A stretch of 64,000 nt of DNA from Mesaphorura yosii (Eukaryota; Arthropoda; Collembola; Poduromorpha; Tullbergiidae). The notes under the pieces were generated by a model. The model worked only from the letters and a program-made list of their open reading frames with translations, made no database searches and was not told the origin of the DNA. This document shows, piece after piece, positions 1-64,000 of the stretch. The stretch covers positions 186,001 to 250,000 of the forward strand of contig WIXG01000039.1 of the NCBI GenBank assembly GCA_009869945.1, given 5' to 3'. The translations under genes and the position numbers were made by a program. Numbering within the stretch: position 1 is the first letter of the stretch; each line of letters starts with the position of its first letter.

Positions 1-3000
1 CCAACATACGACACAAGTTTTCGATTTCAATTTCAAGTGTGGCTTGCCTTGTTTCTGTTTCCTGGACGGGACTCGTTGACCTGTATTCATTTCATGGCCT
101 GGTCAGCAAGCCTACAAAAGAAAAGAGTTGGCCAGCCGATTGCCGATCCTGCTTGCCCTGACCTCACTTTGGCCTGGCCCTCGACCATCGCAATCCAGGA
201 AGTGTACAAATGCAACACAAACGAAAGGTCAGGCTAGCTTGCTTAATGAAACGAGTCCTTCACCCTTTTATGCTTCAATGTAGACTGTAGAGTACTCTTA
301 ATTCTTTTATTTTGATGATCTATGTCATCAAACCCATTATTTGTATTGTACGCTGCTGCGCTGACTGCTGACCCACATCCCACTTAAATTAGTCAACACG
401 AGTAAGTAGTCCACCTACACTCCACTACAACGAAACACAAAGTGTGTGTGTACTGCAATTACGAACACTTGCATTATTGTGTACGCCGCGATCTGCGCCT
501 GTGAGCCTGAGTGCGTTCTCGTAATTTGATGATTTGGGGTCAAATTGAGATCAAAGAGCAGAGAATACTCAAGCCAGGCCAAACGTAAAGGCAAACGAGA
601 TCGAGAGCAAAAACAAAAGGCAATAATCGCCAAGGAATGTGTCCTGTCCACTTCACAGCGTAGCGTACGTAGCACGCACGCATCATGAAATGAGTTAATT
701 GAGCCTTTCCATTTCATTTCCGTGTCTTCATCTTCATCGTTCCCGCACAGTCATAAAACATAAAATAACTTTCTTTCTACGATACGATTTGGCTTGAGCA
801 TTGGACGTGTCTGCGTCTTGGCTATTAATCAAGCGTAATAATTACAGAGTACGAAGCCTGTTGGCAGCAACCGGACCCGTGCTCTGGCTTTTGCGTCATG
901 CGATGAGTATCAGACTGAGGCTGAGACGCGGACGCGACGGGTTCAATAAAATGTGCGTGTACATTGTCCTCTTGGGAAGATGAGTCATTGAACAGGGAAA
1001 GGATTAAATCATTGCACTCATTGCAGTTCCATGCACAGCAAAAGACAACAAGTTTCACTGCTGCTGTTGCTGCATTGCATGGGAATCGCGGATCGGATGC
1101 ACACACGGAACCTGCCTGGCTGGCTACCGACAGAAGAAGCAGAAACGAGCACGATGCACGACGACCGAGGGCATGACCTCTCGCTCTGCTACTTGGCTTG
1201 GCCCGACTCCTTTCTCCTCTGTGAAGATACTTTTCCTTTCCTGGTTACAGGTTAGCAACAGCAACAGCAGCTTTCTCGCATGCATGAGCGTCGTGAGAAC
1301 GTGAGCGAACGGGTGACATGTTCGCATACGCCGAGTCAGTCAGAGTCTGCCGTGCTGTGCCGTCTATTTTGGAACGGAAGAAAGTAGTCTACAGTCGTCG
1401 TGCCGTCGTCGTTAATCGCAGCAAATGTGAACGCACTCGAGACGCGAGTCCAACCTCCAACAATAAAAGTACAGTTTTGTTGAGATAGTCTCGCGATGCG
1501 CTGGTATGCGATGCGTGCGGAAGGCATTCCTCTCGCATTCCCTTTGTAGTGGTGTTGGCGAACGGCGAAAGCATTGCACTGCACTCGCATTGCGTTTAAG
1601 AGCATGATTACGATTATTTCCTGTACTGCGTATCGTCGTACCGTGCCGAGGCGTCAAGTCAGTGCACTGCACTACGAATGAACCTCAAAACTGCAAGCAA
1701 GCAGGCGGCCAAGCCAAGCATAGAATTCGCAATACACACGTTTTTTGCCAAGCCATGCCATGAAGCCATGACGCTATGGAACCAGCACTACAGCTACGTA
1801 ATGTAACTCTATCCCGTGCTTGTGCTTGCTTTGCCCGTACACAAAATCCAGGCCGTTCATTCACCTCTCCGCTCACAGTGCAAATAAGTTTATAGACTTT
1901 TTACGCGTACGTGTTATGACGAGATCTTCTTCTCGGCTGCTCTGTGGCTCATGCCAATGCACTGAAATGACTCTTTGTCTTGCCTCGCCTGCTGTACAGC
2001 TTGCCGCCTGCTATTAATGCTATGCTCTCCCTATACGATTTTTGATGATCTCCTGGCTCGCTGGCGCACAGCGACCAGCGACTTTGTGTATAATTTTAAT
2101 GATTATGTTGATGCTGGTGTTGATGACGGGATTCTCAAACACAACAAATTATGCGATATGCGAATGCGAATTGCCAGCGCAGTCAGCAGCTAGCCTGGTG
2201 AGAGTCCAAACCTAATATTATGATACAAATAGGAATACTACCAAGAACGAAGGCAGCAGCAGCAGGAAAGCAGAAAGGTGGCTGAGGACAATGTACTTGG
2301 GACTGAACTCTCGTAACTCGTAACGTTATATTATCCCATTATGCAGTGCAGTGGCAACGGGCAGGGCGGGCTTGCAATGGCAATGAATGTATGAAAATAT
2401 ATCTTTATATGGTTTTAAAATTTCTCAACTGCAAACTGAGGATTATTCAAAGCAAGCCAGTACAGTTCGGAAAAGTACGAGTACAAAATGCAGGGACAAA
2501 GCAACACAGCTGATGAGCTCGAGACATGTAAACGTAAACAAGAATTGCGTGAATCGTGAAAGAAGACGAGCGATGGACGAAGATGAGTAGTATGAGCGCA
2601 TGAGGATGCTGATGAAAGAAAAATGCGAAGAGACCAACGAACTAAATGAACCCTGCGTCTGTCAAGTCAAGGATGAAGACGAGAACAGAACACAGAACGG
2701 TGCAGTGCAGATTATGAATAATTGCCTTCATGCATTTGCGTACTGCTCGCGTACGCGTATACATTTTAATAATGATGTCGTTCTCGTCGTGTCCATCCGT
2801 CTGTGCATCTACCCGAATGAACTCCAGCTGAACTTTCACATCACACGCACCACGCACGATACGAAAGTGTAAAGATCTCATTCCTCATTCAATCGAGACT
2901 GAAGGAAGGAAAGGGAAGCCGTGGCGGCCAGCCATAAACTATACTCTCACTCATAAAGAAATCTTTGTCAACTGTACTGTGAAATTGAAAAAAGGAGCTG

Positions 3001-6000
3001 CGCGAGCGTTATGGCGAAGTTTTACGACCATTTCGTTTAACAAAACGCAATAATTGAGTTATGAGGAAGACATTAACTTGGCGCAGGCGCATTGCGAATA
3101 CGATTTTACGACTTTGCAGGCGAAGAGCTGATGCTGACTCATCATTACATCATTCTCCATGCTTTTCTATGCGTACGCGATGCGTGATTTCTTTATAATA
3201 TAGAGTTCAAATGACTGCATTTCGTTTGACGACGTTGCATTTACAGCTAATTTTACATAAGAAAAATATAGCGAAGCAGAGAAGAGTTAAAAAGTCACCA
3301 GAGTTCAAACTCAGAACAGAGTCAAAGCCAAAGCCAATAGCCAAGTATCACAATTCTAACCGCACGACATGAGACATGATTCATATTCATAATTTTCATA
3401 TTTTTCGTATGCACAATAGAACAGAATGCAATTGTGACTAATAAGGCAGCAAGTCAAGCCAGCAGTCAGCCTGCCTGGAGTTTTGGTGAGGCTACGAAAA
3501 CAAAAATGAAGCCACAAAATCGTTTCGTGTTTAGTCTTTAGTGTTTTGATTCCAGTTCTAAAAAGCAACACCAAAAGTCAAAGCAATAGTCACATTGCCA
3601 TCACTACTCTGGAGTGCAACCTCACAAGTGACAGTCGATAGTCAACCCAAAGCCAAATCCATACTGACTGAGCTCACGTTGCTGTTGCCGTTGCAGCGCC
3701 GCCGAGTAATCGTCTCACACCTTATTAACATGTACATAAGAGGAAAAGACCTTGAACCCTTGCAGTACAGCTATTCATAGAATGTCATCAATTTCAATTG
3801 AGCTTTACATTTTACAGAACACAATGTAGGCAAGGCAGTGAGCTTCGGCGCAGAGTTCATCCGCTGCTTATTGCTTGCTGTTGCTGTTGCGTTGCTCATT
3901 GCTCAAGACAAGGCAAGAGTTCTTCAGAGTCGTGTCGAGTTCATGTTGCTCAATTAATTGCTTATAATCTGCATTCTGCAATCTTTCTTCAGGGCCCAGC
4001 CGCGTCCTCCGCCAGGACGCGGAGGACGCTTCGCGGTCGGTCGCGTCAACGTCAACAGAGTTCATGCGGTTGACAGTCTCAATGACGAATTACCAATTCT
4101 GTTCGTAATCAAATCACCTTGTCTGTGTATACAGAATAGGACTGCGAATGAAAAGTCGCATAAAGAATGATTCTGACTCAAAGCAGTCACTCGCACGCAT
4201 TGCCAAAGCATAGGTCCATTACGTCCTTTTTGGTACGATAAATGGAATTTTTGTCAGTTTAAAGCACACCATTTCTGGATGTCGATGCAGATGCTTTCCA
4301 GTCGCTTGTCGTTGCTTTTTAAGCTACAGCGAAGCAGCCTGGGTAAGTCGTCAGATGCTCAACTTGGTGCTGCTGCTGGTAGTTTTCACTTGAAATGGAT
4401 ATAAACGACTGAGCGAGTGTGCTGATGACCTTGTACTTTGTCTGCTGCCATGAACTACACGACTCAATTATTATCAAATTAAATATGAATTTTGTAATAC
4501 AGCAACTATGCAATGCGTGGAGCATGGTTCAGTGTTCAGCTGAGTTAAAAAGAGCAGCGAGCAGGCATGACATTGAAAATGGAACTTTTCATTGGCCAGG
4601 CTGGCAAGCCAGGGAATGTGGATGCTTTGAATTTTCAAGGTGAAATCGGCAGTCGGCATAGCACAGAATGCAGAAGTTTAAAGAATAAAGAAAGTACGGA
4701 AAAATTCACGGCGTAATTTAATTGCTGGTGTAACCGATAGGATACAAGAAAGTAAGAGAGTTCCTCAACCTGGAGCATGTCCCGCCGACGTCGAACCGGG
4801 TTGGCGTCGGCGCGCGGTGCGGCCTTCAACGAGATCATAAAGTCAACCTGGGCCACAACCTCTATTTACATGAAGGTGATGGAGATTAAGTTACATATGC
4901 TTTCGCATGCATTTACACATAATTTCAGCCAGTCCAGCTACTGGAAGAGAGGTCTATAATTTAGCAATGAGCGAGTAGCGAAAAGCGATGGAGAGATGAA
5001 CAACCGGTTTCTGTCCTCAATTTCTCCTTTGTTGTGTTTTGTTCTGGGTGCTGCGCTTTCTTAAGGATTCGCATTTCGCGTTGACTAATGATTATTCACA
5101 GCACAAAGGAGTCAAGTCAGGAGCCAGCCCAGACAGGACATGGAATGGGCTCAAGTATAAGCCAACACTCGACAGTATATTTTGCAACAATGCCTTTGTC
5201 GTTTGCCTTTGCGGTGCAAACTTGTGAGAAGGTCGCAAAAATTAGACAGACACCAATTTTCTGCTTAAAAGCGTCAGAAAATGTGAAAATCAAAAATTTC
5301 TACAAATAGCACCGTGAATCGGTTCGAAAAAATTCAAAATTACACGAGAGGACGGAATTAATGTCAAAAAGGACAAAAAGAGAGTTGGATACACATCACG
5401 AGGGCAGTGTTTGAGAGTTCATTTGACGTGTTGATGCTGACGCTGATGATGTGAGAGTTTAAAGTGAAACGATAAAACTTCAGCTTCAGCGCGAACGTGA
5501 AACAGTCAAGTCGAAGTCGAAGTCGCGAGTCTATTGAACTCTTTTGACTTCTTTCTTATTACAGTGCAGCACAGAGCCATGAACGAAGTGAAGTGCAGAT
5601 ATGAGATACTCAATTGACTGAACCGACGAGCAAGCAGTTCATAAGCACGTTACTTTTTAGCAAATGGCAAGCGCAAAAGCAACAGTCGAGATTCGACTTT
5701 CTTTCTTCTCAGAGTTCGCGCACGGTCTGCGCTGCGCTTCTTCACACGAGAAACGAGAAACACGACTCAAGACGTGCACTTACCACGAAATCCAGTCCAG
5801 CTTCAGCTTCTCGATGCTGATGTTAAATTATGATAAATTCTTTTATGGGCCGTGTTTTATTGCAATTTATGAATCTGGCTTGCAAATTTCTAGTCCTCCA
5901 ACGTAAAAAAGGTAAACGAGCCGGTCGAGAGTCAGGAGTCAGTGAACTAGGCTGAATTAATTTGCAAAAATGCGACTGCTTCTGCTTCCAGATTTTCCAT

Positions 6001-9000
6001 CCACTTCGATGCAGGTCTTCGATTTCTCAATTACTGCATACAAAACGCAAAATCCAAGAATAGCACATGAATGAATGGTTGAGTTCACTATTCACTGCTC
6101 CGGTCCGGCGGCACGACAGCTTTGTCACCTTAACTAAACGACTAAATGTTCACTGAATGTGAATTTGGTTTGGCAGTTTAGAAATTATGTCTTTTGTCCT
6201 ACGAAAGGACATGCAACACTCCACGTCGTCCAGCGGCACGTCTGATAGGACTCCACTTCAAGACGAGCACAGCACTGCTTCGCTTGCAACAATCAGTTGT
6301 CTAGTCAGAGTCACTGCTTTCGGTGCGTGCAGGCAGGACAAGGACACTGCTGAGCTGTCGAGTCGAAGAACGAACTCACACCGTGGACTCACAAACGCGA
6401 ACTGAACTCAGCAACTGAAGAACTGAACATTCAACCACATGGCATGGCATTGCTTGGCTCGTTCACTGAGAGTTCGAGTTCGCTTGCTCGTTTGTGTTGC
6501 TATAATGCGATGTACTCGGCATCGGCAACTGAACTGACTTGACTTCTCTCGTGCTATTACTTTTGGCTGACTTTCTTTTTTCGAAACGCGAAACGTTTCT
6601 ATAATGGCCAGGGCAGAGGAACAGCAGCAACAATGAACCACGTACCAAAGTTGGTTAAACTCAAGTACGCGAGTGCATTGGCAAAATGCATGAATTCTTG
6701 ACGAGGTTCAATTCTTTTTCCTTAATCCACCAAAATCTGCACTGCTGCACTGCAAAATCTGTGAATGTGCACTCGTGTAATAATTTGCCACCAAAACCCA
6801 AACAACAGGACCTGCCTCCTCCGTACGTTACTTCGTTTTCAGCTCGCGCTCGCGTTCGTCCTCAGTTCAGTTCAAAGAGTTGAATGACTGAAAAAGAGTT
6901 TCACTCCTCTCTGACTGCGAATGGGACAGCGATCTCTTCGCTCTTATTGCTTATTGCTATCACTTCTTTCTTTCTTGTGATGGTCCCAAGTCAAGTCAGT
7001 CGCGCTGTCTTCGTCTTTCTTCGAACTGCCTTGCCGATTAGCATGCAAAAAAATCACAAGCGGGCGGGCGAATGGTCTAGAACTGGAACCGTAAACCATA
7101 CGCGAACACGGGTAAGCACAAGTCCTGGTTAGTACATATGCGAAGCGATTGGACGTAATCACATTATTTCACCTTCAAATCCAAACGGAAGCAATGCACT
7201 CTGAAACGGTTCTTTCCCATCGTCCCGCTCCTCATGGCAGAGCATAGAAAAGAAACGATGAACGAAGAGACTCTTCGGTCGGGGCTCTTCGGTTCGGGTT
7301 TCCAAGATGTACTGAAACGCAATGCATGCAATGCGATGCTCCCATTGCGTGCAGTGTACACTGAAAACACCGAAAATCGACCAGCCCCACGCTACTGACG
7401 CTACGCTTCTTACTTTACAAGGCTATTGCTTTCGTCGTCGTTGTGCCTATGACGAAATCAAAATTCGGGTCTAGTACGTAGTTCCCGTGCCGTGCAGCCC
7501 GCAGTGAGCAGTGCAGAGCGAGAGCGCGTTCTTCAGAGTTCCTTTACCCTTTCATCCAATCTCAATGACATTCTATTCGAGTTCGGGCAACAACAGGGAC
7601 CAGAGACAAGAGACGCAGAGCAAAGCAAAGCACGAAACAGAACAGGAACATCCGGCAAAGACGATCCGAGATCGGAACGGAGAAAATTAATTACATCAAT
7701 AAAGACTGAAGAGGACAAGAAATCTTGTGGATGGGAAATTCTTGGGAAGAAATTGAATGACGACTTGAGTACTTCCTCCGAACAAATATTTTACGAAAGG
7801 CGCTGCTCGCTGCTTGGCTTTGACTTGTCGCTCGTGTGTGATGGGTGCACCTGGAGCACAATTAATTGTAATGATGCGGTCAACCAAACGCAAACCAGCA
7901 AGTAACTGTATGCAATGCAGTTCAGTGCGCGCATTGCAATTGCGTGGGTAATTAACTTAGTCTCAACCCGAGCCTGAGCTTGAGCAGTTTGCAGTTCCAG
8001 CGGCCGCAGTTGGGAATGATGGCGTCACGGCGCGATTCGGCTGCTCGGATGACCTTGTCTAATTCGAGCCTGGTATTTTTAGCCTTCGATTCACGATAAA
8101 AAATATTAATTATTGCGTTGCGGCAGCGGCTGCGTGTTCTCGTACTCATACCCAATTACTACGACCACGCCACACCGTACACGTACTCATGGAGTGCTAT
8201 AGCAAAATACCGCGGCCACATGCCTGCCTGCCTGAAGAAAGAACGGATGCAGCTGCTGTATGGACGTTCTGTTTGGAGTTTGGACGTAAATTACTTAAAC
8301 TACGACTGCACCACACCACACAATTGATGTGAAAGAATGTATTGGTTGTGATGTTGGCTATGACTCCGGTTGGGTAGAGTTTTTTTTCGTCCACGTCTAC
8401 CGTCATGGCCACAATTTCCGCTGTATTAATGAACGCACTTTTTATGACTCTTCTTGCATGGCGCGTCTGCGTTAGCCGACTGTGTCAGGGATTAACTTGA
8501 ATTCGGTCTTGGTTTTGGTCTTCCTTCTCTCCCTATCTGGCGGTATTTTCATTGTTGAGAAAGAATGAAAGGTTTGTAGTAAGCAATAAGAAATGAGACC
8601 TTTCCGCTTTCCCGCACAGCACTGTGGCGTGCCATGTAACAAGATTGGGTTGGATTGTTGGGTAAATATAAACACGACACATAGCACGTGGCCACATTGG
8701 AATAGTCGGAAAAGATGTTTCATCTGTCAGAAATCTTAGAAATGTGTTACATGCATATGCAGCGCGGTACAGAAAGCTGAATGCACTGTCTGTCTCCGAG
8801 CCTGCCTGATGTGTAATAGTGTAATCTGACACTCGAGATTTCAGGAAACCCTTCTGAATGCAAAACATGCTTAATGTTTCTGAAGCTGCTGCATGGAAAT
8901 GAGAGCAAATGCGCGGTGCAAATCAACACCACGTCGATGTCAAATGCCCGTCGATGAGCGGCGGACATTTGGTACAACACGGGCACACGTCACATGTCAC

Positions 9001-10823
9001 ATGCATCGCAGTGCAGTGAGATTATTCAGGCAAGAAGAAAGGTGACACTTTGACTCCGTCTTTCGTCCGTCCAAATCTTGTGATGTTGTAGATATCGGAT
9101 AAAAAGTAATAAGCAACAGCTACGCTACAAGAATCGCGCGTCCTAAAATAAAATCAAGGACCTTCGCTCTGTAAACTGCTCTCTGGCTCTCCGTCGAGCT
9201 CTGTTCACCGTTGTCACCCGTCCCATGCCCGTGTAAAAACCTCTAAATCCATCGCACCAGCGACTAGCACCGCATAACTTGCTATTTGCTCGTGCCGTGT
9301 ATCGTGTATTTTTGCAAGCATTTCGCAGGATTACGGGGTAGTGCTACGGACGATCGAGAAAACAACAATGACAATATGTAGAATTTGAATTTTATGACTT
9401 TGGGAGTGTGGTACAAGCACCAAGCTGTAAGTTAAGTTAAGCTGGTTTATTCAACACGGCGTCAGACCGCACCAGCAGCGAAAAGCAAGCAACCACTCCA
9501 TGCAAGGAGCAAAGCTTTTCTGGCATTCAAAAGTTGAAAACGCATAGTCTCATCTCAAGGTTAAACACGCGGGTTCAGGGTTTTTCTCTCTTTCACTTCG
9601 CTGCAGAGTCCGTGTGCTTTACAACAAGGCAAGGCAAGCAACGTTATCTTCACTTATTCGCTTTTCGCTCTCTCCACTGCAACACTGTGAAACTGCGATT
9701 GCAAGGCCGGAGATTGTGGCTGTGGCCTGGCCTGACGCGACCGTGGTATACGCAGCCAAACTGAAGCCGCGCCGTGCTCGGAAGATTTTTTATTCATTTA
9801 ATGCGATATGCGAGTGCGAGGATGATGTTGAATTGAGCTCTGAGCATTTCAGTCGCTGAGTCGCTTGGTGGTGAAGGCCAAGGCTGGACGTCGACATTTA
9901 ATGGCATCGGCTGGCCTCCCATAACTTTGGCTTTGGCTTTGGCTTTGGCTTGGCCGGGCTGGGCTTGGGTTTTGGCGCAGCGTTCGCTTTTGGCTTACCC
10001 AAGAGCGAGAAACGAGAAAACGATTAAACAATCTCCTCGGTTCGTATTTCAATCCGACTTTATATGATAGCACTCTAAAACAATTCTCATTTGTCCGAAT
10101 GCACAGTGCATTGCCAAAACTGCAAACGCAGCAGGATCACGGCTCATAATGCAAATCGAATCGGTCCAGATGGTATAACAGCGCGAGCGTCGGACGTCCA
10201 TCTACAGCTAATCCATGAAACATGAATCGAAAATACTGAAACCGCTGTGTCTGGAATTTTCATTCCAATGGTTTCAGATTTAGCAGCAACGCTCTACTGT
10301 ACGCTACGCATATTTCGTAGTCAGTTGAATTTAGTGCAGCACTTGAATAATCACTACCGATTAGAGCCTATGTCCATGACCTTGGTTATGCATTTGTCAT
10401 TTGCGTATTTGGTATTTGGATTTACTTCACATCGTCTGCTCTGTTATCGCTTCGCTATCGCTGCTGGCTGATGAACACTGTGGAAGTCGAGTAGAAGACT
10501 GCGACTCTGCCTACGCATACATTTATACCACTTCTATATCAGACAGCCTTTTAACTGAATTTGCTATTTAAACCGTGAACGTGAACTTTCGAAGGGCAAA
10601 TGAATCAGACTCTCTGGTAATTCCTGCCGTTAGACATTCACGTTCGTTGGTTTGTTGAATTTGCAGAAACAAGAATTTTATTAAGTTCTTCGAAAAATTC
10701 GATAATAATGAGTCATATGTAATAAGTTGATACACTTAATAAAGATATAGCACTATGAGGGTCAAATGTAACCTATTTAATTTGAAATTGTCCGGTTTCA
10801 AAAAAAGACGACGAAAAAGAATC
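1..10823. other. Gene-free interval, no supported coding sequence
   Basis: I find no gene in this stretch. All open frames are short (under about 140 codons), many lack an ATG, none carries a recognisable domain, and none is extended by plausible splice junctions. The base composition resembles the long introns at 24.0-28.8 kb and 53.2-55.7 kb, so it may be intergenic or intronic DNA of a gene outside the window. The only clear simple repeat is the CTTTGG run listed separately. Confidence 0.6.
9925..9948. repeat. Microsatellite (CTTTGG)4
   Basis: Four perfect tandem copies of the hexamer CTTTGG, followed by a decayed fifth copy. It lies in non-coding sequence and has no evident function. Confidence 0.9.
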
Positions 10824-11845
10824 CTACTCCGCCATTTCATGTTCATCTTCATCAATGCCAGCAACTCCAATTTCGGAATCTTCTTTTTCTTCACAGGAAT
10901 CTTCAACCGCTTTCCCAGTTTGGTCTGCAATTTGCTCAGAAAATTCAGAATTCAGCTGCTCTTCGCCTTCTGCCGAGTCAGTTTTGATGTCACCTTCGTC
11001 AACTTTCTGAGGTTGAGGATCATCTTCGTCCATAGAAGCCATGGCATCGGTCGCATCGGTTTTTGACGGCTCTTCTTTAATTTCCACTTCATTACCGTCA
11101 TTGACGGTCTGCTTCCGGCCACTTGTTCGATTTGCTGGATCATCCATTTTTTTACGTCGTTTGGGTCCTGTCTCTTGATCAGCTTTCTTTTTTGCATTTG
11201 CATTGGACATATTCTTTCTCTTCCGATTCCAGGTTAAATTGTATCCTTTACCTTTCGGTTGTTTAATCGAATCGGGCGAAGCTTTAAAATAGAAAGACAG
11301 GCAACGTAAGTTTCTGTTACAAGTTTCGTAAGAGCAGCAGCCCAGCAGCACCTACCAGTATCTGTCTTGGTGTCATCAGAGGAAGCTTCCTCATCCTCAG
11401 ATGACGGGCTCACGGTGAGAATGGGGTGTCTTTTCAGGAAACCATAGTACCAATCGTCACTGGCTATTCTCCGCTCCTTGTTGAACTTATTCGGGATACC
11501 GTTTGTGTTGCAATATTCGAAGCATATTTTCTTGACATCAGTTGCAGAAACTGTGAACCCTTGTTTTATCAAGTCAAATACTGTCTTTTCGAGGACATTT
11601 TCTTCAAGCCCATTCAATAGTGACAATCCGCCTTTTTGTCTAACGAAACTAACGATATCTTCCAAAGATTCTTCACCGTCGATAACTTTACGGTTATGTC
11701 GATAAAGAGTTGCCCGTGAAATGCCAAACTGCCTTGCGGCTTCATTAATTTTTAACTTTTTTTCGCTAATTAATGTAAGAGCTTTCACTAAATCCTCCTT
11801 TGACCATCTGTCTTGAGTCTTCCTCTTGTAGTTACGCACCATCAT
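10824..11845 (-). CDS. Pipsqueak/CENP-B-type helix-turn-helix DNA-binding protein
   Basis: Two exons, 11845-11356 and 11281-10824, joined by a 74-nt GT-AG intron, give 315 residues. The start is the first of two adjacent ATGs, with the family-typical opening MMVRNYKRKTQ; an in-frame TTG lies upstream. Residues about 5-50 form a psq-type HTH (RWSKEDLVKAL, then NEAARQFGISRATLYRH). Residues about 70-145 resemble the second, CENP-B-type HTH of Tigger/pogo transposases (FNKERRIASDDWYYGFLKRHP). The rest is a Ser/Asp/Glu-rich acidic tail with a Lys/Arg cluster (PKRRKKMDD) that could act as a nuclear signal. No DDE catalytic domain follows, so this looks like a host DNA-binding protein derived from a transposase N-terminus. 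Target and role are unknown. Certain about the HTH class, unsure about function. Confidence 0.75.
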
Positions 11846-13395
11846 GACCTTATCTTTGAACCCCAATTGTCCTAAATTGCACTAAAGCATAAAAATAGAT
11901 TAACTTAGTTACTTGTGCCATGCACAAACGGGTCAATTTATGCAACACAGCTGCGAACAAGTTGGGTACCTTATACTAATCAATAGAAGGATTCCTTCAT
12001 TCCTCATCAATATTCCAGATGAAAGATGATTCAACCTCGGACGATGACTCGGAACGTCGGATCAGCTTCTAGACTTCAACAAAGCAATGAACCAGCAGCA
12101 GGCTCGGTGCCCGCTGTCTACTAACAATTACTCAAAATTCAGCAATATATTAGCACTGCAGATTGGACCGCTTCAATTCTAAAAGAAATTGATAGCAAAA
12201 CCCGACCATTTAACTAACAAAACAATTAAAAATCAATTTATGGCAGCTCCACACATATGGTTCTTGAAGGTATGAGTTCAAATTACGCACTTCTTGCTGG
12301 TACCGATAACTATTCGAAAGAATCACACTACTACGGCTTGACGCACCGTTAGAAGCAAAGCAAGAAAGCTGCCTTAACAAACATTGACGCAAAGGTTTCA
12401 TCGGGAGAACTCAGTCCTAAATCGATAATGCGCAATTGATGGGCTAATAATTAGGAATCAGTTACGAAAAGTAAATGTTTCTGTACTAAAGCGGCTGCGT
12501 GGCTGGCTAAAAAGTAATTTTGCCTGACTCGTGGCCGGTGGATTGGCCATTTTTTTTATGCCAGGTGAAAAATGAAGAGCTACTCTGATGATCTCGGCCA
12601 GTTCTCCGAACAAATGCAAATGCTAATCAGCTAATTCAGTACTAACTGGCTGGCAGTTGATTTTTCACGGAAATCCTTGAATTGACCAATTAATACGAGG
12701 GCAAGAGACTTCGAAACGTCTGCTTTCGCAATCAGCACGTTAGTCAGCACATTAGCTGAACGCGATGCGAGTACGTGCAAAGGAAACATTGACAAGCAAA
12801 ATCAACTATCTCAAGTGCGTTATGTGGAGCAGATTCTGTGAATTTTGTGAAAATATGGAACTTTTTGTTGAAGGATTAGATGACCGGTGACCCAAGACTG
12901 TGAGAAGTGAAACAAATGGGATCATTTTGGTGAAAAAATTCCATATATAATCCTGAAATATAGCGTACACATGTACGGCTTGTAAAAATTGACTTGTTAT
13001 CAAATCGCGTCTCCCATTCAAGTATTTTTGGGCAAGAAGACCCAAATGAACCAAACCGCAAAACAAAAACTACGTTAGCAAAACACAAAATAATCTCTGC
13101 CTGACGCAGTTAGAAGTTCGGAGGCTAAATTAGCACGAAATCTGCGTGCGCGTACAGTGATGCTGCGCTTCCCAAGAAGAGCAATTACTCAACCATTGTA
13201 GCATAGTAGTGTAAAACAATAGCGGGGCTGGCAATTGAAAGGTAATTGCCCATACGCCTTACCTGTGTAGGGCTAAATGACAATACGTGTTACAATCGTT
13301 CACGTCCCCGTTTGACGGTCATCGTGAGCATCATCCGCCGAGTAAAGCACTTGAACTCATGATCCTAATCAATACAGAATACATGTTTCGGCTCA
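11846..13395. other. Intergenic interval between divergent HTH and laccase genes
   Basis: About 1.5 kb with no supported coding frame. It must contain the promoter of the minus-strand HTH gene and, at its right end, that of the plus-strand laccase. I see no repeat or RNA gene in it. Confidence 0.5.
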
Positions 13396-13403
13396 TATAA
13401 ATA
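13396..13403 (+). promoter_or_regulatory. TATA box of the laccase-like gene
   Basis: TATAAATA lies 66 nt upstream of the signal-peptide ATG at 13469. Transcription would be expected to start 25-30 nt downstream, near 13427. This places the in-frame ATG at 13406 upstream of the mRNA and supports 13469 as the real start. Confidence 0.6.
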
Positions 13404-13468
13404 AAATGGACGCTGGAGTCACGTTTCATTTCAGATTCAGAATTCAGATAGTTACATTCAGAGTCAAA

Positions 13469-15807
13469 ATGAAGCGTCAGCTTCTTCCAATTTTGGTCTT
13501 AATTTGCCTCCGGTATTTCAGTTTCTTCGGTGCGGCCAGTGCGGAAGTCATTGAGAAAGTTTTCGACGTTCATTACATCAGTGGTTCGCCTGACGGAGTC
13601 TTTAAGGCAAAAATCCTCGCAATCAACGGCCTCTTTCCCGGCCCGACAATTGAAGCCAAGATTGGAGACATTCTTCGGGTGAAACTCATCAACAATATTC
13701 AAGACGGGCAAAATACAACTATACACTGGCATGGAATTCACCATCAGGGCACGCCTTTTGAAGATGGGACTAGTCAAATCAGTCAGTGCCCGCTGAAGGC
13801 TGGACATCATCAAATCTACGAGTTTCTCCTGAATCAGACAGGGACGTACTGGTGAGTTTTTAAGTTCTGACAATTCCAAGCTTTTCGTGCATTGCAATCT
13901 CCGAACTGAGCTTTAAAATCCGTTGAAAAATCCATCCTGAAAAGCTCTTATGAAAGCATGATACTCAGATAGGCGTTCTGGCATTCAGCTGAGTTGTTCG
14001 TTGGACGGTGATTTTTGTGAATGAAAGGTTTTAATCACTCTCCAAAATGTTCGCCTTTGCCTGGTGCCTGGGAACTTGCGCCATTGTCATCATATAATTT
14101 GCAAAGGGTTCAAGGATCAGGCGGCCAATCGACGCTAAGTGCCTGTTTAAAGTTGTACAACGATTTTTCGAACGTCACGAGATACTCGAGAGTTACATTG
14201 TTGTCCACACAGGAGATAAAGAAATCAATCCAATCAATTAGTCAGCAGTTGCCCTTGTACTTCTGTTCGACAATTAATTGTTTGGGATCAGGAAAAGTCC
14301 AAACCAGCGCAGATTCATCAACACTACTAGGAACCAATTAGGGACAAATATTTTACCAGGCAGGTGAACAATCACTGACGTGCCTCTTACACCAAAATTT
14401 AATTAACCAAACTATTCAGCAAACAAGCCGATCACACGCATTCCGCCGATTGTCTCGCCAGCCTTGATTGATTGATAAGATGATTTTGATGATCATTTTG
14501 TGTTCAGGTATCACGCTCATGTGAACAGTCAATACACAGAAGGGCTTTGGGGTTCACTGATCATTCACAATGAACAGGAACGGTACGAGTACGACGACGA
14601 GATTCTTATCACACTGAACGACTGGTATCTTCGAACAGCTCACGAGAACGAAGCGTGGCATTTATCCCTGATGGCAAGGGGTGTTCCTCCGTATCCAGAC
14701 ACAGGAATGATCAACGGCCGTGGCCGCTACAACTGTACAATTGCAGAAATGCGAAATTTTAACTGCAGCGCAGCCGAGCAGAGGCGACACATATTCAAAG
14801 TCGCACCAGGGAAAACGTACCGAATTCGAGTCATCCACACTGGCAGTTTCGCTCCTTTCAGCTTCTCAATTGACGGCCATAAACTGCATGTCATTGAAAT
14901 GGACGGGATTGACACAATTCGACCTGTCCCGGTAGATGTAGCGGAGCTCGCCGCGGCTCAGCGATACTCCTTCCTAGTCAGAATGGACGCTGATCTCGCA
15001 AATAATCCTGATGGCACGTTCTTGATTCGAGGTTACATGCTGAAAGAAAAGATCATCAACATCAAGAACGAAAACATAAACCCGTACCCCGAGGCTGTGA
15101 TCCGAAATGTCACGGCAGTACTAAAATACCAGTTCAGGCAGGACCCTTCAGACGATTTCCAAACCGAGCCACATGACTTCAACGCTGTTGTTCCAGAGCC
15201 TCCTTCAGAGAACCCCGTGTACCTTGACGAAGACTGGCTGCAGCCAAGCGACGGTGTCCTCGCACCAGCTTACTACGACCAAGAATTTATTCTGTCAGTG
15301 ACATTCTTGGAAGATCACGAAGGAATCCGTCGCGGGTCGTTCAATGCGAGTCCGTTTAAATTGCCTGACCATAAACCGCTGCTATTTTCGCTGGTACAGG
15401 GAGAAGAAATTCCATCGGACGTATTCCCGCTTTACATTCGCTACGGGGATGTTGTACAGGTCGTCATCAACAATCCCTTCTACGGCCCACACCCTTTCCA
15501 TCTGCACGGGTACTCTTTCTGGGTGTTGGGGTCCGGGGAGGCTGAGGAAGGCAACTACGACCCTGGCAAGCACAGCTTGATCTTGAATGGTGCGAAACGC
15601 GATACGGTTATCGTCGAAGAGCTGTCGTGGACCGTCATTCGATTTGTGGCTGACAATCCTGGCTTGTGGACGTTCCACTGTCACAATGACTGGCACAACT
15701 ACTCCGGCATGGCGATGACATTCATTGTTGCACCAGAAATGGTGAGGAAGTTTGAAATCCCAAAAGAAGCCAGACGAGTGTGTCAGATGCATGGGCTGGA
15801 ATTGTAA
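13469..15807 (+). CDS. Secreted laccase / ascorbate-oxidase-like multicopper oxidase
   Basis: Exons 13469-13851 and 14508-15807 (intron 656 nt, splitting a Trp codon) encode 560 residues. Multicopper oxidases couple one-electron oxidation of phenols, ascorbate or metals to reduction of O2 to water. Residues 1-25 are a signal peptide ending GAASA, so it is secreted. Three cupredoxin domains carry all four copper signatures: HWHG at 86-89, WYHAH at 128-132, HPFHLHG at 456-462 and HCHNDWHNYSGM at 518-529. Type 1 copper ligands are H456, C519 and H524 with M529 axial. The protein lacks the Cys-rich N-terminal extension of insect Laccase-2 (about 700 residues). Motif wording such as GTYWYHAHVNSQYTEGLWG and VIRFVADNPGLWTFHCH looks closer to fungal/plant enzymes. 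The substrate cannot be read from sequence. Poly(A) signal AATAAA at 15851-15856. Confidence 0.93.
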
Positions 15808-16107
15808 GGACCGTTGTATTTTTTAATCAGTCGTTTAAACTGTGATTATGAATAAAATAATTTCAAGACGAGATTGTCATTTTATTTCTTAAAATAACTG
15901 CATCTAAAACTTAACATTTGGTTCACATATTAAAACTTAACTTGCCTTAAAATTCATTTTTGATTCTATTCGCACACATTGCACGTCGAGCTCTCAAAGA
16001 GGTTTGTTGTCTTTTGCATATGAAGTTTAAAATTTAAGGCACAACAGACGGACTGATAGCGATTAGAGGTCACTCAAGCCATGCACAAATTGGTTTTTGT
16101 CATAATA

Positions 16108-16358
16108 GAACGTGGACGGGATTTTATTTTGCCAACTTGAAGCACTCACAAATCTACAGTTTCCGACAATGATTTTTTTTAGTTTGGTCTATGTGCTCCC
16201 CAAGACACTTACTACATTTTAGCAGCTAAATACTTAGCTTTGCTAAGTAACACACTCAGTGAACTTCAGAGAAGCGATATTCGTTGGTCTAAAGTTTGAA
16301 TCTTTCGAAACAAGTGAGGAAGAAATAATTTTTGCAAAATAAAATCCCGTTCACCCTG
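16108..16358. mobile_element. 251-bp MITE with 25-nt terminal inverted repeats and TA flanks
   Basis: 16108-16132 and the reverse complement of 16334-16358 match at 21 of 25 positions. The inner 17 bases (ACGGGATTTTATTTTGC) are identical. TA dinucleotides flank both ends, as expected for Tc1/mariner-type target duplication. The interior has no coding frame, so it is a non-autonomous element. It lies between the convergent laccase and Mpv17-like genes. Each terminal repeat contains AATAAA on one strand, and the minus-strand copy at 16123-16128 is the first such hexamer I find downstream of the Mpv17-like stop. Confidence 0.8.
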
Positions 16359-16424
16359 TACCATGATTGAGTTGTCAAAAGCACCTGTAGTTTAGACTAA
16401 ACTATGGAATTCTCTGCCCTCACT

Positions 16425-17227
16425 TCACTTCTTCCTCTTAAAATAGCATAAAATGTTGACCCAAACCAGAGTACAGACGGAAATGTACACGACACGATAT
16501 TGCGGTGGAATAAAACCAAAATTCAAGGCTTGAATTGGAATCCAGAAGCAGCAACTCGTCTAAAGTGACAAAAGTGATGTTAGTCAAAGTACTCTTAAGC
16601 TGATTGAAATAGGCAGCATTTTGAAAAGGTCGGGTGGCTTAAACTCACGGCAAACGTCGGCACAAATTTTTGTCGCAATTCAGCAAAGATATTTGCACGT
16701 CCTTCCATCAGGCTCATTCCAGTGTAAAACATGCCCAAGATAACTGGCGTCATAAGAAATTGGTCCATGATACATTTGCGCACTATGGTTTTTACCGCTG
16801 TTCCCGCGTACTTCCCATCTAGCCATTTGTACCTGTGAGTTCAAAATCAATAAAATGCATTCAATTGCCGGAGTTGAAGAGAATAGCGAACGATGAAACG
16901 AATCGCATTTCAGAGGCGTAACTTACCAATAGAAAAGGGTCGGAGAAATTCCACAGGTTCCAATAACTCCGTACCGTTTTAGAACATCGGTATCGTAAGG
17001 TGGTTCGGGTACGTCAGGATCTCTCTAACAGGTTTTAAAATGTTAATAAAAAAACTGGCTACTGGCTAAGTAGACTAAAAGCACACGTCTTGACTTACCA
17101 AATACTTTTTGAGAATGGTTTGCTGTGAAAATTCGGCAGTTACATACAAAGTTCCATAAATCACAGCATTGCTGACCATGGGGTATGTCTTAAACGTATG
17201 ACGGAAGGCACGACCGATGAACGCCAT
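16425..17227 (-). CDS. Mpv17/PMP22 family membrane protein
   Basis: Four exons on the minus strand, 17227-17099, 17024-16927, 16832-16649 and 16559-16425, close in phase to 181 residues, the usual family size. The family comprises four-helix proteins of the mitochondrial inner membrane or peroxisome (Mpv17, PXMP2, Mpv17L); Mpv17 is thought to form a channel and is needed for mtDNA maintenance. Family hallmarks are visible: an N-terminal FKTYPMVSNAVIYG segment, RYGVIGTCGISPTLFYW, the KCIMDQFLMTPVILG helix, and the C-terminal PIQALNFGFIPPQYRVVY block followed by VWVNILCYFKRKK. An in-frame ATG further upstream (17269) would add 14 residues, but the chosen start matches family N-termini. Which paralogue this is, and so which organelle, is unresolved. 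Convergent with the laccase gene. Confidence 0.88.
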
Positions 17228-19554
17228 GGCAGATCTCCGTGGTCTCCGACCTCGCGTAAAAAGTAGCACCGAATTACTATCGAAATTATGGAGGCCGACA
17301 CGAAATATGTGATTCGTAGTTGATCTTAAAGCTTGTAATTTGGCATCATCACTAGCACATTATTGCTTTGTCAGAATTTATAAACTATAAAATAGCTTGA
17401 CTGAACGAGTCCAATGCAGTATCAACTTTACAAGAGATTAACTTATTAGAAAACTGGATACGGCGCGACTAAAATTGTAAATCTAAAAATAAGTCTGACG
17501 GAACGGGACAACGGGATTGATTGTCTCAAATCACAGATAAACCAATAAGGCAGCGGCGTAAACCTAAAGGGTCGAAGCAAGTAACTTCGACCAAATAATA
17601 CTACAATCTACTAAAAATCAACTTAAAGCTGGTTTCATTTGGTTCAGAAAGAAAAATGAACAACTAAATTCTTAGCGTTCAAATCTCTGAGCACGTGCGT
17701 TGCTGAGAGGATTCTCTTGCGCACGCACTCACCAACCAGAAGCTTACTACTTGCTCTTTGTTGGCAGTTTCAGGCAACAAAGGCGAAAATATCGGAATTG
17801 TGATCCGGAGTACAAAATGCCCACTACCCACTTTACAATTGTAGTCGACTGAAACTGACGGAATTCATCAGATGAATTAGAAGTCCACTGCGCTGCGCAA
17901 TGAGTTACAATAGTCGCTTTAATCAAAATTAATTGATACAAGGTTATGCAACAGCAATTCTGAACCAGCTCGTACAATAGCAAAGTTCCATGTACAAGCG
18001 ATGAAGTACATTTCTGAATATGAAGCTGCACTTTGAGAAGCGTATCAATTATGTAGTAACAGAAATATGGCAGCTAACTGGATTGTGATTGTGGATACAG
18101 CAACAGCATGTTGTCGTTCTCAACTTGTAATTGGAACTGCAGTGCAGTGTGAACTACTTTATTCGTATTTATTAACATTTACGTTCTTAAAACATACTAG
18201 TACAAATCCTGAAATCACAATACGACGATAATAGGCTGAAGGATCTGTTTTACTTTGGACTAATTGGAAGATGCGATGGAATAAAATTGTCAAGTGAAAG
18301 CAATCTTACTTTTATTCATAGCGATTAGAAAAGAAATGCCGTTCCATATTTCTCCAATGCAATAAAGAATAACAACAGAATAGGTAACTATCATCAGGTT
18401 AGTTGTTCCGTCTTCGTGTTTTTCTATGTGTCGGCATTGGGTATTTCTTCCTGGTTTACCAGAGTCCGCTGCACTTCTCTGCACTTCACCGGGCTGGGTT
18501 CACACATTCAGGAGTAACCTCACCTGTTCACGCCACGCTCCTTCACTGTGCCTTGTTCATTGTTGTTCTTCCTCTATCTATGACGACATCCTTCGTGTTT
18601 ATGTTCAGCTCAGGTACTCTGCTGTGCTTATGCCTGAGAGTTCTTCAGCAATTCCCTTGTAAACTGGTAATATCATGAGCACCTCCATTTATCCGATGTT
18701 AATGTACACAGCACAATAATACAGTCAGTGCAAGTGCAGCAATACAACGCACCAGGTAAGCAAATGCAAGAATGCAGGCAAATGCCAATGCCTGAGGTAT
18801 CTCTCGTTTCGATGTCCATACCTGTCCTGAGTCCTGTGCTTCTGACGAATGTTGTGAATTGTGAATCTATGAACTAAAAAATGTTTCGTACCACCTTGAG
18901 CCAGGTTACAATGCATCATCACAACACAGCACATTATTCAATAATACATACGTAGCTGTGCCTTTAACAATTAACCGCGCACAGACATTTTGCGATTTAC
19001 AATTTGTACCTTTGCATATATCCTACGCCCAGAAGATGCACACGAAAAATTAGAATAGTGGGGAGCTGAAGACTACGAATTTGTGATAAAGTCTAGGGTT
19101 TCGGGCTCGGATTCACCTGAAAGGAACCTGGGGCAAGTAAATCACAGTTCAGGTAACTGCAATTGCGTATTCGTATTTCGTATTACGATCACCCAATACG
19201 GAAGCAGCATGGATCAAGCGGATGCCCGATAAGAGTTGCATAGCATTCGTGATAAGCCATTGCTCGTTAATGCGTTATGCGATAACCTGCGCTTTTGGCA
19301 TGTGTCTTGTGCCGTTCTACTGGTTCAATTTCGTTATTATTGTTGATTACTTTGTGTACGTGCTAATACGAATAAGCCAGACAAATTGCAGCTACAGTTG
19401 CATCATTTGGTACGCATGATTTGCAAAATGTAATACAAATTGTGTAAATCTGAACAAATCAAGTATGTCCGGACCATAAAGGATACGAAGACATGATTTG
19501 CACGAAACCGGAAGTCATCTCATTCGACATAAATTCTTTCTTTTGTATTTGCAG
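17228..19554. other. Intergenic interval, no supported gene
   Basis: About 2.3 kb upstream of the Mpv17-like gene and of the phosphatidylinositol transfer region. Open frames are short and have no family resemblance or matching splice sites. It presumably contains the Mpv17-like promoter. No RNA gene or clear repeat was seen. Confidence 0.5.
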
Positions 19555-19848
19555 TCCAAGCCAAAGCGAAATCTAGTTGAGCAGGCAGTCAAAAGCTTTC
19601 ATTCGTCGGGGCGTCGTTCTGAACTGCTGCTGGACACTCTGGACCCCGGACGGATCTTTCTATGGTAATTACGTCGCACATTTCTCGTGCTCCGTATTAG
19701 AAAAAAGTTCACGGGGTTCTACTCCATTGTGTTGTAGTGAGTCAGGCTTAAAAGACGTGCTGTGGAGTGAAGGACCCGCCATCCTGGTGGACAATCAACC
19801 AGATACATGGAATTTCAAGCTTGGAAGTGATAGCCACATTGGTGACAG
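19555..19848 (+). other. Two unassigned candidate exons upstream of the PITP gene
   Basis: 19555-19664 follows a good acceptor (ttttgtatttgcag) and ends at a donor. It reads NLVEQAVKSFHSSGRRSEL and LLLDTLDPGRIFL. 19738-19848 follows gttgtag and ends ACAG|gtgagc, reading DVLWSEGPAILVDNQPDTWN. The two join in phase (72-nt type intron) into about 73 residues. I do not recognise the product. They could be 5' exons of the PITP transcript, the end of another gene, or chance; no start or stop exon could be attached. Confidence 0.25.
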
Positions 19849-20044
19849 GTGAGCCTTAATGACTTAAGGGTCTACCACCTTGAAACTAAAACGTTATACG
19901 CCGCGCACGGTAAAATATCAGTGTAAACTTGCTTGCTTCTGCTACTAGCTCATAAATGCAGCCAATATCAGTCTTGCTTTGCTCTTTGCTTCCTTCCTGA
20001 CCCACTGCGATGCCCGCTGCCAGTGCCTTCAATATTATTCAAGA

Positions 20045-20875
20045 ATGTTGATACAAGAATTCCGTATCGTGATGCCAATGAGTGTTGCCGAGTACCAGAT
20101 CGGTCAGCTGTACAGTGTGGCCTCAGAGAGCCTGGGTCAAACTGGCGGTGGCGAAGGAGTTCAGGTCATCAAGAACGAGCCCTTTGACAATCTCAACCTG
20201 AGCAATGGCTACAAGAGTGGGCAGTACACGCTGAAGATGTATCATCTGTATTCCAAAGTTCCGAAGATAGTTCGCATGCTCATGCCAAAGGGCGCAATGG
20301 AAATCCAAGAAGAAGCGTGGAACGCGTTTCCGTACTGCCGAACGATCGTGACAAACCCAAAATATATGAAGAAAAACTTCACGGTTGTGATAGAATCTTC
20401 CCATATCGAGAACGACCGCGGTGATCGGCCCAACGTGTTCAATTTAACGCCCGATAAGCTGAATATGCGTGAAATCACCAGGATCGACATAGCAAACGAC
20501 TTCATCTCAACGTCTGACTACACCGAAGCGACAGATCCTGCCAAGTATTGTTCGAGTAAGACCGGGCGTGGTCCGCTGTACGGAAACTGGATCGCAAAAT
20601 GCCAGCCGCCGTTCATGACCTGCTACAAACTGGTATACGCCGAATTCAAGTGGATGGGCCTGCAGAATAAAGTCGAAAGCATGATCATAAAGACACAGCT
20701 CCGACTTTTTCTGACGTTTCACCGGAAAATATTTTGTTGGATGGACGAATGGTACGGAATGACCCTGGAAGATGTACGAAAGTACGAAGAACGAATTGCA
20801 GCTGAACTCCGAGACGCGCTCACGACTGGTCAAGTGCGGGGAATGAAATCGGACGAGCAATTCTACAAAAGTTAA
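20045..20875 (+). CDS. PITPN: Class I phosphatidylinositol transfer protein (PITP alpha/beta type)
   Basis: A single uninterrupted frame of 276 residues, close to the 270-residue class I PITPs. These cytosolic START-like proteins carry one phosphatidylinositol or phosphatidylcholine molecule between membranes and supply PI to kinases at the Golgi, plasma membrane or cleavage furrow (vibrator/giotto in flies). The N-terminus MLIQEFRIVMP, the block SVAEYQIGQLYSVASES, GGGEGVQVIKNEPFD, YCRTIVTNP, the loop KTGRGPL near residue 185 and FKWMGLQNKVE follow the family closely. The C-terminus ends VRGMKSDEQFYKS, so it lacks the FFAT and DDHD regions of class IIA RdgB proteins. Unlike nearly every neighbour it has no intron in the coding region. 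Poly(A) signal at 20927-20932. The start matches the family N-terminus exactly. Confidence 0.93.
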   Translation: MLIQEFRIVMPMSVAEYQIGQLYSVASESLGQTGGGEGVQVIKNEPFDNLNLSNGYKSGQYTLKMYHLYSKVPKIVRMLMPKGAMEIQEEAWNAFPYCRTIVTNPKYMKKNFTVVIESSHIENDRGDRPNVFNLTPDKLNMREITRIDIANDFISTSDYTEATDPAKYCSSKTGRGPLYGNWIAKCQPPFMTCYKLVYAEFKWMGLQNKVESMIIKTQLRLFLTFHRKIFCWMDEWYGMTLEDVRKYEERIAAELRDALTTGQVRGMKSDEQFYKS

Positions 20876-20926
20876 CCTACAAAATTAATACTCGAATTTG
20901 AATAACATCATGTCCTGGATCATGTA

Positions 20927-20932
20927 AATAAA
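20927..20932 (+). terminator. Poly(A) signal of the PITP gene
   Basis: AATAAA 52 nt after the PITP stop codon. Confidence 0.6.
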
Positions 20933-22910
20933 TGCGCCTAGTTTGCTTTAAACTTGCTTGCTTGCTTTTTAGTGCAAAGTCGGAGGTATTGGATTTCTTT
21001 TGGGACTCGTATCGTGTTGCACGTTCAGAATCCAGACGCAAACTTTGTATTTTATGAGTGAAATCTGATCTTAGCCCTGGCTCATATTTCCACATGCTTT
21101 AAGCTTTGCTTGCTATTCGTAAATATATGGTGGTGAAAACAGAATCTGTCCGTATGCACGCTAAATGGAACGCCTGCAACCTGCCGGGGAATTAATTTTC
21201 GTCCCTTCTGACTTCCTGCTTTATCGACTCAGTACAGCAGCGGTGTAAAATGCGAATAAACATTCACTCTCACATTGTCGAGGTTGGAATTCCACGATGT
21301 AGGCGTTGAATTAGTCGTGATGTCGTAAATAATGGGGTGTACATGAACAAATTCCACAAAAGCTTGGGACAAGCAATGAGAACCGTTTTATTCTGACAAG
21401 TACGGCTGCAAGTGCGAATGCAGATACTAGTTAATTAGTTCTTAATTGTAGAGGCAGTGCTGGTGTCGGTGCGATGGCCTGCTAGTTCTTGTAGACTGTG
21501 AAGCCAATTCCATTCTCTCGATAGTTCAATAAAACAGTTTCATCATATAAGGTAGAGTGCTCCACTTCGGTTTGAAATCCAGAACGGGAAGAGTTGTTTA
21601 GCATTGGCAGAACAGATGTAAGACAGTACAGTGAAAGATTTCAAACTGTGTAGCCTTTCTCCAGAGCTTCTGCTTTCGACCGGAAGTAAGTAATTACACG
21701 TACAGCTGCTGCTGTGATTCCTGTCCTTAACTTGGGATTTCCGATTCCCATCCATTTGAAGCATAACACATGGAATTTGTCCCACTTTTCTCTTCCTGCC
21801 ATCCTTTTGTCCTTTCCGCCACATCGTGCGGTTTGCTGGGCAATGCAGTTTGTGCCCACAATCAATTGACGTTCGGTACAAATTATGAGACACTCGAAAG
21901 AAAGAGCTGGGACATCAAAAATTTATGTGCTGTGGCTTGTGGCCTGTTGCAAATCGATACTTCGATAAACAAAATCAATAAATTAGACCACTTAAACTTA
22001 AACAAAAGTGCTTTTGTTTCTACTTTCTTGCTATTTGGTAAGTGCTGTGCTGGAATTGTTTCGGTTTACTTTACTGCTACTGCATGACCTTCATGGGTTA
22101 AGTAAATGTTGCGACTTAACCACAGTCGAATAGCTAAATACGCCGTAGTTGGATTGCTTGACTCGGTGCTTTTGCTTTTGATTTGTGTGCTCGCCTTACA
22201 TTGCATTGCAAATCCATTAAGTTCCCGGCCGCAGACATAAAAAAGTCGTAAAATTGATTTAAGTATGCATTCAAAAAAGTCAGTCAGCAGCGCGACCTGA
22301 ACCATTTGTCTGAACCAAGCGCGATCATTAAGAGCTGCTATAATTAGAGCTTCTGCTGTGTCTTTGCTTTTGTTTATTCGTATTCCATCCAGGCTCGTGG
22401 CTCGTGAGGTTCGTGATCGTGCTTTTAAGCATTTTGACAAAACACCGTGCAGGAATCTGTTCTATTAATCTTTCTTCCTTCTTTACAGATGCAGCTGCAG
22501 ATGTTTCACTGAACACTGAACCGAAACTGAACTTGAAGATCCCTCGAGCCTCGTTACCGTCCCGTCCAGACGACGCACAAGAACGCACGCACCGCAGCCA
22601 CACGGCACCAGCTTGATCCTCTTCAGATTCATTTCGCAGCGCCACGCATTAAAATCCGGATTTCCGGAACCTTCGCCTTTTAATTGCCTACAGACGGAAG
22701 AGGAGAACAGCCCAGCTTCATCTTGATTTTTGATGCACCAGCCGCGAGCAGCTTGCTCCCTTCCGTAATCCAAGTCGGAGTCCCGTAAAAGCACCCTGAA
22801 AGCAGTCTGTTTTCGGTAATATTGTGCATATGTTTTGGTCTCCGTCTTGCCCTTCGCCTTGCAACGTAACTAAACACGTGCGCCGGCACTGCACATAACC
22901 TGAATTCAAC
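20933..22910. other. Intergenic interval before the Rab11-FIP gene
   Basis: About 2 kb without a supported gene. Several overlapping open frames at 22.3-23.1 kb on the minus strand are antisense shadows around the start of the next gene. It should contain the Rab11-FIP promoter and 5' UTR. No element can be named. Confidence 0.5.
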
Positions 22911-25900
22911 ATGTACTTCGACGTGAATGACGAGACAGCTTCCTCAACACAGGCAGCAGAAGCAGTCACAGAAATCTCAAATTGTCTTAATAATAACATA
23001 AACAGCAACGTCAGGGACCGTGATTCTGCTTCAGCATCTTCTCCGGGAATGTCTGGAGAAGATGATTTCATTTCAAGATCAAGACTGAGTAGCAAAACAT
23101 CAGCATTAGAATCATCTTCAGACCGTCACCACTCGCATTCGCAATCGCACTCGTCTTCTCCATTGAGCCAAGATATCAATTTCAACACATCAATATCAAC
23201 AGCAACAAGTGCCTCAATCAACGAATCTCAATCTGCTTTAACTCAAAGACAGGAACCAAATGTCGTTAACTCTTCTTCGCAGTCATCGCCTGCCACAAAA
23301 TTTCACAACAATAATTCAAGTGCTCAAGTATGCGCAAACGCGAATGGCAACTCAAATAGTGATGACGGAAGCTCAAGTATTAATCACACACCCGTAAATA
23401 CCGCAATTAATATTAATACCACACTCGAAGCTCACGGAGGACGTGAGAACGCAAACATTAGCAGCAAAAGCCAAAGCCAAAGACATGAGCCACCACCAAA
23501 ATTAATATTCTCGTCAGAAACTCCTCCGCCACTACCGATTAGTCATCCACCCAGCCACAGCCACAGTTCGACCACAGGCAGCAGTGCTAATTTGAGTCCG
23601 AGGGTTGAGTTCGTGCTGGGTGACGAGTTAATTGACATTTCTGATGTTAATGCAAGCAATCCAGGTGCTGCTGAATTCGAATTCAGTGGTGGTGACGAAA
23701 TGCAGAGGTTACTGCGAAAAACAAGCAAAATGCGACACAGTCACAGTAGCAGTGAAGTGATGATGACGAACGGGTACGAACTGCCTGGACCCGCAACTGC
23801 TACTTCGACGGCGACTTCGACAACGCCAACACCGAACACGAAACCCAAAGTGCCAGTGACCGTACCGGTCCTCGATGTGAACAGCAATAGTCACTGCACG
23901 AGTCTGTTAAGTGCTGAGGAGAACTTCGAGTGCTTGGCCGATGGTCGTGACTCATTCTTCGATTCGCCAAGTGAAAACACGTCGCTGCAGTACACAACGG
24001 CCAGGTAAGATGACTGCGACTGTGGATTTAAGGGCTGATGTTCCATGCAGATATAGATCTTAATATTTATAGATAGCAGTCGTGTTTACAGTATTTCACG
24101 TTGATTTTATTTAATTAGAAAGCATCTGTCTACTTTCCACCTGATTTTGTTGATCGCCTTGAATCATCCTCAATAATTGAAATTTGCGGGCACAGCGCAG
24201 GCACAGACTTATTTTCTTATTTTTGCATTTTGCTTCTTCGTCTGAATTGATATTCATTACATCAAAGTGCCATAGGCAATAGGAAAGTAAATCCTTTGTG
24301 CTTTGACTGCTTTGTGGGCAACGTCAGAGCGCATCAATTATGAAATGATTTGGGACAGTTTTGGGTCACGTCGAGTCATTGTCAATTGTCATTCTATTGC
24401 AATAATAATAATAGTTGTATGCTCATCATAATCGTGGTGCGGTGGTGGAGAGAAAGGTTTTATTTATTTGATGATGCTGAAATAGCCAATAACCAGAAAT
24501 TACTGGTTATTTGACTCAGGTATAAACAATAAGACCAGAAATAAGTTTCTCTTTTCACAAGGTTCATAACGGGAACATGCGTGGTCCATCCGATCGCGTC
24601 ATCGCATCGTCTGGTCTGAGATGAGACAAGACACGAGACTTCCTTCGGGAGACTTTTCGAGGGCTTCGTTACCTGATGCGACGATGCGAGTGACAAAGTC
24701 ATAAATTATAACAGACCGTGATTGTGATTTTGCGATTGTCCTCTCGAGCAAGTGTGCGTAAGATGACAGTTTGGGCGAAAAGAAAATATGAAATGATGGA
24801 TTTTTGTGTTTTCGTTTTCGAGATGCGCTCCCTGCAGTTTGTATTTGTATTCCCAAGTCTACTTTGGTTGAGTTCTTAATTTCTTACGATTTGGGCCTTT
24901 TCTCTTGTGAATTGTGACCGCGATGCGATTGACTGCACACTTTGATGCGAGTTATAGGTTTATGACGTGCGCTGAACCTGCGCAAGTACAATTACGGCAC
25001 GATTTTGAGGAAGCACTTTCCTTCTTCCATGAGTGGGCCATTTTTCTTCTAACATAAAGGCAGGTATTTGAGCATTGCTGAACACTGAGTTGAAATGCAA
25101 ATGCATCGCTTCAGACAATACAAATTCGAACGGACACGCCAGCAATTACGTAATTGTTTGGTGTCCTGATGACAAATTGCTACTTAAAAGGCCTAAGTAC
25201 ACTGAATTACACACACGCACGGGGCACAATGCACGCGATTTGCGATTGCGATTAAACCTCCGAGCATGCTTACTCATGTAATTGCTCTTCTGAGAATGAA
25301 GATCATTAAACATTTAAACTCAAATTAGGAAATACAACACGTACTTGGAGCGCGCGTGTGTGGATTGGAATGGGAATGTGGAGTCGTGAATTTTCGTACG
25401 TGCAAGTGCAGAAGTACGTGGATAAAGATTCTTTCTGATGCACTACGACTACAACAACCAAGTGTGAGTTTACTGAGAGAGGCCTCATTGGTCCCTTTCT
25501 AAAACCTGTACAGTCGATAATGGTAATGATTCTAATGATGATGAGATGTCCTTATCAAATTGAACCTCATTAAGGAACATGTCATTATTATTAGCCACAA
25601 TCTTGCTTTCAATTATGTTTTGTCAATAACAAAGCAATTACGAGTGTCGTTAGTGAATTGACTTTGATGAGCCAAAGCCAAGCCAAGTTTATGTTGATTT
25701 CAACAGAGTACGAATGTGAAAAGCACAAAAGACGGTGAAAACAATTTGCGAGAGAGATTTGCGATATTGCAATTTCATAAATTGCAAAATGCATTGACAA
25801 TTGCATTGCATTAAAAGCCGATGCAGGTACGTTGCAATTGCACATACGAGGAAATTGTGACTGAAGCGTCCTCAATGCTGAATGCAGCTAGCGCAAGCAT

Positions 25901-28900
25901 TGTGTGAAGATTCGGCGTTGTCTTTGTCGTGTCGTCTTTGTGCATTGTTTTTGTCTGGCCTCGCATGACCCACTATGCATCAGCATCGCAGAGTTGACAA
26001 TGGCGGTGATAATGAGTAGAAAAGAGAAATAAGAAGCGATCAATGACGACGTGATGAGATGAGATGCGGCCGATAAAAATAATTTCTAATGGATTTCTAA
26101 ACTAAACGAATGCAAGTAAGAATGAGTGACGAAGATTTTATTGTAGTAGCGGTTAAAAGTGCACCTGACATCGACACCTGTTCACATTTCACACGACGGC
26201 AATCTGCGCTGCGCAGGCTGAAATTATAACCCATTGCAAATTACAAATATCGGCCGAATGCTGTTTATTAACTAACCAATCATTATTCTGTACTCCGCCT
26301 GCCTGCCAAGAGCACTTGAAAAAATCTCGCATACACATAATTAACCGTGGCTACTTAATTATGGTCTTTGTTACCGCAGCATGTTGAATCAATATGCCTA
26401 CGAGGTCGCGCGTACGCGCGATTTCTTGCAACAAAGGCAATTCTTTTGTGCAGCAGGAATAATAACCTTAATTTTATAGATTTCTGCGTCGTGGTCGTGT
26501 CATGATCTCATATATTAAATATGCCAAAAGAAGGCCGCAAGTCGCGACCCAATCACGGCACAGCTGTACGCGTATTACATAAATTGCAAATCATACTGCA
26601 AATGCAACTGCACGAAGCACAAAGTAAGCCAAATATAATTCGAATGCGAATACGACTCGCCTGTATCAACTGTCGGCCTTCTTTATCACTATCATATCAA
26701 GTGTTCTTGAAAGCTGACTCGGAGCCAAGTGCCAGAAGAGTTTCTTTACCTTTTTCTCTTCTCTTATTCGATGCACTGCACTGCCGAAATGCATTGCAGT
26801 TAGACTAGTTTATGAACTGAGACGGTTCGCAGTGCAGGTGCGGGCCGGGATCGACTTTCTTGATTTACAACCACGATTACATTACAAGAATACGAAATCA
26901 AGATTTTAACCTGACTTTTACAAAAAGCCAAGCATGTGCATTGTTGATTGTTGTCGTTGTTAAAGTTGGTGTATCTCATACTCGAAAGTACTTAAGTGTA
27001 GTTTTCTCTTTGACGTTCCTTTACTTGTCATTTGAGAGCTGAGCGAGCTGCATACTACATGCCAACTGCCTGATTTACTCCTCGTACACATTTGAGTTGA
27101 GTGGAGAGTGAGTAGAAATTTTCATAAAACTTCACACGTTATTATCATATTTAATTGTAATTGTATGTAGTTTATTTTGTGTCGTGTCTTGTGTACTCGT
27201 GTTATTGAGTTAGCCAACAAAAGAAGATTGCTCTTGTTATGAGACTGAGACTGATTTCAAACAGCAAGTTGCAATTGAAAATTCAGTGAAATCGAACGTG
27301 GGTGCTTTGCTCGGATTTTAATTCAGCAATACTAATCTCAATTTCAAAGTTTTGTGCCGTCATTACAGTGGAAGTCCTGATTTAGTGCGAGCCAGAATCT
27401 GAAGATCGGTTAGCAATTTAACAAGCCGTAAGCATAAACGTGAGCAACGGTCTTTGTTTATTTTATGTTCAAGAACAATGCACAGCAAGTAGGAAATTAA
27501 GATTTACATTGTTGAAGTCGTAGTCTCGAGTCTCGTTTCCCGTAGTCGTGTCTCTTGTGACCCCTGCGTATACTTTCTGCGTGTGAAGTCTGGCCGCAAC
27601 CGCGGTCGCAACCCGGAAAAGCCATTAACAAATGTCGAATTACAAGTCCCACTTTGAAGGCTATGGCTTGGTTAATGTGGTTAATTTTAATTTCAAGACT
27701 TCGCACCACCACACCTTCGAAACTTTAAGTTTTATGAAGGTGTGATGTGTGATCATAAAATTATGCGTCAAGGCCCACGCCAAAGGCACGACCTTCCTTT
27801 CAAACCGCATAAGTATTTAGCTTGTGTCTTTAGTCGTAACGATTGCTTTAACAGAAGTGCCGAGGTACTTCAATTAAATTGTTGCTCCTCCTAAAAAGTT
27901 GATTTCCACAAAATATCAACGGCGTAAGAAAACACATCAAACAAGTAAAATATTTTGATTCAAAAGGTTTTAAGTTCGTTGCATTGTAATTGAGTGAAGC
28001 GTACAGAATTTAAATCACAATTAATTAATACTCCTCGGTCTTAAAGAACACAGAAGAGTAATGGCAGTTCAGGTCCGAGTACGGCTCCGTGCGTCGCTGT
28101 ACGCGTCAGGATACCGTTAGCATAACCCCAAAACTTGGTTGTATGTTTCTTTTTTCTAAAACTCGAAGCAGTCATCTCAGAAAACAGTCAGTCAGAAGTC
28201 ATAACTGCAATTCTACAATGTGAAATCATTTGTGTTTAATTCGGGGATGTAATCTCATTTATTTCGCATCAGAATCCTTTTCTTTAATGCCACCGCACCG
28301 CTGTTGTACAACAAACGATTGCGCTTATTGTTGCCTGAATGCAGGCCACGTGCGGCGTGCATTATTAAATTTTAATGCCTGAGCTGCTCGGGCATTGCTT
28401 CTTGATATGCTGCGCGCCGCGCCGGCTTGCACCACGCACAAACGTAAAGAAAGGTTTTGAAAGAGTTTAGCTTATCTTGATCATCGGTATTTACACGCAC
28501 TACTTGTAGAGGCACTCTTGCGGCGAAGCCATGTGGTGAAATGAGTTTATGCCACGCCATCGTCATTGCCGTACCGTTGTACTCTCATTTAACGTTAACC
28601 ACTGACTTGACTGGGTGCTCAATGCTCGATGATCGCCGCTCGTGCCTCGTGCTCGCAATTTTTCTATTTTCTTGGCCTAAAATTCGTAAACAGTAAAATG
28701 TAATGTTACGGTGCGTAATGAATGAGTAACTTTGTCATGCGAAATGTAATGTGATGTACAAGAACGAAACCCGTGCATAGCATGGTAGCATGTCTGGTTC
28801 TGATTTTGATTCTTCCTCTTGCAGAGACGCAAACGATCTGAGCCTTTCTGAACTTGCTGGTCCAAGCAATCGAGCCACTCCAACGTCAGGGCTGCCATTT

Positions 28901-30659
28901 CGAAGAAACAGCGCGCTGCGAACGAGTTTGCGGAAATCGCCACAAGAGTAAGTTGAATCATAATACGAAATACTTATCCCATTTAATTACTTCCTCCGTG
29001 TGAGCAATGCTTGCCATGTCTGTGCCATATTTCAGCAACTCCTTGAACGCCGATATGGGACATCGTCGCTGGGGTTCATTCAGAAATCCGTAAGTTTTAT
29101 GACAGATGTCTCTCAACAGAGAGTGGCTCTGGCTCCTAATCGTATTTACTGACGACGGTTCTTTGTCAGGTCTGGAACGAAGCGCCCGCTTGGCACGTCC
29201 ACGCCAACTTCTTCCAATGCTTTAGCCACGCAGCTGTACCGCACCGGCAGTTTTAACTCAACAGGCCGCAGTTCGACTGGCGATCCGGAAGAAATGTACT
29301 CTGACGGATCACTTGAAGACGAAGTCATTGATCTCACGCAAAAGGTCCACCATTTAGAAGAGAAGTTCACAGTTCTAGCCGAGAACCAGTCTGACGTGGA
29401 CGATCGCTATAGCAGAGCCAAGCAGGAAAACAGCGAGCTCACGACTAAATTGTTTCTGCTTGAGGAACAATTACGTGACGTCGAGCAGCGTGCAGAAGAC
29501 AAGATACGTGACGAGCAAAAGCGGTCGAAGGAAGCGCTCGCGAGACTTGACCGTGAAAAGCAATTACAGATCGAAAATTACGACATTCGACTGCAGGGAC
29601 TTGAAAAAGAACTGCAGCAGACCAAAAATGAGTCTACACGACAAAAACAGATGCTAGAACGTGAGCGAACGGAAAGAATTCAAGCGAGTGACAAATTATA
29701 TGAGACTGAACGAGAAATTGTAGCCTTGCGAGACGATAATCGGAATTTAATGGAACAGTCGAGGAAGGAGCGAGAGAGTTTAGTTGCCGAAACGGCTGGA
29801 TCTCAACAGGTAAAGGTTAAATTAGCATTGCGTGTTCAAAAATGGCTTTATCATTACGCTTAATTGGATTTCAGGCTCTGCAAGACTTGCGGAAAGAATT
29901 TGAACATCTTCGCCAGTTTCAAATGGCTAACCTCAACGGCAGCTTATCGCGGGACAAACATAATTACATGCACCGTGAAAGTCTGGATGGGGACATCAGC
30001 GAAGTGAGATCCAGGCTGCTCGAGTTGGAAGAAGAAAACAAGCAGCTAAAGCAACAGAATAGACGTAAGTCGGGACTAATGAAATAAGCAAAAATTATTC
30101 CAGAGAAATTGTCTGGGAACAATTGTTCCTTGCAATTTGTTTCCATAAAATTGTTCCAAGTCGCACCACAAACTTCTTAACTTCCATAAATCATGTTTTC
30201 TATCTGACTTCGAAGGTCTTGAAGAAACAAATGAAGACTTGACTGCACAAATTCTGAATCACGGACTTGAAGAAGGCCGCCATTTACTCACTCTCGGTCC
30301 TCGAGACATGGGCAACAGTTTGGCCGCTGAGTTTGAGGCGATGTCAGAAGATCAGGTACATAACACTCATTTCACACGTTTCGCACGTAATTGTTTTTTT
30401 GTTTCAATGCTTCTGTAGTGGCACATTCTCATAGATTGCTTTATTTGTGTTCTTATTGTAGTCTTCCGTGTTGTGGTTTCAGATGAAGGCAGCTCTCAAA
30501 GAGCAGAAAGAAGTCAACGAGCAGCTTCGATGCTACATTGACGGCATTCTGCTGAATATCGTGGAAAATTATCCACAACTACTGGAAGTCAAAAACAAAT
30601 CTCAGCCTCACGACCGTCCTCAGGCGCAGCTGCGTCAAAAAGAGCGGCGAGAATCTTAA
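22911..30659 (+). CDS. nuf: Class II Rab11 family-interacting protein (Nuclear fallout / Rab11FIP3-4 type)
   Basis: Seven exons, 22911-24004, 28825-28947, 29036-29089, 29170-29809, 29875-30064, 30216-30355 and 30483-30659, join in phase to 805 residues. Residues 1-365 (exon 1) are low-complexity and rich in Ser, Asn, Thr and His. Residues about 470-720 are a long coiled coil (for example [20 protein letters not shown]). The last exon, from residue 748, has the Rab11-binding signature: [19 protein letters not shown] followed by LLEVK. Class II FIPs bind GTP-Rab11 (and Arf6) through this C-terminal segment and direct recycling endosomes to the centrosome and cleavage furrow. The EF-hands of vertebrate FIP3 are not seen here, as in fly Nuf. 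Intron 1 is 4.8 kb, the longest in the window. Poly(A) signal at 30898-30903. Confidence 0.85.
24005..28824 (+). other. Large first intron of the Rab11-FIP gene
   Basis: The intron opens with GTAAGA and ends in a pyrimidine-rich acceptor (cttcctcttgcag). It contains no supported gene on either strand. Its size relative to the other introns suggests that it may contain regulatory DNA, but no specific element can be named. Confidence 0.6.
30105..30160. repeat. AACAATTGTTCC-type palindromic repeat, copy 1
   Basis: Contains the perfect palindrome GGAACAATTGTTCC (30116-30129), followed by further ATTTGTTTCC and ATTGTTCC units. It lies in an intron of the Rab11-FIP gene. The same words recur at 62.65-62.78 kb, so this is a dispersed repeat. 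Confidence 0.65.
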
Positions 30660-30903
30660 CTGGAAATTGCAAGACGTACGAGACCATAACATGATTTTTG
30701 AATCGTGTTAATAGCTATCTGTACTATCGCTCTACACGTACAGTACGTATAATGCTACTATTTAGTATTACTCAAGGAAACCAAGATATGACAATGGACT
30801 GCAATTCATACGTGTCTTAACTGAATAAGAATTCCGTCCAATACTGCGACTATCGACTTTGATGTTATTTTAAATGTTTTAACATTTGATGTGCCTAAAT
30901 AAA

Positions 30904-33579
30904 TTTTAGTCATTAGTATTCCAGGATTTGAATAATTCACTAGTTAAGGTCTTGTCGTATTTGATTTGCTGTAAGACTACACGTTTTATGACTTCACACG
31001 CTACAAGTTTTATGTAAATGAATAAAATCTGATCTTAACTGGGCTACAAGTCATAACGGACGACATTCGAGCAACTTCGGGCGAGTCAACGGCCTCATGC
31101 TGACAGGCGGAACATATCGGAAGACCAGTGTATCGATTCTACTCGAAATTCATTCTATTTCAACGGAACTGCGGACAGCCTCGAAGGCAGAATCGCACAA
31201 AAACAACGCCCATACAAGGAAAATCATTGCATCATTGCGTAAACACCGTTTTGCGTAACTTGCGTTTATCTTCCTATTCTAGTCTTGACGCCGCACTGGA
31301 ATCTGGACACTCTGGAGGTCACCACAGCTGTTATAAAGTGTAAGACCTTGAACATGAACCTTCGAAAAAACGCCAAATAAGTTTTTTATTCAGCAGAACT
31401 GCCCAGACCATGATGTATGAATGAGCTCTCATCAAGATTCTGAGAGGCCAAGAAAATTTCTTGGCCTGCATTTCTCGGAATAGATAAAAGAAAATTCACA
31501 GCCTTAATTTATTGTTTCGCCTACACCCTCGCATGGAAAATGATATATAAGTGACTGCACTTTCGCTTCTGCACATGCATATCGCAGCCCTTTACTTCGA
31601 TTTCGAGTCCATCAGTGGCGCGCGACGAGAGACGCTAGTATGCCCTGTCATGCCTGCAGTTTCCGGTGACAAATGACGCGTACGAAAGCGGGATACCGGC
31701 ACGACGCGAGACGCCTCGTTAGTTTCAAAGCTGCAGGTTCTCCATATAACTGACACGAATAAACACGCGACGAAATACGCTTTATGGTAGCTCAGTTAGA
31801 ATCGCCTTTTGGATGGCGCCAAATCACACTGTGAAGGTTGTCTTGCTGCACCTTTAGAGGAAGCAGCCGCCAACATTTTTCAGGCGCCCTAGCCACCCCA
31901 TAAAGGTTTCCAGAGAGCAACCGCGACTTGCAAAACGTGAAAAATGGGGTTGCCGCGGCCTGCGTTCATTCGATGCCGGTCCGACCAATCCAATTCATCA
32001 CGGAGGGCATGGGCTTACATACAAATAGCCCTGCTCCCTATCTATTGGCGATATTTCTTCAAACCCTAATCTACTCTAACCTAACCTAAAAATAATAAAT
32101 AAAGCCTAAACTAAACCTAAACCTAACCTGGCAGGCTTGTAAAGTTTGCATATGAACCATGACGACCTCCACAAATTTGCGGGTGAGCGTAGTTTAGTGT
32201 GAGCGCGCTTTATTTGCTCCTAATTGAGGTCAAAATCACACGAATTCTGCTTGTGCCCTTTGAATCTGCCGCGCGATGGAGGCAATAAGCAGCTGTGATG
32301 TTAGCGCTCGACATGATCTGCGTCGCTTCATAAAACCACACAAACGCGTCTTAAACTGGCTTCTCTGGCTTCAGGGCATACTCCCTTCCTGGTGTCGTTT
32401 AGGCCCCCTCGAAGGTATCCGTTCACATTATCCGGACCACGCAGGGATTTAAGCCTCAAATCGTAGGGAATCATGAAAACCGCCTTCACAGGCAACTTCC
32501 AGCAGATTGGCTGAACAACCATCGAGAATTGGATTCGTGTGCGGAGTTGTAAGAGAGCCAACTCGAATTCGGAGTGCTGCGTGTTGCTGAAGGAGCTGTG
32601 CCACTCCATCATCAAGTGTGGAAAAGGTGCGGTCGGAAGTTACAAAACCTACAAGTAGACTTGTGAGCTTCGTGGGTGAAGGTGCGGAGTCGGCTTGGCG
32701 CCATCGATCGCGATTGAGACTTCCCAGAACGGTCCCGCATCAGCACCGTACGTGGCCCCGAAGTCACACCAGAAAACAGCTATTCGTAAATTGCTGGAGC
32801 AGTAACCGCCGCATGAGACGAGTATGCAATTTCATGGTGAAGTTACAAATATTAAATTTGAAATTAGAATTTCATTGTGCATAACAGGTTTCTTCTTTTT
32901 TGCGGTTTCTTGGGATCAGAACCAAGTTTTACATGCTTTGAATGTAACCTTCAGAATATTTATATATTTTTTTCTGTGCTGTGTTGCATTCATTATGAAG
33001 TATGAATATAACTGAATAAAGTACATCTCGCACGTGGTGTGTCACAACTTGGGATTCCACCCATGGAGATGTTTCGGCTTCTAAAGTATACGTAATTATT
33101 GAGAAAAAGCCAAAGTGGCGAATCATCTTGTCCACAATTTTGACATGAGTCAAAATGGCGAATAAAGAGAATAACAATTATTTTTTAAAGTCAGGAGTAG
33201 GAATCCATTTCTGAGAACGCATGAAGTTGCCACGTGATTTATAATCAGCGCACAAGTCAATAACTTGTGATTAAGCCGTCGGTATTTCTTCCGTTGAAGT
33301 CTGGGAAGACTTCCTGGTGTAGATACACCCAGATCAGAAAGGTTAAGACCAGTTACTAATTTCTGCTTCTCTCGTAACTGCATGAATGGATTAAGCGCAA
33401 ACATTGGTCATGTACTCACACCCTCAGCATGTACTATTATACAAGTGTTTATTGAATTGAGACAAGAGCTTACAGAGATATCAATCAATTGAAATGTACG
33501 AAGCTACTGATCAAAAAGGATAGGACCACAAAACAAAATGGAACGGTACTCGTCCAGGATGCATTTATACAAGCTTGTT
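30904..33579. other. Intergenic, partly repeat-like interval
   Basis: 2.7 kb between the Rab11-FIP and SSUH2-like genes. The part from 31.56 to 32.06 kb looks richer in G+C than its surroundings. A telomere-like tract follows, and the right edge abuts a transposase remnant. A minus-strand frame of 95 codons with two adjacent ATGs at 32328-32615 has no recognised family. The interval looks like an accumulation of old insertions. Confidence 0.5.
32061..32130. repeat. Degenerate interstitial CCTAA (TTAGG) telomere-like tract
   Basis: About 70 bp with repeated CCTAA words (ccctaat, taacctaacctaa, gcctaaac, aaacctaaacctaacct). The complement is TTAGG, the ancestral arthropod telomere unit. The copies are imperfect and interrupted by an A/T stretch. 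Confidence 0.65.
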
Positions 33580-33699
33580 CTAATACTTGGTGAATCCCCC
33601 TGCATTCAAGATAACGTCAAATACCCTGTTCTTCATAGATAAAACCAGTTTTCTAATTGTGTCTAGAGAAATGTTTTCCCAAGCACGAAATAAGGCAGC
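33580..33699 (-). pseudogene. Tc1-type transposase, degenerate C-terminal remnant
   Basis: Reading the minus strand from 33699 to a TAG stop at 33580 gives about 39 residues, including AWENISLDTIRKLVLSM and RVFDVILNAGGFTKY. This matches the terminal segment of Tc1/mariner-family transposases (a W-x-x-I start, a K-L-V-x-S-M centre, and a GG-x-T-K/R-Y end). Immediately upstream the frame runs into TAA, and the expected catalytic region with the SPDLNPIE-type motif is not preserved. It is a dead fragment in the 3' flank of the SSUH2-like gene. Confidence 0.72.
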
Positions 33700-33859
33700 T
33701 TAAGTTGAGCTTGTTAGAGTGAACCTGACGGGCCATCCAGCGACTAGCGTCAAATTCCGTATGTCTTAGGTTAAAAATGTAGTATCTGAAAGGCTCTGAA
33801 GTGCTAAATGGTAGAGAAGTATTTGAGGTGTTGTGATTGTGATTGTGAGACAACAGAGA

Positions 33860-35441
33860 TTAAAGAATTGCACAGCACCAACTGCCTGGATAGTCTGGAA
33901 AATGCAATTTACTTTGCTCGCCGTAAACATGAGCCTCAGTTTCCGACTTCCAGGTGTAGGTAACTTCAGCGATTCTGACAACGTCCACGACATGCTTCTA
34001 GATACGTAAAATACGGGGAAAACGAAAGTAATACCTGCTCGTTGGAAAAATAAAGGAAGTTGGGGCACACCTGCTTAATTATACGGCATTCCCGTGTGTA
34101 CAGCCTCCGATGTTTGTCGACCAGCTCTCGAGAAGCAGAGATCAGCGTTTGATCGGGATACTGGGTGTGGGTGAAAGGATGGATTAGGTGCTGCTCCTCA
34201 GATAGGACACGAAAACCTGCAGTTTTGAGCAGTAGTGCTCGTGGAAGGGCTGCTCCGCCGCTGCTGAGAAACTGGTCCTGGAATGGTGCCCTGGATCAAA
34301 ACGAGAAGAGTCAACTTGGAGAACTTGGAATCAAGTCAAAGTATTGATCATTGGTGTTTAGTGCAGGTCCAGGGGTCTTTGATAACTTACCAAGAGACAA
34401 CAAGCTGTAGGTAGAAATGGAGCTGTCCGTTACCCTTGCACTGATGGCATTGGCGCTGACCGTGCCCAGAACAGGAGGAGCACCTTCAGCGTAGAAGTAG
34501 AAAATTAGACCTCATTGATGGGACACTTCGTTGATGTGGGTTAAGTTAAGTAGGTAGCTTTCTTTTCGTTCATATCAGTGACTAACCTTTTGCGACCTGA
34601 GCCGTGGCACAGGTTACAAGCATGGTGGTGGTGGCGATGGTGATGATGATGGTGGTGGCCATGATGCCCCGAACTGGTCCGTCCCGTCCCATTGCACACA
34701 CCACAGAAAGACCCTCCATGCCCGCTGCAGGAGTCACATCGAACCCTTCCATTTCTACAGCAGATGTGGCAGACTCGGACCGTCGACGTGTTCGGGACCC
34801 TGACCCGTTTTTCCTGTTTCTTGAACCCTCCTTCCGGGTACAGGTTGATTTCCCAAGGGCCAAGCACAGGCACCGTGTCTCCAGGCGGATATATTTGCAT
34901 TTGGACGCCGGAGGCTGCCGGTTCACATTTCCACGCCGTTCGGCGCTGTTCGGTGAAGCTTTGCAGGGTGTACTGGGGAAATTGAAGGAAATTGTCCTAA
35001 AATGGACGTGCAGTTCGCGGATTTTAGCCCCTACCTATCTTGACGGCACTCTTCATCTGAATATCGCGTATCTTAACCTTATCAGCAGACTGAAAACAGC
35101 AATCGCCATCCACAAACCTGTTGAGAGCCACGCGGATTTCTTCTTCGGTGATGACGACGCTGCTTGGGAGCACCGTCGTCGTAGCCCTGGGCGGACTACC
35201 AGTGGCGTCTTCGGTGGGTTGCCCCGGGGTAAGGAGGCTGGGGGGAGGGGACTGGATCACTATGCAACAAGATTTGAGGAGAACCTCTCCACGCCTAGCT
35301 CTAAGCTGATAAAATTCTGTACCAACCTGGTACGAATGTACAGTCGGTGTATCCTGGAATACTTTGGAACGTGCCCGGAGGCGGATCCACATCGGGGTTG
35401 GCTCCAGCCAAGCCCAGTGCTCTCGCAGCAGCCGCCAGCAT
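33860..35441 (-). CDS. SSUH2: SSUH2-like protein with DnaJ-type Cys-rich repeats and a His-rich insert
   Basis: Minus-strand exons 35441-35327, 35259-about 35045, 34972-34587, 34483-34391, 34290-34071 and 33997-33860 give about 388 residues (human SSUH2 375). SSUH2 is a poorly characterised protein linked to tooth development; the name comes from C. elegans ssu-2. Matching features are ITEEEIRVALNRFV near residue 90, YTLQSFTEQRRTAWKCEP, four CxxC-x-GxG-type knuckles (VCHICCRNG, RCDSCSGHG, FCGVCNGTG, ACNLCHGSG, then CSSCSGHG and CHQCKGNG) and the C-terminal RELVDKHRRLY and EVTYTWKSE. An insert of about 16 residues, almost all His, sits between knuckles three and four. The exon 2/3 junction closes in phase only with a weak donor (GCC|gtcaag); the better donor 10 nt downstream would shift frame. 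An in-frame stop precedes the chosen ATG. Confidence 0.8.
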
Positions 35442-36793
35442 CTTGGAAAATACACCAAGCCCAGCGCCCGTTCCGATTCACTTTCGGACTCACTGTTGAG
35501 GGGCGTTTATTTTTTGGCTATTGCGCATTGTCAGATTCAGTCTTATCTTTCTCGGGCACAAGCACGTAATTCGTTATATCTGCACTGCCACTGAGACCAA
35601 GCACTTAAGTTGGCAATCGCGTGCAGCGTGCACCGTCTCCGTGTCCTTGAAGCTGCGAGGTGAACGAAAGATGGAATTATTAGTCGTCTTCACGTTATAT
35701 TAAATTTGTTTCTAGACTGCGGTCACTCGTACTCGCGAATGGATATCTATTTATTGGGCGAGCGTAAGTGAAGTCCTTATAATCGACAAGAATCGATTTT
35801 TGTGGGGGTCGTAACTCCAATACCATTCGACCAATTGACCCCAAATTTAGCACACACGTTGCCTGTGGAGTGTAGATGTGGCTTTTGGTGATTTTGGTCC
35901 GGGTCCGAGTTGTGAGCGCTTGAAGTTAGCCCAGTGTATTTCAATGGATACCCATTCAAAAGCCGTGCTTCCAAGGCACTCATTTGCTATTTGATTGGTA
36001 ATCGAGATGAATCATCAATTCAAATCACTACTGGCAAAATTCAGGACTTCTGGTAGTGGGGGGAATAGATTTTTCAGAAGATGCGTGGGGGTTTCCCCGA
36101 ATATAAAAATTTCGAACTCATTTTTGGCTGACCTGGGAGACCTGGGGGTCCGTGACTCACTATTCCTTGGAGAAAATAAAGTTTACGTGCGCCTTAGTTT
36201 TTGCATGTAGCTTCATCTGACTTTAATTGAAAACTTGCGGCTGGTTTATGTCCATCTTTTAGGTTTATAACCTCATTAAAAATCCGAGCGTTTACTCAAG
36301 CGCCCACTGCAAATGCATTTATAAAATCGATGCGAGACAATTTTATTCTTTGCTGCTACATGCTGCTGCTGCTGTCAGGTCCATGATTTCATCGAACAGG
36401 CATTTGTTGTGATTCCAGCACAACGGTCTTGGATACCATCGAACATGCACTCAAAGAGCATTGGTCTCTAGCTTCAAGTGGTTGGCTGAAGCTGATGATG
36501 GTAAAAGCATGCCAGCCAGCGTAAGAAATGACAGCTTTATCAATTTTCGGCACGCGCACGCACACGAACATGAAGTTAGCTGCTCCTTTTATCGACACTT
36601 GTCGAAAGCAGGACTTTCGGTTGTAATTGTCGCTGTGGCAGTTTCCCCTTTCTAGAAGTTAAATCGAACCTTCGAATTATTTGAAAGTTTCCGATGTTTC
36701 CGGTGCTAATATTCCTTCTGTGACTGTGGTTGATCGTAAGGAGCTTTCTCCGATTTCTACGTTGATCTACCAATTCGGAACTGTAAAAGTGGG
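35442..36793. other. Intergenic interval between divergent SSUH2-like and FBF1-like genes
   Basis: 1.35 kb without a supported coding frame. The stretch 35.78-36.2 kb has the look of an old dispersed element, but I could find no terminal repeats. Promoters of both flanking genes should lie here. Confidence 0.45.
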
Positions 36794-39700
36794 ATGACAT
36801 TGAAAAACTCTGAATTTGACGATTTTGATAACTTTTTGAACGTAAGTTAGCCAGATGTCATCGACGTTAACATGTAAAATTTTAACATGTATTCCTGTGA
36901 TGAAAGGAAGTTGAAGCTGATTTGAACGCATCGCCAACTGCAACCGGGAACGCGACAAATAAGGACATGAAACCCGCAACAGTAATTACAATTAAACTTG
37001 GAAATTGCGGTCTCTGTAAGATGTACATTTGGAGTTGTGCTTTTATGTTCCAGCTAAAAAGCGGTGTTCCATTGCCCACGTCACCAGACAAGCCACGTTC
37101 AGCTGGTCGCCGTCGGCCGCTCGGAGGCGGAAGCGCAGGCGTAGGCTTCTTACTTGGGAGCGACAGCAAAAACCCGTATGATTCTTACGATCCCAAAAAT
37201 AAATCAGATGACAGTGCACTCGAAAAACAGCCAAGTTCCAGTCCTGCTCGAAGGAGCAATGATGGCCTTGGCCTTGGGAAGGCGCGCTTATCTCAAAGCG
37301 CCGCCACGCTTGGAGGAGAAGAGTCTCCAAACGTCGGAACGAGAAAGCCGTTCGACTCCGTGACCTCGACCCTTGCGCGGCGGTTGACTCCGTCTGCATC
37401 GAACGGGGATTATCTCGGTCTTTTTGGATCGGGACCAAACAGCCCATCAAAAACTACAAAAGCAGCAGCAGAAGAGCAAGATACCTGGAAACTGTCCAGC
37501 TTCTCCACCACGCCTGTCGCGCCTTCGCCCGTCCATTCAAAGGCAAATCTGCTACAGCCGCTAAGTGATAAGACGAGCAAGACGACGTCGGAGAGTTCAG
37601 CAGATTTCTTCAGCAAACCATTCGTGTACAAGCAACCTGAATTACTTGAACCTGAGCCAACAAGAGCGTCTGAACCAACGTCCTTGAATTCAAATCAGTT
37701 CCTTCCGCCTGCGAGAAACGTAATCGAAGATCCATTTTTGGCGAGTATTCTTAACGGTAAGGGCTCCACTTCGAAAAATGCGACAGAGGAACCGAAACTG
37801 AGCAAACAGGAGCCCATAAAAACAGAAGAGGATTTCGCTGCGACATTGTTGAGTGGTCTGCAATTTGGGTCAAGCAAAAAACCGGCGGTGACGAAGAAGA
37901 CAGGAAAAAAGGTGCCCAAAAGCAGTACCACGGATGACAATGAAGATGAAGGCGGAGACAACATTGGCGTGAAAGGTTCAAGATTGCGAATACCAACGCA
38001 CATCCTCGACGAAGAGGAATTGAAAGGGATGAGTTCGAGTGTCAAATCTCTATACTGCAATCAGCTAGAATTGATCGAAACGTCGTACAAGGAGCAAATC
38101 TCAACTCTGATGCAATCACATCAACGTAAAGAAGAAATTCTGAGAGATGAAATACGCGCACTGCATAAAGATTACGAAGAGCGAATTCAACGATACAAAA
38201 ATCAGTGGCAGACGCAGGCGCTAGAACACGAGAGCAGTCACAATGAAAAGTCAAAACAGGAAAGCCTTCAGCAAATCTCTGAACTTGTTGACCAAGTAAA
38301 ATCACTGCACAAGCAAACAAAATGGCTGCTGGAGGATAGTCAGAGTCAGAATGAACAATCTGTTGGCGCAGGAAATGCGAAGCAAATGCTTGACAATCTT
38401 GTCCCAGCTTTAGAATCAGCCGTGGTGCCAGTAATTATATCACAATTAGCAGCAAACAATCAGCAAATTTCACAGCTTTTGAGCGAGCAATTAACCCAAA
38501 TTGGTGCGTATGGCAGAATAAATCAGGCGGACATGGATAAACTAAATGCTAGTGCTCAACAGCGATTCGAGGAGATTCTGGCGAAGATGAATGCAGCGAA
38601 CGCAGGAAAAAGCAGTGAAATGAGTACCCGAGTGGACGAGAAAATGCAAGGTACACGAAATTGTCGTCGAGCATTAATCTGAAGCTCCAGCTCTGATATT
38701 AAAGTTGCTTTCTTTCACTGCAGATCTTGCCAGGCGATTAGACGCCCAGTTTCACAATATGGTGAAGCTTCAGAAGAAGTATCGCAATGCTATTGTTAAG
38801 AATGTGGTCGGATCCATTGCGGACTCGGTGGATTCGAGGGCTGCTGGAAATGAGGCGACCAGGGGACAAATGAAGCTGCAGCTGAAGGAGTTTCGTAAAG
38901 ATTTCAAAAGAGTTCTCGCTGAATTAGAAAACAGACACGACAAGATCCAGGCAATACTTTCAAAATCACGTAGAACGACAACCCAGCATCATCCATACGT
39001 TTCATTTAATTTAGAGAGGTTTTTGTGCTTATTACAGAAATCTCAAACAACGTTGGAGTCGGAGCAGTCTCAGATACTGATTCTCTTGCAAAATGTCAGC
39101 TCTTGGCTGCAGGTCAATGGAGCCAGACAAACTGCGGTCAGAATGGGTTTGCTAGATAATTACGCAAACGTTAACAATTCCAATCGCAGTAGCAGTGGTC
39201 CAAACACAAATCTTAATGGTCTCAGCCTCCAAACTGAGCTTGAGCTTAAACTTTTACGAGAAGAACGGAATTCTTTCTCCGAGGCCGTCGTGCAACTGAA
39301 CGTGGAGAAAAGGAAGTTGAATGACGAGCGAATTGTCTTTGAACAGGAAAAGTTTAAGTTTGACCACGACAAAAACAGGCTGTACGAACTGGAAACGCTG
39401 TTGAATCTTAAATCGGCTGATCTAGAAGAAATCAAGACGGTAAGCCAGCTCTTGTGGCATAAAAATCTCTGCTTTTAGCGTGTCATTTCCTGAACAGAAA
39501 TCTGAAACCGCTCGCCAAGAATACCAAAAACTCGCATTGGAGCTTACACGCAAACTTTCCGATTTCGAACACGATGCAGCTAAGCAACGGGAAGTCATCG
39601 ACACAATCGAACAGAAATTTCGGGACAAACAGCAACGATTGCATTTTGAGAGGATTGAGGTACAGCGTGACAGGGAATTTTTACGGAAGCTGAGGCACCA

Positions 39701-39968
39701 AACGTTGTGTCCAAACTGTCTCGCTCAAAATCCGCTTGGAACCATCGTAGTAGAAGTTGGCGACGATGGAGGCGGGGGCGCCCTGAGCACAAACTATCGG
39801 AGCAGAGGCGATGGCCTGGAGTTCGCCACGGCTACGAACATGGACCAAATACTGCTGCAGATGCCGTTTTCAGCAGGAAAACTTAGTATTAATGAGGATG
39901 CTCTGCTAAATCGTGAAATTAAGCATTTAGATAACATGTATCAGAAGTATTTTACTACTACTAAATAA
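36794..39968 (+). CDS. FBF1: FBF1-like centriolar distal-appendage protein
   Basis: Exons 36794-36841, 36907-36981, 37054-38650, 38724-39439 and 39498-39968 close in phase to 968 residues (human FBF1 about 1130). FBF1 (Fas-binding factor 1, albatross) localises to distal appendages (transition fibres) of the mother centriole and gates protein entry to cilia. The N-terminus has a short acidic/aromatic motif, MTLKNSEFDDFDNFLN. Residues about 40-370 are Ser/Pro/Lys-rich and disordered. From about 385, LELIETSYKEQISTLMQSHQ and RKEEILRDEI match the start of the FBF1 coiled coil, which continues almost to the end. A CPNC pair near residue 885 lies in LRHQTLCPNCLAQNP. Assignment rests on coiled-coil wording, so another centrosomal protein is possible. 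An in-frame 72-nt intron separates exons 2 and 3. Confidence 0.7.
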
Positions 39969-39997
39969 ATGTGAGCTTTGCGTTTTCGGAATCAATC

Positions 39998-40021
39998 AAA
40001 ATAAAACAATCGTTTTATTTT
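39998..40021. terminator. Palindromic double poly(A) signal shared by convergent genes
   Basis: AAAATAAAAC at 39998-40007 and GTTTTATTTT at 40012-40021 form a perfect 10-bp inverted repeat around 4 nt. The left arm gives AATAAA on the plus strand (40000-40005, for the FBF1-like gene). The right arm gives AATAAA on the minus strand (40019-40014, for RpL18). Confidence 0.75.
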
Positions 40022-40106
40022 ACCCTCTCGTAAGTGACAATAACAAAGTTACAAGAACGTGCTTTAGATTTCTGATAACAGGTAAAGAATTATGATCTTA
40101 TGTTCT

Positions 40107-41080
40107 TTACTTCTTGTAGCCACATGAAGCACGGCGACCTCGTGCACGTTCAAACTTCCTTCCCTTTGACCTAACGAATGGTTTCGTGTGAGAGTGTGGA
40201 ACACCAGGAGCAAGTCCGAAGTGCCTGTTCGCCTCTCTGCTGTTTCGTTTACCTGAAAATTCGATCACTCAATTGTATCAATATTGGCTTCCAGAATTCT
40301 AACCGCAAATGCGTTTGTAATTAGCTACACCAGTCAAATCTCACCTTGCAACAAAACTGTCTTCTGTCCCAATGGTGCACGAAGTGCCAACTGATCGAAA
40401 GTAATGATTTCGCCACCATTCTTCAATATCCTAGCACGAGCCTTTTCAGTGACACGAAGCGCACACAACTGCAATCAAGAATTAGAAAAGAAATCGATCA
40501 AAACAATGCAATACGAAGGGTCAAGGATTTAAAATTGTACAAACAATAACTGGCCTCTGATCTCTTACCGTCAACTTAGGAATAGCATAAATTCTCTTGT
40601 CATCAGTGACCGTTCCAACCACAACTGCAATCTTTCCTTCGCGTCCCTGCTTCTTCATGTGTCTTGCTAATCCGGCGATTGACATTGGTGGACGATTAAT
40701 TCGTGACATGAACAATCTCTTGAGAATGATCCGATTGAACTTGGCACTGGTTCTTCTTGCCAAGAATCGGTACAATTTAACCAAGAGGCGAAGGTACACA
40801 TCTTCTGATCTTGGCTCAGTACGTCGGACTTTACGGTCCCATTTATGGTTGATGTCAACACCCTGTCAAGTTATTAATCGGTTACAATCAGATTTATCGA
40901 TAATTTGATGAGATGGCTAAAGCATTAATCGTTAATCCAGGTTCAATTTGTGGAGCCTGCCAGCAGGCGCAGCGCCATGCACCAGCCGGCGACAATTCAT
41001 ATCAAACAAAGTCTGGCCCTGCACTGTTCAGTTACTCCTTTTTAACGCACTAGAAGATTAAATGTTGAAGAACTTACCAT
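40107..41080 (-). CDS. RpL18: 60S ribosomal protein L18 (eL18)
   Basis: Four exons, 41080-41078, 40862-40569, 40468-40345 and 40252-40107, give exactly 188 residues, the standard animal length. eL18 is a structural protein of the cytosolic large ribosomal subunit. The protein begins [15 protein letters not shown] and contains [49 protein letters not shown], and ends RRASCGYKK. Exon 1 contributes only the ATG, followed by a 215-nt intron directly after the start codon, an arrangement common in ribosomal protein genes. The stop codon is 138 bp from that of the convergent FBF1-like gene. Confidence 0.97.
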
Positions 41081-41750
41081 TTTGATGTTATGAGCCTAAA
41101 TTAACTAAATGCACTAATTAAATTCTAAATCCAATTTTCAATCCAGTTGATTGCGAGTTCCCGATGAAAGCAAGTAATGTAGACTGTACCTCAGCATATG
41201 TAAAGGCTATGGCGTATGCCAAGCAATGTGTAATGGCAAAAGCGGAGCACGTACGGCGTGGCTACGGCAAAGTTAAACCTTGCCACTGGGCCAAGGAAAA
41301 TGAATCACAGGATTTGCTCATGATTCCCGAGTCCAATGCTACTCGTAAAAGCCATTGGATTGTAATGCTTTGGTCTCTTGGGCTCTTGGTAGTTTCAACT
41401 TTTGATGTGGTGAAGATGGAGCCCGTTTAATCAATTATATTTGAGAACCAAAATGAAGTCCTCTAAACAGTTCACTTGTTGTACAGGGTCTGGTATTTGG
41501 ATAATTTTGTAATTGAATTGAGGTTCAAAATTTCAAAATGAATGCCAATGGCTGATGGTTCGCATGGGCTTTATGTCATACATGCTCGCATTTATAAATT
41601 TCTGAGAGTTTGATCGATGCGGCAACTAAGACAGAAATTTAGAAACCGGAAGCAGCAAGCATAGTAAGTAAGCGTCGGTCAAAGAATTTGTCGCCAGAGA
41701 ATCGCTTGACTCTCTCATTCTTTAGCAACTGAGAACTTCTGGCCTGCCGC
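41081..41750. promoter_or_regulatory. Divergent promoter interval between RpL18 and the WD40 gene
   Basis: 670 bp separate the two start codons on opposite strands, so this should hold both promoters. Near its right end an acceptor (cattctttag, at about 41725) precedes the WD40 gene's start exon, implying a non-coding 5' exon further left. I see no TATA box or clear oligopyrimidine start that would fix the RpL18 transcription start. Confidence 0.35.
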
Positions 41751-44700
41751 ATGGTGTTCCAACCTGAAGCCCGATTTCGTCAACTTTGCCACTGCAACGT
41801 AAGCTAATCTTTGCAGCGTTGAATTGAACCGGAATTTCTAAGAATATTCTTGAATATAATAAGCGTATTCCACGTTTGCTGCCAATAGTTTCGTGAAAAC
41901 GTGGTCAAGCTGTTGTACATTCCCGTGCTTGACTCGGAGCCGGTATTCCTCATTGTAAACAAGTATGGCAAGATCGGACTGTATGATCCACGGACGTTTG
42001 CGATGGTGCACACATATGTGCTTGACCTCAGCGTGCCAATGCACCCATACATGGACAAAGTCCTGCAGCACATTGTCAGGTACAAGAAAATCGATCACCC
42101 GCAGCCAAAATGTCAACAGACGCACCTCGTCGTGGATGCTGTGTACTGCCCCGACTTCAAGGCGTGCCTGTTTCTGACGTCGAAGGGGATATTACAATGG
42201 TAAGTGAGTATGTGGCGGTGACTGACTGTCGAAGTTCTGCCATTAAAGGACCTTAATCTTGATTTTTGACTCTGTTTTGGCCTGTCTTGCGTTTAGTTAC
42301 GATATTGGAGAAATTGAGACACAAAGCATTGGGCTGGAGCTGCTGCCACGTAAAGAATTTATGGGTCTCACGTACGGGCGACCAGTCATGCCAATTAGGA
42401 ATCATGGCCATGTTGAGACTCATCGCCTGTACGGACTTCGTGAGTTCCCCACCTGTATGTACTACTCTCCGGGCACGCGCACGGGGGCGGGAATGCGCGC
42501 TGAAGTGGACAAGGGCAAAAGCAACCCTGCCGAGAATGGGGACGCCGGCGTCGGGTCGCAACTGCTGATCGGAGACTCAGAAGGCTGCATCACAATTATT
42601 CTGGTCGATTCTAAATCCACCGGAAACTTGTTTGGCCAACGAAAAATCCGTGGAACGCGGCGTGAACTGATTGCGATAGATTTATTTAACGCTGGCGTGC
42701 TAAAAGTTTACAAAGGCCATAATGGACCGGTGCAGCAGTTGCTGCTTCTGCGTTCACGCCAGTTCGTAGTCTCTTGTTGCGCGACGGAGCGTAAATACAG
42801 TCTCTTCATGAATGATCTCCTGGTCACCCGAGCCAGACCGTACTTCATTTCATGCAGAAAGGTCAGAATTCAGATCTCAGTCGAAAGGTCAGCTGTCATG
42901 ATTAACTTAACTTCTTATATGCAGGGAATCAACACCTTCGCCCACTCAAGCGTCCTTAAAATGATGGCCACCGGATCCAATGACTTCATCATACGCTTAT
43001 TCAACGACTTTATCACCCAAACGCCGCAAATGGAGCTGACTGGACACAAGGCACCGATTCTTTCCGTGGAGTTTGTGCATATTTCATTCTTGAAGTCCCA
43101 GACGCTCTTGTCATACTCAAAGGATGTGGTAAGAAATCGGTTGCCGATCATCAGCTCTCATATTTTTCAATGCACCTTCCAATTTCTTGCATTCCAGGAA
43201 CTTCGTGCGTGGGACCCCGTCAATTACGTCTGTCTTCAGTCAGTCTACGTCTCCTTCCCACCAAAATCGGCTCTCACATGTAAAACGCCTGAATTTGCTC
43301 AGAACTGTCTTTACATTCATCAGCCACATTACACTAACTCCGGACAAGACGGCGACAGCATGAAGTTCAACTTCCCAAATCTGGGTCCAGCAGCAGCGGT
43401 TGATGATGGCGATGGAGAAAAATTGAACCTCAAATCAGGAACACGGGCAACAGCAAATGGTCTCGAGAGGGACTCCACGAAAGATGGTGACATAATTCTG
43501 TTCTACTGCAACAGCTACACTAAAATCTATATTGAAAAGGACACATCCGGTTGGCCGTTTGACTTTGACGATTTCATCGACGAATTTGAAGAGGCTACGG
43601 TCAAACTGCAGCAGAAACTGCTACGCCGACAGAACTCAGTGTCAAAAAATCCGAAAACTTACTACCACTCAAGAATCATTTTAACTCAGGAAGAGACCGC
43701 AAGCGTTCAAAATAACCTGGATGAAACAGCACGAGATATTTTGGGGATTAAAAAATATGTTGACCGGAAGCTTGGCATTCAACGCATGTACGCGTTTCCA
43801 GAAGAAGAAATCGATCCTGGAGCTGAATCGTCGAATACTGATGCCGACGTTCTGGTCCAAGATCAAAATCGTGAAGTTTCCGGCATGAGTTTAAGCACGC
43901 GAGCACTAAAGCGATACCATTCACTGGAAAGATCGAAGAGAAATCCAGCAAGAGTAGATTTTATTACTCAAGGAATTGCGTTCAAGACAATGCCGTTGTA
44001 CGAGCTTGAGCCGCTTACATTTCAATATTTGAAAGGTCTACAACAGCCATCGACATCAGGCTCATCCGTAAATACAGCAGCCCAGGTTGACACAGTCGAA
44101 AGGGACAAGCCGAATGTCAGCAAGAATCTTGGTGCGCCTACGGCTGTGAGGATGCCGATCACGGATGCAATGCGGGCGTTTGGGCTCACCAGCATTCGGA
44201 CGGTGGAGGATTTAGCGACGCCTGAAGCTCAGCAATTCTTCTCAGCCGAGAATATGAAGAAAGTGCACACCAGCCTTGAGTTGACAGAGCAGACGCTGCG
44301 AAATCAGATTGAGGGACTGGCTCTGGACATGGATTATGACGAGGAGTTGGCTGAGATTGGGCTTGGGCCTCATTCTGGCTCTGGACGCGAACAGGGGCAG
44401 GAGCGAGGTCCATCTCGACCTGCCTCGGCATCCTCTTCAAATGCAACGACAATTTCCAGCTTCAGCTCTAAGTTGATCGAGGAGTCAGATCCTACGCTGA
44501 TTGAGCTGGGACAGGAGACTTTTACGAGCAGACCGGTAGTCGAAATCGGTGGCGGGGACGGTGACGGTGAAAGGGATGATCTGGCATTGATGCTTAGTCG
44601 CAGTCCAACGATATTAGTATCAGAGACTGATTCAGCGAGATATGAAGATACGGAGGATGGGCAGCAAGTGGATGGCGATGGCGGACGGAGGAGCTGCTCA

Positions 44701-44775
44701 GAAGTTCCTGATCTCGTCTCCGAGGAGGATAACGAATTGCCTGCTGAAATTCCGTTTGAAAGTTCACAATTGTGA
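41751..44775 (+). CDS. WD40-repeat protein, possibly WDR49/WDR64/WDY-like
   Basis: Exons 41751-41798, 41889-42199, 42297-42861, 42925-43128 and 43198-44775 join in phase to 901 residues. The N-terminal half forms beta-propeller repeats: FLIVNKYGKIGLYDP, LLIGDSEGCITIILVDSK, KMMATGSNDFIIRLFND and ELTGHKAPILSVEF, then ELRAWDPVNYVCLQS. The C-terminal 450 residues are largely disordered and acidic, with one region (AMRAFGLTSIRTVEDLATPE to LALDMDYDEEL) that looks like a conserved helical segment. The repeat phrasing resembles the EF-hand/WD40 proteins WDR49, WDR64 and fly WDY, which are mainly testis or ciliary genes; the EF-hand is not seen. A TGA lies in frame just upstream of the chosen ATG. Two of its introns (63 and 69 nt) are readable through in frame. 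Function unknown. Confidence 0.7.
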
Positions 44776-46863
44776 GAAATTAAGATATTGTAATGCAAGT
44801 TTATCCGTAGGGGATACGAAGGATGCTGACGAAACTCGAAGATAACTTTCTACCTTTTCTTAATGATCTGCTAATGCTAATGCATGTAAATATTCAAAGG
44901 TAAAAGAAGCAAAGAGGAAGGACATCCAATGGATACGGAATACGCATTTTGATTTTGATGGCTTCCAAGGCTAAACTACGCGGAGTGCGGCGTGGCGAAC
45001 AGGACGGAAATCCTTCCATTTCGATGCCTAAACAGAGAAAGATAAAGGTGTGCCTGTGTGTTCCTTTGCTTCTTTTTCAATTCGCTATGGCACGGCATGG
45101 CATGCAGTGTCATCACTTATACCGCCACTGTCACTGTGCTGTTTTCATCATCGCCGAATCCGAGCTTCTCCCTTGCAACAATAAAATCACCGTCAACGTG
45201 CGTGAGATGAGATCAAAATGTTCTGGATGAGGATGTACATCTACGACACGGCGCGACACGCACGCTAGGGTTGCCACGCGATTGCAATTCCGAGTAGTGA
45301 GAAATACGATACGAACTGTTCCAGTTTTTAAAGAAAAGACGTGTACGATATTAGTATTAGCATCTGTATTGATTCTTGATTATAGGCTCACATTTTCCAT
45401 TGCACGCCAATTGAACATTTCTATGAAGTGTCTGCTAGGCAATAAATTCGTATAAGAAGTTCGGATGAAAGCAGAAGTCATGGTACTCTGTCGTGCTGGA
45501 ATCTGGTGGGTTTTCTCCTGGGACCTGAACTACATGGGTTTATGTTTTGCATTTGCTAGCTAATTGCTAATTGACAAATAGGGGCCGCAGCAGGTCAAGT
45601 TATAATTTCAAGCATCAGAGTACAATGTCAAAGATGGGCCATGCTCTTTAAAGTCCCGTTCCCAAGTCCACATCTGCCCCAGTCTCAGACCTGGCCTGTT
45701 CGCCCATGCCACGCCGTGCCGCGCTGCAATAAATAATTCGATTCAAGGCAAAAAGATGAGAAAATTGAAGGTTCATCATCATCATCCCTGCCTGGCTCGA
45801 GAGAAAGAGAATCTCCACGAAAAACCGCCCTTTTCTTATAACTTTTAACATTTCTTTCACATTCTTTTACTTTTTCCCATTGGCTCATTGCATCACGGCC
45901 ACGGTTCTCTGGCTCGCAGTCGTGCCTCCATCACCCATGCACAGTCCACTCTGCCTGCCTGGTGCCTGCACGTACGCACGCACTGCAACTCGACTCGACT
46001 CAAATGCACGGCTTCACACTCGCACTCGGCTTAAAATTGAAAGTGTCGTTGACTAGCGTAGCAGGCAAGACAGGCAGTTCTTGCTTGCAGCTCTACCAAC
46101 TAAAAATTGCAGCTCTGAGAATGCAATACTTGGCAACTGGTACTGGTACATGTTATTCGGGAGGCTCGAGGTTAGCGCAGAACTGAACCGAGCCAACTTG
46201 CGTGCGTTCATTCACTCACCTCCGCACACACTGCTCACACATCAACAGTCAACAACAAGAACAACAAAAAGTTCAAGATTCTTTTCTTGAATTTGAATTC
46301 TTGTTAAGTTTGCATTTGTAAAATCATATTTAGGTTTGCGGGTGTGTCTGACTTGAGAGACTTCAGCTTGCAGTTTGCAGTGTTGAAACCCTGAACCTGT
46401 TAGCACTCTGAAACTATTTTGTCGTGAATTGGGAAATTGGTTTACGGCCACCAGCCTCGGCAGATCACCACCAAGTGCCCAACACGAACACGCTGGATCC
46501 TTAGCCAACGGGAACAAGAACTGCAATGGAAAGTTGACGACACTTCGATATAACGTGATTGCGTTCGCGTCGTGGGGGGCTGGAGAACGATAGAATCTTG
46601 AATGATTCTACAAGACTGCGCGTGCTGTATGACCACAGAAGACTGACAACAATCCCCAAAGGAGGCAGAGCGGGAACAGATACTCGACTGATACGCCTCG
46701 TCCAAGTTCAAGATACAGTGAGCCTGAGTCTGATATAAGTCTGCCTCTTCGAGCTCCATCCTTGAAGTCCATTCGTTGAACTGGCCTGAGAAAACCGGAA
46801 GCGACCAACTGGCTGAACAGTGTCGTCGGCATTGTTGTAGCCTGATTGTGAGGCAGAGGCAGA
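44776..46863. other. Intergenic interval, no supported gene
   Basis: Holds the 3' end of the WD40 gene (AATAAA at 45180-45185 is the first clear poly(A) hexamer) and the upstream region of Su(z)12. Open frames here are short, overlap on opposite strands, and show no family resemblance. Confidence 0.5.
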
Positions 46864-50122
<3,259 letters not shown>

Positions 50123-50937
50123 CTGCCATCCTCTTCAAATAGTGTTGAGGTCATCCGAATTACTGCCAGCCTAAACGTAATACGTAATTAATCACACTGC
50201 CAGAAAGGGAGGACTAATAAGCAACTATATTTTGTCAATTTTGTATCAACTGATTCTCATGCATTTATAATTATGTATATACAAGGCTGTTAAATGTTAA
50301 TGTTAATCATGCATTTTGCATGTCTATCTGGTAAGATCGTCCGTAGAGAGTGTAGCCTCCTTCTAAGTTTACGTTAAGTTAGTGAGCCCTAGTTTAAATT
50401 GCATGCTTCTCCACCACGCTTGTGCTAGAGTGGCTAGAGTAAAACGTACATCACAAAACTCTATTTGCTTATGATTTTAAATGCACAGTCTGAAAATTAA
50501 GGGCTTTTTTAAAATGAAGCTGGGGCACTTTTTTTAACTCATAGTTGTCAAACTCATATCAATAATTACGCTGCTGCAACACCCGAATTGTTCATTTACT
50601 CAATAAACTTTTTGAGTCTAATTTATTGACTTTGTAAAAACTGCCTTTCCAGAATGTTTGTCTTAGATTTTTGTAATACTAATCACGAATTAAATGTTTG
50701 ACATTTTATGAAACACGCGTGCTTTCGTTTATTTAGCTCTCTCAAGCGAAATCATTTTATTTCCAGCGTTCATGATGTGAATGATACTTGCACAGCGATT
50801 ATCACGCGTCCTTGCGGTTTTAACCAGCTAATCCTCGAGTTCAGTTATTTTGTGAATTTGAACAAGTGTGAAGTGTGCATCAAGCAGCTGAAACAGCTTC
50901 CATGTGATTACTTCATTGTTGTCTAAACTCAAGTTTG

Positions 50938-51050
50938 TCTAATAATGTGTTCGTCCGCCTTCACGCATCTAACCTCATGTATCTAAGCTCGCATGCCTGG
51001 CTTCAAGGATCTAAACTGGTGGTGTCTAACCTCAGGTTGTCTAAGTAATC
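50938..51050. repeat. Degenerate short-period TCTAA repeat
   Basis: Six TCTAA words occur in about 110 bp (tctaataatg, tctaacctcatg, tctaagctcg, tctaaactgg, tctaacctcagg, tctaagtaat), spaced roughly 14-30 nt. Two share TCTAACCTCA. It looks like a decayed tandem repeat. Confidence 0.35.
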
Positions 51051-52850
51051 ATCTGCTACGCTGAAACAGCAGACAGCAGCCGTTTTTAATAAGGTGAAGG
51101 GTGAGAGGTCTCGCGTGTTGTCATTCACTGATTCGTCAATCTGTTTGCATCGTCATTCTATTGACAAGAGTATGAGAGACTGAAGATATACTACTACTGA
51201 TAAAATGACACAAATTGGCAAATCCCCGACCTCCTCCGCCTGCAGTGTGAGTATTGATAAGCCACTGAATTTTTTACAAATCCCTTATCTGAATCAAGTG
51301 AAGCCCGAAGATAAAGAAATGTTTTACAGTGCTACATTTTTGCCTGGATATTGACCAGTATCAATTCACTTATTGAAAATCGATCAAAAATATTGTCAAG
51401 ATTTAGTATTCATTATTCAATGCAAATCATAATTCTTCGTGAGCACGCATAGTGAGCAATGTTGCGTTTCACGCAAATTTTCAGTTCTGTTTCGTACCCA
51501 ATAGTATTACGGCACGAACTGCATTCATATTCCCTTTCTGCACTCGAGTTCGTGTCATTCACGCATAAAATTTTGTTTATCTCATTGATTCGAGCGAAAT
51601 CGGCCTGCTTCGGACTCTGAATCGGCTAGTCCGACATCGCCGGAAATTACAAGTACACGTGTTTTAGGTCAAGCCGGCTAAACGCAATAGAAATACAAAC
51701 GAATCCGTTAACTAACTTCACTTTAACCTCCGACTTGCAACAGGTTTCAATTTCCCCAAAGCACGGTGTGCAAAATGCGAGATGAGGTACCACCTCAGAA
51801 GTTGCAATTTTGCATTGCGAATTAAATTACAAGTGCGAGCGCCTCAACAAAGACTCAGCCCAACTTGTAAACATTCTCGCAGTCGCAGCGATTTTAAATT
51901 GTAACCCAACTTGATTTGATTGGCCCCAGTAAGTCCACCTCTTACCAGCCTCACGGCCAATGTGGAGTATACACGATGCCGAGCTGAGATCACTCACGCT
52001 TTCCGTACATGTACCACCACCACGCGTACACGACGCGTTATGTAATTGCGAACACTGGCAACTGGCTGCGGTACGCTGGTATTAACTATCTATCGGATGT
52101 TCGTCGTGTTGATGACGGGGACAAAATATCTGGCCACGTATTGACATTTTTAACACCAGGCCAGGCAGGCCATAAGCATGATTTCAGCTTTGCAATCTGC
52201 TCGAAATTCGGCTTCAAGCCTTGCAATTAAAATACACGAATGTCTGGACGATTTTTCGACTCATTATGCATGGCCCACTGGTGGTCGGCCAGAGTTCATG
52301 ACAGGTTGAACTAAAAATAGGACTGGAACCATGGGCAAATGAGAATTTAAGTGGAAAAGGCATTAGAGGAGAGCTTCCGGGAAGGACTTCGACTTCGAGC
52401 CGGTATGGCTATTTTTGCCGTGTCATGCAAGGGCAAGGTTTCTTTTTGTCAGGTGCGTAAATGAAAACTTACGGACGAGCGAAACGGTCAGCCGTTTCCA
52501 GCGCGCAAATTCGGTGTAAGCTGGCTACCAAATCCGAATTTAGTCAATTTAGGATTGTGGTGACTTCCTTCGTCGCAGTACACAGCCTGTGGCCATAAGT
52601 AAGGTGCTAGCATCCATTTTAGATGTTAAATTACATTGTAGCACAGCACATTGTAGAATTTGCTGCAGATTCACGGCATGAGTTGAGTTTTCCTGTGCCA
52701 AGCCATGCTATGACTATGCCTATGCCAACTCGCTGGGCTTTATAAGGTCTTTCACACGTAGTCACAATCCGTAGCCGGTTTGGTTGTGCATTTTGCTGAG
52801 TTGAGCCTACACGTAGAGATTCTCTTCTAGTGTTCCATGCCAGAGAGCGT

Positions 52851-52858
52851 TTACGTGG
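52851..52858 (+). promoter_or_regulatory. Possible ER-stress (UPRE-like) site upstream of PDI
   Basis: TTACGTGG lies about 170 nt upstream of the PDI start codon. It resembles the XBP1/ATF6 core ACGTG(G). PDI genes are classical unfolded-protein-response targets, but a single 8-mer is weak evidence. Confidence 0.25.
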
Positions 52859-53025
52859 TTCACTCTTCATCTCTTGCTCTCTCTTTGCAGTTTAGTCGGT
52901 CTTGTCATCAACATCACCGAGTCGAGTCTCCGTCGTTTCGCCCGTCGTAGTAGCTGTTCATTCCATATTGCTATTGCTATTTTCTTATTAATTTGTACCG
53001 ATTAGGGAACCGTAATTAGCTAACC

Positions 53026-56000
53026 ATGAAATCCTTACTGAAATTAGCAGTACTTGCCCTAGTAGTATTCAATTCCTGTCTCTGTGACGAAGAAGAACTC
53101 AAGACTGATGAAGGAGTACTTGTCCTGACGAAGGGGACCTACGAGAAGGCAATCAGCGATAACGAACACATCCTCGTCGAGTTCTGTAAGTCCCTATTGT
53201 AATTAAGCAGTGCTGACGTCTGACATGTGTTGAAAATCGTGACTTAATTTGCTAGAGTTGAAGTTAACGATTACATATGCATATGCGCACGTGAGCCGTA
53301 AGACGTAACAGGCGACGTTAATTGCGGCATTGCAGTTGCATTCGAATTTACACAAATAACCAGTTAAATTAAAACTTCAATTAGACAGGACCCGTGATAG
53401 TTCTTTATTGACCTGGTGTAATTAGATTAAGTCGTTCATGGACAAACCATATGCTTATGCTAACGCTAACGTAGGTTGCACCCATCTGTTATGCGCCTAG
53501 TACACGTGTATTAGTTGACAGCACCGGCTGCAGACGAACAAGCTTTGGATTTCGTACCGTGTTGTGTCACTGTTAAGATACTTGGGCCAATAATTCGCAC
53601 ACGTCAGCTCAGATTCGATTTTTGCATCTTGATTCATCTTTTTATCGACTTACTCATGAGATTTTGTCTTCACTTGCAACGTTGCGACTGCGACATTCTG
53701 CAAGTCAGTTATTGTTTTCAGTTTAGCGAATAAGATGAGGAGGATGAGTGCTCAAAATTACGCCATAACTGCTGTGTCCCATTTATTTCGGTATTAGTGC
53801 AGTAGACGCATCGGCATTGATTGGGAGTTGCTTATGATTGGAGTCTTTAGAGTCAATGATCGATTTCCTCGAAATAACCCGCTTGAAAAAGCCGGCGACC
53901 GGGAAGACAAGACAATACCGCCTATAATTAGAATTTAGAATATTAAATTCATATTCTACATTCAGTTATTCAATCATATTTAGTTGCAATAGTCAAAAGA
54001 TGGTATCTCAAAGTTACGGCAAAACCAGCGTCAGCGTCTCATCTTGCAGTGCTTCATTTCAAAATGTCTACTGTTTGAAGCAACAGCTAACGACAGGTCA
54101 TAGCTTCCAGCCTCTGCTCATAATTATCATTAAAATTAAAGGCCAATGAAAATCTCCAATCTCATGAATGATAATAATGATGGAGTCGGAGTCACTTCTG
54201 CATGGTAAATAGAGTATTGGAGAATAGAAATAGAACAAAGTTCGTCCATAATTCAAATGAATCTCGACTCTCGAGTGTTTACTTGAGCCCGAACTCAAGT
54301 TTGTCCATGCCAGGTTACGGCTATGGCTACATCCTTTATCGTATCGTATCGTCCTGTCATGAGTTCACAACTTGGAATTAAATTATCGTATAATGCATAC
54401 TGTCTATGCTTTACTGGGACTGGCAGAAACAGCGTGTGCGATGCGATGTAAGGTACACTAAACTTGAAGTTGATGGCCTTGAAAAAGAGAAGTTGAACCA
54501 TTCATAGAATACAACCAAGCCAAGCCAAGCCAGTCATTTCCATAATAATCATAGCACCACAGTCCCAAAGTTGCACTGGCAGGTTGCTTTGCTCTGTAAG
54601 GCGCTAGCGCTAGACATGTTTCCAGTTTGTCGCAAAAAATCGCGATGTTGACGGTAAACACATTAAAGACTCTTGCATCAAGCTGTAGCCGGTGAATCTG
54701 TGAAAGATTGCAAATGAGACATTTTCATCTGTAAGCATGAAACGACTGAGTTCGAATAGATATATTGTCTATGCCGCTAAAAACCTGGAAGCGCAGTCTG
54801 ATAATCGGGGAGATCACCCGCTAACGTGAATGACATGAATAGGTTGATTACCGCAACTGTTGCTAAGTGTGTGGGTCGAACCCAGTCTTCATTTACTTTG
54901 CTTATATTACTTTGAGTCGTTGCATGGTTAGTTTAGTGATGAATACTCATCTTCATGCCTTTTTTCGTGCGCTAAGTCGTTGAAGCTTGGTGCTACGCAA
55001 GACGTCTGAGAGTCGGAGTCTAGAGATCAATGGTCGGGGCTGCCGGCTGCGTAATAATAGTGTGTTACGTAGATTATGGCAAGTCATGCATTTCTTTTGT
55101 TAGGATTCAAGAGGCGAAGAAACAGCTCAAGAAACAAAGCCTATTGACTAACGAGTAATGTGGGACTGTATTTTCGAGTAAATGTTGAGGCACTAATTGA
55201 CACCTTCATGAATTCAGTGCTTTGCATACAGGGAGACTATTCTTCCTGTCGCGTGATCGAGTCCCGTCCGTGTCAAATCGGGTATGAGCTGAGTCTGTTG
55301 AAGCTGGACATTTTAGAATAAGGAAGTTAGTAATGTAAAAATTATTACTTATCTGCTCTATTTCCGATGCAGCTCGGGCACAAATCAAAATGCAGTCTGC
55401 TAACTCTACCAGGATAATTACACGGAGGAAGTAAAGTATTCTACGTCTGATAAGTTGATAAGGGTTAGAATTTCTAATGAGATGTGGTTTCGGTCTCTAA
55501 CCGACTTCCACCTTGAAACAAGAAGGCTACGTTACAATGGTCTGGAGTGGAGCTCTGATAAACTGAATCTAAGTGTGTCTAGCAGTGAGGCTTCCGTCCA
55601 ACACAATTGTCAACGCAAGGGACAAGTGCTTCAACTTGATGATTTTGTGTTTCGTAAAAAATGTTTCATGCCACGCATCTACGTATGAATCGGCTCATAA
55701 AACTGAAGTACGCCTTGTTTTAATTTTCAGATGCCCCGTGGTGCGGTCACTGCAAAGCCTTGGCTCCCGAATACGTAAAAGCTGCGAAGAAATTGGAAGA
55801 AGAAGGCTCAGCCATTAAATTAGGGAAGGTTGACGCAACTGAAGAGGCCGAACTTGCCGAACAAAATCAAGTGCGCGGATACCCGACATTGAAATTCTTC
55901 CGGAATGGAAAGCCAATTGATTACACTGGTAAGAATCTAAATAAGAAACAGGAATAAGAAAGAGGTGGACATGGGTGCAGCAGTGCGGATACAAGTCTGG

Positions 56001-57778
56001 TGCTATGTAACAAACAGGTGGACGTACCGCTGACGAGATTGTGAACTGGTTGAAGAAGAAGACGGGACCTGCCGCCAAGACATTGGAAACCGCAGAGGAG
56101 GTCACGAAATTCTATGAAGAGCCAGAAGTCGCCGTTGTGGGATTCTTCTCGGTAAATTCCGCGTCAATTTGAATCTAAAAGGCCAAAGGCAAATGAAAGA
56201 CTGATCACCTTCTTGCGACATTGATAGGACGCTGACTCAAACGCAGCTAAGGAATTCTTGAAGGCAGCGGCAGGCATCGATGACCTCCCATTCGGTGTCG
56301 TCTACAAGTCCGATGTTGCAAAGGCGAACAAAGTTGATGGTGATGCAGTTGTTGTTTTCAAGAAAGTGTGTACTTTAGTTCGAGTTCCCTCTTTTTTATT
56401 GATTTTACATGTTACTGACGACTTTTTATACTCACAGTTCGACGAAGGCCGCAACGATTTGACCACCGACTTCGATGATGAGAAGATCTCCAAGTTCGTC
56501 AAAGTCAGCAGCCTGCCATTGATCGTCGACTTCAACCATGAAACCGCACAGAAGGTGTTTGGAGGTGAAATCCGTAACCACGTTCTTTTATTCTTGAGCA
56601 AAGAAGGTGGACAATACGAAAAATACACCGAGACGCAAAAGGCGAACGCGAAGCACTTCCAAGGAAAAGTAAGTGCCATCATTTTCTTTGTTGCTTTCAC
56701 TCGGTTTACGCTTAGCATTTCGTTCAGCAAGCCAATATGTTGTGAATGACGGGAAGCATTGTTGCCTTATTGCTTTCTCACTTAAAGTATTGGTAAATTA
56801 AAAGCAGTACTAATATCCTCCTGACTAACTTGCCAGATGTGCTATAGTTTTTTGGGGTGGAACGGTACTGGACAATTTTTTTGCTTGGCATTAGCTTGTG
56901 TTCAGTCCAACGCTGATAAAACTATAATGGCTTCTTACAAACTTCCTTTATCAGTGTTTGTTAACTTTTGTGCGCTATTTTTGCAGCTCCTTTTCGTTAC
57001 CATCAACATTGATGAGGAAGATCACGGACGTATTCTTGAATTCTTCGGAATGAAGAAGGAGGAAGCCCCAGCAGTTCGTTTCATCAAGCTCGCCGATGAG
57101 ATGTCCAAGTTCAAGCCTCAAACTGATGTGCTTAATGATGAAGCCGCAATGAAGACCTTCATTAATGATGTTCTGGATGGAAAGGCCAAGGTATGAACGC
57201 AGATGAAACTCGAGCACGACAACGTCTACGTTCGCAATGAATTTAATTAATTACGTTGTTGTATTCTTACAGCCACATCTCTTGAGCCAAGATTTGCCAG
57301 AGGATTGGGACAAGAACCCCGTCAAAGTTTTAGTCGCTTCCAATTTTGATGAAATTGCTTTAGATAAGGAGAAGAACGTTCTTGTTGAATTCTATGCACC
57401 TTGGTGCGGCCACTGCAAGCAACTTGCTCCAATCTACGACGAGGTTCGTGGAAATGTTCGTAATATGCCATGCGAGGCCTTTTCTAACTTTATTCTTTAT
57501 TCTTGCAGCTGGGTGCTAAGTTCAAGGAAGACCCTAGTGTTGTGATTGCCAAAATTGATGCTACAATTAATGAATTGGAACACACGAAGATCAACAGTTT
57601 CCCAACAATCAAATTGTACAAGAAGGGAGACAACTCCATCGTAGACTACAACGGCGAAAGAACATTAGACGGACTATCCAAATTCCTAGAAACCGATGGC
57701 GAATACGGACAGGCAGCCCCAGACCAGGCTGAGGAGGAGGATGAGGATGATGACACTCCAAAGAAGGATGAACTGTAA
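53026..57778 (+). CDS. Pdi: Protein disulfide-isomerase (PDIA1/P4HB type)
   Basis: Eight exons (53026-53185, 55731-55928, 56018-56151, 56228-56365, 56438-56668, 56987-57190, 57273-57443, 57509-57778) give 501 residues, the family length. PDI forms and rearranges disulfides in the ER lumen and is the beta subunit of prolyl 4-hydroxylase. Residues 1-about 20 are a signal peptide ([15 protein letters not shown]). Domain order is a-b-b'-a'-c. The catalytic CGHC motifs are at residues 58-61 ([15 protein letters not shown]) and 400-403 ([16 protein letters not shown]). [18 protein letters not shown] marks the b' domain. An acidic tail ends in KDEL for ER retention. Intron 1 (2.5 kb) splits the first active-site exon from the signal-peptide exon. 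Poly(A) signal at 57863-57868. Confidence 0.97.
53186..55730 (+). other. Large first intron of PDI
   Basis: Opens GTAAGT and ends ttgttttaattttcag. No gene is supported inside it on either strand, and I see no repeat of note. Confidence 0.65.
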
Positions 57779-57882
57779 ACTTTACACACTAGCTTAAGTT
57801 TCTCATCATTAAATTTGTGTTTAATTTAATCGTTTTGAGATTATATAAAAAATTCTTTGATTAATAAAACTAAAGCTTTAGT

Positions 57883-60468
57883 CTACGAAACTACTTCAAC
57901 TGCCGGCTCCGGCTTCTTTGTCTTCTTCGAATTAGTTGATCCTCCAGATTTCTTGTTTTGGGATTTTGGTTTCTTCTCCTTCACTTCGGGCTGTTGTCCT
58001 CCATATTTTATCTTCAGCTGGTTTATAAGAGTTTGCTCCAGTTTTTGGAATAACGGTGCAGGCTAGAAAGAAGGTGACGCAAGCGATCGTTAAGTGCACG
58101 CCGAAGATATAAGGAAAAAAAATCATTTTACCTTTCCAATCTGATGTCCAGCCGGTAAGAATTGCTGCAAAGTTGACGATAGGACAGGTTCATCTACATT
58201 TAACTGAGTTCTTATCGTTTTCGCAACTTGGGGCATGAACGGCTCCAAAAGTGTTGACAGCAGAAATACAATTTGAGCTCCAACTCCACAAATTGTGCCA
58301 CATCTTGGTTTACTACACACACAAATGGGGTATGAGTGAAACTACCTTGAACACAATATAAAGGAACGCATTGCTTACTGTTCCTCGTCCTTGTTAAGCG
58401 TCCACGGCTTCTGGGCTTGGAAATACTGATTACCGAGTTTGGAAATACTCAGAACCTGACGAAGGGCTTCGCGTAGCTTGGAAGCGTCGAGCAAATTGAT
58501 GTACTCTTGAAGTTCGACATTGACCTGCGCCAGTAATTCATAGTCTTCGGGTAGGAGACTCATTTCAGGAACTTTGCTCTCGAAAAACTTCTCCAAGAAT
58601 GAAAGTGACCTAAATCGCATAACAGATAACAGATTGACTCTGATGAAAAGCTTCACATAGAAAATTGGCGGCTCAAGCTCTCAACTCACCGATTGACGAA
58701 ATTCCCCAAGTTGTTCAGCAACTCTGAATTATTTTTCATGACAAAGTCGTCCCAGGAAAACGCAGCGTCTTGACTTTCGGGTCTGACGAATATTAAATAA
58801 AAACGCCAGATATCGGCTGGAATGCCTGGAACAGAGAAGAACTTCAGTACCAGGACATTGCAGTATTTAATTCAAACTACGCATTGCTGTCCATTGCGCC
58901 TACCTGTCTCCATTGCGTCGTTGCCAAAAACTCCAACTCCTCGGCTCTTCGAGAATTTCCCGTCTTCATAATTTAAATATTCGGTGGCCATCAAATTAGT
59001 CACGACGGTCCATGGATCTTTAGTCCCCTTCAATGTTGCCGGAAATATTATCGAATGAAATGGCACGTTGTCCTTTGCCATGAACTCGTAATATTTTATG
59101 TCAGCATCAGGATTCTGCCACCACTTCTTCCAATCTTTGGTGTAGCAGGCGGTCATGCTAATGTAGCCAATTGGAGCGTCGAACCAAACGTAGAAGACCT
59201 ACAGACAGAGTGGAATGAAAGAATCCGCCTCCGTCTGTGCGGTAGGCCCGACCTTTTAGCATGCACCTACCTTAGTTTCAAAGTTCGGAAGTGGTACTGG
59301 AGTGCCCCACTTCAAGTCTCTTGTGATGCAGCGCTCCTTCAGACCTTCTTTTAACCAAGTTTTTGCTATTGTTCGAGCGTTTGAAGACCAGCCTTCACCC
59401 ACATTAGTTAACCACTCATCTAAGTCGACTTCCCTCTCGAGCTTAGGTAAATCTAAGAATATCTGTAACAAACAGCAGGTTTTCAAATCTTTGCTGTGAA
59501 TTGTCAATGTGGGCTTGGCTTTGACATTGGCATTACCTGATTACTGTCCCTGATAATGACTTCGGTGGAGTTGCAGATTTTACATCTGGGGTTCTTTAAC
59601 TCAACAGAATTAGTTAACCGCCCACACTTGTCACACTGATCGCCTCGAGCATCATCATATCCACATGAGGGACATGTTCCTTCAACAAATCTATCCGACA
59701 GAAATCGGTCGCAGGGAACACAAAAGAGCTGCTGCACAACCATTTCCTTCAAGTATCCATTCTTGTCCAGTTTTAGGAAAATATCATGGCCCACTCTGCA
59801 ACATCGGAGCAACACCAGTCAATGATAAATGAATTGCGCATTCGTATCATTCGCAAAGATAGCCAACAGATGTTACTTACTCAGTTTGTTCTTTTGTGGT
59901 GGTCCTGCCAAAGTGGTCGAAAGAAATACCGAACCACTCGTAGATTTCTGAATGCAGCTTAAAGTACTTATCGCATATTTCCTGCGGTGTTGACTTTTCT
60001 TGCAGAGCTTTGGTTTCTGTTGCAGTTCCATATTCATCAGTTCCACAAATGTACAGGGTTGGCCTGCCTTTCAGTCGACAATACCTAAACATAAAAGGTA
60101 CAACTAATGATTCGCATACATGGCACGCATGAATAGCCACACAAAGTGACAAAGCTAACGTTAAATCCGACATCGAAACAATATTACGATACCTCGCAAA
60201 GACATCAGCCGATAGCGTGCTTCCAACGATATTTCCCAAATGTGGGACATTATTGACGTAAGGTAATGCAGATGTTATAAGGTAGTTTGTTTCTCCTTCA
60301 ACTGGAAGTCTGTAATTCGCGGAAGAATATCAATAAATTGACAATTTTACTCTTAATTGCGGTAAGAATGAGAAGCACTTACATTGGACCAGCAACACTC
60401 TTCTTATCTTTCCTTAATACTGGAGTATTCCAAGCCTGTTTGGCGTCGTCAATACTTGGAGTGGCCAT
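57883..60468 (-). CDS. MARS1: Cytosolic-type methionyl-tRNA synthetase, catalytic core only
   Basis: Ten coding exons from 60468-60383 down to 58062-57883 (others 60309-60193, 60084-59881, 59795-59537, 59462-59271, 59198-58904, 58825-58690, 58609-58379, 58312-58132) give 626 residues. MetRS is a class I enzyme charging tRNA-Met. The HIGH-type motif is PHLGN (51-55) and the KMSKS-type motif is KFSKS (367-371). Zinc knuckles CVPC, CPSCG and CDKCG identify the archaeal/eukaryotic cytosolic form. The anticodon-binding domain contains [18 protein letters not shown]. Human MARS1 (900 residues) has an N-terminal GST-like domain and C-terminal WHEP domain; neither is seen. The C-terminus is only a Lys-rich tail. 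The start used is the first in-frame ATG in a good context. A candidate upstream exon near 60.55-60.64 kb does not join in phase, so it is treated as untranslated. Confidence 0.92.
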
Positions 60469-61315
60469 ACCTTCACTATCTTGACGAAGAGGCTAAACAA
60501 ATTAAATGAAGACTGAATTCTGTGGAACACCGGCACAATGACAATGATGTAACTTGCTCTTTTGTTTGCAATCGTTGACACGTTTCGTGGATGCAGCGCT
60601 GTTGCTTCCTGTAGCAGCACGGTTGACAGCTGTTCCAATTTATCTGCTAATTACAGTCTTTAACTAGGTTAATATACGCAAGAGCAGATTAATATTTAAT
60701 TGAGTACTTGCAACACTTGAACGTGAAAACGTGCGCACATGAAAGGGAAATTATGAATGAAGCCGGAATGTGACGTATGGACATACGGTAGGGCTGCTGA
60801 TTCAGTTCAGACAGGATGTGCCATGCGCTGCGGCCTGCAAGGAAACGTGATGTTTGAGATCTGAGGATTATAACTCATGATTTGATGATTTGATGATCAT
60901 TTTCATCTTCATTTATACATTTCAATGCCAAGTCTCCGATACAGTTTCATTTAGCACTTACGAAATGCCACGGTTAATTCGACGTGGGGAATGCCCATTT
61001 CCAGTTTACTTTGGGAGCGCATATTTTCTCTTTCCATTTCTTGTTTTGCAATGCCGGCTTTCTCTTAGAAGGCCTGAAAGTGATCAATGAACATGAACTT
61101 CTTAGTATGCATGAATCGAAGAAAACCGAATTCGGACGTTCTTCACCGATGTACAGGAGCCGCGAGTCTCAAACATTTGACCGATTTGTTGACGCGCAGT
61201 TCGGTTCTCGATTCGAGACCTGAGTCGCGATTCTTTCAGGTTTAGTAACGTGAACTTAAAGCAAAGCATGGAGGACAAGGATTTGCAATGAAGGGAATCT
61301 GAAGCTGTCCGGCCA
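60469..61315. promoter_or_regulatory. Divergent promoter interval, MARS1 and F-box gene 1
   Basis: About 850 bp between opposite-strand starts. A candidate non-coding 5' exon of MARS1 (60648-60550, acceptor ctgtaattag, donor GCAA|gttaca) lies at its left side. No promoter motif is clear. Confidence 0.35.
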
Positions 61316-62610
61316 ATGATGAACCCTTTCCTGAATAAACTGGTAAGTTTTCTACTAAATCATTTTGCTCAGCTATCGAAATCGTGAGTGCGAACTGCTT
61401 CGACAGATTCTTGAGAATCTTTTCTCCCAACTCGACAACGATGGACTCTTGAAGTCGCGTCTCGTCTGCAGGCTTTGGAATAAAGAAGTTAACCGTTTCT
61501 TACGGATGCGAAAACTTGTGAATTTTTCTGGTTCGAATACAAAACACATCTACTCATTTCTGAAGTTGATGAAGCCATATTACGACCACGATCGCGACAC
61601 CAGTGCTCATGCGGACGCTCTACCAGAAGATATGATACCATTCGCCAGATTCTCCATCCAAATCTGGGATTCGGAGTCATACCGAAGTCGTTTTGTGTCC
61701 TTGCCTGACTACAGCGAAGCGTTCTTCAACAATTACGGACAGTTCGTCAAGTACCTGCAGATAAGCTTTAATGACTTCAAAGACACCGTCCTCGACACGA
61801 AATATCGAGACTGGTTTCTTGGAGCTCTATCAAGTAACTTGAAAATTCTCGAATTGAATGGTCAGTCATCGTTTGTGCCCACCGCCTTACAAAATCAGGA
61901 CGAGTTCATATTTAATAGCAGTGAAGAGGTGAAAACATTGCCCAACCTTCGGACTCTCATCATGACGGATTTCTTTGACGAACCTGAGCCTGAAGATGCA
62001 CCAGGCGTGAGGAAGCGATTTGGCACAAGATTTATGGTCGATATTTTAAGAATGGCTCCCAATCTACAGTCACTGACCATTAACACCTTCGAAAATGTCT
62101 CAAGCTCCTTGACCGTCTCAACAATTCGAGCCCTGCAGCAGTTCTGTCGTGAGACTGGGCATTTACAAATACAACATTTGCGTCTGCAAACGCACATAAA
62201 TGACGAACTGCTAAAATTCATGTCTGCGTGCAGATTTAAACTGAAATCCTGTGAATTGAAGTGTTTGGACATTAGCACACATGGAACGCTGGCGGAATTT
62301 CTCGTGTCACAAGCCAGAACGCTCGAAAACTTGGTGCTTGGCTCTGGAAATGGAAAGACAGCGGCTACGGAAATTGCGGACGATTTCGTGTTCTCGGTGC
62401 TCGCAAATCTGAAGCGTCTCAGAAGTCTGGTGATTAGAAACTGCAAGGTAGGAGTAAGAAGTATAAAGAAATCAGCTTAGTTGTACGCTTGCATGCAGGC
62501 CAGTCATCATTATTGATGTGGATTCTTTTCTTTTATTCAAGGTTTCGGATGGTGGATTGCGATACATTACAGAAAATATGAAATTTTTGCATATAGAAGT
62601 TACAATATAA
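61316..62610 (+). CDS. F-box protein with leucine-rich-type repeats (paralogue 1)
   Basis: Exons 61316-61342, 61407-62447 and 62542-62610 give 378 residues. F-box proteins bind Skp1 in SCF ubiquitin ligases and recruit substrates through the remaining sequence. The tiny first exon encodes MMNPFLNKL. The F-box follows at once: ILENLFSQLDNDGLLKSRLV then CRLWNKEVNRF. After it come VNFSGSNTKHIYSFLKLM and degenerate leucine-rich units (LKILELNGQSSF, LPNLRTLIMTDFF, MAPNLQSLTINTF, LKSCELKCLDIS, LKRLRSLVIRNCKVSDGGLR). The last exon completes a typical LRR strand. The neighbour at 62854-63847 is a paralogue in inverted orientation with the same exon-1/intron placement. Substrate unknown. The first-exon link rests on this shared structure. 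Confidence 0.82.
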
Positions 62611-62642
62611 ACGCTACGATCCACGCTATTTAACGACGGCTT

Positions 62643-62785
62643 ATAGAAAAAGGAACAAATTATCGGGAACAATTGTTCCCGGTAGATTGTTTCCAGAAAA
62701 ATTGTTCCTAGTAAATTGTTTCCAGCTATGTTCCCGGTAAATTGTTTCTCGAGATGTTTCATGCAAATTGTTCCCAGTGAACTTC
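62643..62785. repeat. AACAATTGTTCC-type tandem/palindromic repeat, copy 2
   Basis: About eight units of ATTGTTCC or ATTGTTTCC spaced 14-20 nt, with a perfect 16-bp palindrome GGGAACAATTGTTCCC at 62665-62680. It fills most of the gap between the two convergent F-box genes. The same words occur at 30105-30160. Confidence 0.75.
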
Positions 62786-62853
62786 AAACGCCAATGACTT
62801 TTTGTCAAAACGCACACCTTTCACGCAAGATTATTTAATGGTGATCTCTTTTG

Positions 62854-63847
62854 TCATGCGGGCTTGCAAATTGTCAGTTCGGATTGGGAAGCGGCGATAG
62901 CTAACAAGTCAGCGGGATCAACCACTGCTAGAAACCTGACTCGTGCTAGCCCAATCAATTTGACACTGGTCTTAATTCCCGTCGTAGCCGCAATCTTGTG
63001 ATTTCTTCGCAATACCTCCAACACAGACTCGACCAATGAACACTTTGTCTTGCAATCCATCGTATCCACTGTCAATTCGCTCACATATGGACACATTTTG
63101 AAAACGTTCAGCACGAATTGTGAGTTGAATCTACGTGGGTATTTCATATCAATGTCTCGTTCCCCAAAGCTGTCTTTCAGCGTCAGCGACCTGAGTTTGG
63201 CGAAAGTCTGACGGTCGTCTACCGAAATGGAAGCCACGTTTTTGTCTTCAAGCCCGATTGCCGATTCCCCCCAAAGTACGAGAGTTTGCAGATTTTCCAA
63301 GCGTTGGGCCATCCAAACACGGTCTTCGCAGTCCTTTAAGAATTTTTCGAAATCATTGATGCTCAGCTGTAGGTGCTTTATGCAGGGACCGAATATGTCG
63401 AAGAATCTTTTCGTCGCGTAGGGAATTAACGGAGAACAACCGTTATCTGCGCCGTGCTCACGGGCTTTCTGATCACATATCGTCATGATGAATCTAGCGT
63501 ACGGAAATCTGACGATTGCATCTTCGCATGACGCGGATTGTTGCATGGTCTCGACAAATTTTGGGACGTGCCTCACATTGGACGCGGAGAAGTTAACGGA
63601 GACTCGCTTCCTTATTTCCAGAAGCACTTCCTGGTTCCAAAGACAGCAGACCAGGCGACAGGCGGCCAAGTCGTTGGGTGGAAGGTGTTGAAAGATGTTT
63701 GATAAAATCTGGCAGAGGACAGATACACATATCAATACATAAGTTTCCAAATCTTTCATTTGTACGTTTGTTGAAGGAGAACCAAAGTAAAAGTGAAACA
63801 AGAACGAGACTTACCAATTCATTTCGCAGAGGTACAGCGTCCATCAT
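62854..63847 (-). CDS. F-box protein (paralogue 2)
   Basis: Exon 1 (63847-63815, MMDAVPLRNEL) and exon 2 (63708-62854) give 295 residues. The F-box starts at the exon junction: ILSNIFQHLPPNDLAACRLV then CCLWNQEVLLEI. This is followed by the diagnostic VNFSASNVRHVPKFVETM, matching VNFSGSNTKHIYSFLKLM of the neighbour. Leucine-rich units continue (LENLQTLVLWGES, FAKLRSLTLKDSFGERD, KMCPYVSELTVDTMDC). It is shorter than the neighbour and ends at TGA after LTICKPA without the last LRR exon, so it is either a shorter form or lacks a third exon not found. Expected to act as an SCF substrate receptor; target unknown. Confidence 0.82.
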
Positions 63848-64000
63848 TAAAATTAAAACCGACTTTCCTCACTTTCCTGAAGAATTATCTTAATTGAATC
63901 ACTTGACTTTGTGCCGTGATTTAGCTCCGTTCGAAAATCAGAAGGTGACGGCCAGGAGCTCTTGCTTTAAGCAACTGGTGTACTTACCCAAATGTAACTG

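Follow-up and report, generated by a model that had tools for sequence, protein, structure and literature searches.

In the genome paper of the springtail Folsomia candida, published in 2017, three laccases are reported as transferred, within a discussion of 87 genes that were ascribed to Rhizophagus irregularis; foreign genes were scored there as the best non-metazoan minus the best metazoan match (PMC5490193). That passage agrees with the remark, made in a preliminary description of the locus studied here, that springtails are reported to carry fungal-derived enzyme genes. The multicopper oxidases (MCOs) of R. irregularis were all assigned to the ferroxidase/laccase group in a separate study (PMC11836134). 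Among the matches listed in our literature search, whose coverage leaves most subscription journals outside, there were no further studies of springtail MCO families. Transferred springtail laccases have already been reported, and what is new here is a larger, expanded family of the same kind.

The MCO classes with which we compared this family differ at a small number of residues. According to one review of fungal MCOs, most laccases sensu stricto carry an acid at 205, Phe or Leu in the axial position and two disulphide bonds, with exceptions noted; ascorbate oxidases have an axial Met and Leu at 205; ferroxidases require equivalents of E185, D283 and D409; and the LAC-FOX type has an axial Leu, one disulphide and normally Phe at 205 (PMC10741624). 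The same text describes a Phanerochaete MCO with the E185 and D409 acids as an efficient ferroxidase (PMC10741624). A CxRxC motif has been described for invertebrate laccases (PMC11593427), and the R. irregularis study treats the signature-S2 Cys as constant in classical laccases and missing in Fet3 ferroxidases (PMC11836134).

The DNA that we analysed, referred to as the window, is a 64,000-nucleotide stretch of contig WIXG01000039.1 of the springtail Mesaphorura yosii. It contains an intact two-exon gene on the plus strand (13469–15807) that runs from an ATG at 13469 to a TAA at 15805–15807 and encodes a product of 560 amino acids. Exon 1 (13469–13851, plus strand) encodes a hydrophobic N-terminus that by eye resembles a signal peptide, followed by the greater part of cupredoxin domain 1 as far as GTYW, including the T2/T3 ligands H86 and H88. 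The sole intron (13852–14507, plus strand; 656 bp, phase 2) is of the GT-AG type, begins with GTGAGT and ends with TTCAG, and lies inside the W of GTYW/YHAH. Exon 2 (14508–15807, plus strand) encodes the remainder of domain 1 (H130 and H132), domain 2 and domain 3, the last with HPFHLHG, HCHNDWH and the axial Met529 ahead of the TAA stop. A putative TATA box, TATAAATA, is seen at 13396–13403 (plus strand), 73 bp 5′ of the ATG, and a putative polyadenylation signal, AATAAA, at 15851–15856 (plus strand). The preliminary description had pointed to a TATA box, one intron and a poly(A) signal, to which the TATA-like box at 13396, the GT-AG intron and the AATAAA at 15851 correspond; the signal peptide that it named is putative, a hydrophobic N-terminus being visible by eye, and the motifs that it quoted are all present, with GTYWYHAH straddling the splice junction.

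The protein has three Pfam Cu-oxidase domains (E values from 1.8e-30 to 3.1e-40) and 11 of 11 copper ligands (H86, H88, H130, H132, H456, H459, H461, H518, C519, H520 and H524), as had been claimed, and thus the three cupredoxin domains with ten His ligands and one Cys ligand of the MCO superfamily. There are only six Cys residues, at 13, 107, 204, 214, 519 and 553; this total matches the earlier remark that the Cys-rich N-terminus of the arthropod enzyme is missing, and the list leaves no CxRxC motif of the arthropod laccase (Lac1/Lac2) type. The T1 axial residue is Met529, and the position of the phenol-assisting acid (205/206) is occupied by Phe. Equivalents of the laccase Cys pair C85/C488 are present, and those of C117/C205 are T and S. 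The equivalents of the Fet3 iron-site residues E185, D283 and D409 are P, I and F, with the alignment around D283 being uncertain. The S2 Cys is absent from all 12 modelled genes of the window type (see below). Its absence weighs little, because it is also missing from ascorbate oxidase, from 8r7i, which we take to be an arthropod laccase, from C172, the arthropod-type laccase of this genome, and from two rows that are presumably ascomycete enzymes.

We compared these residues with each class. Laccases sensu stricto differ from the window protein, which has Phe rather than an acid, Met529 in the axial position and one Cys pair. With ascorbate oxidases it shares the axial Met, but it has Phe at 205 and scores below the cut-off of the family model TIGR03388. 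The iron acids of Fet3-type ferroxidases are replaced, and the protein agrees with the LAC-FOX enzymes in its Phe and its single Cys pair but departs from them in its axial Met. The window copy therefore fits none of the compared classes fully, because it combines an axial Met with Phe at 205 and no iron acids. On present sequence evidence, it most likely works at low to medium potential and oxidises small molecules outside the cell, such as phenols, quinols or ascorbate-like reductants, and its role would most likely be gut or surface detoxification, or cross-linking. A high-potential lignin laccase is unlikely, and the copy is most likely not a ferroxidase. The proposal of a lignin- or phenol-oxidising enzyme, taken in the fungal-laccase sense, found no support, given Phe in place of the phenol-assisting acid, the axial Met and the missing second Cys pair. 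By analogy with the superfamily, the T1 copper (H456, C519 and H524, with axial M529) would take single electrons from a small reductant, the electrons would travel through His-Cys-His (518–520) to the trinuclear cluster, and O2 would be reduced there to water.

A profile search of the genome (93.0 Mb, 1127 contigs) detected 17 Cu-oxidase_3 loci. Fourteen of these are of the window type: 12 modelled genes, placed by the tree, and two apparently broken loci, C967 and C1084, assigned by similarity. Several gene models were joined by hand. Since C967 and C1084 have stops in the matched frame, they are probably decaying copies or assembly errors. The remaining loci are C182 and C971, which are of another type, and C172, which spans at least four exons and which we class as an arthropod-type laccase from its motifs and from its best PDB match, 8r7i. 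A weak C-terminal match was also seen on C490 (E value 1.4e-5). The preliminary description dealt with this gene by itself; it is a real fungal-type gene, but one of 12 modelled window-type genes rather than a lone one.

The closest paralog is 66% identical to the window protein. A phase-2 intron at the same position in GTYW/YHAH is common to the window gene, C1019, C230 and C988, whereas C689, C435 and C449 have no introns and C440 and C118a have introns at other positions. In a dN/dS comparison of five pairs from ten models, synonymous sites were saturated in four of the five pairs (pS 0.78–0.90, pN 0.18–0.28), and the C118a/C118b pair gave a dN of 0.24 and a dS of 1.14. Recent duplication is ruled out by these pS values for the pairs tested. 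The saturated synonymous sites and the low pN suggest an old family on which purifying selection has acted.

Members of the family differ at the residues that separate the classes. The intronless C689 (726–2312) has an axial Leu, Phe at 205 and one Cys pair, which are all three LAC-FOX residues, and at the E185, D283 and D409 sites it has E, Y and D, keeping two of the three Fet3 iron acids. C118a and C118b have kept the E185 equivalent and lost that of D409. A search of the genome for the FTR1 iron permease gave no family match. A single entry of a fungal ferroxidase/laccase may have radiated into the 12-gene family, with C689 keeping iron-oxidase residues in a genome without a detectable FTR1 and the window branch evolving a T1 site that matches no compared fungal class. 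We offer this fuller scenario tentatively, as something possible rather than probable.

We next compared the window protein with proteins of known structure. In the PDB it scored 248 bits with ascorbate oxidase 1aoz, 231 with fungal laccase 9gly (32% identity across 525 residues), 202 with Fet3, 157 with 6klg, which we take to be a plant laccase, and 135 with 8r7i; the enzymes that we take to be bacterial scored at most 94 bits. A six-paralog profile gave the same order (328 for 1aoz, 328 for 9gly, 309 for Fet3, 222 for 6klg and 208 for 8r7i), with no hephaestin or ceruloplasmin by name among the best 60 of its 242 PDB rows. C172 showed the opposite pattern, with 220 bits for 8r7i against 141 for ascorbate oxidase. 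The best NCBIfam model for the window protein was L-ascorbate oxidase TIGR03388, at 303.1 bits, under the curated cut-off of 614.8. A bacterial donor was ruled out, the best 80 of 583 relatives being 23–29% identical in their best segment, and so was a viral donor, with four loci in viral contigs at 24–30% identity.

The phylogenetic position of the family was examined in a tree of 42 rows: the 12 window-type models, C172, C182 and C971, 10 of the 242 matched PDB rows (aligned stretches only, hence partial), 15 of the 80 kept bacterial loci and two of the four viral-collection loci. C967 and C1084, with their stops in frame, were left out. The animal rows are those of this genome and 8r7i only, and the tree is without plant laccases, hephaestin/ceruloplasmin and Mucoromycota. 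All 12 window-type rows fall together (100/99), C172 and 8r7i make up a separate clade (100/98), and the 17 bacterial and viral-collection rows a clade of their own. Fet3 and four fungal laccases share a branch with the window clade (94/92, and 97/96, 98/95 and 97/94 in three variants); its placement as sister to the four fungal laccases has weak support (72/42). Its nearest neighbours are all fungal, given thin animal sampling (own genome and 8r7i), and this branch serves as the closest proxy for the Mucoromycota ferroxidase/laccases. Two rows that we take to be ascomycete fall outside the branch of window and fungal sequences, so that nesting in fungi depends on a small number of rows and on a bacterial root. 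In a tree without bacteria, long-branch flags were raised for Fet3, 7zn6, 8r7i, ascorbate oxidase and C172.

Topology tests gave a consistent answer on the arthropod laccases. Grouping of the window clade with C172 and 8r7i was rejected in all four set-ups (p-AU 0.006, 0.003, 0.003 and 0.008). Grouping with C182/C971 was rejected too (p-AU 0.008). Grouping with Fet3 was not rejected (p-AU 0.265), and grouping with ascorbate oxidase 1aoz was borderline disfavoured (p-AU 0.052). A single clade of all 16 animal-side rows was rejected (p-AU 0.003), a result that does not exclude paralogy. The preliminary description had proposed such a tree and held that the protein is not arthropod Laccase-2. With the references to hand, the protein does fall outside the arthropod laccases, represented by two arthropod-type rows (p-AU 0.003–0.008), and the 135 bits for 8r7i against 248 for 1aoz point the same way. 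The likeness to both fungal and plant enzymes stated there survived in its fungal half (94/92 to 98/95), while kinship with plant ascorbate oxidase is disfavoured at a borderline level (p-AU 0.052).

C182 and C971 form a pair of their own (100/99), which joined 7zn6 in four trees (92/68, 79/69, 86/72 and 93/79), one of them with a long-branch warning. Grouping of this pair with the arthropod-type laccases was not rejected (p-AU 0.104). Both proteins have Lys at the T1 axial position, where each of the 23 remaining rows from the genome and the PDB has Met, Leu or Phe. Ascorbate oxidase 1aoz was placed with 7zn6 and C182/C971 (93/93).

Turning to the neighbourhood of the gene, a Pfam match was found in seven of ten other window ORFs scanned, and three had none. 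Downstream lie PITP, Rab11-FIP3, SUZ12 Zn, thioredoxin and MetRS domains; upstream, one ORF was scanned, and it has HTH_psq/transposase-type domains. The statement that the gene is flanked by ordinary animal genes is thus borne out on the downstream side, by the PITP to the MetRS domains, but not upstream, where the one ORF scanned is of the HTH_psq/transposase type. The contig spans at least 250 kb, and a linkage of the kind looked for in a horizontally acquired gene is present, since the contig also carries animal-type genes, on the downstream side of the oxidase. Coding GC is 0.494, compared with 0.425–0.485 in five neighbouring ORFs; being only slightly above its neighbours, it gives no clear sign of foreign origin. 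We set intron poverty aside as evidence for transfer, because the nearby PITP domain is also encoded in one long ORF. Towards the end of the window, two convergent ORFs at 61359–62477 (plus strand) and 62857–63810 (minus strand) look alike by eye and are of F-box/leucine-rich style; the former gave no Pfam match.

We conclude that the window gene encodes a fungal-type MCO that is probably secreted, and that the founder of its family probably came from a fungus before the family duplicated and then diversified. Horizontal transfer of the family founder is likely, judged from sequence comparison: a fungal MCO, which may well have been one of the ferroxidase/laccase type known from Mucoromycota, would have been acquired by an ancestor of the animal and would then have duplicated and diversified into the present family. 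The fungal-like sequence might instead be contamination of the assembly, and the HTH_psq/transposase-type ORF, the only one identified upstream, does nothing to anchor it on that side. We find this scarcely credible, since animal-type genes on the contig, lying downstream of the oxidase gene, argue against it, as does a spliceosomal intron found at the same position and in the same phase in paralogs on three other contigs. That the protein is a drifted cuticle laccase of the arthropod Lac1/Lac2 type is very improbable: the axial Met that it shares with 8r7i and C172 and its signal-like N-terminus would suit such an origin, but the AU test rejects the grouping in every set-up, the Cys-rich N-terminus and CxRxC are missing, and the genome has a separate arthropod-type laccase in C172.

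Transfer from a plant or alga of an ascorbate-oxidase-like gene would account for the top single PDB match (1aoz, 248 bits), for the best NCBIfam model (TIGR03388, 303 bits) and for the axial Met common to the two proteins. However, the model score lies under the 614.8 cut-off, 1aoz sits with 7zn6 and C182/C971 (93/93), the 205 site has Phe instead of Leu, and the grouping with 1aoz, while not clearly rejected, is disfavoured (p-AU 0.052); we regard a plant origin as improbable. Ancient vertical descent carries more weight, although we still think it unlikely. It holds that an old eukaryotic MCO paralog was kept here, and perhaps in other animals, and lost in most, so that the likeness to fungal enzymes reflects shared ancestry. 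Animal sampling limited to this genome and 8r7i, the age of the family (dS saturated in four of five pairs), a base composition near that of the host and introns in several copies are all compatible with it. Rejection of the clade of 16 animal-side rows (p-AU 0.003) counts against it, with paralogy still allowed, as does the F. candida paper, which counts three laccases as foreign, their link to the window family being by description only (PMC5490193). Acquisition from a fungus thus remains our preferred reading.

Other enzyme families in the genome were also recorded. GH45 cellulase has 12 matches, 11 above the family cut-off, including C873, C561 and C430; a survey detected GH45 in 56 of the 78 springtails and in 33 of the 54 oribatid mites that it covered (PMC13084967). 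The arginine kinase of the genome scored 588–602 bits against PDB chains 4bg4, 5zhq and 4am1, which we take to be malacostracan, 550 against 1m15 (taken to be Limulus), 542 against 5u8e (taken to be a spider) and 537 against 6ky2 (taken to be Daphnia), and two two-domain enzymes, 4rf6 and 4wo8, headed the list by virtue of two matched stretches apiece. Given the low Daphnia score, this is a weak pointer to Pancrustacea; taken with the GH45 matches, it favours a springtail. A search for COX1 gave no match. DIOX_N likewise has 12 matches, six of them on C759, C614, C382, C651, C1065 and C722, that on C759 lying within a single ORF of 335 amino acids; these genes could be further transferred oxygenases. 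For the oxidases, soil arthropods may oxidise plant or fungal phenols, or iron, by their own enzymes rather than those of microbes, and copies that differ at known activity-setting residues make this directly testable. An expanded fungal-type family would show transferred genes diversifying within an animal over long times.

Set against known systems, the window family most resembles different enzymes in different features. The LAC-FOX enzymes and R. irregularis RiMCO1-9, the latter likened to it by published description only (PMC11836134), resemble it in their three-domain build, in a single laccase-type Cys pair, in Phe as the usual residue at 205 and in the lack of the S2 Cys; the window copy differs from the LAC-FOX type in its axial Met rather than Leu and in lacking E185 and D409, and C689 (Leu, Phe, E185 and D409) is nearer. 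Ascorbate oxidase (1aoz; TIGR03388) has the axial Met and gives the top PDB and NCBIfam scores, whereas the window protein has Phe rather than Leu at 205, falls below the NCBIfam cut-off and stands apart in the tree. Fungal laccase 9gly shares the 11 ligands and one of its two Cys pairs, but in the window protein the 205/206 site is not acidic, the second Cys pair is missing and the axial residue is Met. The arthropod laccases (C172 and, as we take it, 8r7i) have the MCO domains and the axial Met in common with the window protein, but form a separate clade (100/98), and the window protein is without their Cys-rich N-terminus. The F. candida laccases, compared by description only, are likewise springtail MCO genes of apparent fungal type beside native genes (PMC5490193); three are reported there, whereas M. 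yosii has 12 modelled window-type genes that differ at activity-setting residues.
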